This document shows positions 1 to 64,000 of a DNA stretch of 64,000 bases, in pieces (position 1 is the stretch's first letter; each line of letters opens with the position of its first letter). The position numbers and the translations under genes are program-made. Source of the stretch: Anabaena sp. PCC 7108 (GTDB lineage: Bacteria; Cyanobacteriota; Cyanobacteriia; Cyanobacteriales; Nostocaceae). Location: the NCBI RefSeq assembly GCF_000332135.1, contig NZ_KB235896.1, forward strand, positions 4,704,356-4,768,355, written 5' to 3'. The notes under the pieces were generated by a model that made no database searches, was not told the origin of the DNA, and saw only the letters and a program-made list of their open reading frames with translations.

Positions 1-14
1 TCCAAAATCTAATT

Positions 15-293
15 ATGGGTCGTTCTCTAAAAAAAGGTCCTTTCGTTGCCGATCATTTGCTCAGTAAGCTGGAAAAGCTGAACGCAAAAAATGAAAAGCA
101 AGTGATCAAAACTTGGTCAAGAGCCTCGACAATTTTACCTATGATGGTAGGCCATACAATAGCTGTTCACAACGGAAGACAACACGTTCCAGTGTTTGTA
201 AATGAACAGATGGTAGGTCATAAGTTGGGAGAATTTGCCCCAACACGTACCTACAGAGGTCATGGTAAAAGTGACAAAAAATCAGGCAGATAA
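15..293 (+). CDS. rpsS: 30S ribosomal protein S19
   Basis: S19 sits in the head of the 30S subunit beside S13 and contacts A-site tRNA. The 92-residue protein has the normal family length, begins with the signature [18 protein letters not shown] and carries the conserved segment with [11 protein letters not shown] and [16 protein letters not shown]. It is the first complete gene in the window and continues the order found in bacterial S10 operons, so rplB is expected just beyond the left edge. A 95-bp AT-rich stretch of AATTTTTAATT-like repeats separates it from rplV. Confidence 0.98.
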
Positions 294-388
294 TCAATTA
301 AAAATTCAGAATTAAAAATTAAAAAATTGAAGTTGTTCATTTTTAATTTTTAAATTTAAATTTTTAATTGATAAAGATGGAGAAAATT

Positions 389-748
389 ATGGCAACTGAT
401 ACTACAGAAGTTAAAGCGATCGCTCGTTATATCCGCATTTCTGCCTACAAAGTCCGTCGTGTACTCGACCAAATCCGAGGTCGCTCATACCGAGAAGCCT
501 TAATTATCCTAGAATTCATGCCCTATCGAGCTTGTGATCCAGTATTGAAAGTACTCAGAAGTGCTGCCGCTAATGCTGAACACAACGAAGGGCTTGATAG
601 AGCCGAACTAGTGATTACTCAGGCATATGCCGACCAAGGTCCTGTGCTGAAACGGTTCCAACCCAGAGCGCAGGGTCGAGCTTACCAAATTCGCAAACCA
701 ACCTGTCATATTACTGTAGCTGTGGGCGCAGGCACGGCTGCTAAATAA
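389..748 (+). CDS. rplV: 50S ribosomal protein L22
   Basis: L22 binds 23S rRNA and lines the peptide exit tunnel. The protein of 119 residues reads [20 protein letters not shown] at its start and has the C-terminal [20 protein letters not shown] segment that forms the tunnel hairpin. The frame is open 21 bp further upstream to a TTG. I chose the ATG at 389 because a GGAGA ribosome binding site lies just before it and homologues start here. It is followed 51 bp later by rpsC. Confidence 0.96.
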
Positions 749-799
749 GCAATAGAGACAAGCAATTGCGTACAGTAAGAAATTTTAGAGGAAGCATTT

Positions 800-1567
800 G
801 TGGGACAGAAAATTCATCCAGTCGGTTTTCGTCTGGGTATTACTCAAGAACATCAATCCCGTTGGTTTGCCGTTCCTGACCGTTATCCAGAACTATTACA
901 AGAAGACCACAAACTCCGTAAGTACATAGAACAAAAACTGGGTAGATACGCTCAAAACAACGCCGGAATTTCCGAAGTACGGATTGAGCGCAAAGCTGAC
1001 CAAATCGACCTAGAAGTTCGGACGGCTAGACCAGGTGTGGTTGTAGGTCGCGGTGGACAAGGTATAGAATCATTGCGAACCGGACTCCAAGAAATGTTGG
1101 GGAGCAACCGCCAAATTCGCATTAACGTAGTTGAAGTTCAACGAGTTGATGCTGATGCCTATCTGATTGCTGAATACATTGCTCAACAATTAGAACGCCG
1201 CGTTTCCTTCCGTCGGGTAGTGCGTCAATCTATTCAGCGCGCTCAAAGGGCTGGTGTACAAGGAATTAAAATTCAAGTCAGTGGTCGGCTTAACGGTGCA
1301 GAAATTGCCCGGACAGAGTGGACACGGGAGGGTAGAGTACCTTTACATACCTTACGGGCTGATATTGACTACTCTTACTGCACAGCGCAAACTGTTTACG
1401 GCATTTTGGGCATCAAAGTTTGGGTATTTAAGGGAGAAATTATTCCTGGACAGGAAGAAACTCCACCTCCACCAGCAACACGTGATCGAGACCGCGATCG
1501 TGATCCTCGTCGCCGTCAACAACAGCGTCGTCGCCAGCAGTTTGAAGACCGCTCAAATGAAGGATAG
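800..1567 (+). CDS. rpsC: 30S ribosomal protein S3
   Basis: S3 lies at the mRNA entry side of the 30S subunit. The start is GTG, seven bases after GAGGA. The KH RNA-binding loop [13 protein letters not shown] is at about residues 74-86 and the S3 C-terminal domain follows. The last 35 residues form a low-complexity tail of alternating RD, then R/Q runs, preceded by PPPPA. The 255-residue total is somewhat longer than the bacterial core because of this tail, which should be disordered and strongly basic. Confidence 0.97.
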
Positions 1568-1598
1568 TCAATAGTCAGTAGTCAGTGGTAAAACAAGC

Positions 1599-1640
1599 TG
1601 ACAACTGACAACTGACAACTGACAACTGACAACTGACAAC
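1599..1640 (+). repeat. Heptamer tandem repeat TGACAAC, 6 copies
   Basis: Six perfect copies of TGACAAC fill half of the 82-bp gap between rpsC and rplP, followed by a degenerate seventh unit. This is a short tandemly repeated repetitive (STRR) sequence of the kind common in heterocystous cyanobacteria. It has no coding role and sits inside a transcribed operon. Confidence 0.9.
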
Positions 1641-1649
1641 CGACAAATC

Positions 1650-2075
1650 ATGTTAAGTCCTAGAAGAACTAAATTCCGCAAACAACAACGCGGAAGAATG
1701 GAGGGTCTAGCAAGCCGTGGCAGCACCCTCAACTTTGGAGATTTTGCCCTCCAAGCACAAGAACCAGCATGGATTACCTCCCGGCAAATCGAAGCTTCCC
1801 GTCGGGCGATGACTCGTTATATTCGCCGGGGTGGTAAAATCTGGATTCGGATTTTCCCTGATAAACCCGTAACCATGCGTCCCGCTGAAACCCGGATGGG
1901 TTCCGGTAAAGGGAACCCAGAATTTTGGGTGGCTGTAGTTAAACCAGGCCGAATTTTATTTGAAATCGCTGGTGTTTCCGAAGAGATAGCCCGTGAAGCC
2001 ATGCGCTTGGCTGATTACAAGCTACCGATTAAAACTAAGTTTATTGTACGCTCTCAACCACAGGAGCAGGAGTAG
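1650..2075 (+). CDS. rplP: 50S ribosomal protein L16
   Basis: L16 organises the A-site region of the 50S subunit. The 141-residue protein begins [20 protein letters not shown] and contains the conserved [34 protein letters not shown] block and the [22 protein letters not shown] segment. Length and motifs fit the family fully. Only three bases separate its stop from the rpmC start, so translational coupling is likely. Confidence 0.98.
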
Positions 2076-2078
2076 GTT

Positions 2079-2306
2079 ATGCCTCTTCCCAAAGTTTCAG
2101 AAGCTAGAGAATTGAGTGACGAAAAGCTGGCTGAGGAAATTATTGCTGTAAAAAGGCAACTTTTTCAGCTGCGCTTGCAGAAAGCCACTAGACAACTAGA
2201 GAAACCTCACCAGTTCAGACACGCTCGCCATCGCTTGTCCCAATTACTCACAGTAGAGGGAGAACGCCAACGGGCAGCAAGTCAGCCGACTAAAGAAGAA
2301 AAGTAG
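2079..2306 (+). CDS. rpmC: 50S ribosomal protein L29
   Basis: L29 binds near the exit tunnel and helps form the docking site for signal recognition particle and trigger factor. The 75-residue sequence has the family pattern ARELSDEKLAEEI, then AVKRQLFQLRLQKAT and FRHARHRLSQLLTVEGER. It is tightly spaced between rplP (3 bp) and rpsQ (6 bp). Confidence 0.95.
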   Translation: MPLPKVSEARELSDEKLAEEIIAVKRQLFQLRLQKATRQLEKPHQFRHARHRLSQLLTVEGERQRAASQPTKEEK

Positions 2307-2312
2307 GAGATT

Positions 2313-2564
2313 ATGGCAGTCAAAGAACGAGTTGGCTTGGTAGTGAGCGACAAAATGCAAAAAACGGTGGTAGTGGCTGTAGAAAACCGCGCTCCTCATC
2401 CCAAGTACGGCAAAATTGTAGTTAAAACTCAGCGATATAAAGTCCACGATGAGGAAAATAACTGCAAAGTGGGCGATCGCGTCCGCATTCAGGAAACTAG
2501 ACCTCTGAGTAAAACCAAACGCTGGCAAATCACAGAAATCCTCAACACTAAATCTACAACTTAA
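2313..2564 (+). CDS. rpsQ: 30S ribosomal protein S17
   Basis: S17 is an early-assembling OB-fold protein that binds 16S rRNA. The 83-residue product begins [20 protein letters not shown] and carries [19 protein letters not shown] and [21 protein letters not shown], the hallmarks of the family. AGGAG is present eight bases before the ATG. Confidence 0.97.
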
Positions 2565-2605
2565 TAGTTGTTCAAAAGCCACAAACTTCCTAAGGGAGAC
2601 CGATT

Positions 2606-2974
2606 GTGATTCAACCCCAAACCTACCTGAATGTCGCAGATAATAGCGGTGCCAAAAAGCTAATGTGCATCCGCGTATTAGGTGCAGGTAACCGCCGTTA
2701 CGGTGGCGTGGGCGATAAAATTATCGCCGTTGTCAAAGAATCCACACCCAACATGGCTGTAAAAAAGTCTGATGTTGTAGAAGCTGTCATTGTTCGTACT
2801 AGAAAAAGTATAAATAGAGATAGCGGTATGAGCATTCGTTTTGATGACAACGCCGCAGTGATCATTAACAAAGATGGTAATCCCAGAGGTACACGGGTCT
2901 TTGGACCAGTGGCACGGGAATTACGCGATAAAAATTTCACTAAAATTGTTTCTCTGGCTCCAGAGGTGCTGTAA
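2606..2974 (+). CDS. rplN: 50S ribosomal protein L14
   Basis: L14 sits at the subunit interface of the 50S subunit. The start is GTG, read as [20 protein letters not shown], with AAGGGAG upstream. The 122-residue length is standard. The stop codon overlaps the ATG of rplX in TAATG, so the two genes are probably translationally coupled. Confidence 0.98.
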
Positions 2975-3321
2975 TGGCAAAGCCCCAACCCAAAGTTTTC
3001 CACAAAATGCACGTTAAAACCGGCGACACTGTACAAGTGATTGCTGGTAAAGATAAGGGTAAAGTTGGTGAAGTGATCAAAGCACTACCCCAACTGAGTA
3101 AAGTTCTTATCAAAGGTGTGAATATTAAAACCAAACACGTTAAACCTCAGCAAGAAGGGGAATCCGGGCAGATTATCACCCAAGAATTCCCAATTCATAG
3201 CTCTAACGTGATGCTCTATTCCACCAAGCAAAATGTCGCCAGTCGCGTCTGCTACACTTTCACCTCCGAAGGTAAGAAAGTCAGAATGCTCAAAAAAACA
3301 GGCGAGATCCTCAACAATTAA
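2974..3321 (+). CDS. rplX: 50S ribosomal protein L24
   Basis: L24 is an assembly initiator for the 50S subunit. A KOW motif lies at about residues 12-40 ([18 protein letters not shown]). The C-terminal part carries [20 protein letters not shown], typical of bacterial L24. The 115-residue length is normal. The start overlaps the rplN stop by one base. Confidence 0.97.
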
Positions 3322-3417
3322 AAATCAATAGTTTCAACTTGTTAATTTGGAATTTTTAATTTTTAATTGGAGCGCAGCGACCCTGACAAAGCCCAGGGAT
3401 AATAAGGACAAACAACT

Positions 3418-3966
3418 ATGGCGACAACCAGACTCAAAAACTTATACCAAGAGACAATTGTTCCCAAACTGATTAATCAGTTTCAATACACCAACGTGCA
3501 TCAAGTGCCGAAGGTAGTAAAAATAACTATTAATAGAGGTTTGGGAGAAGCTGCTCAGAATGCTAAAGCATTAGAAGCGTCTTTAAACGAAATTGCACTA
3601 ATAACTGGGCAAAAGCCAGTAGTGACAAGGGCAAAAAAGGCGATCGCTGGCTTCAAAATTCGTCAAGGTATGCCTGTTGGTATCATGGTGACTCTGAGAG
3701 GCGAACGGATGTATGCCTTTCTTGACCGACTTGTTAGCCTTTCCTTGCCCAGAATACGCGACTTTCGCGGCGTTAGTCCTAAAAGTTTTGACGGACGAGG
3801 CAACTACACTCTGGGTGTAAGAGAACAGCTAATTTTTCCAGAAGTCGAGTACGACAGCATCGATCAAATCCGTGGTCTCGATATTTCTATCATCACCACA
3901 GCAAAAAATGACGAAGAGGGTCGTGCTTTACTTAAAGAAATGGGAATGCCCTTTCGCGATCAATAA
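3418..3966 (+). CDS. rplE: 50S ribosomal protein L5
   Basis: L5 binds 5S rRNA and contacts the 30S head. Signature segments are [38 protein letters not shown] and [21 protein letters not shown]. The 182-residue length is normal. It is separated from rplX by 96 bp holding AT-rich repeat sequence and from rpsH by 20 bp. The gene for S14, which follows L5 in many bacteria, is absent here, as is usual in cyanobacteria. Confidence 0.98.
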
Positions 3967-3986
3967 GTTCATCTAAAGAGGGAACG

Positions 3987-4388
3987 ATGGCGGCTAACGA
4001 CACAATTGCAGATATGCTGACGCGCATCCGCAATGCTAATCTGGCAAGGCATCAAACTACACAAGTGCCAGCAACAAAAATGACTCGTAATATTGCTAAA
4101 GTTCTACAGAACGAAGGCTTTATTGCTGAATTCGAAGAATCAGGAGAAGGGGTAAAACTCAATCTGGTGATTTCCCTAAAATACAAAGGCAAAAATCGCC
4201 AACCCCTAATCACCGCCTTAAAGCGGGTGAGCAAACCTGGTTTGCGAGTTTACTCTAATCGAAAAGAATTACCCAGAGTATTAGGTGGTATTGGTATCGC
4301 TATTATTTCCACATCCAGTGGTATTATGACTGACCGCGAAGCACGCCGTCAGAATTTAGGTGGTGAAGTGCTTTGCTACGTTTGGTAG
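3987..4388 (+). CDS. rpsH: 30S ribosomal protein S8
   Basis: S8 binds the central domain of 16S rRNA. The protein opens with [19 protein letters not shown] and ends with the conserved [19 protein letters not shown], then GGEVLCYVW. The 133-residue length is standard and the GAGGGAACG sequence before the ATG contains a plausible ribosome binding site. A 184-bp spacer with degenerate CTGACAA repeats follows before rplF. Confidence 0.98.
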
Positions 4389-4572
4389 TCGTCAAGTGCC
4401 TCCGGCACGCATTTACGAACGTCAATAGTTCAGTTCAACCTAAAACTGACGACTGACCATCACTGATGATACCTAAATCGCACCCAAGACGGAATGACTC
4501 CACCTACATGGGGGAAACCCCCTGTTCTGGGCGCTGTCTCAGAACTGACAACTGAACAACTGACAAAAAATC

Positions 4573-5121
4573 ATGTCTCGAATTGGTAAACGTCCAATTA
4601 CTGTTCCCGCCAAAGTACAAGTGGCGATTGATGGCACTAGTGTAGTCATCAAAGGTCCAAAAGGAGAACTTTCACGGATTCTACCTGCTAATGTTACAGT
4701 CTCCCAAGAAGGAGAAACATTACTAGTAACACGTCGGGATGAAACCCGTACCTCTAGGCAACTACACGGTTTAAGCCGGACTTTAGTTGCCAACATGGTT
4801 GAAGGAGTTTCTCAAGGTTTTCAACGCCGCTTGGAAATTCAAGGGGTAGGTTACCGCGCCCAAGTTCAAGGTCGTAACCTAGTTTTAAATATGGGTTACA
4901 GCCATCAAGTGCAAATAGAACCACCAGATGGAATTCAGTTTGCAGTCGAAGGTACTACTAATGTCATAGTTAGTGGCTATGACAAAGAAATTGTAGGCAA
5001 CACAGCAGCTAAAATTCGTGCCGTTCGTCCACCAGAACCTTATAAAGGTAAAGGTATTCGCTATGCCGGAGAAGTGGTCAGACGGAAAGCTGGTAAGACT
5101 GGTAAGAGTGGTAAGAAGTAA
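4573..5121 (+). CDS. rplF: 50S ribosomal protein L6
   Basis: L6 is a two-domain protein near the sarcin-ricin loop. It begins [20 protein letters not shown] and contains [19 protein letters not shown] and the C-terminal segment [25 protein letters not shown] that is diagnostic of L6. The length of 182 residues fits. rplR starts 2 bp after the stop. Confidence 0.98.
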
Positions 5122-5123
5122 AC

Positions 5124-5486
5124 ATGAAACTTACTCGTAGAGAATCAAAACAGCGTCGCCATCGACGCGTTCGCGGCAAAGTTAGTGGTTCATCAGAACG
5201 TCCCAGGCTAGCTGTATTCCGTTCTAATGAACATATTTATGTTCAGATCATTGATGATACACAGCATCAAACCCTTGTAGCAGCATCAACTTTAGAACCA
5301 GAGTTGAAATCTAGTTTAGCTTCTGGGTCGAACTGCAATGCATCAGCGCAAGTTGGTAAGTTGATAGCAGTGCGATCACTGGAAAAGGGTATTACTAAAG
5401 TGGTTTTTGATCGTGGTGGCAACCTTTATCACGGACGCATCAAAGCACTAGCTGAAGCAGCACGGGAGGCTGGTTTAGATTTCTAA
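5124..5486 (+). CDS. rplR: 50S ribosomal protein L18
   Basis: L18 binds 5S rRNA together with L5. The 120-residue sequence has [35 protein letters not shown] near the N-terminus and the ending [26 protein letters not shown], both typical. It lies two bases downstream of rplF, so coupling is likely. A 223-bp repeat-rich spacer separates it from rpsE. Confidence 0.98.
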
Positions 5487-5536
5487 AATCATGAGTCATG
5501 AGTCATTGGTCAGGAGTCATTAGCTATTAAGACAAA

Positions 5537-5614
5537 TGACAAATGACAATTGACAATTGACAATTGACAATTGACAACTGAACCTTCGCGTATCTCTGAT
5601 AGAGACACTACGCG
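5537..5614 (+). repeat. TGACAAT heptamers followed by an inverted repeat
   Basis: In the 223-bp rplR-rpsE spacer, positions 5537-5578 hold six copies of a TGACAA(T/A/C) heptamer. Positions 5587-5614 then form an imperfect hairpin: CGCGTA and TCTCT on the left pair with AGAGA and TACGCG on the right. The rest of the spacer (5640-5700) has no gene that I can see. The hairpin lacks a T run and is unlikely to terminate this operon. Confidence 0.75.
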
Positions 5615-5709
5615 TTTGCACAGCGTGTCCTAGGCATACGTCAGATGCTTATGGGGTAAATCCCCAAAATCGCACTGACTCACAACTGACGTTCACCAGA
5701 GCATTAATT

Positions 5710-6237
5710 ATGGCAACAGAGCGTAAAAGTAGAACAAAACGTGCCAAAAAAGAAGAAACCACTTGGCAAGAGCGAGTTATTCAGATCCGACGAGTGAGTA
5801 AAGTCGTTAAAGGTGGTAAAAAACTTAGCTTCCGGGCGATTGTGGTCGTTGGTAACGAACGCGGTCAAGTTGGCGTGGGAGTAGGTAAAGCCTCAGATGT
5901 AATTGGTGCCGTGAAAAAAGGCGTTGCCGACGGTAAAAAACATCTGATTGATATCCCTATTACCAAATCCAATTCTATTCCCCATCCCATTGATGGCGTT
6001 GGTGGCGGTGCTAAGGTGATGATGCGACCAGCAGCTCCAGGTACAGGGGTAATTGCTGGGGGAGCAGTACGGACTGTATTAGAGTTAGCAGGAGTTCGCA
6101 ACGTTCTCGCCAAGCAACTCGGCTCCAACAATCCTCTCAACAATGCTAGAGCTGCAGTTAATGCCCTATCTACACTGCGAACCTTTGCTGAAGTCGCTGA
6201 GGATCGGGGTATTGCTATTGAGAATCTCTACATCTAG
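5710..6237 (+). CDS. rpsE: 30S ribosomal protein S5
   Basis: S5 is important for decoding accuracy and mRNA unwinding at the entry channel. The dsRBD-like N-terminal domain carries [25 protein letters not shown] and the second domain has [33 protein letters not shown]. The 175-residue length is typical for cyanobacteria, with a short Lys/Arg-rich N-terminal extension. Confidence 0.98.
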
Positions 6238-6286
6238 TAGATGACCTTCTTACTAAGTATTAGTTTAAAAAACTACTAATTACATC

Positions 6287-6733
6287 ATGAGACTCAACGA
6301 TGTTAAGCCTCAAAAAGGCTCGAAAAAACGCCGTAAGCGTGTAGGTAGAGGTATTTCTGCCGGACAAGGCGCTAGTGCAGGTTTAGGTATGCGGGGTCAA
6401 AAATCTCGCTCCGGTAGCGGAACTAGACCTGGTTTTGAAGGTGGTCAACAACCATTGTACCGCCGCTTACCCAAGCTCAAAGGCTTTCCAATTGTTAATC
6501 GTAAAATTTACACTACGATTAATGTAGAGAAGTTAGCCTCCTTACCTGCAAACACTGAAGTAACTTTAGCTTCCTTAAGAGAAGCAGGTATACTTACGGC
6601 TGCTAAGGGTCCATTGAAGATTCTGGGTAATGGGGAATTGAGCATTCCGCTCAAGGTGCAAGCAGCAGCTTTCACAGGACAAGCCCGGATCAAAATTGAG
6701 GCCGCTGGTGGGAGTTGTGAAGTCTTAACCTGA
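6287..6733 (+). CDS. rplO: 50S ribosomal protein L15
   Basis: L15 is a late-assembling 50S protein with an extended basic N-terminal arm. The arm is visible as [16 protein letters not shown] followed by the Gly-rich [20 protein letters not shown] segment, and the globular part ends [19 protein letters not shown]. The 148-residue length fits. In bacteria with rpmD (L30) that gene precedes rplO; it is not present here. Confidence 0.98.
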
Positions 6734-6804
6734 GCCAAGAAAGCGCAATTTAAAGCTAGCGAACTCGCATCAGCGCGCCTGGTTCACTATAAAGGTAGCA
6801 CTCT

Positions 6805-8115
6805 ATGATCAGTCGAGATAAAGCCCCAACGGCTCAAGAAACTTTTATGCAGATGGCCCAAGCCGCCGGACTCAGAGGTAGGCTGCTTGTTACCGTCGGT
6901 ATTTTAATTTTGGTTCGCCTGGGAATCTTTTTGCCCATACCAGGAATTAATAGAGTTAGGTTTGCTGAGGCAATTTCGGGCAATAATTCCGTATTTGGTT
7001 TATTGGATATATTTTCTGGGCGGGGATTATCTACCCTAGGTGTCTTTGCTTTAGGGATTTTACCTTTCATCAATGCGTCCATTATCATCCAATTGCTAAC
7101 CACAGCACTTCCTTCTTTAGAAAATTTACAGAAAAATGAAGGTGAGGCAGGTCGGCGCAAAATATCCCAAATCACCCGCTATGTAACTGTCGTTTGGGCA
7201 ATTATACAAAGTGTCGCTTTTTCGGCATTATTTCTACAGCAATTTGCCTTAAACCCAGGACCACTATTTGTAGCGGAAACGGCAATTGCTCTAACGGCCG
7301 GTTCTATGTTTGTCATGTGGGCATCAGAACTAATTACAGAACGTGGTATTGGTAACGGTGCATCATTGTTGATTTTTGTTAACATTGTTGCTTCTCTACC
7401 CAAATCTTTGGGCGACACCATTGACTTAGTACAAGTTGGTGGACGGGAAATCGTCGGTCGCGTCATCGTTCTAGTATTAGTATTCTTGCTAACAATCGTA
7501 GGGATTGTCTTTGTGCAAGAAGGTATGCGTCGTATACCTATTATTTCTGCTCGTCGCCAAGTTGGTAGACGGGTTTTGGCAGAACAGCGTAGTTATTTAC
7601 CCCTACGCCTCAATTCTGGCGGTGTCATGCCGATTATTTTTGCGGCAGCAATCCTAAGTTTGCCACTCTTAATTGCAAATTTCACAAAAAACCCAGAATT
7701 AGCAACCATTGTTAACACCTATTTGAGTCCTGGTGGCTCTGCACCTTGGGTATACGCTCTAGTTTATTTAACTTCCATTGTTTTCTTTAGTTACTTCTAT
7801 TCTTCGTTGATTCTCAACCCTGTAGATGTAGCTCAGAATTTGAAAAAAATGGGTTCTAGTATTCCTGGGATTCGTCCAGGTAAAGCTACAAGTGAGTACA
7901 TTGAGCGTGTAACTAATAGACTCACTTTTTTGGGTGCGATCTTTTTAGGCTTGGTGGCAATTATTCCCACAGCCGTAGAAAGTGCTTTGAAAGTGCCAAC
8001 TTTTAAGGGACTGGGTGCTACATCTCTGTTAATTCTCGTGGGTGTAGCCATTGAGACGGCCAAACAAGTCCAAACTTATGTAATTTCTCAGCGCTATGAA
8101 GGAATGGTGAAATAA
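6805..8115 (+). CDS. secY: Preprotein translocase subunit SecY
   Basis: SecY is the channel subunit of the Sec translocon and serves both plasma and thylakoid membranes in cyanobacteria. The 436-residue protein has the expected ten hydrophobic segments, the first near residues 28-46 ([20 protein letters not shown]). It also has the conserved [15 protein letters not shown] plug/TM2 region and the cytosolic loop [16 protein letters not shown]. The position after rplO and before adk is the usual one. Confidence 0.98.
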
Positions 8116-8117
8116 TA

Positions 8118-8672
8118 GTGACTCGCTTAATCTTCTTGGGACCACCAGGTGCTGGTAAAGGGACTCAGGCAATAACCTTGGCTGAATTCTTGAAGATTCC
8201 CCATATTTCTACTGGTGATATATTACGGCAAGCCATCAAAGACCAAACACCTTTGGGCATAAAAGCACAAAGCTACATGGATAAGGGTGAGTTAGTACCT
8301 GATCAACTTGTTCAGGATCTAGTAGAAGAGCGTCTTAATCGACCAGATACAAAAACAGGTTGGATTCTTGACGGCTTTCCTCGTAAAGTAACCCAAGCCA
8401 CTTTTTTGGCAGAATTACTGCAAAAGATAGGCCAGGATGGTGAAAGGGTAGTTAATTTGGATGCACCAGACGACGTTGTTATTACCCGCTTGCTCGGAAG
8501 AGGAAGAAAAGACGATAACGAAGAAGTTATTCGTCGTCGTTTAGAGGTTTATCGGCAGGAAACTGCACCCCTGATCGATTATTACAGCGATCGCCAAAAA
8601 CTTCTAACGGTTGATGGCAATCAGTCCCAAGCAGAAGTCACTGACTCATTGAAAAATCTCATAGCTGCTTAA
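8118..8672 (+). CDS. adk: Adenylate kinase
   Basis: Adenylate kinase interconverts ATP and AMP with two ADP. The start is GTG, two bases after the secY stop. The P-loop GPPGAGKGT is at residues 8-16, the AMP-binding region has TGDILRQAI and [10 protein letters not shown], and the LID is the short type ([19 protein letters not shown]) without zinc cysteines. This explains the 184-residue length against about 215 for long-LID enzymes. A 180-bp spacer follows. Confidence 0.97.
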
Positions 8673-8852
8673 GAATGACCGGGAGGTAGGGGAAGCAGGG
8701 GGAGCAATTTTCCCAGTCCCCAGATCCCAGTCTCTGTTACCTTTTAGCTAAGATATATTAATAAACTGTTGATATATTTCTCAAATTGTGTTCTTGTGCA
8801 GATGAAAGTACTGCTTGGTCACAGGAGATTGTTGAGTTGAGGAAAAAACAAA

Positions 8853-9077
8853 TTGTCTAAGCAAGATTTGATTGAAATGGAAGGTACTGTCACCGAGTCA
8901 TTGCCCAATGCAATGTTTCGTGTTGACCTAGACAATGGATTTAACGTATTAGCTCACATTTCTGGCAAAATTCGCCGTAATTACATCAAAATTTTACCCG
9001 GTGATCGCGTTAAGGTGGAGTTAACGCCCTATGACTTAACAAAAGGCAGAATTACCTATAGATTGCGGAAAAAGTAA
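8853..9077 (+). CDS. infA: Translation initiation factor IF-1
   Basis: IF-1 is a single S1/OB-fold protein that binds the 30S A site during initiation. The start is a TTG, giving the sequence [22 protein letters not shown]; no ATG or GTG is available at the right place. The short GAGG ten bases upstream and exact family length of 74 residues support this start. The remainder ([26 protein letters not shown]) is unmistakable. Confidence 0.96.
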
Positions 9078-9157
9078 ATATATGTAGAAAATTTTACCAT
9101 AAATCAGCTTTTTTTGGGGTTTACCCAGTTACTTAACTGAATTATTTTCTCTAGAAA

Positions 9158-9166
9158 TGCTATAAT
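9158..9166 (+). promoter_or_regulatory. Predicted extended -10 promoter for rpmJ-rpsM-rpsK-rpoA
   Basis: TGCTATAAT is a perfect extended -10 element, 29 bases before the rpmJ start, followed by TTGGAG as the ribosome binding site. No convincing -35 hexamer is present, which is tolerated by extended -10 promoters. It suggests that the second half of the operon has its own transcription start. This is a prediction from sequence only. Confidence 0.45.
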
Positions 9167-9194
9167 TTACTATTTGGAGTCAATTAGAAAAGGC

Positions 9195-9308
9195 ATGAAA
9201 GTCAGAGCTTCAGTCAAGAAAATTTGTGAAAAATGTAACGTGATCAAACGCCGTGGTCGCGTCATGGTGATTTGTGTTAACCCCAAGCACAAACAACGTC
9301 AAGGATAG
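9195..9308 (+). CDS. rpmJ: 50S ribosomal protein L36
   Basis: This 37-codon gene encodes [20 protein letters not shown] followed by [17 protein letters not shown]. The zinc ribbon ligands Cys11, Cys14, Cys27 and His32 are all present. It lies between infA and rpsM, the usual place. L36 stabilises the 50S subunit near the L7/L12 stalk base. Confidence 0.97.
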
Positions 9309-9419
9309 CGCTCTGACTACAAGAGCTTGGTATCATATCAAATCACCATCAAAACTAAAAGACGCGATTAATCACGTTTTGCCAACTGCGATTACCAAAA
9401 GAATAGGGAGAGATTAATT

Positions 9420-9800
9420 GTGGCACGGATCTCCGGAGTAGACCTTCCACGCGACAAACGCGTCGAAATTGGTCTGACTTACATTTACGGAATTGGATTA
9501 TCAAGGTCGCAAGAGATATTAGCAGCGACTGGTGTGAACCCAGACACCCGCGTTAAAGACTTGAGTGATGCTGATGTTGCCGCCCTGCGGGGAGAAATAG
9601 AAAGCAACTATCAGGTGGAAGGTGACTTGCGACGCTTAGAAGCGATGAACATTAAGCGTCTAGTTGATATAGGCTCTTACAGAGGTCGTCGCCATCGGAT
9701 GGGATTACCCGTCAGAGGGCAAAGAACCCGCACCAATGCTAGAACCAGACGTGGTAGAAGGCAGACAGTAGCTGGTAAGAAAAAAGCGCCTGGCAAATAA
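9420..9800 (+). CDS. rpsM: 30S ribosomal protein S13
   Basis: S13 forms bridges between the 30S head and the 50S subunit. The start is GTG, nine bases after GGGAG. The protein has [25 protein letters not shown], the [29 protein letters not shown] block and a basic tail. The 126-residue length is normal. Confidence 0.98.
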
Positions 9801-9854
9801 TTTTTCAGCACTTGCTAATGGAAGCAAGCTTTACCTTAAATTAACCAAACAAAT

Positions 9855-10250
9855 ATGGCCAGACAACCAACTAAAAAATCCGGGAGCAAAAAGCAGAAAC
9901 GGAACGTACCCAACGGGATTGCCTACATCCAATCTACTTTTAACAATAGCATTGTCTCTATTACAGATCAAAATGGAGATGTCATCTCCTGGGCAAGCGC
10001 TGGTTCTAGTGGATTTAAAGGGGCAAAAAAGGGAACACCTTTTGCAGCACAAACAGCCGCTGAAAGTGCAGCCCGTAGAGCCATCGATCAAGGAATGCGC
10101 CAAATTGAAGTTATGGTCAGCGGACCTGGAGCAGGTAGAGAAACTGCCATCCGCGCACTTCAAGGAGCAGGATTGGAAATTACGCTGATTCGGGATATTA
10201 CCCCGATTCCTCACAATGGTTGTCGTCCGCCTAAGCGCCGTCGAGTTTAA
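9855..10250 (+). CDS. rpsK: 30S ribosomal protein S11
   Basis: S11 forms part of the platform and E-site mRNA path. Recognisable segments are [30 protein letters not shown] and the C-terminal [17 protein letters not shown]. The length of 131 residues fits, with a basic N-terminal extension. A 350-bp non-coding stretch separates it from rpoA. Confidence 0.98.
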
Positions 10251-10600
10251 ACAAAACTTGGTAATCAAGCTCAGACAAAAAGCGACATAAGAATGACAAT
10301 CGCTTGTAATCTCATCTGGAGTGGATAAAGTGTGAACTGCCAAAGCACAGTCAATGCTTGTCAACTTCAGAACCATGAGGTGACGGAAGCAGCAAGTCAG
10401 GTATTCTCACAGGCAGGACTGATCGCATTTTGGTTCAGCCAAAATATTATCAGCGCCTGTGGGTTAAATTGGAGCATCAAACTTGACAACTTCTAGATGT
10501 TCTTAGTTTGATCAGCCTCAATCAAATCTCAGGTCAGAAAGTAAATTCGAGAGGCAATTAATTTGCCTTCTAGCAGCACCTTAAAAAGGGAGGCTACTCC
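10251..10600 (+). promoter_or_regulatory. Long leader between rpsK and rpoA
   Basis: This 350-bp stretch holds no open frame that looks coding on the + strand. Immediately before rpoA a small hairpin is possible (AGGCAA at 10552 with TTGCCT at 10563), followed by GGGAGG seven bases from the GTG start. The gap is long for a ribosomal operon and, unlike the other spacers, is not built of heptamer repeats. It may carry a promoter or a regulatory leader, but I cannot identify one. Confidence 0.4.
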
Positions 10601-11545
10601 GTGGCGCAGTTTCAAATTGAATGTGTAGAATCTAATACTGAGGAAAGTCGAAGCCATTACAGTAAATTTGTTCTGGAACCTCTAGAGCGCGGTCAAGGAA
10701 CAACAGTTGGCAACGCGTTGCGGCGGGTTTTACTGTCCAATCTAGAGGGTACGGCGGTTACAGCCGTGCGGATTGCTGGGGTTAGCCACGAGTTTGCCAC
10801 AGTTCCAGGTGTGCGGGAAGACGTGCTGGAAATCCTCATGCGAATGAAGGAAGTCATTCTCAAAAGTTATTCCTCTCAACCTCAGATTGGTCGGTTACTC
10901 GTTAACGGTCCAGTAATAGTCACTGCGGCACATTTTGATTTACCCAGTGAAGTAGAAGTTATTGATCCCACCCAGTATGTAGCTACATTAGCAGATGGCG
11001 GCAAACTGGAAATGGAATTTCGGATTGAACGAGGCAAAGGATATCGCACTGTCGAGAGAGGAAGGGAAGAAGCCACATCTTTAGACTTTCTACAAATCGA
11101 CTCGGTATTTATGCCAGTGCGAAAAGTCAACTATAGCGTTGAAGAAGCTCGTGGAGATGGATCGCTTAAAGACAGACTACTATTAGAAGTTTGGACAAAT
11201 GGTAGTCTTTCTCCTCAAGAAGCACTATCTTCGGCAGCTGGAATTTTGGTAGATTTATTTAACCCATTGAAAGATATCTCCCTGGAACCAACTGATACAG
11301 GTTCAGATATCCCAGATGACCCAACTGCTCAGATTCCGATTGAAGAGTTGCAACTTTCTGTACGGGCATATAACTGTCTCAAACGAGCTCAAGTTAACTC
11401 TGTGGCAGACTTGTTGGATTACACCCAAGAAGACCTACTAGAAATTAAAAACTTCGGTCAGAAGTCCGCAGAAGAAGTAGTAGAAGCTTTACAGCGACGT
11501 TTAGGAATAACTTTACCCCAAGAAAGAGGCTCTAAGCACGCTTAA
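10601..11545 (+). CDS. rpoA: RNA polymerase alpha subunit
   Basis: The alpha subunit dimerises to start RNA polymerase assembly and contacts activators and UP elements. The N-terminal domain has FVLEPLERGQGTTVGNALRRVLLSNLEGTAVTAVRI and the C-terminal domain has ELQLSVRAYNCLKRAQVNSVADLL and KNFGQKSAEEVVEAL. The start is GTG with GGGAGG at 10588. The 314-residue length fits cyanobacterial RpoA. Confidence 0.98.
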   Translation: MAQFQIECVESNTEESRSHYSKFVLEPLERGQGTTVGNALRRVLLSNLEGTAVTAVRIAGVSHEFATVPGVREDVLEILMRMKEVILKSYSSQPQIGRLLVNGPVIVTAAHFDLPSEVEVIDPTQYVATLADGGKLEMEFRIERGKGYRTVERGREEATSLDFLQIDSVFMPVRKVNYSVEEARGDGSLKDRLLLEVWTNGSLSPQEALSSAAGILVDLFNPLKDISLEPTDTGSDIPDDPTAQIPIEELQLSVRAYNCLKRAQVNSVADLLDYTQEDLLEIKNFGQKSAEEVVEALQRRLGITLPQERGSKHA

Positions 11546-11578
11546 CTTTTCACATTTAATAATTCACAGTGCATTATT

Positions 11579-11929
11579 ATGCGTCACCGTTGTCGAGTCA
11601 AAAAACTCAGTAAACCAGCAGACCAGCGCCGCGCCCTGTTGCGATCGCTAACCACCGAAGTCATTCGTCATGGTCGAATCACCACCACTTTAATCCGCGC
11701 TAAAGTCTTGCGAAGTGAAGTGGATAAAATGATTACCCTCGCCAAAAATGGCTCCTTAGCAGCACGTCGAGAAGCTCTAGGCTACATTTTTGACAAAACA
11801 TTGGTTCATGCTCTATTTGAGCAAGCTCCTACTCGCTATGCCAACCGTCAAGGGGGTTATACTCGTATCCTGCATACAGTACCCCGTCGCGGTGACAATG
11901 CGGAAATGGCAATCATTGAACTGGTGTAA
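11579..11929 (+). CDS. rplQ: 50S ribosomal protein L17
   Basis: L17 lies near the peptide exit on the 50S subunit. The 116-residue protein begins [20 protein letters not shown] and has [19 protein letters not shown] and the ending [14 protein letters not shown], all typical. It follows rpoA by 33 bp, the usual pairing. Confidence 0.98.
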
Positions 11930-11933
11930 CCAT

Positions 11934-11961
11934 ATTTTGGATTTTGGATTTTGGATTTTGG
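11934..11961 (+). repeat. Heptamer tandem repeat ATTTTGG, 4 copies
   Basis: Four perfect ATTTTGG units lie between rplQ and truA, followed by the partly complementary AAATCTAAAATC stretch. The repeat keeps a frame open and creates a false upstream extension of truA. It belongs to the same class of 7-bp repeats seen throughout the window. Confidence 0.85.
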
Positions 11962-11997
11962 ATTAAATCTAAAATCACAAATCTAAAATTGATTGAT

Positions 11998-12825
11998 ATG
12001 TTAGATAGCCGCGAGCCTACAGCAACTCATCGAGTAGCCTTGGTCATTCAGTACTTAGGTACTCAGTTTCATGGCTGGCAACGGCAATCACGCCAGCGAA
12101 CCGTCCAGGAAGAAATAGAAACAGCTATAGCTACTATTCTGGGGTATCATGTGACACTTCACGGCGCAGGGAGAACCGATGCCGGAGTTCACGCCGCTGC
12201 ACAAGTAGCCCATTTTGATGCTACAGGTTTAATCCCGGCTCACAAATGGGCAACAGTTCTGAACAGCTATCTGCCCCCGGATATATTAATTAGGGCTTCG
12301 GCGGGTGTAAGCGACCGTTGGCACGCTCGCTTTAGTGCAGACTCTCGACGGTATCGCTACACAATCTACACTGAGGCTCTACCGAACTTGTTCGTGAACC
12401 GTTTCAGTTGGCATTATTATTATGCACCCCTGGATGAATCCTTAATCCAAGCTGCCCTCGAACCGCTGCTGGGAAAACATCATTTAGCCGCCTTTCATCG
12501 AGCTGGGTCAGCGCGATCGCATTCTTGGGTAGAGGTACAAGCAGCAGAGTGTCGTCGCAATGGGTCTTTTATCCATATTGAAATTCAGGCTAATGGATTC
12601 TTATATGGCATGGTACGCCTGTTGTTAGGAATGCTCGTACAAGTAGGTTCTGGACAAAGGACGCTGGCTAACTTTACTGAAATCTGGAAAGAAGAACGCC
12701 GGGAAGAAGTAAAATACGCCGCGCCTCCCCAAGGTTTATGCTTGTTACGAGTAGGCTATCCCGATTTTCCCTTTCCCCCGGAAATTTGGTACGACACCCA
12801 ACCATATTTAGTGTTTGGTTATTAG
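11998..12825 (+). CDS. truA: tRNA pseudouridine(38-40) synthase TruA
   Basis: TruA converts uridines 38-40 of the tRNA anticodon stem to pseudouridine. The catalytic aspartate lies in GAGRTDAGVHAAAQVAHF; other family segments are YLGTQFHGWQRQ near the start and GFLYGMVRLLLGMLVQVGSG near the end. I start it at the ATG at 11998 (275 residues). The 18 codons upstream that stay open are made of ATTTTGG repeats and are not expected to be translated. It is embedded between rplQ and rplM. Confidence 0.95.
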   Translation: MLDSREPTATHRVALVIQYLGTQFHGWQRQSRQRTVQEEIETAIATILGYHVTLHGAGRTDAGVHAAAQVAHFDATGLIPAHKWATVLNSYLPPDILIRASAGVSDRWHARFSADSRRYRYTIYTEALPNLFVNRFSWHYYYAPLDESLIQAALEPLLGKHHLAAFHRAGSARSHSWVEVQAAECRRNGSFIHIEIQANGFLYGMVRLLLGMLVQVGSGQRTLANFTEIWKEERREEVKYAAPPQGLCLLRVGYPDFPFPPEIWYDTQPYLVFGY

Positions 12826-12884
12826 TCATTAGTCATTAGCACAACTGACAACTGACCAAGAACAAAAACAAAGGACAAATAACA

Positions 12885-13340
12885 ATGAGTAGTAAAACAT
12901 ACCTTCCTCCTCAAGCATCCCTTGAGCGTGAGTGGTACGTAGTAGATGCCACCGATAAACGCCTTGGTCGCCTGGCCAGCGAAATCGCTATGGTCTTGAG
13001 AGGGAAAAGAAAAGCTGAATACACCCCTCACATGGACACAGGTGATTTCGTTGTTGTCATCAACGCCGAAAAAGTAGCAGTTACAGGCAAAAAACGTACC
13101 CAAAAACTCTACCGTCGCCATTCTGGTCGTCCCGGCGGGATGAAGACAGAAACCTTCGCCAAGCTGCAACAGCGCCTACCAGAACGGATTTTAGAACACG
13201 CTGTTAAAGGTATGTTGCCTAAAAATAGCTTGGGTAAGCAGTTGTTTACCAAACTGAAAGTATACGCTGGGCCTACTCATCCCCATGAGGCTCAACAACC
13301 CAAAGAATTAAACATTAGTACAATTCCTGGAGAAAATTAA
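12885..13340 (+). CDS. rplM: 50S ribosomal protein L13
   Basis: L13 is an early 50S assembly protein. The sequence shows [62 protein letters not shown] and [20 protein letters not shown], all family hallmarks, in 151 residues. Its stop overlaps the start of rpsI in TAATG. Confidence 0.98.
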
Positions 13341-13756
13341 TGGTCGCAGTAGAAGCCAATAGTGGTCGCGCCGTATACTGGGGTACTGGCCGTCGTAAGT
13401 CCGCAGTCGCCAGTGTACGCCTAGTTCCAGGTGAAGGCAAGTTGATTGTGAATGGCAAAGATGGAGTGTTGTACTTCCAATTCAACGCCAATTACCTGGG
13501 AGTCATCAAAGCGCCCTTGGAAACTTTGGGACTTGAAAACGAATATGACATTTTGGTCAAGGCCGTAGGCGGCGGTTTGACAGGACAAGCAGATTCTATT
13601 CGCTTGGGTGTGGCTCGTGCTTTGTGCCAATTAGACCCAGATAACCGTCCACCTTTGAAAACCGAAGGCTACTTAACTCGTGACCCACGAGCTAAAGAAC
13701 GGAAAAAATACGGTTTACACAAAGCTCGGAAAGCTCCTCAGTATTCCAAGCGGTAA
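13340..13756 (+). CDS. rpsI: 30S ribosomal protein S9
   Basis: S9 places its C-terminal tail near the P-site tRNA anticodon. The protein has [19 protein letters not shown] at the N-terminus, [23 protein letters not shown] in the middle and the tail [19 protein letters not shown]. The 138-residue length is normal. The start overlaps the rplM stop by one base. Confidence 0.98.
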
Positions 13757-13762
13757 GACAGA

Positions 13763-13804
13763 AGGCAGGAGGCAGGAGGCAGGAGGCAGAAGGCAGAAGG
13801 CAGA
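13763..13804 (+). repeat. Heptamer tandem repeat AGGCAG(G/A), 6 copies
   Basis: Three AGGCAGG and three AGGCAGA units lie directly after rpsI. The same family forms the ends of the palindromic element that splits a restriction gene at 31239-31422, which links these short repeats to a mobile-like element. Confidence 0.85.
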
Positions 13805-13894
13805 AGGTTATTCAAATTTTTCCATATCCCCAATCCCCAGTCCCCAGTCCCCAGTCCCAGTTATAATTTATTTAGATTCACCACAAAAGGAACA

Positions 13895-14137
13895 ATGGCT
13901 AAATCTGATATTCATCCCCAGTGGTATCCAGAGGCTAAGGTCTACTGTAACGGTCAAGTTGTGATGACCGTCGGTTCTACCAAGCCTGAACTACACGTAG
14001 ACGTTTGGTCTGGAAACCACCCTTTTTACACTGGTACTCAGAAGATGATTGATGCTGAGGGTCGAGTTGAACGCTTCCTCCGCAAATACGGTATGAGCAG
14101 TACTCAAACCTCTGGCGACGACCAAGATAAAAAGTAG
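13895..14137 (+). CDS. rpmE: 50S ribosomal protein L31, zinc-free type
   Basis: L31 bridges the 50S central protuberance and the 30S head. The 80-residue protein shows the family core STKPELHVDVWSGNHPFYTG. Zinc-binding L31 proteins have four cysteines; here only the first is kept (YCNG), and the other positions are N, W and N. This is therefore the C-minus form that does not bind zinc. It is the usual neighbour of prfA in cyanobacteria. Confidence 0.96.
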   Translation: MAKSDIHPQWYPEAKVYCNGQVVMTVGSTKPELHVDVWSGNHPFYTGTQKMIDAEGRVERFLRKYGMSSTQTSGDDQDKK

Positions 14138-14243
14138 CTGGTTGGCTGTAGCTATTAACGACGACCCTACATAGATGCAGGGTCGATTGTCATTTAATGC
14201 AGAAAGCCACACTAGTTATTTTTTAAGGAGCGTTGCCCTGATC

Positions 14244-15338
14244 ATGGCTGAATCATACCTGCTGGAGAAACTGAAATCTGTTGAACAAACCTTTCATGAA
14301 TTAACACGTCGCCTGGGCGACCCTGATACCACTAAAAACCCCGATGAGTATCAAAAAATTGCCAAGTCTCGTTCTTCTTTGGAAGAGGTAGTCAATACCT
14401 ATGAAATTTGGAAAACCGCTCAGGATGAATTGGTAGGGGCGCGTCAGGTACTGAAAGAGGCAAATAGCGATCCTGAGTTGCAAGAAATGGCAGCTTTGGA
14501 AGTTAATGAGCTAGTAGAAAAGCTTGAATACCTGGAAATCCGCTTGAAGGTGTTGCTGCTACCCCGTGACCCCAATGATGATAAAAACATCATGTTGGAA
14601 ATTCGCGCTGGTACTGGTGGCGATGAAGCAAGTATTTGGGCTGGGGATTTACTGCGAATGTATTCCCGCTATGCTGATACTCAGGGTTGGAAAGTGAAGC
14701 TAGTCAGTGAATCTCTGGGTGAAATGGGTGGCTTCAAAGAGGTGATTCTGGAAATTCAAGGCGACAGCGTTTACAGCAAGCTGAAGTTTGAAGCTGGAGT
14801 GCATCGGGTGCAGCGCGTACCAGCCACGGAAGCTGGGGGAAGGGTTCACACTTCTACAGCTACTATCGCCATTATGCCAGAAGTGGATGATGTGGAAATT
14901 CATATTGACCCGAAAGATATTGAAATGAGTACCGCCCGTTCTGGTGGTGCTGGTGGACAAAACGTCAACAAGGTGGAAACAGCCGCTGACTTGTTCCACA
15001 AACCCACGGGAATTAGAATTTTTTGTACAGAAGAACGCAGCCAGTTGCAAAATAAAGAACGGGCGATGCAAATTTTGCGGGCGAAATTGTATGAAATGAA
15101 GTTACGGGAACAACAAGAGGCTGTCACTTCTATGAGGCGATCGCAAGTTGGTACAGGTTCCCGTTCTGAAAAAATTCGCACTTATAACTATAAAGATAGT
15201 CGAGTTACCGATCATCGCTTAGGGCAAAATTACACACTAAACCCTGTTCTGGAAGGCGATTTAGAAACTGTGATTCAATCTTGTATATCTCAAGACCAGC
15301 AAGAGCGTTTAGCAGAATTAGCCACCTCTGGTAGCTAA
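14244..15338 (+). CDS. prfA: Peptide chain release factor 1
   Basis: RF1 recognises UAA and UAG and triggers peptide release. The GGQ motif is in [22 protein letters not shown], and [27 protein letters not shown] and the C-terminal [16 protein letters not shown] segment are typical. I start it at the ATG at 14244, which has AAGGAG 13 bases upstream and gives 364 residues. The frame is open for 23 more codons upstream without family similarity. It is the last gene of the ribosomal cluster; a convergent gene ends 9 bp beyond. Confidence 0.97.
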
Positions 15339-15347
15339 TATTACCTC

Positions 15348-15794
15348 TTAAATAACCTGAAAAACCGCTTGTTCAGATGTTTCTTGTAATACATCCAGGC
15401 GGTTTTCTAATGCCTGCTGTAGAGTGTCTTCTATCTCACTTAGGTAATAGTAACAAGCGAATTCATAGCCCATGATGTGGTTTAATCTTGTCCATACCTT
15501 GAGGTTTTGGCAGTTGTTAATTAACTTTTCTACTTCTTTGTGCCAACGGGTAAAAATGCGATAGCTGAAAAAACTGCTGCAAACGTTGCCTTGATTATCC
15601 CAGTAGGAAATAGACACCTGATACTTAAGGCAGTAGATTTTTTTGATTTGCTTGACATTGTAGCCTTTGGCTTGTAGAGCTTTTTTCGCCTCGGCTTCCG
15701 AAATGTGCCAATTTTCTGGTTTAATTTGATTAGCGCTAATTAGGTTTTTACCTTTGCGGCGATATTTGGTAGTTGAACGTGACTGAAGAAACAT
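15348..15794 (-). CDS. Hypothetical protein, 148 aa
   Basis: I do not recognise a named family. The protein is basic at the N-terminus and rich in Tyr, Trp and Lys. It contains WHISEAEAKKALQAKGYNV, which looks like a small helical motif, and a C-terminal acidic helix (SEIEDTLQQALENRLDVLQE). No signal peptide or membrane segment is seen. It converges on prfA with only 9 bp between stops; an inverted repeat (GAAAAACCGC at 15359, GCGGTTTTC at 15399) within its last codons might act as a terminator for both. Confidence 0.7.
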   Translation of the reverse strand: MFLQSRSTTKYRRKGKNLISANQIKPENWHISEAEAKKALQAKGYNVKQIKKIYCLKYQVSISYWDNQGNVCSSFFSYRIFTRWHKEVEKLINNCQNLKVWTRLNHIMGYEFACYYYLSEIEDTLQQALENRLDVLQETSEQAVFQVI

Positions 15795-15984
15795 GATGCA
15801 CCGTTTAAATGATTGGTAGTAATGCCGAAAAATCTATTAGTGTTATCTCACAATTCAAATAAAACTTTTAGATTAATAACTATCAATCCATAATATCAGT
15901 TACAAGTAAACCTGTCAATAAAAAAGTTAAATTGTAGAGTTTGCTCACTAAACTTATAAATCCAGTTGAGTAGCTACATAAGCA

Positions 15985-16350
15985 GTGAAAATCGAAAGCA
16001 GAGAAAAACTGATTGAAATAATCAAACTTGCTCGTGGCTCCATGAGTCAGAGGGGATTTGGCAAGCTCTTGGGCGTTTCTGCTACTGCTGTTCAGTTGTG
16101 GGAAAAAGGTGTAAATGTGCCAGATACAGAATATTTGGCGAAAATTGCAGTGAGAGCTGGTTATACACTAGAGGAGTTACTCAGCTGTTTAAATGGTAAG
16201 CCAATACAAGAAACTTCAGATTTAAGTTTGATTTTGAGGCAAATTCAGCATATGCCTCTGAGTCAAGTGGCGCAAATTGTGCAAGCAGCAGCGGATAGGT
16301 TGGCTGCTGTGGCTGAGGCTTCTGAAAATGAAGCAGATAAGAAAACTTAG
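15985..16350 (+). CDS. XRE-family helix-turn-helix protein
   Basis: The 121-residue protein has a Cro/CI-type HTH at about residues 6-62: REKLIEIIKLARGSMSQRGFGKLLGVSATAVQLWEKGVNVPDTEYLAKIA. The helix pair QRGFGKLLGVS and ATAVQLWEKG is the recognition unit. The C-terminal part (MPLSQVAQIVQAAADRLAAVAE) is helical and may dimerise. The start is GTG. It is divergent from the preceding small gene, with 190 bp between starts, so it may regulate that gene or itself; this is inference. Confidence 0.85.
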   Translation: MKIESREKLIEIIKLARGSMSQRGFGKLLGVSATAVQLWEKGVNVPDTEYLAKIAVRAGYTLEELLSCLNGKPIQETSDLSLILRQIQHMPLSQVAQIVQAAADRLAAVAEASENEADKKT

Positions 16351-16443
16351 ATATATATAAATAAATAGGCTTTCAACCCTGTTCCTTATCACCTGCTTAT
16401 CTTATCTAAACCAAAAATCTCCGCGTTTTTGTACCGGAGAATC

Positions 16444-19400
16444 TCAACGCCACTCACCCTGTAAAGTAAAAGCAGCCCAATAATACGGTTTCCATAAATT
16501 TTTATTTTTCTCTGTCAACATCTGCAACTGTGCGGCTCGTAACGCCCCTATGGGCTTTAAACCCTGTTGCAGCATCTTTTGGTAGAATTTCTGCATGAGT
16601 ACAGATGTACCTTGATCATCTACATTCCATAAACTTACCACTACCCTAGGACTACCAGCATACATAAAACCATTTGTCAAGCCGATTAATCCTTCTCCCT
16701 TGATTTCCTTACCCAAACCAGTTTTACAGGCACTGAGAACTACTAACTCTGCTGACAGGTTGAGGTTAAAAATATCATGTAAACGCAAAAAGCCATTTTG
16801 GGGTTGACCTTGATTATCAAACAGCGACAGCACCACACCAGATAACTCTGGTTGTTGACTATTGAGGATACCATGAGTAGCAAAATGTAAAATTCGATAT
16901 TCACTAAGTTGTAAATTTGTGGCAAAATCACGAGTAGCGGCAAAATCAAATGCTTGTAACCGCTGATTTTCAGGAACTAACGCCAGAATCATCTTAGCTT
17001 CAGTGCGGGTAAAAGGCAGACGATCAAAATCAATACCAGCGTCTCTAGCGGCTCTACTTAAAGTATTGTTATTTAAATTTTGGGGTTCTGACTTTGCATA
17101 TATTGGTAATTTATGAGTAATCCGTTGATCATTACTAGTAAAAACTGGATCTGCGATGACTGCTAACGTCTTAGAAGCTGTTTTCCTGATTTTTTGTTCA
17201 TTTCTCAGAATAGCGACTGTAGAAGCTGATGGTAAACTGATAATTTCGTGATTGACTAATAATGGCTGATACTCCTTTCCCTGTGAATTTGGTGCTGTTA
17301 GGGCAGCAAAAGGGATATATAACAAAGCACCATCACCAACAATAACTAAGCGTTTATTACCCAATTTTTGAGCCACTGGTGCTAACAGCATTTGGGTTAC
17401 AGGTGCGGCTGCTGTCTTGACTTTTTGAGGACTCGAAGTTGATGATGTTAAAACACGACGGAAATTCTTAACTGCGGCTTCTATTTCGGTAGTTTTCGGT
17501 AATTCATAACTAGTCATATCTGTTTTGCTGACTGCCCACAGATAACTACCTTCTTCACCCAGAGAATATTCTAAAAGTAGAGTATCCTCATCTAATACTT
17601 CCTGCTGAATTTGTTTAAGTGATAACGGTTGGGGTTGAGTAAGGGCAGCATAGCGCGGACTGGTAGCGCGAATTTGTGTTTGTATTTCTGTGTACTGTTC
17701 TAAAAGTGCAGTTCTTTCGGTTTCTAAAGCTTGAATTTGTTGACGAGTGGGTTCAGCACTTAGTAATTGAATACGGCGTTTTTCACTACTATCCAATTGT
17801 TCTTGTAATTGACGTTCTGCTGCTAATAACTTGGCATCAACACCAGTTCTAATATCCGCATTAGCTTCTGTGAGCAATTCCAAAAGGACACGGGCGCGGG
17901 CGCTTTCCCCAGCTTGTAGTGCTTGGGCATCATAACCTTTTGATGGTTGCTGTTTATGCAACTTCATTAATAAGTCAATGTAGAACTTGTAATACTTTTG
18001 AAAAGTGGCAAAGTAAGCAGCCCGTAAATCTTGATTAGTAATTTTGGTGCGTAAATTTTCAATAATCTTGATAGCAGTCTGCATTTGAATCAAGGCTTCA
18101 TTAAGATTGCCCTGTTTGCGTTGTAGGTAAGCGAGATTATAAAGAGTAAAAGCCTCCCCACGTCTATCTCCTATCATCCTTCTCAAGGGTAAAGCCTGAT
18201 GATAGTATTCGAGTGCTTTTTGCTTTTCTCCCAAGGAGTCGTAGACACTGCCAAGATTAGTTAGAGTATAAGCTTCACCATCTTTATCGCCCACTGCTCG
18301 TGCTAAGGGTAGAGACTGATTATAGTAATTTAGTGCTTGCTGATTATTATTCAATGAGTAATAGACAGCGCCAATATTGTGTAGAGTGGAGGCTTCGCCA
18401 TATCTATCTCCCACGGCTCGTAACAGAGGTAAAGCTTGGTTATAGTAAACTAGTGCCTTCTCTTTTTCTGCCTGTGAGTCGTAGACAGTGCCAATATTAT
18501 TGAGAGTAGTAGCTTCTTTACTTCTATCCCCCACTGCTCGTAACAGGAGTAAAGCTTGGTTATAGTAATCTAATGCCTGCTGTTTCTCTCCCAAAGAAGA
18601 GTAAACGCTGCCAAGATTATTGAGAGTATAGGCTTCCCCACCTTTATCACCCACTGCACGTCTTAGGGTGAGTGCTTGGTGATAGTAATCAAGTGCCTGT
18701 TGCTTCTCTCCTAATGAATCGTAAACACTGCCAATATTACTAAGGCTATAGGCTTCCCCACGTTTATTACCTACTCCCCGTAACAGTTGCAAAGACTGAT
18801 TATAGTAGTCTAATGCTTGTTGCTTTTTTCCCAACGAGGAATAGACTAAGCCTAAGTTATGGAGAGTAGTGGCTTCTCCACTTTTGTCACTCACAACCTG
18901 ATATATGGATAAAGCCTGATGATAGTATTCCAGTGCTTTCTGTTTTTCTCCCAATGAGTCATAGACTAAACCAATGTTATTAAGGGTAATGGCTTCTCCA
19001 GCTTTGTCTCCTACTACCCGTAACAGAGATACAGCCTGGTTGTAATATTGTAGTGATTCTTGTCTTTGTCCCCATGAGTCGTAGATACTACCAATGTTAT
19101 GGAGAGTCGCGGCTTCTCCTTCTTTATTACCCACAGTCCGATATATGGGCAAAGCCTGTTTGTAGTATTCCAGTGCTTTCTGTTTCTCTCCCAATGATGA
19201 GTAAATATAGCCTATGCGAAGGAGAACTACTGCTTCTCGAAAGGGTTTTTCACCAGCTTCTCGAAATAGTGTCAGTGCTGTTTCTAATTTAGCAATTGCC
19301 TGTTTTAAAGATGGCGCTGTTCCTTGTTCATAAAGTTTTATCCCTTCTTGAAATGCTTGTTCCGCAGCGGCACGTTTTGTCTGTAGTTTTTGGGCGATTT

Positions 19401-19494
19401 TTACAGGTTTATATTCTGCACTGGCTGTATTTAAGGGGGAAAATAGGAATATGCCTAAGAGGATAAATGGCGGATAATTTATACGTTTTAGCAT
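16444..19494 (-). CDS. TPR-repeat CHAT-domain protein (caspase-like)
   Basis: This 1016-residue protein starts with a signal peptide (about residues 1-26, ending TASA), so it is probably exported to the periplasm. Ten tetratricopeptide-type repeats follow, nine of them exactly 40 residues long, with the pattern Y-SLGEKQ-ALEYY-QAL--R-VGD--GEA-TL-N-G. A helical linker leads to a C-terminal CHAT domain. The caspase-like dyad is complete: His874 in FATHG and Cys923 in LSACKTG, followed by GEGLIGLTNGFMYAGSPRVVVSLW. TPR-CHAT proteins are abundant in multicellular cyanobacteria; some CHAT proteases act in defence or cell death, but no substrate can be named here. It is divergent from a restriction-modification enzyme, 90 bp away. 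Confidence 0.93.
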   Translation of the reverse strand: MLKRINYPPFILLGIFLFSPLNTASAEYKPVKIAQKLQTKRAAAEQAFQEGIKLYEQGTAPSLKQAIAKLETALTLFREAGEKPFREAVVLLRIGYIYSSLGEKQKALEYYKQALPIYRTVGNKEGEAATLHNIGSIYDSWGQRQESLQYYNQAVSLLRVVGDKAGEAITLNNIGLVYDSLGEKQKALEYYHQALSIYQVVSDKSGEATTLHNLGLVYSSLGKKQQALDYYNQSLQLLRGVGNKRGEAYSLSNIGSVYDSLGEKQQALDYYHQALTLRRAVGDKGGEAYTLNNLGSVYSSLGEKQQALDYYNQALLLLRAVGDRSKEATTLNNIGTVYDSQAEKEKALVYYNQALPLLRAVGDRYGEASTLHNIGAVYYSLNNNQQALNYYNQSLPLARAVGDKDGEAYTLTNLGSVYDSLGEKQKALEYYHQALPLRRMIGDRRGEAFTLYNLAYLQRKQGNLNEALIQMQTAIKIIENLRTKITNQDLRAAYFATFQKYYKFYIDLLMKLHKQQPSKGYDAQALQAGESARARVLLELLTEANADIRTGVDAKLLAAERQLQEQLDSSEKRRIQLLSAEPTRQQIQALETERTALLEQYTEIQTQIRATSPRYAALTQPQPLSLKQIQQEVLDEDTLLLEYSLGEEGSYLWAVSKTDMTSYELPKTTEIEAAVKNFRRVLTSSTSSPQKVKTAAAPVTQMLLAPVAQKLGNKRLVIVGDGALLYIPFAALTAPNSQGKEYQPLLVNHEIISLPSASTVAILRNEQKIRKTASKTLAVIADPVFTSNDQRITHKLPIYAKSEPQNLNNNTLSRAARDAGIDFDRLPFTRTEAKMILALVPENQRLQAFDFAATRDFATNLQLSEYRILHFATHGILNSQQPELSGVVLSLFDNQGQPQNGFLRLHDIFNLNLSAELVVLSACKTGLGKEIKGEGLIGLTNGFMYAGSPRVVVSLWNVDDQGTSVLMQKFYQKMLQQGLKPIGALRAAQLQMLTEKNKNLWKPYYWAAFTLQGEWR

Positions 19495-19584
19495 TGTAAT
19501 TACAGTAGTTTGATTTTATGTAAATCACACTGTAAAGATAACATAGAAATTATTACAGATACTTAGGATAAGTCTTCAATAAAA

Positions 19585-22275
19585 ATGGTAGCAGCAACAC
19601 CGGAAAGTTTAGCAAAGTTTGTTAGTTTTTGTGAGCAGCATATTACGGGACAGGAACGAAAGGAAGCGCAAACATTTTTAGACCGATTTTTCCGGGCGTT
19701 TGGACACGAGGGGGCGCTGGAAGCTGGTGCAACTTACGAAGAAGCTATTAAAAAAAGTAGCAAACAGGGGAAAACTGGTTTTGCTGATTTGGTGTGGAAA
19801 CCTCGCGTTTTAATTGAGATGAAAAAGCGCGGAGAAGATTTAAGTAAACATTATTCTCAGGCTTTTGATTATTGGACGCGCTTGGTTCCCAATCGTCCTA
19901 AATATGTAATTTTGTGCAATTTTGATGAGTTTTGGATATTTGATTTTGATATTCAGTTAGATACACCTGTAGATAAAATTACGCTGGAGCAATTGCCAGA
20001 ACGGTCAGGAGCTTTAGTATTTATGGAATTAGGGCAAAAAACTCCTCTATTCCAAAATAATCAGGTTGAAGTGACAGAACGCGCTGCACGGCGTATGGGT
20101 GAATTATTATTAGAGTTGGAAAAACGAGGAATTGAAAAGTTAACAGCCCAGCGTTTTATTTTGCAATGTGTGTTAGCGATGTTTGCAGAAAAACGCAAAC
20201 TTTTACCTCGTGATATGTTTGTTTCTTGTGTGCAAGATTGCAAAAATGGAGCGAGTTCTTATGATATTTTGGGTGGTTTATTTCGGGAAATGAATCTTCC
20301 GGGAAAAACTCCTGTGGGACGTTATCAAGGAGTAGATTATTTTAACGGTGGGTTATTTTCACAAATTCAGGGAATTGAGTTAACAAGAGAAGAATTAAAT
20401 TTTTTGGATGTCTCAGCGCGGGAGAATTGGAGTAAGGTACGTCCGGCTATTTTTGGGAATTTGTTTGAAGGGACGGTGGATAAAAAGGAGCGTCACGCTA
20501 GAGGCATTCACTATACTTCAGAAGCGGATATTATGAAAATTGTTCGTCCAACTATTAGCCGCTATTGGGAAGAAAGAATTGAAGCTGCTAATACAATTGG
20601 GGAACTTTCTACGCTGCAAATAGAATTGCAAAGTTATCGCGTTTTAGATCCTGCTTGTGGTTCGGGTAATTTTCTCTATATTGCATATCAGGAACTGAAA
20701 AGAATTGAGATTTTGCTGTTAGAAAAAATTCAACAGCGGCGGAAATCGGAAGAGAAGAAAATGCAAAAACAAATGGGTTTGGTGACACCATTACAATTTT
20801 ATGGAATGGATACAAATCCTTTTGCTGTGGAATTAGCGCGGGTGACTTTAATGATTGCGCGAAAGATTGCAATTGATAATTTGAATTTAACTGAGCCGGC
20901 TTTACCGTTGGATAGTTTGGATAATAATATTGTTTGTCAAGATGCTTTGTTTAGTGAATGGGTAAAGGCTGATGCTATTATAGGAAATCCACCATTTTTA
21001 GGTGGAAAACATATAAGAATAAATTTAAATGATGACTATGTAGATAGAATTTTTAAACATTTTCCTAAAGTCAAAGATGTAGATTTTTGTGCTTATTGGT
21101 TTCGGTTAGCCCATGATAAAATTGATGAAAAAGGTAGAGTAGGTTTAGTGGCGACTAATTCGATTAGTCAAGGTAAAAGCCGAATTGCTGCTTTAGATTA
21201 TATTACTCAAAATGGTGGTTATATTCATGAAGCAATTTCTACACAACCTTGGTCAGGTGCTGCTAAAGTTCATGTAAGTATTGTCAATTGGTGTAAGAAT
21301 AAACCGGGGAAGTATTATTTAGATAATCAACTAGTTTCGCAAATCAATTCTTCTTTAAAATCGAGTATTGATGTTTCTCAAGCTGTGCGGTTACAAGCAA
21401 ATCTAAATAAATGCTTTCAGGGTGTAATTCCGGTAGGTGAAGGATTTATTGTTACTGAACAACAGGTAACAGCTTGGATAAAAGCAGATGTAAAAAATCA
21501 AGAAGTTTTAAAACTATTTTCAATGGGTGCAAATTTAGCTAAAAATCCTCATGGTAAACCAGAAAGATGGATTGTTGATTTTAATGATATGAGTATTGAA
21601 GATGCTAATAATTATCAATTACCTTTTGAATATATTAAAATAAAGGTTAAGCCAAAAAGAGAGAATAATAGGAGAGAAGTAACAAAAATAAATTGGTGGA
21701 AGTATGGCGAAAAAAGACCAGCAATGAGAAATGCTATTTCATCACTATCATTATACTTTGTTGTTCCCAGAGTTTCTAAATGGGCGATATTTATTCCAGC
21801 ACCTTTAAATTGGCTACCAGGTGATAAATCTGTTGTTGTAGCTGCTGATGATTTTTATATATTCGGTATTCTTTCATCTATTGTACATCGGGAATGGATA
21901 AACGCTCAAAAATCAACATTAGGAGCAAGTATTGCTTACACTCACAATACCTGTTTTGAAACATTTCCATTTCCCCAAATCCCCAACATAAAATTAGTGC
22001 AAAAAATACGCACAAAAGCCGAAGAACTTCATCAATACCGCACAGAAGAAATGGAGTCAAAACAGTGGGGAATTACCACACTTTATAATAAATTGTTTCA
22101 CGAACCAACCAGTCAACTTTATCAACTACATCAACAACTAGATAAACTAGTCATACAAGCTTATGATTTTCAAACTAACGACGATATTCTAGAAAAACTG
22201 GTCAACTTAAACAAAGAACTTGCAGAAAAAGAAGAACAAGGAATAAAAATCATCGAACCCAAGTCACCAAATTAA
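19585..22275 (+). CDS. Single-chain restriction-modification enzyme, MmeI-like (type IIL/IIG)
   Basis: The 896-residue protein combines nuclease and N6-adenine methyltransferase in one chain, like MmeI. A PD-(D/E)XK-type site is visible near the N-terminus as Asp68, Glu78 and Lys80 (FADLVWKPRVLIEMKK). The SAM-binding motif DPACGSGNF is at residues 355-363 and the catalytic NPPF at 468-471. The C-terminal 300 residues contain a target-recognition region and the end segment (ASIAYTHNTCFETFPFPQ) typical of this family. All key residues are intact and the length is near that of MmeI. No separate specificity or nuclease gene is nearby, as expected for this type. The recognition sequence cannot be predicted by eye. 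Confidence 0.92.
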   Translation: MVAATPESLAKFVSFCEQHITGQERKEAQTFLDRFFRAFGHEGALEAGATYEEAIKKSSKQGKTGFADLVWKPRVLIEMKKRGEDLSKHYSQAFDYWTRLVPNRPKYVILCNFDEFWIFDFDIQLDTPVDKITLEQLPERSGALVFMELGQKTPLFQNNQVEVTERAARRMGELLLELEKRGIEKLTAQRFILQCVLAMFAEKRKLLPRDMFVSCVQDCKNGASSYDILGGLFREMNLPGKTPVGRYQGVDYFNGGLFSQIQGIELTREELNFLDVSARENWSKVRPAIFGNLFEGTVDKKERHARGIHYTSEADIMKIVRPTISRYWEERIEAANTIGELSTLQIELQSYRVLDPACGSGNFLYIAYQELKRIEILLLEKIQQRRKSEEKKMQKQMGLVTPLQFYGMDTNPFAVELARVTLMIARKIAIDNLNLTEPALPLDSLDNNIVCQDALFSEWVKADAIIGNPPFLGGKHIRINLNDDYVDRIFKHFPKVKDVDFCAYWFRLAHDKIDEKGRVGLVATNSISQGKSRIAALDYITQNGGYIHEAISTQPWSGAAKVHVSIVNWCKNKPGKYYLDNQLVSQINSSLKSSIDVSQAVRLQANLNKCFQGVIPVGEGFIVTEQQVTAWIKADVKNQEVLKLFSMGANLAKNPHGKPERWIVDFNDMSIEDANNYQLPFEYIKIKVKPKRENNRREVTKINWWKYGEKRPAMRNAISSLSLYFVVPRVSKWAIFIPAPLNWLPGDKSVVVAADDFYIFGILSSIVHREWINAQKSTLGASIAYTHNTCFETFPFPQIPNIKLVQKIRTKAEELHQYRTEEMESKQWGITTLYNKLFHEPTSQLYQLHQQLDKLVIQAYDFQTNDDILEKLVNLNKELAEKEEQGIKIIEPKSPN

Positions 22276-22322
22276 AAAACCCTCTGCGTACCTTTGCGTT
22301 TACCTCCTCATACCTCTGCGTT

Positions 22323-22757
22323 TTAAAACCACTCTCCACCACGAAAACGCCAGCGAGGAAAAATAACCCTGATTAAACTTTGTGAAATAAAAAAAACAGA
22401 CAACCAAACAACACTGTAATGGAGAAAAAATATTCCTATTGGTAGTTCATTCTTAGGCAAAGGTATAGGTAAAAAACCAAAAATCTTAATTCCACAAAAG
22501 ACAAATACCATTTCCCAAATACCCGCCAAAAGTTGATAAGCTGCTGGCCAGTCCCTATCCCAGCGTAATTTTTGCAGATAGTTATAAAGCACATCCCAAC
22601 CTAAACCAAAAATGGCAACATAGGCAATAATCCAAAAATAAATTATATGAGGACGGTTGCCAATTAAACCAACAGCAAAAGGGATAGATACTAATACACC
22701 GACAGTTGCTAATAATAATAATCGAGTTTGCCAACGACCAAATAAAGTGGGAGTCAT
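22323..22757 (-). CDS. Hypothetical membrane protein, 144 aa
   Basis: Four hydrophobic segments are visible: about residues 12-31 (LLLLATVGVLVSIPFAVGLI), 38-58 (IIYFWIIAYVAIFGLGWDVLY), 76-96 (LLAGIWEMVFVFCGIKIFGFL) and 108-128 (FFLHYSVVWLSVFFISQSLI). I do not recognise the family. It ends 47 bp from the restriction enzyme in convergent orientation and lies downstream of the GDSL gene on the same strand, 97 bp away. Confidence 0.75.
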   Translation of the reverse strand: MTPTLFGRWQTRLLLLATVGVLVSIPFAVGLIGNRPHIIYFWIIAYVAIFGLGWDVLYNYLQKLRWDRDWPAAYQLLAGIWEMVFVFCGIKIFGFLPIPLPKNELPIGIFFLHYSVVWLSVFFISQSLIRVIFPRWRFRGGEWF

Positions 22758-22854
22758 AAATAAATATCGTTAAAGAATTGAAATCATTATTTATAGCGTT
22801 TATAAGAACCCCACCCCCAACCCGCAAGCGAGGAGGGGGCTATGATATTAAAAA

Positions 22855-23583
22855 TCATGAATTTTTTAATTCTAGTTGATAATCTACTTGGCAATGATAT
22901 TTTGCTATTTCTGACCAGTTGAGAACGGCTTCTAAAAGGTCTTGATAACCTAAAGTGTTGGGGTGGAGTCCGTCAGCAGTAATACGTTTTTCTCGCCAAT
23001 CTGCACTGCGTTCCATCCATTGGTCGAAAATATCTAAATAAGGTATTTCTCGTTGGTTACAAGCTGTGCGAGTGGCTTCTTTGTAGCAATATTGGTCAGC
23101 GTGATTGTAGTATAAACAATCGAGAAAAGGCATTTTGGTTTCATCAACGGGAACCATACCCACAAAAAGAACCGGACAAAGTTGTTGGGCTTGGTCTAAT
23201 AATGTAGCGATTTGGGTTTCAAATTGAGGGAAATTTGTGTAATTTTTACCGTGGGGACGACCCAAGCGAGGTGTGTCGTTAACTCCAACAGATAAAATAA
23301 TCAAGTCAGGGACACGGTTACGGACTTCTCCGCGATTACGAAATTCTATTTCTAGCCTTTGGGAGACTTGCTGAGTGCGATCGCCCCTAACCCCCAAATT
23401 ATATAACACATGGCCAACACTATCAGGCAACATCCACCACCGTCGTAGTTGTTCCACCCAACCGCCTTTTTCTGGGTCGCCGTATCCATATACTAAACTA
23501 TCTCCCAAGGCAACAATTTTTAAGGGCTGACATAGTTTCGGCGCTACAGACAGCATTGAGGAAGAAGGCTTCAAGGTTTGCAT
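22855..23583 (-). CDS. GDSL/SGNH-family hydrolase
   Basis: This 242-residue protein is an SGNH-fold esterase or lipase. Block I is IVALGDSLVYGYG with the nucleophile Ser29, block III is LSVGVNDTPR, and the C-terminal block V is TADGLHPNTLGYQDL with the catalytic Asp and His. There is no signal peptide, so a cytoplasmic esterase, thioesterase or lysophospholipase-like role is likely; the substrate is unknown. Confidence 0.92.
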   Translation of the reverse strand: MQTLKPSSSMLSVAPKLCQPLKIVALGDSLVYGYGDPEKGGWVEQLRRWWMLPDSVGHVLYNLGVRGDRTQQVSQRLEIEFRNRGEVRNRVPDLIILSVGVNDTPRLGRPHGKNYTNFPQFETQIATLLDQAQQLCPVLFVGMVPVDETKMPFLDCLYYNHADQYCYKEATRTACNQREIPYLDIFDQWMERSADWREKRITADGLHPNTLGYQDLLEAVLNWSEIAKYHCQVDYQLELKNS

Positions 23584-24117
23584 CTTAGAACAGCAGTGTA
23601 ATTTATATCTTTACAAGATTCTATACATTTTTACACTATTCTATGGTATATTTTTTATCTTTTTTGCTATGGTTCTTAACTTTTTGAGACTTTACAGCAG
23701 ATTACAACTAAAATCAGGTAGGAACGGAAAATCAAAATATGGTATGTGTCACGGCTATCCAACATCCAGCCGAGTTTACTTCTGACTTCTGACTTCTCCT
23801 GCATATTACTTGTTTAAAGTCAACAATAAAGATATTATTAAACTTGGTCAAAAATCTCAATATATCTAAAAATTCCAGTAATTTAACTGTGACTATTGGA
23901 AATTCACTAAAATAAGTTGGAGTTTTACAAAATTTATGCGTCTCAACGCTAAACATAAAAAAACAAAATAATTTTGTTCTAAAAACTTTCCCGAAGTGAA
24001 TTTAACCAAAAAAAAATCATCAAATCAGGCACTACTTTTAAATAAATACGTCAACAATTTTAAATCAACCCAATTAGCTTGAATTGTTTCAAGCTATGTT
24101 TAATTCTCTTAGATAAC
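23584..24117. other. Intergenic region between divergent genes
   Basis: This roughly 530-bp AT-rich stretch separates the GDSL gene and the GH10-like gene and should contain both promoters. It holds a short CTTCTGA repeat (23779-23797) and poly-A/T runs. A 74-codon frame on the - strand has no protein-like features. I see no RNA gene. Confidence 0.6.
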
Positions 24118-25410
24118 ATGATTCATAGACTAGATCAGAATATTAGGCATCTGCATAAATGGTTATTTAGCATATCCATCAAAAAGCTGAAATCAATTTC
24201 CTTGTTTTTCAGTTTTCAGCCTTTAAAAACAGGAACTTTTTCTCAGAAATTAATTAAAAACCTGCTACCGCTCTTATTTTTAATTTCCTTTGTTGCAGTT
24301 TTATTAGGAAATACCTTCACCCCCGTTACCGCCCAAATACCCCGTCAAGAAATTCGCGGTGTGTGGATAACAAACAACGATCTTAACATTTTAAGAGATC
24401 GTAAAAAAGTCCAGGATGCTGTCACTAAACTGCGTCAACTTAACTTTAATACTATATATCCTGTAGTTTGGAATTCTGGCTATGTCATGTATCCTAGCGT
24501 CATAGCCAAAAATTTAGATATTCAACCATTTGTGTTTCGGGGAACAGATGGACATGATATTCTTGCAGATGTAATTAATCAAGCTCACCGTCAAAATTTA
24601 CTTGCTGTTCCTTGGTTTGAGTTTGGTTTTATGGCTCCCCCAACCTCAGAACTTGCACTAAATAAACCAGAATGGTTTACACAAAAACGGAATAGCGTGC
24701 AAACTTCTGTTAGCGCAGCTGGTGAAGTTATGTGGTTAAATCCCTTTCATCCAGAAGTACAACAGTTTATTACTAATCTACTTGTAGAACTAGCTAATAA
24801 CTATGATATTGATGGCATCCAATTTGATGATCACATGAGTTTACCTCATGAATTTGGCTATGATAAATATACAGTTGCTTTGTACCGCCAAGAAACCAAA
24901 AAAAATCCCCCAGCAGATTCTCAAGATCCAGAATGGGTAAGCTGGCGGGCGAATAAAATCACAGATTTCATGGTCAGACTTAATGAACGAGTCAAGCAAG
25001 TAAAACCAAAAGCAATTTTTTCTGTTTCACCTAATTACTACGATTTTGCTTACAAGCTGCAACTGCAAGACTGGCTAAATTGGGTGCGATTAAACATAGT
25101 AGATGAGCTAATTGTGCAAGTTTATCGTGAGAATCTGGATCATTTTAATGCCAAAATTTCTCGCCCAGAAATGCAAGAAGTGCAGCAAATAATTCCTACT
25201 GGAGTCGGAATTATGGCAGGTTTAAGAACTAAACCCGTCTCAATGCAACAAATTAAATCTCAAGTGCGAGCCGCACAACAGCGTGGACTAGGTGTGGTTT
25301 TCTTCTATTATGAAAGTCTTTGGAATAATTCTTCAGAGTCATTAAGTGAGCGTTTAAAAGGATTTCAAAGCCTTTTCCCTTATCCTGCATTGCGATTAGC
25401 AGCAGATTAA
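24118..25410 (+). CDS. Glycoside hydrolase GH10-like (GHL10/DUF187) protein
   Basis: The protein resembles the family of putative glycosyl hydrolases that includes E. coli YddW. An N-terminal signal anchor (LLPLLFLISFVAVLLGNTF) places the enzyme outside the cytoplasm. The domain begins QEIRGVWITNNDLNIL and contains NTIYPVVWNSGYVMYPS, the core strand DIDGIQFDDHMSLPHEFGYD with clustered acidic residues, and SVSPNYYDFAYKLQLQDWLNWVR. An alternative TTG start lies 13 codons upstream; I prefer the ATG at 24118 (430 residues). A role in cell-wall or exopolysaccharide breakdown is inferred from the family only. Confidence 0.88.
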   Translation: MIHRLDQNIRHLHKWLFSISIKKLKSISLFFSFQPLKTGTFSQKLIKNLLPLLFLISFVAVLLGNTFTPVTAQIPRQEIRGVWITNNDLNILRDRKKVQDAVTKLRQLNFNTIYPVVWNSGYVMYPSVIAKNLDIQPFVFRGTDGHDILADVINQAHRQNLLAVPWFEFGFMAPPTSELALNKPEWFTQKRNSVQTSVSAAGEVMWLNPFHPEVQQFITNLLVELANNYDIDGIQFDDHMSLPHEFGYDKYTVALYRQETKKNPPADSQDPEWVSWRANKITDFMVRLNERVKQVKPKAIFSVSPNYYDFAYKLQLQDWLNWVRLNIVDELIVQVYRENLDHFNAKISRPEMQEVQQIIPTGVGIMAGLRTKPVSMQQIKSQVRAAQQRGLGVVFFYYESLWNNSSESLSERLKGFQSLFPYPALRLAAD

Positions 25411-25419
25411 ATTGGTAAT

Positions 25420-25522
25420 TGGTCATTGGTCATTGGTCATTGGTCATTGGTCATTGGAGTAAAATTACGAAATTACGAAATTACGAAATTACGAATTACG
25501 AATTACGAATTACGAATTACGA
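25420..25522 (+). repeat. Two adjoining short tandem repeats
   Basis: Positions 25420-25454 hold five copies of TGGTCAT. Positions 25461-25522 then hold AAATTACG octamers changing into AATTACG heptamers. The block fills the gap between the convergent GH10-like and FHA genes and reaches to the stop codon of the latter. The TGGTCAT unit is the complement of the ATGACCA heptamer expanded at 37246-37432. Confidence 0.88.
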
Positions 25523-25523
25523 A

Positions 25524-27491
25524 TTATGGTGATTGATTTGAAATCCATTTTATCCATTGCCCAAATGAACTAATACCATTTAATCTTTTCACTCCTGGTG
25601 CGCGGGCTGTGTATAATCCATCAACAGCAACTAAAGCCGCGTACTGTAAACCCAAGAAACTATCAACGGCTGCATAGGGACCACCTAAAGTGATTGCCCC
25701 TACTGCATACATTTGACCTTTGGTGTTTCGCATTTCTACTAATTCAAAATTATTTGCTACTACTAACCTTCCTAAATAATTAAGAGGTAAATTGTAATGT
25801 TTAACCAAATCTTCTAACAACGGATTAGCATCAACTTTGGCATCTAATCCCGTAGCATCAATAATAAAGTCAGCAGTTAGCTTCATTTCCCCAAAACCTT
25901 TTTCTTGAATCTGGGTAATAGTGTGGTTTTGGACATCTTTTTCTACAGCAACAACTTGACCAAAGGTAATTTGATACCAACCTTCTTTAATACCTTGTTC
26001 GGTAATATTTTGCCAGTCTAAACGGTCTGCGGTGGTTGTTCCACCCCAATCTGCTAATAGCCGCTGGCGTTCTTCGGGGGTGGCTTTCTCTAACATGACT
26101 CGTAATTCACCACCCCAACAGGCTTTTGGCCAGTTAAAAGGTTGAAACTCGTAGTGATTTTTGACAGTACGCTGGGACTTTTGAAATTTGTTACCTTGAG
26201 GTTTGGGCGATCGCATTAAATGCAAAACTGTAATATTGCGATTTTGCTTTCTCGCCTCATAAATCCGCTGGATAATCCGCGAAGCCACAATCCCCCGTCC
26301 CCGAATCAAAACAGTCCCACCTTGGCGTTCTAGCTGTTCATATACATGATTATGGTCTTCATAGGCATTGACCACAGACTTAAAATCTTGATATTTTTCC
26401 CTATAAGCTTGCAAATCTGGGAGAAACTGAATAGCAGGATATCCCGTCGCCAAATGTAAATAACGACAAACTAAAAAAGCATAATTTCCTGGACTACGAG
26501 AATAAGCAACACAATACCTACCATCTTCAGTTTTACGAATTGACCTAACTCGTCCATAACGATAAATTTGATTCCAGTTAATACGCTTTACTTCCCTATC
26601 TATAGAATCAAAAACATTCCCAGCACGGGGAGTATAAGTTTCCGCAAAAGTTGGTTCACCAAAAACCTGCCATAAATATTTAAACGCCGATTTTAACTGA
26701 CCTTTAGTTAAATCATGCCAAGATTCTCTTAACGCATAACTAGGCCAACCCCAAATATTATCAGGACAAGAATCAGAATTAGAACGTAACCTTTCATTTA
26801 GAGGAATTTGCGAATTCAAACACAGCCGTTTATAACGAGCATAAGGTTCCGCTTCTAGTCCTAAAGCAATAATTTTTTCAGCTTTAATCCCACTAATTCT
26901 TAATAAATCAACCCAAACAAAACTACCCAAACCCCCACCAACCGCTAGATAATCACATTCATCAACAGGTAAACCCGTAGCATGAAGCGCCTGTAAATCA
27001 ACCTTTATCTCCTGAAAAGCTGGTGGCGGAAAATTACTCCCTACAGGCGTAACAACAGGAACTGGAGATAAACTAGAATCTGGAAGATTAGTATGAGGAT
27101 TAAATAGAATTGTAGAAGGTTTATTAGGAGTAGGAATGGTAGTATTTAGACCAAACTGCACCGTTATGATGTAGGGACCAATTTGCAAAGTATCCCCATT
27201 AGCTAACTGACAGCGTGTTTGACGTTGACCATTGACTAAAACACCATTAACACTATTTTGGTCAATCACCAAAAAATGATTTTGTTCCCAATCTTGTTCC
27301 CAATCAATCAGGACATGATAGCGAGAAACTTCATTGCTATTTAGCAGCATCCGCGAGACACGTTGACCCCTAATTTCTGTTGGTAAACGGGCAAATTCTC
27401 GACCAAAAGCGATAGGTAAACTTAACTTAGGTTCTCGTCTTTCACCCGTCGCTGGATCTTCCCAACTTAATTGAATTTGTAAATTAGTCAC
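25524..27491 (-). CDS. FHA domain fused to an FAD/NAD(P)-binding domain
   Basis: This 655-residue protein has an N-terminal forkhead-associated domain at about residues 25-112, with GREFARLP, the Ser-Arg-Tyr-His motif (SRYHVLIDW) and NSVNGVLVNG, which together form a phosphothreonine-binding site. A Pro-rich linker (about 113-175) leads to a dinucleotide-binding domain starting DECDYLAVGGGLGSFVWVDLL, a Rossmann GGGxGS turn. The middle carries VLIRGRGIVASRIIQRIYEARKQN, a second GxGxxA nucleotide-binding turn, and FIIDATGLDA near the end. The layout resembles flavin monooxygenases and lysine/ornithine hydroxylases, but the substrate is unknown. A second FHA gene lies 67 bp upstream on the same strand. 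Confidence 0.85.
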   Translation of the reverse strand: MTNLQIQLSWEDPATGERREPKLSLPIAFGREFARLPTEIRGQRVSRMLLNSNEVSRYHVLIDWEQDWEQNHFLVIDQNSVNGVLVNGQRQTRCQLANGDTLQIGPYIITVQFGLNTTIPTPNKPSTILFNPHTNLPDSSLSPVPVVTPVGSNFPPPAFQEIKVDLQALHATGLPVDECDYLAVGGGLGSFVWVDLLRISGIKAEKIIALGLEAEPYARYKRLCLNSQIPLNERLRSNSDSCPDNIWGWPSYALRESWHDLTKGQLKSAFKYLWQVFGEPTFAETYTPRAGNVFDSIDREVKRINWNQIYRYGRVRSIRKTEDGRYCVAYSRSPGNYAFLVCRYLHLATGYPAIQFLPDLQAYREKYQDFKSVVNAYEDHNHVYEQLERQGGTVLIRGRGIVASRIIQRIYEARKQNRNITVLHLMRSPKPQGNKFQKSQRTVKNHYEFQPFNWPKACWGGELRVMLEKATPEERQRLLADWGGTTTADRLDWQNITEQGIKEGWYQITFGQVVAVEKDVQNHTITQIQEKGFGEMKLTADFIIDATGLDAKVDANPLLEDLVKHYNLPLNYLGRLVVANNFELVEMRNTKGQMYAVGAITLGGPYAAVDSFLGLQYAALVAVDGLYTARAPGVKRLNGISSFGQWIKWISNQSP

Positions 27492-27558
27492 TCGCTGCGC
27501 TCCAATTAAAAATTAAAAATTAAAAATTAAAAAATTGGATTTTGAATTAATTAACTTT

Positions 27559-28113
27559 CTAATTATTCGGTGCTACTAACACACTTACAGCCGCTGCTAA
27601 AGATGTACCACACCAAGGACAACCTATTTGCAGATTTTCTGGTGGGGAAACTTTATAACATCTAGGACACTGCAACCCATAAATAGATTTTGGTTGTGTT
27701 GGGAGTGACTTTTTCTGGTGATTAAATCCTGGTTGAACTGGTGGTTGTTGCGGTGGAAATAAAATTGTTGCAGGAATGCTGTTAATTGAAACCTCAGTAA
27801 CTTGAAGTTGTTGCTGTCCTAAATAAATTATGCTTCTTTCATTTAACAGCATTTCACCTTGAATTAGTGACTTACCATCTATTTGTGGAGGGTTTGATTC
27901 CCGCAAATTTCTAATATAAAAACGTTTTTGTTGAGAATTAAAAAATATTTCTACGTGTAAACCAGAGACAGTCGGGTGAGTTAAAATAATATCGCACCGA
28001 AAAGGGTCACGACCAATACGGAAAGTACCAGTATTTTTGCTGGACTGTTGCTCATAAATTTGTTGAGTTTTACTCTGTCCTGCATCGTCCCATTGTAAAG
28101 TTAGTGAATTCAT
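27559..28113 (-). CDS. FHA domain protein with C-terminal zinc ribbon
   Basis: The 184-residue protein has an FHA domain at about residues 28-108: FRIGRDPFRCDIILTHPTVSGLHVEIFF, then FYIRNLRESNPPQIDGK. The conserved Gly-Arg and Ser-x-x-His residues are present. A Pro/Gln-rich linker is followed by a zinc ribbon with CPRC and CPWC. It is the upstream gene of a likely two-gene unit with the FHA-flavoprotein, separated by AT-rich AAAATTA repeats. No kinase gene is adjacent, so the phosphorylated partner is unknown. Confidence 0.88.
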   Translation of the reverse strand: MNSLTLQWDDAGQSKTQQIYEQQSSKNTGTFRIGRDPFRCDIILTHPTVSGLHVEIFFNSQQKRFYIRNLRESNPPQIDGKSLIQGEMLLNERSIIYLGQQQLQVTEVSINSIPATILFPPQQPPVQPGFNHQKKSLPTQPKSIYGLQCPRCYKVSPPENLQIGCPWCGTSLAAAVSVLVAPNN

Positions 28114-28477
28114 TATTTTTAGATAACTTTTATTTAGCTACTTCAACTCCTTACAGTGAGATTCCTAACATAATTGGGTGCTAGTAAGCAAGTCTTGAAA
28201 ATCAACTTTAATAAGACTTATATGATTATCACATTCAATGCCTCCTGTAGGGTGCGTCAGATGTTGAAAATCTGTTCATTATTACCAAATTATCGACTCT
28301 GACGCACCTTATACCAATTCTGTATAAAGATGCGCCAAATTCAAAGAGGAACGAACCACAGAGACGCAGAGGACACAGAGAAGAAAAAGACAAGGTTATA
28401 AAATTAAGCGCAGCCTCATAAAGAAATGGTATTACTAATATCTAATATGCCAGTTAATGATCTGTAAAATCTACACT
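28114..28477. repeat. Intergenic region with a long-arm inverted repeat
   Basis: No gene is visible in these 364 bp. An 11-bp perfect inverted repeat, GGTGCGTCAGA at 28251-28261 and TCTGACGCACC at 28298-28308, brackets a 36-base AT-rich loop. It is followed by a sequence of the type ACCACAGAGACGCAGAGGAC (from 28355), which I recognise as a dispersed repeat in cyanobacterial genomes. This looks like the trace of a small palindromic element. Confidence 0.65.
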
Positions 28478-29143
28478 TTATCTATCAGATGCTAATTTAT
28501 CAGCAATGCGGGTAGTTTCTGGCAACCGATATTTTGGTGTGCAGCGTAATACATAGTCAATTGCTGTTGGTAAACTAATTCGATGTCCACTAGATATATA
28601 GAGAGGTTTTACTCCAGTGCGTGTACGTAAAACTGCGCCAATAGTTTCTTTTTTATATATTAATGGTTGCCAACTTCCTTTCGCTTCTGGTAATTCTTCA
28701 TATTTACCAATAAGCAAAGATTTCGCTACACCAATTGTTGGTATATCCACGATTACCCCTAAATGGCAAGCTATGCCTAATCTTCGGGGGTGAGCAATTC
28801 CTTGACCATCACACAATATTATATCAGGTATAGTTTGAATCTTTTCTAAGGCATCAAGCAGGGCGGGTATTTCCCGAAAGGAGAGGAACCCAGGTATGTA
28901 AGGAAAGGTGGTGGGACGATATGCTAAACTCGTTTCGACTACTTGCAAATCAGGAAAACTCAGTACTGCAACTGCTGCACGGCTAATTGTACCATCTTCG
29001 AGAAAACCCATATCTACACCTGCAACGTACTTGATAGGTTCTTTGAATAAATCTGTAGTAATTACTTGATTTCGCAGGGTTTCTTGAATTGTTATAGCTT
29101 CTTCAACTGTGGAAGGCCAAGAATGGATTTGTTGAATTTTCAT
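28478..29143 (-). CDS. nfi: Endonuclease V (deoxyinosine 3' endonuclease)
   Basis: Endonuclease V nicks DNA next to deoxyinosine from adenine deamination. The catalytic acids are visible as Asp44 in YVAGVDMGF, Glu91 in SFREIPALL and Asp112 in ILCDGQGIAHPRRLGIACHLGV. The lesion-pocket loop begins YRPTTFPYIPGFLSFRE. The 221-residue length is typical. It is a single gene divergent from the prohibitin-like gene. Confidence 0.95.
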   Translation of the reverse strand: MKIQQIHSWPSTVEEAITIQETLRNQVITTDLFKEPIKYVAGVDMGFLEDGTISRAAVAVLSFPDLQVVETSLAYRPTTFPYIPGFLSFREIPALLDALEKIQTIPDIILCDGQGIAHPRRLGIACHLGVIVDIPTIGVAKSLLIGKYEELPEAKGSWQPLIYKKETIGAVLRTRTGVKPLYISSGHRISLPTAIDYVLRCTPKYRLPETTRIADKLASDR

Positions 29144-29326
29144 ATTTAAATTGCGAATAAAAATGTTGAGCTTCCGAAATTGTGAATTCTCTTAGTGTAT
29201 CCATATATATTAATGATTGCAGAGGTTGTGAACACCTTGTAGGCTCGTTTAGATGCAGTAATTAACTGATAACGCTCACAGATAAATCATCAAACTACGT
29301 CATAACCTAATATCCACGAGGAAATT

Positions 29327-29355
29327 TGTTTTCACGATTTCAGGATCTCTATAAT
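29327..29355 (+). promoter_or_regulatory. Predicted sigma-70-type promoter for the prohibitin-like gene
   Basis: TTGTTT at 29327-29332 and TATAAT at 29350-29355 are separated by 17 bp, 41 bp before the start codon of the downstream gene. The -10 is perfect and the -35 partial. This is a sequence prediction only. Confidence 0.4.
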
Positions 29356-29396
29356 CAGTCAAAAACCAAATATACCATTTACCTTACCCAAAAATT

Positions 29397-30242
29397 ATGC
29401 GTAACGTCATCAGAAATACTAACAATAATTTCCCATTTATTTTTTATGTTGGCGGGGGAATATTTTTATTACTTTTTGTGTCCATGTTTTTACGCCCTTT
29501 TGCCATTGTGAATGCTGGAGAACGGGGTGTGATTATGAGGTTTGGCAAAGTCCAAGATACAATTTTAGATGAAGGAATTCACCCGATTATGCCAGTGGTG
29601 ACATCAGTTAAAAGGCTTAATGTCAGGGTTCAACAAAATAGTTTTAAAGCTGGTGCTGCTTCTAAAGATTTGCAAACAATCACTACAGAACTCGCTGTTA
29701 ATTGGCATATTGATCCACTCAAGGTAAACAAAGTTTTTCAACAAGTTGGAGATGAGACTTTAATTATTGATGGCATTATGACACCCGCAGTATCAGAGGT
29801 TTTGAAAGCAGCTACAGCTAAAAAAACAGCAGAAGAAATCATCACTAAAAGAACGGAACTTAAAGAAGAAATTGATAGTAATCTCAAAAAAAGGATAGAG
29901 CAATATGGTATACTTATAGATGATGTTTCTCTAGTGAATTTTTCCTTCTCTCCAGAATTTAGTAGAGCAATTGAATCTAAACAAATAGCTGAACAAGAAG
30001 CAAAACAAGCAAGTTTTATTGCTCAAAAAGCGACTCAAGAAGCACAAGCAGATATTAACCGTGCTAAAGGTCAAGCAGAAGCGCAAAGATTACAAAGGCT
30101 AACTTTAACACCGGAGTTATTGCAAAAGCAAGCGATAGAAAAATGGGATGGACGTTTCCCAATGGTTATGGGTGGTAATGGTGCGGTTCCTTTGATTAAT
30201 ATTAATCCTAATGATTTAGCAAGTGGACAAAAGAAAAATTAG
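29397..30242 (+). CDS. Prohibitin/SPFH-family membrane protein
   Basis: The 281-residue protein has one N-terminal membrane segment (about residues 12-32) followed by an SPFH domain: IVNAGERGVIMRFGKVQDTILDEGIHPIMPVV, and then a coiled-coil-rich region with the run IAEQEAKQASFIAQKATQEAQADINRAKGQAEAQRL. This is the arrangement of prohibitins, which form ring-shaped scaffolds on membranes and modulate proteases such as FtsH. Cyanobacteria have homologues of this type. A strong terminator follows at 30325. Confidence 0.93.
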   Translation: MRNVIRNTNNNFPFIFYVGGGIFLLLFVSMFLRPFAIVNAGERGVIMRFGKVQDTILDEGIHPIMPVVTSVKRLNVRVQQNSFKAGAASKDLQTITTELAVNWHIDPLKVNKVFQQVGDETLIIDGIMTPAVSEVLKAATAKKTAEEIITKRTELKEEIDSNLKKRIEQYGILIDDVSLVNFSFSPEFSRAIESKQIAEQEAKQASFIAQKATQEAQADINRAKGQAEAQRLQRLTLTPELLQKQAIEKWDGRFPMVMGGNGAVPLININPNDLASGQKKN

Positions 30243-30324
30243 TTTTGCTAAAGTTGCAGAAGTAGGGTTAATCTAGATTACTAGATGATCATATTCTCTA
30301 GTAAATAGAATATTCTTAATTAAG

Positions 30325-30349
30325 ACCTCCGTTAAATTGGGGGTTTTTT
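30325..30349 (+). terminator. Rho-independent terminator after the prohibitin-like gene
   Basis: ACCTCC at 30325-30330 pairs with GGGGGT at 30339-30344 across an 8-base loop and is followed by six T residues. It lies 83 bp after the stop codon on the + strand. Confidence 0.7.
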
Positions 30350-30437
30350 GCTATTTTAGAGATTTTTTTATGCAAAAAATGTTAATTTAACTTATGTGAG
30401 GGAATACTGTAAATATTAGGGTTATTAGTTATTGGTT

Positions 30438-30614
30438 ATGGCAAAACCTAATTCTCCAGAAGAGACTAAACACAATGAGCAAAAATCATATTGGCCTATA
30501 TGGTTCCCATATCCTAGTTCATGGTTCAAATCCTTCATTCTAGCTTTATTATTCAGAGTGATTACATTTGTAGTTCAAAATACTGGAAAAATAGGCTTTC
30601 AAATTGCTTATTAT
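30438..30614 (+). pseudogene. Truncated N-terminal fragment of a small membrane protein
   Basis: The first 59 codons look like a real protein: a hydrophilic start (MAKPNSPEETKHNEQKSYWP), then WFPYPSSWFKSF and a hydrophobic helix ILALLFRVITFVVQ. After about residue 59 the frame continues only as the antisense of the opposing Uma2-like fragment and stops 10 codons later. I infer that the original 3' end was deleted and the gene joined to its neighbour at about 30614-30619. The original family is not recognised. Confidence 0.55.
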
Positions 30615-30891
30615 GATCAAATGCGATATTTTCCCAGCGAATAACTGCTATGTCTGGAATAATTGATCTACCTGCAAATGTACAGAGTAACTCTGGAAAA
30701 GCATAAGCAATTTTCCCCGTTTCTGTGGCTTGATTAATGCCATTAATTAATTTACCCTGAAGTCTGGAATGACGAGTTTTTGGCATTGATTTCTGAATAA
30801 TTTCACCGTTGATATATTCACTAGGTGGTTTAGTTTCTGGTAATTTGAGAAATTCCTCTAATGTTAATGATGCAGGTTTGGTGAAAGTCAT
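30562..30891 (-). pseudogene. 3'-truncated Uma2-family endonuclease-like gene
   Basis: The first 91 residues match the Uma2 pattern: LTLEEFLKLPETKPPSEYINGEI, HSRLQGKLINGIN and RSIIPDIAVIRW, where the Asp of PDIAV is a nuclease-site residue. Family members are about 180-200 residues long. After about residue 91 the similarity stops at 30619 and the last 18 codons run into an unrelated fragment on the other strand. The product would lack the C-terminal half of the fold. It starts 2 bp after the stop of the split restriction gene. Confidence 0.7.
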
Positions 30892-30893
30892 AA

Positions 30894-31866
30894 TTATGTG
30901 TAATTCCTATAATTTTGCAAATCATTTTCAGAAATTTGATCTGCTGATACAAGTTTATAATGTTTCTCCTGTACAAGTTTTACTTCACCTTCATATATTG
31001 TCAGTTCAAACATAGCAATGAGAGCATTATTTATAAACTGTGCTGATATAGAACGACAAATTAAGTTAGGAAATTTTTCAAAACAATAACTAATATCTTG
31101 TTTTGTTTGTACCACAGAAATCTGATCACTTCCAGCTTTAGCTTGAACAGGTATGATAAATTGCATACCATTACTATTCACACCTACATAAACTTCATCT
31201 ATTTCTATCTGTCCGATACCCTTAACATTAGTTCTTAGTTCAAGAAGGCAGGAGGCAGAGGGCAGAGGGCAGAAGGAACCAATTGGAAAGGGATTGTGAC
31301 CCCTCCCAATCGGAAGCTCCCAAATTTTCGATTTGGGAGGGGCTTCATACCCTTACTCCTTTCAGTCGTGGGCAGAGGAGACATTCCTTCTGCCTCCTGC
31401 CTCCTGCCCTCTGCCTTTACCGGTGATTCTGTAAAGAGTATGCTGTTACGCTCAGAAATATATCTATTAAACGATTGTAACGAATTTTAGTTAACAGAGC
31501 TTGTTCATCACCTGACATATATTGATTAATAATTTCAGGGGTTGCATCAGGTATTTTAATTGGTATAAAATTTAAATTAGGAATAATTCGATTAATTTTT
31601 ACAAGTCTAAAACAATAATTACCAGTACCATTTAATTCAATAATCCACTCTAACCCTTCGGGAGAGGTATCTGTGATAACTTTAGGTAGTGGTTTTCTGA
31701 ATCTAAAAGCATAGAGAATATCTCCTAGATTTTTAGCTGATTGAATACCTAACTCTCTAGCAATGTCAGGAAGTTCATTACGGTTAAATTCAAAATAGTC
31801 CAATCCTGTTTGATAATAACGTTGAAAAATTCCGATAATAACAGAGTTATATAAACCTTCTTTCAT
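30894..31866 (-). pseudogene. Restriction endonuclease gene split by a 184-bp insertion
   Basis: Two reading frames form the halves of one protein. The N-terminal half (31866 to 31423, 148 codons) ends in TAYSLQNH and then meets stop codons in inserted DNA. The C-terminal half is open from 31238 and reads LRTNVKGIGQIEIDEVYVGV, then MQFIIPVQAKAGSDQISVVQTKQD. The Asp/Glu of IDEVYVG with the Gln-Ala-Lys of PVQAK looks like a PD-(D/E)XK-type active site. Joined, the gene would encode about 262 residues. It lies 58 bp downstream of a cytosine methyltransferase on the same strand, so it is best read as the partner nuclease of a type II system. The insertion changes the frame, so the product is probably inactive. 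Confidence 0.8.
31239..31422. mobile_element. Palindromic miniature element with AGGCAGR-repeat ends
   Basis: This 184-bp insert has imperfect inverted ends of about 35 bp built of GGCAGGA/GGCAGAG units (31244-31277, and the complement at 31384-31418). At its centre, CTCCCAAAT at 31317 and ATTTGGGAG at 31331 form a perfect 9-bp hairpin with a 5-base loop. It has no coding capacity. Its borders are defined because the interrupted protein resumes exactly outside it. I see no clear target-site duplication. A non-autonomous element of MITE or REP type is the likely explanation. Confidence 0.7.
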
Positions 31867-31924
31867 TATCGTTATTCCTTGGTAATAAAGTGTTCATTCT
31901 TACGGATACAATTTGTAATTTTAG

Positions 31925-33220
31925 TTAATTAAATATTAATTTTTTTCTAGTTCTAGGTTCTATAACATGAGGGTTAACTCCAAAATATTTAGCTGCTTCT
32001 GACATATCAAACCTTAGTAAACTGATTTCACCTAAATCTTTAACTCCTTTAGGTTGATAAGATTGTATAGCTAAAACCTTAATAATTTCTGATGCTACTT
32101 CTTGTGCTAATAAAGGTGGAACAGAATTACCAATTTGTCTAAAACCATGCCACTTTGTCGGATGAAATCTAAACCAATCAGGATAAGAATGTAAACGCGC
32201 AGCTTCCCGTACAGTAATACATCTGGGGATAAAGGGATGTATGGGACGAGGAGAAGTAAATGCACCTTTATTACTAGCTGTTCCGGCTCTTAATGTATTA
32301 CACAAACCGTCAGGATCAAGTTTATAAAAACGGCTGATTGGTTCATTTTTACCGTGAGGAGTTGATGCAAATCTGGTGATAGATTCAGGACTATGTTTTG
32401 TTCTTAAACTGGATGTTAGGATGTTATTATTAAATTTACGTGGATAGGAATAATTATTTTTGGATAAGCAAAGGTTACGTATTTTCATCCCATAATCACT
32501 AGGTTTATCAAAATCAGCTAATACCCAATCTTGTTTATATAATTCTGGATAATTTTCTATTTGAGGAAGGTCTTTAATAGCATCCAAAACTGTTGGTGTT
32601 GCTGGTAATTCTAATAATTTATGTGATTTATGGTTTGATTTAGCTGGATTGGTAATTTTATCTGGATAATTTGGTAATTTTAAATCTTGACGACAACCGA
32701 GTAAAAATAATCTTTCTCGATTTTGAGGAACTCCATAATTAGCAGCATTTAAAACTTGATAATTATGATTGACTGTGTAACCATTATTCTCAAATTTATC
32801 AATGATTTCGGCGATAAATTCTTTGTGTTTACCTACAGTCATTCCTTTGACATTTTCTAAGACAAAAAATTTAGGCTTTAATTCTAAAACTAATCTAATA
32901 AAATGAAATACTAAAGAGTTTCTAGGATCATCAAAAGATCGTTTTCCGATTAACGAAAAACCTTGACATGGTGGACTACCAAAAACTACATCAATTTCGT
33001 GATTACCGATTTCAGAATTATTTCTAATTTCTTCCCCTGTCATGTCTTCGACGCTTTTACATAATACCGTCCAAAAGGGAAAATTAAATTTATGAACTGC
33101 ACAATGAATTGGGTCTAATTCTACAGCAGCAAGGACATCAAAACCAGCTTGTTCAAAGCCTAGAGTCATACCTCCTGCACCTGCAAATAAATCAACTGCA
33201 ATTGGTCGTTTTTTAAGCAT
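31925..33220 (-). CDS. DNA (cytosine-5) methyltransferase
   Basis: All main C5-methyltransferase motifs are present in 431 residues. Motif I is DLFAGAGGMTLGFEQAGF and motif IV is GSPPCQGFS with the catalytic Cys85. Motif VI is FVLENVKGM, motif VIII is YGVPQNRERLFLLGCR and motif X is QIGNSVPPLLAQEVA. The variable region between VIII and X, about 230 residues, should set the target. It begins 19 bp after lpxB on the same strand and is followed by the split endonuclease gene, so it now probably acts alone. An intact methyltransferase with a dead nuclease is a common end state of type II systems. Confidence 0.95.
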   Translation of the reverse strand: MLKKRPIAVDLFAGAGGMTLGFEQAGFDVLAAVELDPIHCAVHKFNFPFWTVLCKSVEDMTGEEIRNNSEIGNHEIDVVFGSPPCQGFSLIGKRSFDDPRNSLVFHFIRLVLELKPKFFVLENVKGMTVGKHKEFIAEIIDKFENNGYTVNHNYQVLNAANYGVPQNRERLFLLGCRQDLKLPNYPDKITNPAKSNHKSHKLLELPATPTVLDAIKDLPQIENYPELYKQDWVLADFDKPSDYGMKIRNLCLSKNNYSYPRKFNNNILTSSLRTKHSPESITRFASTPHGKNEPISRFYKLDPDGLCNTLRAGTASNKGAFTSPRPIHPFIPRCITVREAARLHSYPDWFRFHPTKWHGFRQIGNSVPPLLAQEVASEIIKVLAIQSYQPKGVKDLGEISLLRFDMSEAAKYFGVNPHVIEPRTRKKLIFN

Positions 33221-33239
33221 TTCACTTCTTACCTGTCAC

Positions 33240-34397
33240 CTATTTTTTCATGGACAAAATCTCTTTTGCAGCGCGATCGCATACTCCCACTTCTCCCAAA
33301 CATCGCCGCATTTCCTGATAATCTGCCAAAGTTTGCTGTCTGCGCTCAGGATTTAATAACAATTCCATCGCTGCTTGCGTAATATTCTCGGCTGTGGCTT
33401 GCTCTTGTAATAATTCTGGCACAATTTCCCGCATCACAACTAAATTCACTGGGGAAGCAAAGGGAATGGAACCTTTAAGAACATTACGCGCAATCCAAGC
33501 AGTAATGGTATTGAGACGATAAACAACTACTTGCGGTACATTTAACAAAGCTAACTCTAAATTGACAGTTCCAGATTTAGTAATTGCAAAATCAGCCGCT
33601 GCAAAAACTTCCTGTTGTTGACCTGATACAACTGTAGCGTTTAACCCATAATCTTGAATGGCTTTCTCAATAGGTTGTCTAAATATTTCCAAAGATAGAG
33701 GAATCCAAAAATGGGTTTCTGGTAATTTAGATTGTATATTTTGAGCAGCTTGGAAAATTATTGGTAATAGATATTTTAATTCTTGTTGACGAGAAGCTGG
33801 CAAAAGAGCAACAGAAATTTGTTCCGGTTTAATCCCCAAACTTATCCGCGCTGCTTCCCGACTAGGAGTATTTTCCAGCCGATCAATTAATGGATGACCT
33901 ACCCAATTAACGTTAGCCCCTTTCTCCTGATAATAACGAGCTTCTTCGGGAAAAATTGCCAATAGCTTATCAGTAAAGCTGACAATTCGTTTCGTTCTTT
34001 CAAAACTCGTTGACCACACCCATTCTTGCGGTGCAATATAATACACGATAGGCACATCAGAAAAATGCTGCTCCATATAACTACCAATCCCGATATTAGG
34101 AGTCATGTAGTCAATCAGCACCACCAAATCAGGTGGATTTTGTTTCAGATAAGCGATCGCTTGGCGTTGCACCTGAACAGTAGGAATAAAGAAAGGTAGA
34201 GCCTCAATAATACCCATCGAGCCAATACCGCTAGTATTGCCCAAAATCGTCGCTCCTGCGGCAGCCATCTTCTCCCCACCCAAAGCCACAATTTCCAACT
34301 TCAAACCCGCATCTGCAACTTGACGCTGAAGTGCTGCAATTAAAAGCGACCCCTGCAAATCGCCAGAGACCTCACCCGTACTAATAAATATCCGCAT
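33240..34397 (-). CDS. lpxB: Lipid-A-disaccharide synthase
   Basis: LpxB joins lipid X to UDP-diacylglucosamine to give the lipid A disaccharide. The protein begins MRIFISTGEVSGDLQGSLLI and carries LVVLIDYMTPNIGIGSYM, YYIAPQEWVWS and KSGTVNLELALLNVPQVVVYR, all typical. I start it at 34397 (385 residues); the frame is open 23 codons further upstream, but that extension is a basic, repeat-derived sequence. It is the last gene of the purC-bamA-lpxC-fabZ-lpxA-lpxB block. lpxD is not in the window. Confidence 0.95.
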   Translation of the reverse strand: MRIFISTGEVSGDLQGSLLIAALQRQVADAGLKLEIVALGGEKMAAAGATILGNTSGIGSMGIIEALPFFIPTVQVQRQAIAYLKQNPPDLVVLIDYMTPNIGIGSYMEQHFSDVPIVYYIAPQEWVWSTSFERTKRIVSFTDKLLAIFPEEARYYQEKGANVNWVGHPLIDRLENTPSREAARISLGIKPEQISVALLPASRQQELKYLLPIIFQAAQNIQSKLPETHFWIPLSLEIFRQPIEKAIQDYGLNATVVSGQQQEVFAAADFAITKSGTVNLELALLNVPQVVVYRLNTITAWIARNVLKGSIPFASPVNLVVMREIVPELLQEQATAENITQAAMELLLNPERRQQTLADYQEMRRCLGEVGVCDRAAKEILSMKK

Positions 34398-34556
34398 TTC
34401 AATTTTAGATGTTGTGTTTTTGCTCTCTCTCTTCTTCTTCCTTCGCGCTCTATCCCTACGGGACACTTCGTGAACGCGTCTTTGCGGTTCAATTACTCCA
34501 TATTCTTCTTCCAGTGATTAGGGAATATATCGAATATTCCCTAAGAGGACGAATGA

Positions 34557-35375
34557 TCAAGACTCATCACTAGTGCTTTTTCTGCCTTTTCCAGGAATCA
34601 AACCGCGTCTTCCTGGCATCTTAGAAAGAAGCAAAAACCGACGTAAATGTTCTAATTGTGGCGTATCTCCGATTTGTTCCAACTCTGCCAAAGCATCTTT
34701 AAAAAGCAGATTAGAACGGTAGAGAATGCGGAAAGCCTTTTTGAGAATTTGGAAGTCTTGGACGGGCATTCCTGAGCGTTTTAGACCCACCAGATTGAGC
34801 GATCGCACCCTCGAAGGATTACCCTCAACCAACATATAAGGAGGTACATCTCGGTCAATGCGTGCCATACCACCAATCATCGACATACCACCGATATGCA
34901 CAAATTGATGGACACCCAAAACCCCACTTAATCTAGCTCTTGATTCAATGTGGACATGACCAGCTAAAGCCACAGAGTTAGCAATTACCACCGAGTCCTC
35001 AATCAAGCAATTATGACCCACATGAACATAAGCCATCAGGAGATTACCATTACCAATTATCGTCGCTTCCCCCCGACCGGTAGCGCGGTTAATAGTCACG
35101 TACTCCCGAATAGAATTATTGTCCCCAATTTTTACCCAAGTTGGTTCTCCCACATACTTGAGATCCTGGGGTTCCATACCGATAGCAGCACCAGGAAAAA
35201 TATGATTTCGCGCCCCAATGTCACAAGGACCCTCTAGCACTGCATGAGCGCCAATCACAGTTTCCGCACCGACTTTGACATTTGCTCCAATCACAGCATA
35301 AGCGCCGACTTGCACTGTTGAATGGAGTTCCGAGTTAGGATGTATTACAGCAGTTGGATGAATAAGCGTTTTCAA
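34557..35375 (-). CDS. lpxA: UDP-N-acetylglucosamine O-acyltransferase
   Basis: LpxA catalyses the first acylation of lipid A synthesis using acyl-ACP. The N-terminal two thirds are left-handed beta-helix hexapeptide repeats (for example IHPTAVIHPNSELHSTVQVGAYAVIG), and the catalytic His lies in LLMAYVHVGHNCLIEDS. The helical C-terminal part begins near LVGLKRSGMPVQD. The 272-residue length is close to the family norm. It is 159 bp from lpxB and 202 bp from fabZ. Confidence 0.96.
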   Translation of the reverse strand: MKTLIHPTAVIHPNSELHSTVQVGAYAVIGANVKVGAETVIGAHAVLEGPCDIGARNHIFPGAAIGMEPQDLKYVGEPTWVKIGDNNSIREYVTINRATGRGEATIIGNGNLLMAYVHVGHNCLIEDSVVIANSVALAGHVHIESRARLSGVLGVHQFVHIGGMSMIGGMARIDRDVPPYMLVEGNPSRVRSLNLVGLKRSGMPVQDFQILKKAFRILYRSNLLFKDALAELEQIGDTPQLEHLRRFLLLSKMPGRRGLIPGKGRKSTSDES

Positions 35376-35577
35376 AGGTGACTCTCCAGAACTGAGTGCT
35401 GTGTATTAAATATTCACTAAAAAAAGTGTCGGGCAAATAACGTGTGAGGGGCAAAAATCCAGAAATCAGTAAATACTCTTGTGATTGTTTGTTTTTACTG
35501 TTGCGCTTCTTTAGGATTGACTGAGGGCAGTTCACGGCTATGCCCAGACCAGCAAAATCAACCGACAAAATAAAATT

Positions 35578-36093
35578 TTAGCTAACTAAAGAAAACATCA
35601 ATTCCCCTTCAGCAGCTAGTTGTCCATCAACTTCGGCTCGGCCTTGCATTTTACCGAAACGACGCTGTTTTACCCATAACAGTTCCACAGTCATCACTAG
35701 CTGATCTCCGGGTACTACTTGACGACGAAAACGGACTTTATCAATGCCAGCAAACACAAAAAGTCCTCCTGGACTATCAGCCATTTGCGTCATGACAATT
35801 CCGCCTACTTGTGCCATTGCTTCCACAATTAGTACACCAGGCATCAGTGAGCGTCCGGGAAAATGACCTTGAAATTGAGGTTCATTAAAAGTGACATTTT
35901 TCACACCCACTGCTAGTTTCCCAGGAACATACTCAGTAATTTTGTCTACCAGTAAAAATGGATAACGGTGAGGTAATAGTTGTTGAATCTCTTCAATTGT
36001 GAAATTTGTTTTAATTTCCGATGTGTTGCTATTTTGATTATCTCCTTGATTTGTAGACAAGTCAGTAGAGTTAGCTTGAGTGAGAGTTGACAT
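35578..36093 (-). CDS. fabZ: 3-hydroxyacyl-ACP dehydratase FabZ
   Basis: FabZ dehydrates beta-hydroxyacyl-ACP in fatty acid synthesis and competes with LpxA for hydroxymyristoyl-ACP. The hot-dog fold shows [20 protein letters not shown], the catalytic His77 in QGHFPG and Glu91 in VEAMAQ. The 171 residues include an N-terminal Ser/Thr/Asn-rich extension of about 30 residues that is probably disordered. It lies between lpxC and lpxA as in many Gram-negative bacteria. Confidence 0.96.
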
Positions 36094-36176
36094 GGGTAAT
36101 TTGTAATTCGTAAATTTGTAATTACTAATTTTTAGTTAAATTAGTAACTGTGAATAATCTTGAGTAGATTGGAATT

Positions 36177-37028
36177 CTAGATTAATTCTAAAATTTTTTG
36201 CGCCAGTTGCACGTGTAAATTATGACTAGCTTTGTAAGCCAATAAGTGAGCAACAGGGAATTTTCCCAGCAAGCTCATATCTCCTACTAAATCTAAGATT
36301 TTATGACGTACTGGCTCATTTGCAAATCTTAAAGGTGGATTTAGCCAACCTTCAGCCCCACAAACTAGAGCATTATCTAAGTTACCACCTTTTATTAATC
36401 CTGACTTTTGAAGATATTCAATTTGATGCAATAACCCAAAGGTACGGGCTGGAGCAATTTCTGTAACAAATGTATTTTCAGGCTTTTGTAAATTATTGGT
36501 AGTTAGTGAAAAACTATACCATTGATTACCAATAGCAGATAACTCAAAATCAATCCCATAGCTAAACCGAGTTTCTGGTGCGGGGAGGGCGCAGGTAAAA
36601 GCATCACCTTGATAAACCCAAATTGGTTCTTTAATCGTTATGGGTGTTTGTGCATCACTGACTGGCTGTGATACCAAGCCCACAGCGGCAATGCTTTGAG
36701 TCCACACTTGAGCCGAACCATCTAAAAGTGGTACTTCTGGACCATCAATTTCAATGCGGGCATTATCTACACCCATAGCCGCCAAAGCTGCCAATAAATG
36801 CTCTACAGTGCGGACATAGACCTCACCTTCACCTAACTGAGTTGAAAGCTGAGTCTGACTAACTGCTGCAACTTGGGCGGGAATAATCGGCGAATTTGGC
36901 AAATCCACCCGGACAAAATAGCGATCGCTTCCCACCTCAGCTGGTAATATCCGCACATGGGTACTCACACCACTATGCAGCCCCACACCCCTTTGGGTAA
37001 TTTCTCCTGCTAAAGTGTGCTGGTGCAT
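36177..37028 (-). CDS. lpxC: UDP-3-O-acyl-N-acetylglucosamine deacetylase
   Basis: LpxC is the zinc-dependent committed step of lipid A synthesis. Features are [11 protein letters not shown] near the start, the zinc ligand His77 in [12 protein letters not shown], then [18 protein letters not shown] and the [15 protein letters not shown] motif with the second His and Asp ligands. The 283-residue length is typical for cyanobacteria. It is followed 83 bp later by fabZ. Confidence 0.96.
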
Positions 37029-37148
37029 AGGCGAAAAGCCGATATATTTTCGTTAATGTTGCTCATTTGCTGTTTTTAGTAGAAACCCTGATGACCTTTA
37101 CGGAAATAGTATTAAGGCAAAGGTGAAAATTGGCAAGTTCTTTTAGTC

Positions 37149-37432
37149 AAGACGACTGGGGACGCGGGGATTGGGGACGCGGAGATGGGTGGAGACGCGG
37201 GGACGCGGAGAGCGGGAGACGCGGGGATTGGGTATTGGTTTTTCTCCAATGACCAATGACCAATGACCAATGACCAATGACCAATGACCAATGACCAATG
37301 ACCAATGACCAATGACCAATGACCAATGACCAATGACCAATGACCAATGACCAATGACCAATGACCAATGACCAATGACCAATGACCAATGACCAATGAC
37401 CAATGACCAATGACCAATGACCAATGACCAAT
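37149..37432. repeat. Expanded heptamer repeat GACCAAT x26 plus a GACGCGG-rich block
   Basis: Positions 37251-37432 contain 26 uninterrupted perfect copies of GACCAAT, with a partial unit before them. Because 7 is not a multiple of 3, every - strand frame reads through it as repeated VIGHWSL, giving false reading frames. Positions 37149-37232 hold a different GC-rich repeat of GACGCGG/GGGGA units. The array occupies the 404-bp gap between bamA and lpxC and touches the bamA stop codon. It is the longest heptamer array in the window. Confidence 0.95.
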
Positions 37433-40024
37433 TTAAAACCTTTCCCCAATCCCAAAATTGATGCGGCTATCGCCATCATCGCTCATACCATAGTCTATGC
37501 GAATTGGTCCCAATGGTGACTGTACACGCACACCTAGACCATAACCGTAGCCAGTACCATTTTTATTTAACACTTCAGCTGCTCTGGTACTAGTTCCCAG
37601 GTCACTACCATAATCAAAGAATAGTGCGCCACTAACTACAGAGAAAACAGGGAAACGATACTCAACAGAGGCTTGCACATAACTGCGTCCAGATGCCAAT
37701 CTGCCTTCATCGTAACCCCGGACAGAATTGCTACCACCTAGAGTAAAGGCTTCGTAGGGAGGTAAGTCACCCAAGACTGTGCCTCCTTGGAGGTTAAATG
37801 CCAGGGTTTGTGCGCCTTTACCAAAGCTGAGGAATTTCACAGGTACGTATTGACTGTAATTACCCCGTAGTCTAGTCAGAAAAATGTTGCCTTGTCCTAC
37901 AGGTACAGACTGGTCAACTCCGAAGCGGAGGTAAGAGCCATTGCTGGGTTGTAAAGGATTATTACGGCGATCGCGTTGTGCGCCCAGTTGCAATAATAGC
38001 AAATCGTCTTCCCCTGTTGCCGATTGAGTCAAGGGAATTAATGGGCTGATAATATTACCATTATCATCAAATATAGCCCCTTGTTTTCTGAGATTGCCAT
38101 CAGCATCACGACCAGAAACCCGCTGATACTGCAAGCCAGCTGAAGCAACCCACTCTGACTTTTCGTAGGGATTAGGAGAAAGGGGACGGGTAAAAGATAT
38201 ACCACCACCTAAACGGGTAATCCGGGGGCGATCTTGCTTATCTTGATTAGTGATATTGTTTGGGTCAAAGGTTTCAATATTGTCATCCTTGCCATCAAAA
38301 ATCAACGAAATTGAGCGACGACGGAAAACATTCGCTGTGTAAGAAGTCCGGTAAGGATCACCCGCAATCCAAGGATCTGTAAAGCGGAGGTCAAATAGCA
38401 GTTCTCTTTCTCCTAACTGGATCTCAGAGCTTAATTTTTGGTTTCTACCTGCCAAATTTTGCTGCTGATAGCTAATAGTCCCAAATAATCCACTCGCAGA
38501 ACTAATCCCTGCACCAGCCGCAATTGAGCCGCTACTGCGTTCAGCCACATTTAATACTACATCTACCTTACTAGGGTCAGTACCAGGGTCTAGGGAGACG
38601 TTGACATCCTCAAACAGTCCCAATCCAAAGACTCGTTGTATGTCTTTTTGAACTATGTTGCGGTTGAATATTTGTCCTGGCTTTAATTGCAATTCCCTTG
38701 TAATAATATATTCTTTTGTTCTTCCCCGAATTGGTTGTCCTTTATCGTCTGTTTCCTGACCATCTTTACTGCGGAATCGGACTTTAATGTTCTCTACTAC
38801 CCCTTCTGCGACTTGTAGGGTAACAACTCCATCTTCTGAGACTTTGGGCGCTCCAATCACGTTAGCCAGTACATAACCTTTATCTTGATACTGCTTGGTT
38901 AACTTTTTCACGCCTTCTTGTAAGTCCCGCAAATTCAAGATTTTGCCATACTGATCACGAAAGATTTCATCTACAGTGTTAGCAGGAAGTACGGAAGCCA
39001 CACCAGTTCCGGGATTAGCTTCTACTTGTACTTTAGTCAAGACTGGGTTAGGAACAACCACAAAACTCACCCGCACTCCCAAAGGTGTATCTTCTGGAAT
39101 TGCTTGCACGTTGGCGAAAAAGCCAGTGGCAAAGATGGCATTAATATCTTCTTGCAGTTGGGAGCGAGTTGTTGTTTGTCCTGGTTGGGTACGAATGACT
39201 TTATAAACTTCGGTTTCTAGTTCTGGTGAGACTGTTCCTGTTTGAGATGTGATTGCTACTTCTGAGACTAATACTCGTGGTTCTGCTGTTTCTGTGGCTT
39301 CTGGTGTGGCGGGAAAAACAGGTGCTGCTGTGGGTGGATTAACATTGTCCTGACTGGGATTTGCTTCGGGTTCGGGAACTTGAGCAGTTTTCAGCTTTGT
39401 TGTGATGGATACAATTAATTCTGGTTTGTCTGTCGGTGCTAATTTGCGATTTAAAGTCGGTTCGGAAACTTGAGCAGTATTCAGCTTTGTGGGATTAGGG
39501 ATAATTACTTCTGCTTTCTCTATTGCTTTCTCTATTGGTGCTGAATTGCGATTTAAGGCTGATTCCAGGACTTCGGTAGTATTCAGCTTTGTGGGATTAG
39601 GGATAATTACTTCTGCTTTCTCTATTGCTTTGTCTATCGGTGCTGAATTGCGATTTAAGGCTGATTCCAGGACTTCGGCAGTATTCAGCTTTGTGGGATT
39701 GGGTATAATTACTTCTGGAATCGCTATCGATGGCGAGTTAGCTGTTAAGGCTGTAACAGTGTTGGGAGACTGATGAGATTGTGTCTCTATCACTACTGCT
39801 GTTGGTTTGGGTTGAGATACCTGGTTTGCATCACTCTGAGCAGATTCCTGTTCTATCTGCTGAGTTGTTTCTAACGTAGCAACTTCTGTTGTCTGAACAA
39901 TATTAGCATTAGCCGTTTGTGCATTTGCTTTCAGGGAACTACCCAAAGGAGCAATAATGGCTATAGCTACGCTTGCCAAGGGCATCGCTGCCAGTAATAC
40001 AGGAGATAAACGCATTTTACTCAT
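37433..40024 (-). CDS. bamA: Outer membrane assembly protein BamA (Omp85)
   Basis: Omp85 inserts beta-barrel proteins into the outer membrane. A signal peptide (ending KANAQ, about residue 36) is followed by a long Pro/Thr-rich region. Inside that region a 34-residue unit, EVIIPNPTKLNTAEVLESAL and so on, is repeated twice almost exactly and then in degenerate form. POTRA domains follow (for example RVLVSEVAITSQTGTVSPELETEVYKVI), then the barrel, which ends with Phe (RINFGIGERF), the usual outer membrane signal. I chose the ATG at 40024, which follows AGAGGA; a GTG lies six codons upstream. The 863-residue length fits cyanobacterial Omp85 with its extended N-terminus. Confidence 0.95.
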   Translation of the reverse strand: MSKMRLSPVLLAAMPLASVAIAIIAPLGSSLKANAQTANANIVQTTEVATLETTQQIEQESAQSDANQVSQPKPTAVVIETQSHQSPNTVTALTANSPSIAIPEVIIPNPTKLNTAEVLESALNRNSAPIDKAIEKAEVIIPNPTKLNTTEVLESALNRNSAPIEKAIEKAEVIIPNPTKLNTAQVSEPTLNRKLAPTDKPELIVSITTKLKTAQVPEPEANPSQDNVNPPTAAPVFPATPEATETAEPRVLVSEVAITSQTGTVSPELETEVYKVIRTQPGQTTTRSQLQEDINAIFATGFFANVQAIPEDTPLGVRVSFVVVPNPVLTKVQVEANPGTGVASVLPANTVDEIFRDQYGKILNLRDLQEGVKKLTKQYQDKGYVLANVIGAPKVSEDGVVTLQVAEGVVENIKVRFRSKDGQETDDKGQPIRGRTKEYIITRELQLKPGQIFNRNIVQKDIQRVFGLGLFEDVNVSLDPGTDPSKVDVVLNVAERSSGSIAAGAGISSASGLFGTISYQQQNLAGRNQKLSSEIQLGERELLFDLRFTDPWIAGDPYRTSYTANVFRRRSISLIFDGKDDNIETFDPNNITNQDKQDRPRITRLGGGISFTRPLSPNPYEKSEWVASAGLQYQRVSGRDADGNLRKQGAIFDDNGNIISPLIPLTQSATGEDDLLLLQLGAQRDRRNNPLQPSNGSYLRFGVDQSVPVGQGNIFLTRLRGNYSQYVPVKFLSFGKGAQTLAFNLQGGTVLGDLPPYEAFTLGGSNSVRGYDEGRLASGRSYVQASVEYRFPVFSVVSGALFFDYGSDLGTSTRAAEVLNKNGTGYGYGLGVRVQSPLGPIRIDYGMSDDGDSRINFGIGERF

Positions 40025-40190
40025 ATTCCTCTTCACTACCACACATACCGCTTTGCGGAATTCAAAATTAAAAATTCAAAGATTTTTTGGGGTTGCATAA
40101 TTGCGGAATGATTTGAGAATCGGCATAAATATATAATCATCGCGTCAGCCTGTCTCCGCGTCCCCGCGTCAGCCTCAATCATCCCCTTAT

Positions 40191-40937
40191 TCACCAACCC
40201 CGATTTTTGCTGTCTACGACTTTTAAAACCCTTTGTAAAACCTCCTGGTAGGCATTCTCTACATTCCCCATGTCCTTGCGAAAGCGGTCTTTGTCCATTA
40301 CCCTGCGGTTAGGATCAGCTTCGGTAATGTCCCACAAACGGCAGGTGTCAGGGCTAATTTCATCTGCCAAGAGTATTTGCTGTTGTGAGTTCAAACCAAA
40401 TTCAAGTTTAAAGTCTACTAAGGTGATACCGCAGCTTTGCCAAAAACCCTGAAGAAACTGGTTGATTTGCAATGCAAGATGGGTAATGCAGTCAACTTGT
40501 TCCGCAGTGGCTAATGCCAATAAGAATAAGCGATCGCGTGTTAATAGAGGATCTCCCAATTTATCGTCTTTGTAATAAAACTCTACCAAAGGCTGTGGCA
40601 GAACTGTACCTAGTTGTAATCCTGTTTGCTGACACAGACTACCAGCAGCAATATTTCTAACAACTACTTCCAATGGCACAATTTTTACTGCGTGTATCCG
40701 CATTTGATTAGGTGCGGGACTGTCAATGTAGTGAGTTTTGATTCCTTGCAGTTCTAATTGTTGGAACAACTTACTAGAAATAGTGCAATTTATACTTCCT
40801 TTCCCCTCAATACTGCCACGTTTTTGGGCGTTAAATGCAGTAGCATCATCTTTGAAATCAGCCAACAAGATTTCAGGTTCGTCTGTGCTGTAGATGATTT
40901 TCGCTTTGCCTTCGTATAGCTTGGAATTAAGAGACAT
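40191..40937 (-). CDS. purC: Phosphoribosylaminoimidazole-succinocarboxamide synthase
   Basis: PurC adds aspartate to CAIR in purine synthesis. The sequence shows KLYEGKAKIIYSTDEPEILLADFKDDATAFN, the SAICAR signature VPLEVVVRNIAAGSLCQQTG and LVDFKLEFGL, then LADEISPDTCRLWD. I start it at the ATG at 40937 (248 residues); the open frame extends 14 codons further, but homologues begin here. It lies 166 bp upstream of bamA on the same strand. Confidence 0.95.
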   Translation of the reverse strand: MSLNSKLYEGKAKIIYSTDEPEILLADFKDDATAFNAQKRGSIEGKGSINCTISSKLFQQLELQGIKTHYIDSPAPNQMRIHAVKIVPLEVVVRNIAAGSLCQQTGLQLGTVLPQPLVEFYYKDDKLGDPLLTRDRLFLLALATAEQVDCITHLALQINQFLQGFWQSCGITLVDFKLEFGLNSQQQILLADEISPDTCRLWDITEADPNRRVMDKDRFRKDMGNVENAYQEVLQRVLKVVDSKNRGW

Positions 40938-41620
40938 TGTGGTAGATCCAGTTCTGGGAATGGTTTTAAGCTTAACCATTTTATCTTTAGTTATTAGCCA
41001 TTGGCCATGAGTGATAATTTGGCTGTTAATGATTTAGTGTGACTTAGACAAAAAATGCGTAAATCATCTTAAATAAAACATATTTGTCCATAATCGATGT
41101 TTTCTAAGTTAATTTTTTGTAATTTTTCGACAGGAAATTTTACAATCACGTAAAAAAAGTATATATTATTGCTTGATTATTTAGTATTTTGGGTGTTAAT
41201 TTAAGCCTTTAAGCAAATTAAAGCTGTAGTAGACTAACCTCATGTGGGAAATAGCCATCTTTTGTCAGAAAAGATGTATATGTAATAAGCAATTGCTAGT
41301 TAATAGCTTGGGCTAGTGAGGCATAAACGTTGGAAAACTTGCTGCTTAGTAACTGATAACTTGATGATTTTGTCAAAGCTGGAATTAACCAATTACTCTA
41401 TAAACTTAACAAAAGCATCGTTTAATCAATACCTTCTCCAAATTTAAAAAAGCCTTGATTCGTAGGTTGGGTTTTGCTCCGCTCAACCAACCTAAAAAAA
41501 TGGTGAAGGTATTATTAATGGATTAGCTTTCTTTTGGTCTGACAAAATAGAGATAATATTTGCTAGTTATTCTGCTCTAAACCAAAAATCAGGGGCAGAG
41601 TTGAACACATGGAGAAAAAA
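40938..41620. other. Long intergenic region between purC and a small conserved gene
   Basis: This roughly 680-bp AT-rich stretch contains the promoters of two divergent genes. At 41463-41494 there is an inverted repeat, TAGGTTGG and CCAACCTA, followed by seven A residues. It is part of the GTAGGTTGGGTT family of dispersed repeats that I recognise from cyanobacteria. No open frame or RNA gene could be recognised. Confidence 0.55.
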
Positions 41621-41884
41621 ATGGTGAGTAAAGATGATTTTCTCTATCCTCGTGGTCGCTACTACGGTCACGTCAAGCCAGAAAACTTAGTTTTTAATGC
41701 CAATCTACAGGAATTTGCCCAGCGAGTTAGTTACATCTGTAACTTAGAAACAGCCGGAAAAGTCGCGCCAGATGAAGCTTATAAGCAAATCAAAGCCATG
41801 TGGAAGGAATTAAAACGCTCGAAAAAACAGCTAAAAATAGGTGAAGAACCTGAACAAAATAACGACTCAGAGCCGGAACAATAA
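41621..41884 (+). CDS. Conserved cyanobacterial small protein (DUF7219-like)
   Basis: The protein of 87 residues begins MVSKDDFLYPRGRYYGHVKP and continues ENLVFNANLQEFAQRVSYICNLETAGKVAPDEAYKQIKAMWKELKRSK. I associate this pattern with a cyanobacterial family of unknown function. It has no membrane segment. An in-frame ATG four codons upstream is possible, but the GGAG six bases before 41621 favours this start. Confidence 0.8.
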   Translation: MVSKDDFLYPRGRYYGHVKPENLVFNANLQEFAQRVSYICNLETAGKVAPDEAYKQIKAMWKELKRSKKQLKIGEEPEQNNDSEPEQ

Positions 41885-42000
41885 AGTAGGGACAGGGACT
41901 CTTAACTGGGGACTGGGGAGAAAAATTTTAGATTTTAGATTTTAGATTGGAGTTCATGAAATACAATCCAAAATCCAAAATCCAAAATCCAAAATTGTAT

Positions 42001-42056
42001 CACCAATCACCAATCACCAATCACCAATCACCAATCACCAATCACCAATCACCAAT
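42001..42056. repeat. Heptamer tandem repeat CACCAAT, 8 copies
   Basis: Eight perfect CACCAAT units lie between the small conserved gene and the convergent adenylate cyclase. The array ends 3 bp before the cyclase stop codon. Upstream of it there is an imperfect repeat of TTTTAGA and AAAATCC units. Confidence 0.9.
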
Positions 42057-42058
42057 CA

Positions 42059-44635
42059 CTATTTAGTTATCATTGTCCAGACACCATCCCAAGAATCTGG
42101 TGGTTCTATTTGCTGATAATTATAGGCTCGTTCTAGGTGGGTATTCAGGGCTTGGTCTAGGGGTCGGATGCGTTTAGCAGCTTCAAAGTTAGCGATCGCT
42201 TGAGAAAAGTCCCGGGAGGAATAAGCAGTGCGTCCAGCATGATAATGGAACAAAAACTCTTCGGTGTTTGCATCTAAGGGATTACAGCGATCACCAATTA
42301 ATTCATAAATATATACCGCCTGATGTTTACCTTTAACGCGAATTTTATCTAGTTGTCGCACCCAAATGCGATCGCTGCACAAATTATAAGTAAATTCGCT
42401 CAAAATAATGTCACAACCATATTCCTTGGTTACACCTTCCAAGCGGGAACTCAAATTCACCCCATCGCCAATCACCGTATAGTCCATCCGTTTGCGAGAA
42501 CCGATATTCCCGGAAACTACTTCCCCAGAACTAATCCCTATGCCAATATGGATTTGAGGTTGCGCCTGCATAATCCGCCTATGGTTAAATTCTTCCAGTC
42601 GGCGACGCATATCTAATGCTGACTGTACTGCTCGCCATGCGTGATTTTCTGTCAGCGGTAAGGGCGCACCATATACAGCCATTAAAGCATCACCAATAAA
42701 TTTATCTAAAGTTCCTTCATATTGAAAAACTGACTCCACCATTGTTTCAAAATATTGATTCAGCAGCGATACCACCTCAGCTGCTCCCAAGTTTTCCGTC
42801 AGAGTTGTGTAACCTCGGATATCGGAGAACAAGATAGTTACTTCTTTGCGCTCACCTACCATTAAGGTATCCTCTCCCAGCGCCATAACTTGCTCGGCTA
42901 CGTGGGGGGTCAGATAGCGGTACATGGTGCTTTTGAGGCGTTTTTCCCGACTGATGTCTTCCAATACCACCAAACCACCTCTGACTCCACCTTCTGGATT
43001 AGTCAGAGGATTGACGGTGAGATTGATGCTGCGTTCTAATTCTTTGACTACATCAGCAGGGAGTAACTCAAATTGGGGAGTCAGGAGTTGATTCCAAGGA
43101 ATAAAAATATTGGGGTTACTGCGATCGCGTACCGCTAAAATTAACTTATGAGTTTTGAGTTTTGAATTTTGAGTTTCACCATTTTCTAATTGATACAATC
43201 CCACTTGCAAACTTTGCTCTGGGACATAATGCCTAGATCCATGTTTTAAACTATCTTCTAGCCGCATTTGCAGATTTTCAATTGGCATAACCTCCCAAAC
43301 TTTACGACCAAGTAAATTTTGCTTCCACAGCAGTTTATTAGTAATTCTATTAGCTTCCTTTAACGGACAACCAATTAACTCCAGTGCGGCATCATTAATG
43401 GTAACAATTTGACCTTGCATATCTGTAGAAATTACAGCATCTGACAAACTCTGGAGAATGTCTTTTTGATATTGTCTTTCTAACAATACATTTTCAAATA
43501 AGCGAGCATTTTCTAAAGCAATTCCTGCCTGAATATTAAAAGCCCGCATGAATTCTTCATCAGAAGTAGAAAAACTACCTTGTTGCTTATTAATTAACTG
43601 TGTTACTCCAATCAATTCATTAGCTGAATTAAATACCGGTAAACACAAGATATTGCGAGTTAAATACCCAGTCTTATTATCTGTAGTCGGGTCAAAGCGA
43701 GGATCTTGGTAAGCATCCGGGATATTCAGCGCTTGACCAGTAGAAGCCACATAGCCAGCAATACCGCGATTAGAAGGGATACGGACTTCAATCAAGTTTT
43801 TACCATCAGCGGCAGCCACCTTCGTCCAGAGTTCCCCCATTTCCTTACGATACAAAAACAGCGCACTGCGGTCTGCTTGCATAAGAATCCGGGCTTGTTC
43901 CATGACTATTTGCAAAGTCACCTCTAAATCCAAACTTTGCCCTAATGTCTGAGTTGCACGCAACAAAGCTGTTGCACCCCGCTGATTGCGAGCCGCTACA
44001 TAAAAAGACTGACAACTTTCTAAGATAATGCCAATAGAAGAGGCAAAGTCTCGAAAAGATTCTTCATCATCATGATTAAAAGGATTATCCCCAGCTTTAT
44101 TTGCTAGTTGTACTACAGCTACAGTTTGCTTTTTACTACTCACCACTGGCATACATAAAAGATTGCGGATTTTATAGCCCATTTGTCTTTCTAATTCTGG
44201 GCTAAAAAGAGGGTGAGTAGAGGTTTCAGATATATTCAGATATTGACCTGTAGTCGCCACATGACCAGGAATACCCACATTTAAGGGAGTGCGTATTTCT
44301 AGGAATTTTTGGCCATTATCCTGGGGAACTTTTGACCACAGTTGAGCCTTATCATAATCAACTAAAAAAATGGCTGTATGTTCAGCTTGAAGAATTTGGC
44401 CAATTTTGAGGGTAATGGCTTCTAGAACTTTTTCCAACATACTTTCTAGAGCTTCATTATTGATGAGATCAATAGCTCTGAGAAATTGCTGAAATTCAGC
44501 TGTAATGAAATCAAGTAAGCAAACAAATTCGTTAACAGAGAGGTCTTTGACGCGACTGAGTAGAGTGTGGGTACGATTAACTTGAGTAAGTTCAGTTAAT
44601 GTTGCCAAAACGCTACCGGCGTTAGGGAGTGTCAT
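42059..44635 (-). CDS. cyaB: Adenylate cyclase with tandem GAF and PAS domains (CyaB type)
   Basis: The 858-residue protein has the layout of the Anabaena CyaB1/CyaB2 enzymes: GAF-A (about residues 60-205), GAF-B (about 230-380), PAS (about 390-520) and a class III cyclase domain (about 595-770). Both GAF domains carry the NKxxx-F-xxx-DE signature (NKAGDNPFNHDDE and NKQQGSFSTSDE), which in those enzymes marks cAMP-binding autoactivation. The cyclase domain has the metal-binding Asp of LFSDIRGYTTL, the adenine-selecting Lys in TLDKFIGDALMAVYGAP, and DYTVIGDGVNLSSRLEG. A short TPR-like segment (HYHAGRTAYSSRDFSQAIANFE) ends it. I cannot decide between cyaB1 and cyaB2. Confidence 0.93.
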   Translation of the reverse strand: MTLPNAGSVLATLTELTQVNRTHTLLSRVKDLSVNEFVCLLDFITAEFQQFLRAIDLINNEALESMLEKVLEAITLKIGQILQAEHTAIFLVDYDKAQLWSKVPQDNGQKFLEIRTPLNVGIPGHVATTGQYLNISETSTHPLFSPELERQMGYKIRNLLCMPVVSSKKQTVAVVQLANKAGDNPFNHDDEESFRDFASSIGIILESCQSFYVAARNQRGATALLRATQTLGQSLDLEVTLQIVMEQARILMQADRSALFLYRKEMGELWTKVAAADGKNLIEVRIPSNRGIAGYVASTGQALNIPDAYQDPRFDPTTDNKTGYLTRNILCLPVFNSANELIGVTQLINKQQGSFSTSDEEFMRAFNIQAGIALENARLFENVLLERQYQKDILQSLSDAVISTDMQGQIVTINDAALELIGCPLKEANRITNKLLWKQNLLGRKVWEVMPIENLQMRLEDSLKHGSRHYVPEQSLQVGLYQLENGETQNSKLKTHKLILAVRDRSNPNIFIPWNQLLTPQFELLPADVVKELERSINLTVNPLTNPEGGVRGGLVVLEDISREKRLKSTMYRYLTPHVAEQVMALGEDTLMVGERKEVTILFSDIRGYTTLTENLGAAEVVSLLNQYFETMVESVFQYEGTLDKFIGDALMAVYGAPLPLTENHAWRAVQSALDMRRRLEEFNHRRIMQAQPQIHIGIGISSGEVVSGNIGSRKRMDYTVIGDGVNLSSRLEGVTKEYGCDIILSEFTYNLCSDRIWVRQLDKIRVKGKHQAVYIYELIGDRCNPLDANTEEFLFHYHAGRTAYSSRDFSQAIANFEAAKRIRPLDQALNTHLERAYNYQQIEPPDSWDGVWTMITK

Positions 44636-44704
44636 GGGTATTCTGGATTTTAGATTTTGGATGTTTTATAAATGATTTCGTGTTGAATTTTTAATGTTGA
44701 ATTT

Positions 44705-45823
44705 TTAATTTTTTGAGACTACTTTTTGGTAATAATCTTGTAATTGACGTGTAGCAGCTGCCCATCCCCAGTTTTCTGCTTCTTTGCGGGCATTTTTACG
44801 AAGCAGGGTGACTTCTTGTTGATCTTGTAATAAACGCACTGTAGCATTAATAGCCTCTTGAATATCTGCTGTCGGTTCAAAAAGATACCCATTTACCCCA
44901 TTTGTAACAATATCAGGAATTCCACCTGAACGGGCTGCGACGACTGGACACCCAGCTGCCATTGCTTCTAGTAGAACTAATCCCAGTGTTTCTGTCCGGG
45001 AAGGAAAAATAAAGGCATCAGCACTAGCAAAGGCAGAACCTAATTCTTTTCCCATCAGATAACCAACAAAATAAGTATTTGTGCCGGCAAAGCGTTTTTC
45101 TAGGGCTTGACGGTGGGGACCATCTCCTACCAAGGCTAACCGCGCACCAGGAATGGCTTCTAAAATTGGTTTAATCCGCTCAATTTCTTTTTCAGCGGAA
45201 AGACGACCTACATATAAAAGTAAAGGATGTTCGGGATGATTTTGGGATAGGCGCGATCGCATTTCTAGACTTGCTAAATCAGGATGAAATAATTCTGTAT
45301 CAACTCCTCTCTGCCACAAATCTACTCTTTCAATTCCATGTCCAGATAGTTCTTCTACCATCACGGTAGAGGTACACAAATTTAACTCTGCTTGATTATG
45401 TGCGCTTTTGAGTAATTCCCAAAGTAATCCTTCTAACATTCCTAATCCGTAATGTTGCAGATATTGCGGCAAGTGGGTATGGTAAGAAGCCACTAAAGGA
45501 ATTTTCAAGACTTTACTGTAAAAAATCCCCGATAATCCCAAAACTGCAGGATTGACAACATGAATAATATCCGGCTGAAACTGTTCTAGTGCATAACCAA
45601 TAGCTGGTCGAGGTAGTGCTATTTGTAGCTCTGGATACAGAGGTAAGGGAAAGCCAGTAACGCCGTAAACTTTCGCGCCTTTATGTTCAGTGATCCCACC
45701 TTCTGGGGCAATTACTAGTACTTGATTTCCATGACGTTGTAAATGGTCAACTGTGTGACGCAGACGCGTCACAATTCCATCAACTTTGGGTAAGAAAGTT
45801 TCGGTGAATAGGGCAATTCTCAT
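44705..45823 (-). CDS. sqdX: Sulfoquinovosyltransferase SqdX (GT4)
   Basis: SqdX transfers sulfoquinovose from UDP-sulfoquinovose to diacylglycerol, making the thylakoid lipid SQDG. The 372-residue GT-B protein starts MRIALFTETFLPKVDGIVTR. It has LLYVGRLSAEKEIERI and the E-x7-E nucleotide-binding motif in SRTETLGLVLLEAMAAGCPVVAARSGGIPDIV. The neighbouring sqdB on the same strand, which makes its substrate, fixes the assignment. Confidence 0.95.
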   Translation of the reverse strand: MRIALFTETFLPKVDGIVTRLRHTVDHLQRHGNQVLVIAPEGGITEHKGAKVYGVTGFPLPLYPELQIALPRPAIGYALEQFQPDIIHVVNPAVLGLSGIFYSKVLKIPLVASYHTHLPQYLQHYGLGMLEGLLWELLKSAHNQAELNLCTSTVMVEELSGHGIERVDLWQRGVDTELFHPDLASLEMRSRLSQNHPEHPLLLYVGRLSAEKEIERIKPILEAIPGARLALVGDGPHRQALEKRFAGTNTYFVGYLMGKELGSAFASADAFIFPSRTETLGLVLLEAMAAGCPVVAARSGGIPDIVTNGVNGYLFEPTADIQEAINATVRLLQDQQEVTLLRKNARKEAENWGWAAATRQLQDYYQKVVSKN

Positions 45824-45861
45824 AAAAAAACTGGAAAGCAGGAGTTTAGGAGCTACTAGAA

Positions 45862-45933
45862 GTCAGGAGGGGCGAACGGCCGTTCGCCCGTACAGGAGTC
45901 AGGAGGGGCGAACGGCCGTTCGCCCGTACAGGA
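45862..45933. repeat. 36-bp palindrome-containing direct repeat, 2 copies
   Basis: Two identical 36-bp units (45862-45897 and 45898-45933) each contain the perfect 20-bp palindrome GGGCGAACGGCCGTTCGCCC. They lie in the sqdB-sqdX spacer and would form two strong hairpins in the transcript. There is no T run, so they are not simple terminators. I recognise the palindrome as a dispersed repeat type of Nostoc genomes. Confidence 0.9.
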
Positions 45934-45998
45934 GTAATCAATTCAAAATTCAAAAGTTCTTGCCTTTTGCCTTCTTTGTGTCACCTGTCACCTGTCAC

Positions 45999-47165
<1,167 letters not shown>

Positions 47166-47304
47166 TTACTCGCTGATAGCTAAATCTACCAGGTTTGTGT
47201 CCCCTGTAGCTGATTAATTCTGGGAACTCTTCACAGGGAACAGAACAAGATTCTAGGGAGTTATATTTTTTTGGCCAAATGTATAATTCATTTGGCTGAG
47301 GCAC

Positions 47305-47820
47305 TTACCTAATCTTATACTGCTGGGCAATGTGGTAAAACAAACGATAGTAATAGCGAAATTCTTGGCTGTTGCTTTTTCCTTGCCAATAATATTTTAA
47401 TTGACCTTGAGTTATGGTCAATTTCATGGAACTTACTTCTTTACCCACTTCTACAACCAGCAGTCCAGAGACTCCTTGGGCAGTTTGAAAGTTTTCATCT
47501 ATGGTTTTTACAGTCTTTATGTCTTGGGTAATTGACTCTGGCAATTGATTTCCTGCCCAAGCGCTAATTTCTACATTTTGGTTTTGTGGTGCAACAAATG
47601 TAACTCCATCGTTATTGTCTGGGGCTGTTAAAGCAGTCCAATTGCTGGGATAGGGAAACTCAAAACCATAACGAAAATTGTGGTAAGTCTCCCATGTCAG
47701 TTTGGAGTTTTGGAAGTTAGTGGCACTACAACCTGAGAACATTATTGCTGTGCCAACACCAGAGACTAGTCCCACAATTACTCGCCTCAAATTATAGGTT
47801 TTGACCGCAGCACTAGACAT
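47305..47820 (-). CDS. Predicted lipoprotein with PsbP-like motif
   Basis: The 171-residue protein starts MSSAAVKTYNLRRVIVGLVS and has a signal peptide with the lipobox FSGC, so it is probably lipid-anchored. The mature part contains YGFEFPYPSNWTALTAPDNNDGVTFVAP, which resembles the start of PsbP-like domains. It lacks the rest of the CyanoP pattern, so I do not call it CyanoP. A 13-codon upstream extension is open, but the lipoprotein signal fits this start. It lies 151 bp upstream of sqdB. Confidence 0.75.
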   Translation of the reverse strand: MSSAAVKTYNLRRVIVGLVSGVGTAIMFSGCSATNFQNSKLTWETYHNFRYGFEFPYPSNWTALTAPDNNDGVTFVAPQNQNVEISAWAGNQLPESITQDIKTVKTIDENFQTAQGVSGLLVVEVGKEVSSMKLTITQGQLKYYWQGKSNSQEFRYYYRLFYHIAQQYKIR

Positions 47821-48031
47821 AATTATACCCTTTAGCCAATTTCCGCACAGTGCCATCAAAGAAGAGGCGGAGAGGAAAATTCATCTCCCCTGCACCTTTG
47901 CTCTTTTTTGCCCTGGTTTCTCCACTGGAATTATTGTGACATAAATCACTCAGTTTCATGATATTGTGACTAATTGCTAACTACTTTTATTAAGAGATGT
48001 AACAAAATAGCCGTCAAAACGTTTTACCATC

Positions 48032-48060
48032 TTGACAAGGAATCAAGAAGTCGATAAGGT
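48032..48060 (+). promoter_or_regulatory. Possible promoter upstream of the ycf46 cluster
   Basis: A perfect TTGACA at 48032-48037 is followed after 17 bp by TAAGGT at 48055-48060, a weak -10. It lies 37 bp before the start codon at 48097. This is a prediction only. Confidence 0.3.
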
Positions 48061-48096
48061 TGGTTACATACCCGGGTAAGACCGTTAATAAGTTAT

Positions 48097-48444
48097 ATGC
48101 AAACTAAGCAAAAGGTTACTTTATATCTATCCCCAGAACTGCACAGAAGATTGAAGATTCGATCAGCAGTTGATTCTGAGCCAATGTCGGAACTTGCAGA
48201 ACGCGCTCTTAGTTTCTACCTGACAAATTCAGAATTAGTCGAAGAAATAGAAGCATCTTCCTATGGGCGAACACATAGGGTTTACTCTTGTCCTACTTGT
48301 GAAAGTACACTAGTTTTACGTAATGGGGAATTAGTAGCTTTAGGTAATCAATCAGGAATAATTGGTCAAGAGCATCTGTCCATTGATGAAATGGAGCAAG
48401 ATGAAACCCATCCTAAGGGTGAGGAAGAATTGGTTCCTTGCTAG
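48097..48444 (+). CDS. Ribbon-helix-helix-like small protein
   Basis: The first 50 residues, KVTLYLSPELHRRLKIRSAVDSEPMSELAERALSFYL, resemble a ribbon-helix-helix DNA-binding fold. The C-terminal half has YSCPTCESTLVLRNGELVAL, a half zinc-knuckle with one CxxC. The rest is acidic. It precedes the ycf46 homologue by 89 bp on the same strand and may be its regulator or partner; that is inference from position. The 115-residue protein has no membrane segment. Confidence 0.75.
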   Translation: MQTKQKVTLYLSPELHRRLKIRSAVDSEPMSELAERALSFYLTNSELVEEIEASSYGRTHRVYSCPTCESTLVLRNGELVALGNQSGIIGQEHLSIDEMEQDETHPKGEEELVPC

Positions 48445-48533
48445 GTAGGAATGATGAAGAATAAGTTTTTAGGTTGTCTTTATCAACAGCGATGACTGTA
48501 CTGTCTCTATAAGGTCTCAAGTAGGTCGATTGT

Positions 48534-50045
48534 ATGAAAGAAGAGCTCAATATTTTAATTCAAGCTCAATACCCTCTAATCTACCTTGTGACCTCCGAGG
48601 AAGAGCGGGCAGAGCAAGCAATTTCCACGATCGCTCAATTGTTAAAGCCCCAACGCCGGGTATATGTTTGGACTGTAACTCATGGCATCATTGAGTATGG
48701 TCAACCTCGGAATACAACGCAACATAATACAGTGTCTCCCGAAGCGGCGATTGATTGGATTATTCGTCAAAAAGAACCAAGTATATTTATTCTTAAAGAT
48801 TTACATCCGTTTATTGATGCGCCAGCAACAACGAGATCGCTACGGGATGCGATCGCTAGTTTCAAGGGAATGCAAAAGAACATCATTTTGATGTCTCCCA
48901 TGCAGCAAGTACCCATCGAACTAGAAAAAGAGGTTGTTGTCCTAGACTTCCAACTGCCAGATATGGCTGAGTTGAACAAAGTTTTAACTAACCACCAAGA
49001 ACAGCATCGTGGCCGAAGACTAACCACCGAGGCGCGAGAAAAACTTCTCAGAGCAGCTTTAGGTCTAACTAAAGACGAATCTGAAAAAGTGTACCGTAAG
49101 GCTCAGGTAACTACCGGACGACTAACGGAAGATGAAGTAGATATAGTTCTATCTGAGAAGAAACAACTGATTCGGCGTAATGGCATTCTTGAGTACATCG
49201 AAGAAGATGAAACCATTGATGCTATTGGTGGCTTGGATGAATTGAAAAAGTGGCTTAAACAACGCTCTAACGCCTTTACAGAAAGAGCGAGAGAGTATGG
49301 TTTGCCTCAACCTAAGGGGATGTTGATTCTCGGTGTTCCCGGTTGTGGTAAGTCACTAATTGCCAAAACTACCTCCCGTTTATGGGGTTTACCAATCTTG
49401 CGGTTAGATATGGGGCGGGTATACGACGGCTCAATGGTGGGTCGAAGTGAAGCAAATCTGCGAAACGCCCTGAAAACAGCAGAATCAATTTCCCCTACGA
49501 TTCTGTTTATCGACGAGTTGGATAAATCTTTTGCGGGTAGTGGTGGTTCTGGCGATTCCGATGGGGGAACATCAAATAGAATTTTCGGTTCTTTCCTCAC
49601 CTGGATGCAAGAAAAGAAATCTCCAGTTTTCGTAATGGCGACTGCTAACCGCGTGGAACGCCTACCTGGAGAGTTTTTGAGGAAAGGTCGCTTTGATGAA
49701 ATTTTCTTTGTGGATCTGCCCACACCTGAAGAACGTCAGGATATCTTCAACATTCACCTGACCAAACGCCGCGAAGAAATTGCTAGATTTGATTTGGAAC
49801 AACTAGCAAAAATGTCTGACGGCTTCTCTGGGGCAGAAATTGAACAAGCGATTGTGGCGGCGATGTATGAAGCTTTCGCCCAAGATCGGGAGTTCACCCA
49901 ATTAGATATTATTGCTGCATTGAAGTCTACTTTGCCGCTGTCACGAACGATGCAAGAACAGGTCACAGCTTTAAGAGACTGGGCTAGACAGCGTGCTAGA
50001 CCCGCAGCATCCTCCGTCGCTGAATATCAGCGCATGGAGTTTTAA
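48534..50045 (+). CDS. ycf46: AAA ATPase, Ycf46 homologue
   Basis: The 503-residue protein has an N-terminal region typical of Ycf46 (MKEELNILIQAQYPLIYLVT, then EEERAEQAI) and a C-terminal AAA module. Walker A is GVPGCGKS with Lys273, Walker B is TILFIDELDKSFAG, the sensor 1 segment is VFVMATANRVERLPGEFLRKGRFDEIF, and the lid has GFSGAEIEQAI. The homologue in Synechocystis is linked to stress and carbon-uptake regulation. It is followed by ycf35, so the cluster encodes two chloroplast-conserved proteins. Confidence 0.9.
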   Translation: MKEELNILIQAQYPLIYLVTSEEERAEQAISTIAQLLKPQRRVYVWTVTHGIIEYGQPRNTTQHNTVSPEAAIDWIIRQKEPSIFILKDLHPFIDAPATTRSLRDAIASFKGMQKNIILMSPMQQVPIELEKEVVVLDFQLPDMAELNKVLTNHQEQHRGRRLTTEAREKLLRAALGLTKDESEKVYRKAQVTTGRLTEDEVDIVLSEKKQLIRRNGILEYIEEDETIDAIGGLDELKKWLKQRSNAFTERAREYGLPQPKGMLILGVPGCGKSLIAKTTSRLWGLPILRLDMGRVYDGSMVGRSEANLRNALKTAESISPTILFIDELDKSFAGSGGSGDSDGGTSNRIFGSFLTWMQEKKSPVFVMATANRVERLPGEFLRKGRFDEIFFVDLPTPEERQDIFNIHLTKRREEIARFDLEQLAKMSDGFSGAEIEQAIVAAMYEAFAQDREFTQLDIIAALKSTLPLSRTMQEQVTALRDWARQRARPAASSVAEYQRMEF

Positions 50046-50076
50046 AAGCTTTCTCCTGCAATGTCAGGGGGGAAAG

Positions 50077-50130
50077 GTTAGCTACAAAGCTAACAGTTAG
50101 GAAAAAAGCCGCTCCCAATTAATGCGGCTT
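50077..50130 (+). other. Two hairpins between ycf46 and ycf35
   Basis: GTTAGC at 50077 pairs with GCTAAC at 50089, and AAGCCGC at 50106 pairs with GCGGCTT at 50124. Neither is followed by T residues on the + strand. They may be processing or stability elements between the two genes rather than terminators. Confidence 0.45.
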
Positions 50131-50188
50131 GGCTGAAAAGAAACCGTTGTCGTTTTTCTCATCAATCTTCTCATTGGAGGAAACCCAA

Positions 50189-50539
50189 ATGTCTCACTTT
50201 AGCACTCTGCGTACCAAGATCACCGATGCCGAAATTCTTAAGTCTTCTTTGCGCGACTTAGGTATCAGCGTCAAGACAGAAGCTGATGTTCGTGGTTATA
50301 ACGGTCAGCGTGTACGTTCCGACATCGTTGCTGTATTGGAAGGCGAGTACGATTTAGGTTGGTCTCGCAACAGTGATGGTTCTTTTGACCTTATCGCTGA
50401 CTTGTGGGGTGTTGCTAAGAAGCACAACCAAACCGAGTTGATCAACTCTATTAACCAAAAATACGCCGTTAACAAGACTTTGACTGAAGTAAAACAGCGC
50501 GGTCTGCAAAACGCCAATGTCAAATTGGTATTGCAATAA
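50189..50539 (+). CDS. ycf35: DUF1257 protein, Ycf35 homologue
   Basis: The 116-residue protein begins MSHFSTLRTKITDAEILKSS, which is typical of the DUF1257 (Ycf35) family. It continues GISVKTEADVRGYNGQRVRSDIVAVLEGEYDLGWSRN. I chose the ATG at 50189 because GGAGG lies eight bases before it; the frame is open 20 codons further, but that part overlaps the upstream hairpins. The function is unknown; it is conserved in plastids and cyanobacteria. A strong terminator follows. Confidence 0.92.
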   Translation: MSHFSTLRTKITDAEILKSSLRDLGISVKTEADVRGYNGQRVRSDIVAVLEGEYDLGWSRNSDGSFDLIADLWGVAKKHNQTELINSINQKYAVNKTLTEVKQRGLQNANVKLVLQ

Positions 50540-50568
50540 TATTTTCTCTGCGCGTTCCCAAAGCTGAA

Positions 50569-50607
50569 CGGGTTAACCATGTAATAGCGGTTAGCCCGCT
50601 TTTTTTG
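50569..50607 (+). terminator. Rho-independent terminator after ycf35
   Basis: CGGGTTAACC at 50569-50578 pairs with GGTTAGCCCG at 50589-50598 (one G-U pair) around a 10-base loop and is followed by C and seven T residues. It is the clearest intrinsic terminator in the window. Confidence 0.85.
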
Positions 50608-50726
50608 TCTGAATCAGGATTTACAGGATTAAAGGATGTACAGGATTTGATAATAAAATGATGTCTTAATTTATCAACAAAAATGATAAAGTATCATCAA
50701 TCTCTTTTAACTTAAATTATTTAATC

Positions 50727-52016
50727 ATGGTTCTTAATTATTTCCACAACATTGTAGAAATTTTACCAGCAATTATTGGATTTTCAATTACTGGAATATT
50801 TATATTAACATCTGTCTTTTCTGTTAAATTCCCTGAATATAATGAAAATCCTCCGGGAATTTTAATCTCAAGTTTTATTTTTATAGTATCTGGCTTTCTC
50901 TTTGAGATTATTTATGATTCTTGGCCTTCAATTCAATGTTGGGCTGAAAATCACCAGAGCATTGCCTTTGTATTTACTATCTCAGGAACTTTGTTTACTG
51001 GTTTCTGTACTAATGGATTTTCAAGAAAATTAGCAGATGATAAAGAAAAGCGAGAAATATCTGTTTTATTTAGAAACTCTATTGATTCACAAGTAAAATC
51101 ATTGAAGATTATTAATCTTTATTTATCATTTGCTTTAACTGAAGAAAATATCAATTGTATGAAAATCTACAAAAATAATCTTCTCACTTCTAAAGCTTAT
51201 GATACAGCATTGAATAAAATAGGTATTTATGATGAAAAAGATACTGATATAATCTCGAAATATTCAAATGAATTACAACAATGTTTCAACTATATTGAAC
51301 GTTTCTTAATTGAATTAGATGAACATATTCAATTTAATGAAACTCATAAGAAAACTCATATTAATGAACCTGAGTATCAACCTCAACATGAGAGAACTTT
51401 AATAATTGTTAAAATTGCCATTTTGACAACTTCTATTTCTGGTATATTCACAAGCTACTATTTATCAAAACGTTATTTGAATAATAATTTAGGGAAGTTA
51501 CAGGATGAATTTTTTAATTATTATGAAGAGATACTAGATAAGTTTAAAGAGGAATTACGTTTGAGTGAATTCAATATAATGAATAGAGTTATTTCTAGTG
51601 ATTTATTTGATAAACTAAAATATATAAGAAATAATTTTATTGAAAGTAGCAATAATTATAATGTATCCTCCCGAAAACCTATATATCTCTGTAGACTTAT
51701 TATAAAAGAACCAGTTGGCAATTTTGGCGTTGCTGATTTCGGGTATGATTTTGATTTATTAGCGATCGCTCAACTACTACATTATCAATACTTCAGATTA
51801 TTAGATTTTTATTTTCATACCTTGATTCAGCAACGCCCAAAATTGCCAAAATTGTATATCAACCATACAGATGATATTGTAACATTTGGTGAATCACCAG
51901 AAGATGTAAAAAATAACTGTAATAGTATAATTGAAGATTTAAAAAATAAGCATAATTTGGAAACAGAAATTCAATATTCTGATATAATTCCTGAAATCAT
52001 TTCTCCTTGGAAGTAA
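50727..52016 (+). CDS. Hypothetical membrane protein, 429 aa
   Basis: I do not recognise a family. Three hydrophobic segments lie near the N-terminus (about residues 10-32, 45-63 and 77-95), then a long soluble region with Lys/Asn/Ile-rich helices, and another short hydrophobic stretch near residues 226-246 (IIVKIAILTTSISGIFTSYYL). The C-terminal 180 residues are mixed. Codon and base use is strongly AT-rich compared with its neighbours, which suggests foreign origin. A 118-codon gene follows 123 bp downstream on the same strand. Confidence 0.75.
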   Translation: MVLNYFHNIVEILPAIIGFSITGIFILTSVFSVKFPEYNENPPGILISSFIFIVSGFLFEIIYDSWPSIQCWAENHQSIAFVFTISGTLFTGFCTNGFSRKLADDKEKREISVLFRNSIDSQVKSLKIINLYLSFALTEENINCMKIYKNNLLTSKAYDTALNKIGIYDEKDTDIISKYSNELQQCFNYIERFLIELDEHIQFNETHKKTHINEPEYQPQHERTLIIVKIAILTTSISGIFTSYYLSKRYLNNNLGKLQDEFFNYYEEILDKFKEELRLSEFNIMNRVISSDLFDKLKYIRNNFIESSNNYNVSSRKPIYLCRLIIKEPVGNFGVADFGYDFDLLAIAQLLHYQYFRLLDFYFHTLIQQRPKLPKLYINHTDDIVTFGESPEDVKNNCNSIIEDLKNKHNLETEIQYSDIIPEIISPWK

Positions 52017-52139
52017 GTAATTTATTTAAACCCTAAATCATGGAGAATTTTAGCAAAATATGTTAGCTTTGCTAAAGGCTGATGTACTTGTAAAATATTC
52101 CAATAATAGTTACTAAGGTGCGTAATAGGATAAAAAATC

Positions 52140-52496
52140 ATGTGGGAAGCTTTTGGAGTATCTGTATTTGGGAAAGTAATTAATTATATTACTGATGATG
52201 TACTTTATGAAGCTGAAAAAGCTGTTACTATTTCAAAATTTGCACAGAAAGCTATAGAAATTTTAGATGCTGTACCTAGCATATCTCATTGTCATGACAG
52301 AGATTTTAAATGGTCTAGACCTATATTTGTACTGAAAGATGGTACTGTAGTTAAAATTTGCAAAAACGTTATTGGACTTAACCATATTTTTCTAGCTGAT
52401 AATCATGGGTATCTAATTTTTGGTGGGTTTGTAAATTGGAGTAATTCAGGTAATCTGAAAAATGCAATAAATCGAATTAAAAATGAATTAACATAA
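52140..52496 (+). CDS. Hypothetical protein, 118 aa
   Basis: The product begins MWEAFGVSVFGKVINYITDD and contains a helix (YEAEKAVTISKFAQKAIEILDAV) and a beta-rich segment (WSRPIFVLKDGTVVKICKNVIGLNHIFLADNHGYLIFGGFV). I do not recognise the family. It is AT-rich like the preceding 429-residue gene and on the same strand, so they may belong together. Confidence 0.65.
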   Translation: MWEAFGVSVFGKVINYITDDVLYEAEKAVTISKFAQKAIEILDAVPSISHCHDRDFKWSRPIFVLKDGTVVKICKNVIGLNHIFLADNHGYLIFGGFVNWSNSGNLKNAINRIKNELT

Positions 52497-52639
52497 GTGA
52501 AATCAACAAAACTTTGGGAAAGTTGATACTAAAGTGATTGCTCACAGCTTTATTTAATCAATAATGAAATGATACTTTATTTATCAACAGAAAATTTATG
52601 AAAGTGGAAAATATTAATTGTAATTAGGAGTCCAAAATC

Positions 52640-52912
52640 ATGAACTCTCTTGAATTAAGACAAAAAATTGAACAAAATTTATTAACGATTTCACCAGAAA
52701 ATTTAAAATTGATTGATGAATTTGTGGAATTCATTAAATATAAACAAGAAACAAGTTCATTAGAAACAACTAACTATAGGCCAGCTACAGGACTTTCAAT
52801 TTTACGTCATGCTGGTACATGGGTAGGGGACGACTTAGAAGAATGTCTGGAGTTAGTCTCTGAAACCAGAGGTAAAGTGAAAATTAATAATCGTATTAAT
52901 CCTTTTGAGTGA
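52640..52912 (+). CDS. VapB/DUF2281-like antitoxin
   Basis: The 90-residue protein starts MNSLELRQKIEQNLLTISPE and has LKLIDEFVEFIKYKQ and the typical end ILRHAGTWVGDDLEECLELVSETRGKVKI. Proteins of this kind are antitoxins that normally precede a PIN-domain toxin by a stop/start overlap. Here the overlap is intact (TGATG), but the toxin is only a 12-codon stub. It is therefore an antitoxin without its toxin. Confidence 0.75.
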   Translation: MNSLELRQKIEQNLLTISPENLKLIDEFVEFIKYKQETSSLETTNYRPATGLSILRHAGTWVGDDLEECLELVSETRGKVKINNRINPFE

Positions 52913-52950
52913 TGTATCTTTTAGACACTATATGGGTATCAATCAGATAA
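52912..52950. pseudogene. Joined 5' stubs of two convergent PIN toxins
   Basis: On the + strand the ATG at 52912 overlaps the antitoxin stop and reads MYLLDT, the usual start of VapC toxins, before a stop at 52948. On the - strand the codons just after the second antitoxin stop read NYLIDTHI, again a VapC-type start, but its initiation codon is ATA instead of ATG. The two stubs meet at about 52929. No room is left for either toxin, so a single deletion appears to have removed both. Confidence 0.65.
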
Positions 52951-52951
52951 T

Positions 52952-53155
<204 letters not shown>

Positions 53156-53231
53156 TTAATTATTAGGGTGATTTCTGCTTTTTAGTATAGCAGGATTTTT
53201 ATTGTTAAGTTTGTTGTGATTCAGACAATGA

Positions 53232-53546
53232 TTATGAATGCAAGTCTTCACGCCATGTAAAAATAATTTTCTCCTCAGCTTGCCTAAATTCAATATTGAA
53301 TTTATCAAATACAACTTCTCTTCCCAATAGCAATTGTTCTCCGCCTGTATTGGTTTGTAACCATGCTACAGGAGCAATAACATTATGTCCATCAATCGTC
53401 ATTTCTACATTACGTAAAACGTACTCAACTCTGCCACCTATAGTTTCTGCTAATAAAGTTGATTCTGCATCAACTAAAGCATAGCCTAAATCTTGACCTA
53501 CTTTCAAGGAAATTAAACTCAATTCATCACCAGAATCTACTAACAT
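53232..53546 (-). CDS. Retropepsin-like aspartyl protease domain protein
   Basis: The 104-residue product begins MLVDSGDELSLISLKVGQDL, with the DSG motif of clan AA aspartic proteases close to the start, and has LLLGREVVFDKFNIEF near the end, matching the second conserved strand. Related small proteins usually have 20-30 residues before the Asp-Ser/Thr-Gly motif. Here an in-frame stop at 20 codons upstream limits the extension and no ribosome binding site is visible, so the start may be wrong or the gene 5'-truncated. Confidence 0.6.
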   Translation of the reverse strand: MLVDSGDELSLISLKVGQDLGYALVDAESTLLAETIGGRVEYVLRNVEMTIDGHNVIAPVAWLQTNTGGEQLLLGREVVFDKFNIEFRQAEEKIIFTWREDLHS

Positions 53547-53600
53547 TGTTGTAGAAAATTCTATATCTCTGTGCTTTAAATTAACACTATAATTTGGTTG

Positions 53601-53864
53601 CTAATCATGACGAGCAACAGTGCGAAAGCGAATTGGTAAAATTTCTACAGAAGCAGTGCGACGGGGAACTAAATAAATTAAAAACGTCTGTTTTGCTGCA
53701 TTCGCTAATTCTAAAACTTCGCGTAAGTTTTCGCTATGTGCAATTATGCCATTAGCATTATAAGCAACATATTGATTTTTATATAAATCTAATAACATTT
53801 GGCGGTTGTGATTCAACCACTTGAGTATTTCATCGGTTTCGCTTTTAGAGGCTGTTGTGTTCAT
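53601..53864 (-). CDS. Small protein of DUF5678-like type
   Basis: The protein of 87 residues contains LLDLYKNQYVAYNANGIIAHSENLREVLELANA, the pattern of small proteins annotated as DUF5678: an aromatic-rich strand pair followed by a helix. It is often found upstream of small aspartyl protease-like genes in cyanobacteria, as here (54 bp). Function unknown. Confidence 0.65.
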   Translation of the reverse strand: MNTTASKSETDEILKWLNHNRQMLLDLYKNQYVAYNANGIIAHSENLREVLELANAAKQTFLIYLVPRRTASVEILPIRFRTVARHD

Positions 53865-53953
53865 ATTCTTTGCTTTTTTCTATAAAGACAGTTTATATCA
53901 CTATACTTATTTTGTTATAAAATAAATGCAAGTAAATCTGGCTTAGGTTTTTT

Positions 53954-54568
53954 ATGAGTTCCCGTCGCATTCTGAAAGCTGGTGAATCTTATCCTTTCAG
54001 CCGATATTTTGAATTATCTTTTACTATTGATGATATTTTAGCGGAATTAAACTGCACTATTGAAAGGAAAAATTTAACATTACCTGAATCTTCAGAAACT
54101 TTAAATTTACAGTTTTTACAGCACCAGATTCAGCGTAATTTATCTCACATAGATTTAGTGAATGAAACTACTAGACGTGAGGCTTTAATTGGTCCCATTC
54201 TGTTTGAGGTATGTGATTTAACTAATCAGCGACTGAATATAGAATATTCCATTGCAGTAAATGATTATTTGAAAGGAACTGTAGATTATTATATTGCAGC
54301 ACCTCAAAATTTATTAGTTATTGAAGCAAAACAATCAGATTTAGTGAGGGGATTTACTCAACTTGCTATTGAATTAATCGCACTTGATCAATGGACAAAA
54401 TCTACTTCTGAGCTTATTTATGGAGCAGTTACGACTGGTGAAGATTGGCGTTTTGGAGTTTATAACCGCACAAGTCGTCAAGTAACTCAAGACCAAAAAC
54501 GTTATCGAGTTCCAGAAGATTTATCAACACTTGTGAATATTCTTATGAGTATTATTTCTGCATCATAA
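53954..54568 (+). CDS. PD-(D/E)XK nuclease-like protein
   Basis: The protein of 204 residues has GTVDYYIAAPQNLLVIEAKQSD at its centre; the Asp and the Glu-Ala-Lys form the typical nuclease core D-(x)n-ExK. A helical N-terminal half carries HIDLVNETTRREALIGPILFEV. The C-terminal half contains a run of helix and strand (FTQLAIELIALDQWTK, then ELIYGAVTTGEDWRFGVY), consistent with a restriction-like fold. No methyltransferase is adjacent. The activity is inferred only. Confidence 0.7.
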   Translation: MSSRRILKAGESYPFSRYFELSFTIDDILAELNCTIERKNLTLPESSETLNLQFLQHQIQRNLSHIDLVNETTRREALIGPILFEVCDLTNQRLNIEYSIAVNDYLKGTVDYYIAAPQNLLVIEAKQSDLVRGFTQLAIELIALDQWTKSTSELIYGAVTTGEDWRFGVYNRTSRQVTQDQKRYRVPEDLSTLVNILMSIISAS

Positions 54569-54600
54569 ATTATGGCAACATTTACTAACTGATAATTGAT

Positions 54601-54714
54601 TTATCGCAAACAACGAATTGCTTCTAATAATCCTCTAGCTTTATTCAGCGTTTCTTCGTATTCCTTTTCTGGTTCGGAATCAGCGACTAAACCGACACCC
54701 GCTTGGACTGTGAC
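54601..54714 (-). pseudogene. Second copy of the trpE 3' end
   Basis: These 114 bp repeat the last 38 codons (stop included) of trpE, whose own end is at 54998-55111, with eight base differences. Seven of the eight are silent in the trpE frame. The copy is in the same orientation and lies 280 bp downstream of the real end. Because the changes are mainly silent, the two ends probably diverged in separate functional genes and were brought together by recombination. Confidence 0.85.
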
Positions 54715-54946
54715 AGTCTTGAGCTACTAACATCGCATTGATGTGAGTGAAAATTCTGTCTAACTCTCCAATAGCTTCCAATTCTATAACTTCCTCTGAA
54801 GTCAGCAAATCAGCTTTTTTTCTATCCAAAAGTTCTTCCATTCGCTTTTGGAGTTCATCATTAAATTTAAATAAATTGAATTTATCTACCTTTTCAACTT
54901 TAATCCGACCAAGTAACGTTGAAGGTCTACTAATAGCTGGTATCAT
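54680..54946 (-). CDS. Small protein fused at its end to the trpE remnant
   Basis: The first 75 residues ([20 protein letters not shown], then [35 protein letters not shown]) are a plausible small helical protein of the kind found near antitoxin-like genes. From residue 76 on the reading frame runs into the antisense of nothing but the duplicated trpE end, so the last 12 residues are probably new. It lies between the two copies of the trpE end and was presumably carried in with one of them. Family not recognised. Confidence 0.6.
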
Positions 54947-54997
54947 TGTGTAGCTCCAGTATTGATTTTAATTTCCCTTCTTCTTAGAAAGTGGAGT

Positions 54998-56512
54998 TTA
55001 TCGCAAACAACGAATCGCTTCTAACAATCCTCTAGCTTTATTTAGTGTTTCTTCGTATTCTTTTTCTGGTTCGGAATCAGCTACTAAACCGGCACCTGCT
55101 TGGACTGTGACGGTATGATTATGCAATACCATCGTCCGAATAGCGATCGCACTATTTAATTGTCCTTCAAAATCATAATACCCATACACACCAGAATATA
55201 CACCCCGGCGACTTGGTTCTAATTCGTTAATGATTTCCATCGCTCTGATTTTCGGCGCACCGCTGACTGTACCGGCGGGGAAGCTGGCTTTAAGTAAATC
55301 CCAGGCTGTTTTGTCATTTGCTAATTTACCCACCACATTACTGACAATGTGCATGACATGGGAATAGCGTTCAACTACCATCAATTCATCAACTTTCACG
55401 CTACCGCTTTCGCACACACGCCCCAAATCATTGCGTCCTAAATCAACTAACATGACGTGTTCAGCAACTTCTTTGGGGTCTTGGAGTAAATCTTCAGCGA
55501 AAGCCGCATCTTCTTGGGTTGTCTTCCCTCTGGGTCTTGTCCCAGCAATGGGGCGGACTGTGGCGATTATACCCCCATCAGGGTGGCATTCTGCCTTCAC
55601 CATGACTTCAGGACTAGAACCGATAATTTGCCAATCCTTGAAGTTAAAATACGCCATGTAAGGTGAAGGATTGATTTGGCGCAAAGAACGATAAAGGGCG
55701 AAGGGATTCCCTGTATATTCTGTAGATAAGCGTTGAGAAATGACGACTTGGAAGATATCACCAGCTTTGATATATTCTTTTGCTTTTTCGACACTGGCGC
55801 AGAAATCGGGACGGGTGAAGTTGCTGGTGTATTCCTCTATTCCTGCTTTCGGTTTGTTTCCGGGGGCTGTCCAAGCTAATTTGGTATCTTGTGGCGATAG
55901 AGGTAAAGATAGCTTGCTGACCATTTCCTGAATGCGATCGCTCGCCTTTTGATAAGCTACCTCTAAATTAACTTCTAGGTCACGTAAATCAGCATATGCG
56001 ATCGCCCAAATTTTCCGTTTTACCTGGTCGAAAACCAATAACTGGTCTACCTGCATCCACAATCCATCAGGTATATTCCGCTCATCTTGGGGATGAATTG
56101 GTACACGCGGCTCAATCCAATTAATTAACTCATAACCCCAAAACCCGAATAAACCGCCAATTCCTGAAGGTAGTTGTGGTAATTTTACTGGGTGATAAGG
56201 TGCTAAACATTTAGATAAAACTGTAAAAGGATCACCTGTAAAAACTTGCTCAGAACCATCTCGATGTGTTTGAGTAGTTTTATCACCTCTAGCTTCCAAA
56301 ATCCAGAGAGGATCACAACCTAGCAAACTATAACGTCCTAGTTTTTCTCCACCTTCCACCGATTCCAGCAAAAAGCTATAAGGTTGCTCTGCACATACTT
56401 TATACCAAGCAGAAACGGGGGTATCTAAGTCAGCTACCCATTCTTGATATACAGGGACAAAGTTACCTTGTAAAGCGAGTTTTTGAAACTGGGTGAAATC
56501 GGGGAAAATCAT
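54998..56512 (-). CDS. trpE: Anthranilate synthase component I
   Basis: TrpE makes anthranilate from chorismate with the TrpG amidotransferase. The N-terminal domain has the LLES tryptophan-feedback motif (FLLESVEGGEKLGRYSLLG) and the C-terminal domain has DIFQVVISQRLSTEY, PIAGTRPRGKTTQED, NDLGRVCESGSVKV and SGAPKIRAMEIINELE. The 504-residue length is normal. trpG is not in the window. The last 38 codons exist a second time downstream. Confidence 0.97.
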   Translation of the reverse strand: MIFPDFTQFQKLALQGNFVPVYQEWVADLDTPVSAWYKVCAEQPYSFLLESVEGGEKLGRYSLLGCDPLWILEARGDKTTQTHRDGSEQVFTGDPFTVLSKCLAPYHPVKLPQLPSGIGGLFGFWGYELINWIEPRVPIHPQDERNIPDGLWMQVDQLLVFDQVKRKIWAIAYADLRDLEVNLEVAYQKASDRIQEMVSKLSLPLSPQDTKLAWTAPGNKPKAGIEEYTSNFTRPDFCASVEKAKEYIKAGDIFQVVISQRLSTEYTGNPFALYRSLRQINPSPYMAYFNFKDWQIIGSSPEVMVKAECHPDGGIIATVRPIAGTRPRGKTTQEDAAFAEDLLQDPKEVAEHVMLVDLGRNDLGRVCESGSVKVDELMVVERYSHVMHIVSNVVGKLANDKTAWDLLKASFPAGTVSGAPKIRAMEIINELEPSRRGVYSGVYGYYDFEGQLNSAIAIRTMVLHNHTVTVQAGAGLVADSEPEKEYEETLNKARGLLEAIRCLR

Positions 56513-56732
56513 AAATAATTAACAATTAATACTTAAAAATTAACAATTACGAACGAGTTATTGGCTATGGGTAATTGGTAAAAGTTTTTCTTTTTCCCCA
56601 TTACCCATTAACCACTACTTAACGATTAATTCACAACGGCGTAAATCAAACAACAATTAAAAATTCGTGAACAGCTTGTTGAGTCTGCTTTTTTAATTTT
56701 TAATTGTTAATTTTTAATTCCGCCCTGCGGTA

Positions 56733-57152
56733 CTATGCATCGTAAGTAGCTTTACCACTGAACTTCAGTTGTGCAGGACTGGGGTTTTGACCAATTCTGC
56801 GAGGTACAAAGCGGACTTGTTCACGACCAGGGTTGACTTTTTCAGGGAAGACACCATCAGCTGGGTGAATAGCAGTGGTTTCGCCGTTGGGAAGAATCCG
56901 GTAAACTTTGTAATCCGTGATTTTGAATTTACGGAGTTGAGCGCCCAAAGCGATGCCATATTCTTTCCGAGCGATATAAAGCAGGTTTTCGCCTTTAACC
57001 ATCGTGGCTGCGCCACCTGTAGGCATTTCAAAAACTTGCTCTTTAGGGCTAGTCCAAGTGATAGCGTACTTTTCTTCTTCTTGTGCTTTTTTTAGCAATC
57101 CGCCAGTGCTGCCACCGAAAAGTGGAGTTTTACCAGTAAGAGTGTCTGCCAT
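56733..57152 (-). CDS. psaD: Photosystem I reaction centre subunit II
   Basis: PsaD binds the stromal face of photosystem I and docks ferredoxin. The protein begins [20 protein letters not shown] and has [58 protein letters not shown] and [19 protein letters not shown]. The 139-residue length is right for cyanobacteria. The start is the ATG at 57152; an in-frame extension of 13 codons upstream is not conserved. Confidence 0.97.
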
Positions 57153-57481
57153 AAGAGGTTGTCTCTCAACGTTTTTAGGGCATACTAACATCGTAATTGA
57201 GCTTATATTGCGATCGCGTCATAGACTGTAACAGTTTTTAGTGATTGAGTCTGGCTAAAGGGTTCAGAATGTTACATCAAGGAACAATAGAACAATTTTT
57301 GAGAATCAATCTATAATTAACATTACATTACATAACTTTGCAAGTCTTTACAAAAGCTACATTTTAGTAAGTGCAAAGGGTAAACCATACCAACAAAAAT
57401 CAAATAAGCTTTTAAAACATTCTGTAATTGTAGACCGTTAAGTTAGAAATTTAGCGAGGGATTGTACTTATTAATTACGAA
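57153..57481 (-). promoter_or_regulatory. psaD upstream region with predicted promoter
   Basis: On the - strand, TTACAG (57231-57226) and TATAAG (57207-57202) are separated by 18 bp, about 50 bases before the psaD start, with a HIP1 site between them. The elements are only partial matches. The rest of the 329-bp region, up to the end of the WD40-KAP gene, is AT-rich and contains no other gene that I can see. Confidence 0.35.
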
Positions 57482-60400
57482 TTACGAATTATCTCTATAA
57501 AAACCATAATCTTTCTTCTTATCTTCAAATCTATACTCACGGTTATAATGATCATCAGGATCATAACCAATATCACCGACAAAACAAAATGATCTAGCTA
57601 AATTAAAAGTTCTTTTCTCAAATACAAATTTATTTTGTGGTGGCATTTTTTCAAAATCATTTTTAAATTTTTTCCATTCTCTTTGGTTATGTCTATCCAT
57701 AAATACATCTAAATTTTGTAACTGGTTTAACCATTTATTTTTCTCAAGTTCTACTGTATCTTTTTCCTCTGTTTCAAATTCCAAATAAATCTCTTCTAAT
57801 ATTTTCCGTATTTCTTTAGGATATCTACCAGCTAAAGCTAAAAATGCAATTAATGTTTGCTTACATTCTGGTGTAGGTTCTATTCTCCATGTTGTATCAT
57901 GTTTTTCATCGTTTTCTGTTGGAGTCCAGATAATTTTGATAATTTTGCAAATATTAATAAGCCGTTTTGCGGTTCTCGGAGTTAAATCAACGTGCTGACA
58001 ACATTCTTTTATCCATTTAAATTCTTCAGCAGTAAATCGTTCAAAGGTAACTAATGGGTCTGTATTTGCAGAATGTTGTATTTTTGTATTATTCTCTTTT
58101 GAATTATCTTCTCTAGTTCTAGATTCAGAAATACCTTTAACACCTAAATTTTTAGTAGAAGTAGATACTGGGAAATTATAATCTTGATCTGTTTGTTCTT
58201 CAGTATCAACAGGTATTTCTTCAATTTCATCTTGATATGATTTTTCTGGTAATTGTTCTAATTCTTTTAAAAATCTACTTTCATCATTTACTTGTTGTAA
58301 AGGGATACAATCTTCTCCTGTTGTTTGTTGCAAAAACAGATTTTTATCAGTTATTTGCTGGGAATTAGAGATATTTTGACTGTCTTTTTTAGACTCCTCT
58401 TCAATATCTACCAAAGATTTTAAATACTTTTCTGCTACTTCTCTGCTAATAGGCCGCATTCTGTAGGGAATTTGGATAATTTTCTCTATATAATCAACAC
58501 CAGAGGGAGTACCACCACGTTTTAAAACTCCTCTATAATTGTGTTCTAAAGCCCGACCAATATAACGGTCATCTATTGCTAAAACAATGACAAATATTTC
58601 TGTATTTAACAATAATTGTACAGCTTCTAAAACTTGGACAACTCTATCAGGAGGACAACGATCTAAATCATCTATATATAAAACTATTCTCGCAGAACCT
58701 CTGGGGAAATATTTTTTAAGAGCTTTGAGTTTTTCAGGATTTGTATTTCCTGGTTTATAGGTTAAATGGTCAGATAAATCTGCTAAATCATCTTGGATTT
58801 GGTGCATTAAACCGAGAAGTTTTTGATAGGGATTATCCTCTAAACGGTTATTGACAAAATCCAATAAAGATTTATATTGAGCAGTTAAACCAACAAGTTG
58901 TTTTTGTCTTTCTACCTGTAATTGTAGTTTTTCAATTTCCTGCTCTTTTTCAGTTATTTCTTGTTTAGCTGCTTCCTTATTCCCGGAGATTTCCTTAACT
59001 TGATTTTGCTCATATTCTGATTTACGTTGATTAATTTGTTCTTTAATCTTTTCATCCTTGGTTTTAATTAGCTTTTGTTTCTCATCTTTAATATTTTCCC
59101 TAGCTACTTGTAAAAATTTCACCGTTTTTACTTGCAAAATTTGGATTTTTTTAAATATTTCGATACTGACAGATATAGCTGGAATAGCAGATATACTAGT
59201 TAACCAAAGTTTTAAAGCTGTGGATATTTCTAGAAGTGCTGGTAAAAACTTCGGGATAACAGAAACAATTAAGAAATAAGCGATAAATGGTAAAGCAGTT
59301 GCACCCAAAAATATAAATAATGTCTTTTTGTCTTTCTTAGTAAATTCAATCAGCCCAACTATATTACTAGGTTGTTCTTCCAAAAAATTAGTTATTTTTT
59401 GGACATTATTAACGATAAGCTTAATTTTAGCATTTTTCTTTTCAATTAATTCTTGTGCTACATCTAAAAGGTTAGAGTCAGCTAATTTATCTAACTTCAA
59501 CAACGGGAATTGAGCTTCTAAATCTTTTCTGTTTTTAAAGCCGCAAGAATTGAGAAAGTCTTTGAGAATAGAATCACCAAAATCATCTTTAAGAGTTTCT
59601 TTAAGTTGAGACAGAAAAATAATCAATGTCGCTACATCTGTCATTTCTTCTTCAACATTTCCCTCAATCTTCTTCACCTCTTGGTTAAATTCTTGCTCAA
59701 GCTGCTCAACTTCTAAATTAAATTTATTCTCAATTTCTTGATTCTTGCTTTTTACTTCGGCTTCTAAATTTTGTAATTCCTGTTCCGTTTGTTCTAATTT
59801 CTTCTGTTCTTCTTCTCTAACTTCACTGAGAATATCCCAAAGGGCATTACCATCAGCATTTTTTTCTTTAAATTTAGCAAATACTTCCTTGCTCAATTCC
59901 GATTCTAAAATTGCCTTTCTGTCACTATCATTCATCTGATTAATAACACGCCAAACATCACCACCAGCCAGCAAATTAGAAACTTCTCCTAATTGCTTTT
60001 CTAAAGTTAATTGACGGTCAAGTTGATCAAAAATAGTCTGCATTAAACTTGCCCAGAGATCAGATTTAGCATAACTCCAGGCATTAAATTTGATTTGGTA
60101 AACATGACCAACATAAGGAGAAAGATTTGGTTCATCTCCCTTTTCTCCCCATGTCTGTTTTGCAGTTAGTTGTTGACAGCGAATTTTGGTAATTTGTTTT
60201 TCTATTAAGTGCATTCCAAAAGATTTCCCGCTACCCCAACCGCCTAAAATTGCCACAGCTAAAGGAGGTTCAAGACTCCGCAACATTAATACATCAGCTA
60301 AAGATTGCAGTTCCTTAGACACATCTAAAGAGTCTTCACCAGTTGCTTGGTCATTGCGGAAAGCTTGAGGAACACGAGTAATATTAAATCTTTGCCAACG

Positions 60401-62272
60401 CCAAACCTTGATACCATCTTCACCAGCACTGATGATGTAGTCTCCCAGTGGGTCAAAAGCAACGGAATAAACTGCATTTTCATGTTTACCGATAATTATT
60501 TGCCGTTTACGCTGGGGGTCGGAAATATCCCATAACCGCACTGTGTTGTCATCACTGCCACTAACAACAGTTTTGCCGTCGGGACTGAAGGCTACTGAGG
60601 TGACATATTCTGTATGAACAGAGAAAGGTTTACCTATAGCTTCTCCCGTATTTACATCCCACAACCGCAATGTGTTGTCTGCACTACCACTGATAATGCT
60701 ACTCCCATCAGGACTAAAAGCAACTGAGATGACAGCACTTGTATGACCAGAGAATGGTTTACTGATTGCTTTACCCGTGTTAACGTCCCACAACTGCACT
60801 GTTTTGTCCTTGCTGCCACTAACAACCATACTGCCATCAGGACTAAAGGCCACTGAGATGACAGCACTTGTATGACCAGAGAATGGTTGAGCTATAGCTT
60901 CTCCCGTATTTACATCCCACAACCGCAATGTGTTGTCTGCACTACCACTGATAATGCTACTCCCATCAGGACTAAAAGCAACTGAGGTGACATATTCTGT
61001 ATGAACAGAGAAAGGTTTACCTATAGCTTCTCCCGTATTTACATCCCACAACCGCACAGTGTTGTCATCACTACCACTGACAACTATATTGCCACCAGGA
61101 CTAAAAGCTACTGAGTAAACAGGACTTGTATGACCAGAGAATGGTTTACCGATTGCTTTACCCGTGTTGACATCCCACAACCGCACTGTATTTTTGTCAC
61201 CACTGTCACTAACAACCATACTGCCGTCGGGACTAAAGGCTAGTGAGGTAACAGGACTTGTATGACCAAAGAATGGTTTCCCTATTGCTTTACCCGTGTT
61301 GACATTCCACAACCGCACTGTTTTATCCCTGCTGCCACTAACAACTATACTGCCATCAGGACTAAAGGCTACTGAACTGACAGAACTTGCGTGACCAAAG
61401 AATGGTTTCCCTATTGCTTCTCGAGTATTTGCGTCCCACAACTGCACTATCTTAACACTGGCACTGACAACCTTACTACCGTCGGGACTAAAGGCTACTG
61501 AGTTAACATATTTTGTATGACCAGAGAATGGTTGACCTATAGCTTCTCCCGTATTTACATCCCACAACCGTATTGTGTTGTCCCAACTGCTGCTGACAAC
61601 CTTACTACCATCGGGACTAAAGGCTACTGACCAGACCAAATTTGTATGCCCAGAGAAAATTTGCGCGACTTCTCCAGTATTCACATCCCACAACCGTATT
61701 GTGTTGTCTCTACTGCCACTGATAACCATACTGCCGTCGGGACTAAAGGCTACTGACCAGACAGAATTGGTATGCCCAGAGAATGGTTGACTTATTGCTT
61801 CTCCTGTATTTACATCCCACAACCGTATTGTGTTGTCCCTACTGCCACTAACAACCATACTGCCGTCGGGACTAAAAGCTACTGAGTTGACATAACTTGT
61901 ATGACCAGAGAATGGTTGACTTATAGCCGTTCCCGTATTCACATCCCATAATCGCACTGTGTTGTCATCACTACCACTTGCAACCATACTCGCGTCGGGA
62001 CTAAAGGCTACTGACCGGACAGAATTTGTATGACCTTTACAACTTGACCACTTTCCCCCGGTTAGCAAATCCCAAATCTCGACTGTGCCATCTGCTAAAC
62101 CCACAGCTATGCGTTGTCGTCCCTGGGGTGATATGGCTACTGCATATACTTCACTCTCAAACTCGGCAAAAGGTTTTTCAGGTTCTGGGGTTCCTGCTTC
62201 TATGCCAATTTCGATTTCTGGGATTATTAATTGTTGACTGCTGATTTCTTGTTGACCTTGGGGTGCTTCCAT
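57482..62272 (-). CDS. WD40-repeat KAP-family P-loop NTPase
   Basis: The 1596-residue protein has 14 WD40 repeats at about residues 35-640, enough for two seven-bladed propellers. Each repeat is of the form SVAFSPDGS-VVSGS-DNTVRLWDVNTGEAI-PFSGHT. The KAP NTPase follows: Walker A GGWGSGKS with Lys683, a long insertion with coiled coils (about 815-890 and 1050-1145) and two hydrophobic segments (about 984-1040), and Walker B VLYIDDLDRCPPDRV with Asp1201/Asp1202. Membrane segments inserted between Walker A and B are a hallmark of KAP NTPases. An acidic linker and a helical C-terminus with LTPRTAKRLINICKIIK follow. There is no signal peptide. Sensor or immunity-like functions are suspected for WD40-NTPases, but the substrate is unknown. 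Confidence 0.92.
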   Translation of the reverse strand: MEAPQGQQEISSQQLIIPEIEIGIEAGTPEPEKPFAEFESEVYAVAISPQGRQRIAVGLADGTVEIWDLLTGGKWSSCKGHTNSVRSVAFSPDASMVASGSDDNTVRLWDVNTGTAISQPFSGHTSYVNSVAFSPDGSMVVSGSRDNTIRLWDVNTGEAISQPFSGHTNSVWSVAFSPDGSMVISGSRDNTIRLWDVNTGEVAQIFSGHTNLVWSVAFSPDGSKVVSSSWDNTIRLWDVNTGEAIGQPFSGHTKYVNSVAFSPDGSKVVSASVKIVQLWDANTREAIGKPFFGHASSVSSVAFSPDGSIVVSGSRDKTVRLWNVNTGKAIGKPFFGHTSPVTSLAFSPDGSMVVSDSGDKNTVRLWDVNTGKAIGKPFSGHTSPVYSVAFSPGGNIVVSGSDDNTVRLWDVNTGEAIGKPFSVHTEYVTSVAFSPDGSSIISGSADNTLRLWDVNTGEAIAQPFSGHTSAVISVAFSPDGSMVVSGSKDKTVQLWDVNTGKAISKPFSGHTSAVISVAFSPDGSSIISGSADNTLRLWDVNTGEAIGKPFSVHTEYVTSVAFSPDGKTVVSGSDDNTVRLWDISDPQRKRQIIIGKHENAVYSVAFDPLGDYIISAGEDGIKVWRWQRFNITRVPQAFRNDQATGEDSLDVSKELQSLADVLMLRSLEPPLAVAILGGWGSGKSFGMHLIEKQITKIRCQQLTAKQTWGEKGDEPNLSPYVGHVYQIKFNAWSYAKSDLWASLMQTIFDQLDRQLTLEKQLGEVSNLLAGGDVWRVINQMNDSDRKAILESELSKEVFAKFKEKNADGNALWDILSEVREEEQKKLEQTEQELQNLEAEVKSKNQEIENKFNLEVEQLEQEFNQEVKKIEGNVEEEMTDVATLIIFLSQLKETLKDDFGDSILKDFLNSCGFKNRKDLEAQFPLLKLDKLADSNLLDVAQELIEKKNAKIKLIVNNVQKITNFLEEQPSNIVGLIEFTKKDKKTLFIFLGATALPFIAYFLIVSVIPKFLPALLEISTALKLWLTSISAIPAISVSIEIFKKIQILQVKTVKFLQVARENIKDEKQKLIKTKDEKIKEQINQRKSEYEQNQVKEISGNKEAAKQEITEKEQEIEKLQLQVERQKQLVGLTAQYKSLLDFVNNRLEDNPYQKLLGLMHQIQDDLADLSDHLTYKPGNTNPEKLKALKKYFPRGSARIVLYIDDLDRCPPDRVVQVLEAVQLLLNTEIFVIVLAIDDRYIGRALEHNYRGVLKRGGTPSGVDYIEKIIQIPYRMRPISREVAEKYLKSLVDIEEESKKDSQNISNSQQITDKNLFLQQTTGEDCIPLQQVNDESRFLKELEQLPEKSYQDEIEEIPVDTEEQTDQDYNFPVSTSTKNLGVKGISESRTREDNSKENNTKIQHSANTDPLVTFERFTAEEFKWIKECCQHVDLTPRTAKRLINICKIIKIIWTPTENDEKHDTTWRIEPTPECKQTLIAFLALAGRYPKEIRKILEEIYLEFETEEKDTVELEKNKWLNQLQNLDVFMDRHNQREWKKFKNDFEKMPPQNKFVFEKRTFNLARSFCFVGDIGYDPDDHYNREYRFEDKKKDYGFYRDNS

Positions 62273-62621
62273 GCCAGTAGTGATACCAGTTTAGTTGTGT
62301 GTGGGTGTTACTGGTTTTACTATGTATGCTATTTGGTTGTAAATACTTTTATACGTTTGTTTACAAGCAATTATCAGCAAATAGGCTGAAAACCCCGGAA
62401 TAAAACTCTAAAAATTGTCTGATAGTGTAGCGTGGCGCAAGCCATATCAGGATTTACAGGATTTTAGGATTTACAAGATGTTGGTAGCCCTGACGACTGG
62501 AAGTCGCGGCTATACAAACAAAGTCCGCCTAAGCGGACTAATGAAAAATTAAGGGTTTGGTCTGTTTAGATGCGGTTTCTAACCGCCGATTTGATCTTCA
62601 GTACAATGCGTAAGTCCTGAA
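62273..62621. other. Intergenic region upstream of the WD40-KAP gene
   Basis: This 349-bp stretch holds the promoter of the WD40-KAP gene, a copy of the 18-bp dispersed repeat ATCAGGATTTACAGGATT (62446-62463, also at 50613-50630) and the terminator hairpin of the kinase. No protein-coding or RNA gene is evident. Confidence 0.55.
62512..62540 (-). terminator. Hairpin terminator after the histidine kinase
   Basis: On the - strand, AGTCCGC and GCGGACT (62539-62522) form a perfect 7-bp stem with a 4-base loop and are followed by TTTGTTTG. It lies 83 bp after the stop codon of the kinase. The T run is interrupted, so termination may be partial. Confidence 0.6.
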
Positions 62622-64000
62622 TTATTTGGTCTTCACAAACGACTGCTGTTCCTCTGCACTACCCTGAACAATGGGAATAGTGAAGTGGAACTGACTACCT
62701 TGGTCTTTACCAGTGGACTCTGCCCAGATTTTGCCACCCCAGCCATTGACAATTTGCCGAGAAATTGCCAAACCCAGACCGGTACCACCAGCAGTCCGTC
62801 GCAAAGCTCCCTCTTCTTGATAAAAGCGGTCAAAGACTATTTCTAGGCGATTGGGTTCTATGCCCCGTCCCGTGTCGGATACAGTCACCTCAACCATTTG
62901 ATTGCGTTTGCTAGTAGTCGCTTTGATGTGAATCTCTCCTTGGGAAGGCGTAAATTTACAAGCATTGTCTATCAGTTTGGCGATTACCTCCACTAGCCAA
63001 TCACCGTCAGCCCTAATCAAAGGTAAAGTTTTAGGAATTTGCGTTTTAATTTGGGCTATCTTTTCCGTTGATGACCGTGTACGTAAGCGGCTGAGTGCTA
63101 AATCTATACATTCTTGTAAACTGAGGGATTCGGGATGCCATTGCACCCGACCACTTTCTAAATTAGAAAGAGTGAGGAAATCTTGCACTAATTTCCGCAT
63201 TCTCTCGGAGTCAGAAAGGGCTGTACTGAGCATCACCTGCTGCAACTCTAAAGGCATATCCGGCTCACTAGCGAGGCTTTCCAGACAAACTTGAATAGTA
63301 GATAGGGGGGTACGCAGTTCATGACCAGTGATGGCTATCAAGTTGCTACGGGTGCGGTCAAGGGCTTCTAGCTGCTTGTTCAGTTCTTCTAAATTAGCAA
63401 AAGCTTCGGCTTGAATTAATGCTGCGCCGACTTGAGTTGCGATCGCTTTGACCAAATCCAATTCTCCTGGTTGCCACTCATGGGGCGGTAAATCGCAATA
63501 ATGTAACTCGACAATTCCCAACAGTCGTCCTTGAGAGAACACTGGTTCCATCAACCAAGAACGAATGCCCAACTTTTTCACAATCAAGGAAAGTCTGGGA
63601 GAACTGGTCACACGATAGTCAATCAGCGTATCAGAAACACATACCCCCTCACCCTGTTGTGTAAGTTCTTGAAACAGAGGATTGCTCTCTAACTCCCAAG
63701 TTTGTCCCCGCACCGAAACCACACCAGGACTTAAAAATTCATGCTCAATTATGGCTTGGGCTTCGGTAGTTTGAGCGCGGTAAATGAGACAACGACCAGC
63801 TTCGAGATGTTGACCTAATTCTTGTGCAGCCACTTCGAGAACAGAGTGGGGATCAAGCGATCGCCTAATCGCCGTACTAATCGAGTTGATCAAGCGTTCT
63901 TTTCGTGCTTGTAGCGCTATAGAACGGTAGGCTTTGTGCAGTTTGTACTGACTAGCTTGCAGGTAAGTCACCAAGCGCTGTACAAACGGGTCAGTATCGA
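62622..64000 (-). CDS. GAF-domain sensor histidine kinase (5' end outside window)
   Basis: The frame is open to the right edge, reading DTDPFVQRLVTYLQASQYKL at the boundary, so the true start is beyond 64000. A GAF domain (about 150 residues, beginning LINSISTAIRRSLDPHSVLEVAA) is followed by the HisKA phosphoacceptor helix LIAITGHELRTPLSTIQVCL. The HATPase domain has the N box LIDNACKFTPSQGEIHI, the G1 box VSDTGRGIEPNRLEIVFDRF and the G2 box GGTGLGLAISRQIV. No membrane segment is visible in this part, so the input is probably cytosolic. No response regulator gene is adjacent. Confidence 0.93.
   Translation of the reverse strand, partial: DTDPFVQRLVTYLQASQYKLHKAYRSIALQARKERLINSISTAIRRSLDPHSVLEVAAQELGQHLEAGRCLIYRAQTTEAQAIIEHEFLSPGVVSVRGQTWELESNPLFQELTQQGEGVCVSDTLIDYRVTSSPRLSLIVKKLGIRSWLMEPVFSQGRLLGIVELHYCDLPPHEWQPGELDLVKAIATQVGAALIQAEAFANLEELNKQLEALDRTRSNLIAITGHELRTPLSTIQVCLESLASEPDMPLELQQVMLSTALSDSERMRKLVQDFLTLSNLESGRVQWHPESLSLQECIDLALSRLRTRSSTEKIAQIKTQIPKTLPLIRADGDWLVEVIAKLIDNACKFTPSQGEIHIKATTSKRNQMVEVTVSDTGRGIEPNRLEIVFDRFYQEEGALRRTAGGTGLGLAISRQIVNGWGGKIWAESTGKDQGSQFHFTIPIVQGSAEEQQSFVKTK

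Follow-up and report, generated by a model that had tools for sequence, protein, structure and literature searches.

KAP NTPases (PF07693), which include PifA, QatA, Tmn and Kidins220/ARMS, have in common a Walker A motif, a DDLDR Walker B motif and hydrophobic segments inside the NTPase. PifA is associated with membrane leakage. Tmn belongs to the KAP NTPases, has two transmembrane domains and inhibits several phages (PMC11846954, excerpt). QatA, which seems to form heptamers or octamers and binds DNA, is not needed against some phages (PMC13279940, excerpt), so that not every KAP protein should be taken for a membrane effector. In predicted conflict systems, KAP domains can take the place of STAND domains (PMC8195603, excerpt), and they are also found among retroelement-diversified sensors (PMC10907252, excerpt). 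In APAF-1, WD40 repeats sense cytochrome c, which triggers NTP-dependent heptamer assembly (PMC7159879; KAP is absent as a whole word from the excerpt of this source).

Here we describe a WD40-KAP protein encoded in the window, the whole stretch of 64,000 nucleotides of Anabaena sp. PCC 7108 DNA that was analysed. It shares the motifs and inserted hydrophobic segments of the known KAP NTPases, to which it adds a large N-terminal WD40 array and long coiled-coil-like stretches beside the hairpin. In contrast to QatA, it does not belong to a qat operon: qatB, qatC (QueC-like) and qatD are absent from the window flanks, which are formed by psaD/trpE and a histidine kinase, and no qat cluster was seen by eye among the neighbours recurring at three or more loci. 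The PADLOC matches to QatA, PDC-S20 and PifA in the KAP part cover only part of the model length. The strongest match (HEAT-ARM_XIII, E 3.5e-46, window protein only) falls within the WD40 part, where it may reflect no more than WD40 repeats in that model. To judge by its sequence, the architecture would be compatible with that of Tmn, a single anti-phage KAP protein with two transmembrane segments; no Tmn model was among the PADLOC matches listed.

The fungal receptors HET-D/HET-E (HNWD) likewise carry near-identical WD40 repeats with concerted evolution and changing repeat number, apparently with the same hypervariable contact positions and with a probable double propeller in both. The window protein differs from them in having KAP instead of NACHT, an N-terminal instead of a C-terminal sensor, and no HET effector. 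A young, contact-diversified array is also present in the one bacterial NACHT-WD40 protein tested (L137), and array DNA is related in two nSTAND1-WD40 proteins; unlike STAND-WD40 conflict proteins, the window protein has no STAND domain and its domain order is reversed. By analogy, it may be NLR-like in its working while standing outside the STAND/NLR class. Young blades, a 14-blade double propeller and variable hotspots are shared with highly repetitive prokaryotic WD40 proteins (PMC5587647, excerpt; 2YMU), and the terms KAP, positive selection, recombination, gene conversion and immun- do not occur in the main text of that paper.

No published WD40-KAP fusion was found in the literature searched; as the founding KAP paper of 2004 may mention such fusions, this one may already have been described. 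For a WD40-KAP family, the literature searched, part of it in excerpt, gave no account of array turnover, of allele exchange or of diversification at contact sites. The components are known; their combination and the modular allele exchange look new.

Architecture, distribution and gene neighbourhood

The reading frame is open throughout in the cyanobacterial DNA of the window, and the protein consists of a short cap, 14 WD40 blades and a KAP NTPase, in this order (Table 1). The 14 repeats before a KAP NTPase that had been named in a preliminary description of this DNA were recovered: a profile of the protein's own blades (hmmsearch) yields 14 blades at residues 27-625, the first and last of them divergent, and PF07693 matches with E 1.3e-34 (120 bits against a curated cut-off of 20). 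Tandem repeat analysis (TRF) of the array gave 11.7 copies of 129 bp with 79% match. KAP is the sole match of the C-terminal 986 residues at E up to 0.1, with no STAND domain (NACHT, NB-ARC or nSTAND). Among solved structures, the array matches PDB 2YMU best (E 4.1e-174), whose 14 repeats are arranged in two domains (PMC5587647, excerpt), and the 14 blades probably form two seven-bladed propellers; no solved relative of the KAP part was found by sequence. The intact Walker motifs and inserted membrane segments of the preliminary description were found as well, the latter as segments predicted from hydropathy (aa 983-1040). They sit between Walker A and B, and the second of them (aa 1022-1040) barely passes the threshold. 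A third hydrophobic stretch (aa 1211-1233), C-terminal to Walker B, is probably a core strand. The KAP module also has coiled-coil-like stretches, judged by eye. The protein is probably membrane-linked.

Table 1. Positions in the window of the WD40-KAP gene, its parts, its exact internal repeats and its flanking genes.
Feature	Position	Strand	Remarks
WD40-KAP gene	57482..62272	-	1596 aa, ATG start (MEAPQ...); start region common to relatives
N-terminal cap, aa 1-26	62195..62272	-	similar in relatives
Blade 1, divergent cap blade	62063..62194	-	own-blade profile and comparison with relatives
Blades 2-13, homogenised array	60521..62065	-	~129 bp per unit
Blade 14, divergent closing blade	60398..60496	-	0.79-0.94 identity to last blades of G001/G003/G108
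KAP NTPase module with coiled-coil-like and hydrophobic insert	57485..60352	-	PF07693; 12-sequence alignment
Walker A GGWGSGKS, aa 677-684	60221..60244	-	GxWGSGKS invariant in 12/12 aligned relatives
Two hydrophobic segments, aa 983-1020 and 1022-1040	59153..59326	-	Kyte-Doolittle scan
Walker B IVLYIDDLDRC, aa 1196-1206	58655..58687	-	IDDLDRCPP invariant in 12/12
LTPRTAKRLIN, conserved KAP C-terminal part	57953..57985	-	12-sequence alignment
Exact 95-bp repeat, copy 1	60634..60728		direct comparison
Exact 95-bp repeat, copy 2	60892..60986		direct comparison
Exact 76-bp repeat, copy 1	60594..60669		direct comparison
Exact 76-bp repeat, copy 2	60981..61056		direct comparison
Presumed psaD, downstream flank of insertion site	56733..57191	-	flank comparison
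Histidine kinase (GAF-HisKA-HATPase), upstream flank	62622..63974	-	continues beyond window end

The window's own genome (G000; 5.89 Mb, 3 contigs) was compared with relatives from Anabaena, Trichormus, Dolichospermum, Sphaerospermopsis, Richelia and Aphanizomenon. Matches to the KAP module (E up to 1e-30) were present in 24 of 217 family genomes, the window's included, with at most four candidates scored per genome. They comprise 14 WD40-KAP genes, one bladeless copy (G100), one truncated copy without Walker A (G096), three loci with C-terminal remnants only (G205, G087 and G230) and five genes with other N-termini. The bladeless copy (L079:8878-11589) has the cap fused in frame to KAP with zero blades and could be an artefact, because its genome is probably a metagenome bin. 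No KAP match at E up to 1e-10 was present in G004, which is the genus's fifth genome. A phylum-wide draw gave matches in 15 of 386 genomes, four of them outside the family (two candidates scored per genome); one of these outsiders, G534, carries a WD40-KAP gene with about seven blades of another type, counted by eye.

In G000-G003, the gene lies between the histidine kinase and the open reading frame that, from its sequence, we take to be psaD. The same gap is empty (~120-285 bp) in four of six further relatives (G005, G006, G017 and G019), and may be an insertion spot. In G018, another large open reading frame lies upstream of psaD, and a match to the kinase was not found; in G004, the gap is occupied by an unrelated frame of 219 codons (L111:7826-8482) with a hydrophobic start, judged by eye. 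Other clades have the gene at different sites with locally shared flanks, and at three of these sites one member retains a remnant only (G087 next to G094/G096/G100, G205 next to G198/G199, and G230 next to G232/G233). Across sites (24 homologue loci, four further loci and the window flank) there is no recurring partner gene; what recurs is confined to flanks with local synteny and to members of large families, histidine kinases for example. By eye, the neighbours look mostly housekeeping-like. Given the lack of a recurring partner, the empty gaps and the remnants, the WD40-KAP gene appears to be solitary, gained and lost. Carriage by phages or plasmids was considered and rejected: 50,697 phage records gave no match, and 7 of 72,556 plasmid records matched, all below 60% identity and none cyanobacterial, in record sets from which those nearest to the own genome are possibly absent. 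Elsewhere in the window (53954-54568), a PD-(D/E)XK-like protein matches a CRISPR-associated PD_DExK model of PADLOC (E 5e-30); it has relatives near the KAP genes of G064 and G199, though this is perhaps just a widespread family in cyanobacteria.

KAP modules also follow other N-terminal regions. That of G191 spans ~1590 residues, looks helical by eye and has only a sub-threshold Arm_3 match. The KAP proteins of G064, G067, G184 and G160 have an N-terminal region of 230-250 residues, without a Pfam match in the two scanned (G064 and G184); a macro-like reading of these two was therefore dropped, G064 showing nothing better than E 0.36. About 180 residues without a family match precede KAP in G414. 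A caspase-like N-terminus is present in G312 (PF00656, 27 bits against a cut-off of 21.4), in which the catalytic His and Cys, inspected by eye against what we take to be the caspase catalytic motif, seem to have been replaced. In L136:4809-7889, from a relative of the same order, a caspase-like domain that by eye appears to lack its catalytic residues is joined straight to a KAP NTPase.

Turnover of the array and exchange of modules

Blade number and sequence conserved across species would have spoken against the reading of the preliminary description; instead, both counts and arrays differ among the 14 arrays. Seven arrays have seven blades, those of G000, G001 and G108 have 14, and G003 has 17. 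By eye, we counted 13 blades in G002 and 12 in G031 (profile hits 12 and 11), and about 14.5 in G223 (15 hits, one a half blade). A rule of strict multiples of seven was thus rejected, even with 7 or 14 blades in 10 of the 14 arrays. Most relatives are draft assemblies, with one genome per species, and the counts are safer in G000, G198 and G233, which have few contigs.

The KAP parts of G000 and G003 are 94% identical, whereas the internal blades of G000 (2-13) match those of G003 at no more than 0.79 and find their best match within their own array at 0.75-0.88; the end blades stay orthologous (first 0.82, last 0.82). Leaving aside the first two hits and the last hit of each array, the nearest blade belongs to the same gene for most internal blades of the long arrays (G003 14/14, G000 10/11, G223 10/12, G002 8/9, G031 6/8, G001 7/11, G108 6/11), and for fewer in several of the seven-blade arrays (G232 4/4, G198 4/4, G233 2/4, G107 1/4, G088 1/4, G094 0/4, G199 0/4). 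Most of the long arrays thus show clear concerted evolution, and several of the seven-blade arrays show none. The mean identity of the G000 internal blades is 0.73. Membership of the highly repetitive WD40 class (internal identity at least 0.7) is decided pair by pair, with 70% or more required of every pair among six of eight blades in a row.

Recent blade exchange, as proposed in the preliminary description, is supported by exact tracts and by the comparison with other genomes. The two repeats reported there are identical at 69/69 positions (60601/60988, offset 387) and 90/90 positions (60638/60896, offset 258), and the exact runs are longer than given, namely 76 bp (60594/60981) and 95 bp (60634/60892) at the same offsets. 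The longest in-register exact run within a blade, 79 bp, was reached in none of 500 codon-column shuffles of the nine of 12 internal blades that are 129 nt long (maximum 71), so that the exact tracts exceed the expectation from blade similarity. They must also be recent, since in most pairs of internal blades a fraction of 0.3-0.6 of the synonymous sites is different. As the tracts are out of phase with whole blades, segmental conversion would fit them better than clean blade duplication. The longest exact internal repeats measure 267 bp in G003, 138 in G198, 123 in G002, 95 in G000, 72 in G001 and 41 in G031 and G232, and 7 of the 14 arrays have none of at least 40 bp. A search of the own genome gave no donor of the window's array: its own blade 1 matches the array at 81% over 91 nt, and the other listed matches are short or at most 82% identical.

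G001 and G002 are 90% identical in KAP, whereas their array types differ (43- versus 42-residue units, mean blade identity 0.46). G000 and G002 share cap and blade 1 with 94% DNA identity over 233 nt, beyond which the array type differs (best internal blade at most 0.56) and KAP is 70% identical. Along the KAP alignment, scanned in 100-column windows, G000 and G001 have an identity of 0.93 in the part with Walker A, ~0.5 in the coiled-coil and hydrophobic part and 0.89 in the part with Walker B, and G001 and G002 have 0.93-0.99 except in one linker window (0.32) and the next (0.81). Synonymous divergence from G000 (NG86) in KAP is 0.49 for G001, 0.55 for G002 and 0.14 for G003, against 0.18-0.28 overall in the flanking kinase, psaD and trpE. 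KAP is thus about twice as divergent as the flanks in G001 and G002 (flanks 0.20-0.28), and less divergent in G003 (flanks 0.18-0.25). This divergence out of step with the flanking genes argues for alleles exchanged in place, and the simplest reading of the sequences is that alleles were replaced and recombined there, by which cap, array and KAP would each have a different history. With a dN/dS of 0.18-0.34 against 0.04-0.14 in the flanks, KAP is constrained, though it evolves faster than its neighbours.

Array DNA of G002 is related to WD40-KAP arrays (G031 81%, G198 77%) and also to nSTAND1-WD40 open reading frames (G232:C110 76%, G094:C79 73%). From the latter kinship, we tentatively raise the possibility, doubtful as it is, of a shared pool of young, contact-diversified arrays moved by recombination among KAP, nSTAND1 and NACHT chassis in multicellular cyanobacteria, a prokaryotic counterpart of HNWD. 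The likeness of the G002 and nSTAND1-WD40 arrays may instead stem from common descent of blade types. An open reading frame of 1880 codons with WD40 and TPR repeats in G003 (L175:4708-10347) has an array with 66% DNA identity to that of G002.

Variable sites of the blades

In a numbering that puts the tetrad Asp at 34 and Gly-His at 11-12, entropy in pooled A-type arrays is highest at columns 33, 15, 17, 27 and 14. Columns 15, 17 and 33 correspond to the top-face contact sites R1-2, R1 and D-1 as defined in PMC3419727 (excerpt); column 27 is none of these. Columns 14, 15, 17 and 33 give a pooled pN/pS of 1.65 and the other columns compared one of 0.22; on recombining repeats, such ratios are indicative only. 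In this four-column test, in which columns were picked after entropy ranking and blades anchored by pattern, with some lost, the ratio exceeds 1 in 12 of 14 arrays (G088 only 1.01) and is lower in G198 (0.62) and G107 (0.82). A second test used profile-aligned internal blades and the three published sites only: in 11 of 14 arrays, R1-2, R1 and D-1 are all among the seven columns, out of 43, that vary most, their pN exceeds the array-wide pS in 12 of 14 (exceptions G094 and G107), and the blade-bootstrap interval of the contact-site ratio lies above 1 in six of 14. In G198, pS at contact columns (0.81) is higher than pN (0.48). The HNWD receptors of Podospora have high dN/dS at positions 10, 11, 12, 14, 30, 32 and 39 (PMC12222747, excerpt), which map to 13, 14, 15, 17, 33, 35 and 42 if, as the spacing suggests, the Gly-His dipeptides are to be aligned; pooled pN/pS at these columns is 1.15.

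As a control, 18 other WD40 open reading frames of the own genome with at least five blades were examined, from 17 stretches that took in most of its WD40 places, leaving out a few weaker ones. In all 18, four-column pN (0.50-0.74) exceeds that of the rest (0.10-0.37), and synonymous sites are near saturation (pS at least 0.55) in 16. Their four-column ratio is 0.62-1.13 in 17 frames and 2.22 in L137, compared with 1.22-2.19 in seven of eight KAP-family arrays of the same table and 0.77 in the eighth, G198. The frame with the highest value (L137:513-4892, contig 2 near 1,878,000) encodes 14 very young WD40 blades with NNH5, an inactive nuclease and NACHT, the last below cut-off, and is NLR-like; its contact-site excess is the strongest among the 19 own-genome arrays tested. 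Contact-site variability as a trait of KAP proteins only was therefore rejected; the control indicates that the excess marks young arrays, is common to an NLR-like protein and is no KAP speciality. The preliminary description had compared the homogeneous blades with those of repeat-variable recognition proteins. The contact-site data uphold variable recognition. As for blade similarity by itself, high similarity with variable hotspots has been described in prokaryotic WD40 proteins (PMC5587647, excerpt), among which such similarity is common, so that the homogeneity is less special than had been implied.

Proposed function

We lean, with slightly better than even confidence, towards a single-gene, NLR-like conflict sensor in which a recombining propeller is coupled to a KAP motor. 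The comparisons above show how the protein is built, that its array turns over and its modules are exchanged, that its contact sites diversify, and that the gene is patchily present and decays; the ligand, the activation, the membrane damage and the immune role we infer. The blade array would bind a protein ligand that varies, whether from phage, from a competitor or from altered self. Contact would be made by the top-face residues, which change from one blade to the next and would provide a renewable binding face. Ligand binding would release the KAP NTPase, which would then assemble with ATP, and the membrane hairpin of the NTPase would arrest or kill the infected filament cell. The array would be altered again and again by unequal recombination, by gene conversion and by the exchange of alleles, with cap, closing blade and NTPase core conserved. 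Points against this reading are the lack of a recurring partner gene, the part-length PADLOC matches, the arrays that show no contact-site excess (G094 and G107) and the extra change that contact columns carry in ordinary WD40 arrays as well; no phenotype involving phage, toxin or stress was found. The comparison across genomes agrees with the variable recognition and the membrane-linked NTPase sensor of the preliminary description, the membrane segments being predicted, and the protein might take part in immunity or cell death, as suggested there.

The same features could belong to a non-immune scaffold or signalling protein, comparable to Kidins220 and active for instance in organising the filament or in envelope stress, in which repeats homogenise by ordinary slippage or conversion and top-face variability reflects loose binding. 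Highly repetitive prokaryotic WD40 proteins with variable hotspots are known (PMC5587647, excerpt), no defence neighbours were seen by eye, and G004 of the same genus is without the gene. We nevertheless consider a scaffold rather unlikely, for it leaves unexplained the replacement of whole arrays beside a conserved KAP, the excess of pN over pS at contact sites of young arrays, and the N-terminal swaps. The trigger might also be a polymorphic partner of neighbouring strains and not phage, as in a kin (self/non-self) receptor like HET-D/HET-E. This agrees with the genome-specific arrays of the long-array members and with hypervariable blade positions that are the same as in Podospora if the Gly-His dipeptides are aligned (PMC12222747, excerpt). 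It is improbable in our view, as no polymorphic partner gene was found among the neighbours. Moreover, we know of no cytoplasmic fusion between cyanobacterial strains.

Differences in blade number could be mostly artefacts of draft assembly: in Podospora, such arrays defeat Illumina assembly (PMC12222747, excerpt), of the 13 other genomes with an array 11 are drafts in 60-530 contigs, and the zero-blade copy of G100 probably stems from a metagenome bin. However, genomes of few contigs differ too (G000, 3 contigs, 14 blades; G198, 2 contigs, 7; G233, 6 contigs, 7), and a collapse of repeats cannot change the array type (43- versus 42-residue units with a different consensus), which makes this explanation very improbable.

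If the conflict-sensor reading is true, the WD40-KAP protein would be a bacterial receptor that renews its specificity by recombination of near-identical repeats, in parallel to fungal NLRs and to the retroelement-diversified sensors of multicellular bacteria. Should arrays indeed be drawn from a shared pool, recognition would be renewed by blade conversion and array exchange, and not by point mutation or retroelements. The triggering of KAP NTPases would become testable in a group with laboratory genetics, and so would the purpose of highly repetitive WD40 arrays, which are enriched and unexplained in cyanobacteria (PMC5587647, excerpt).
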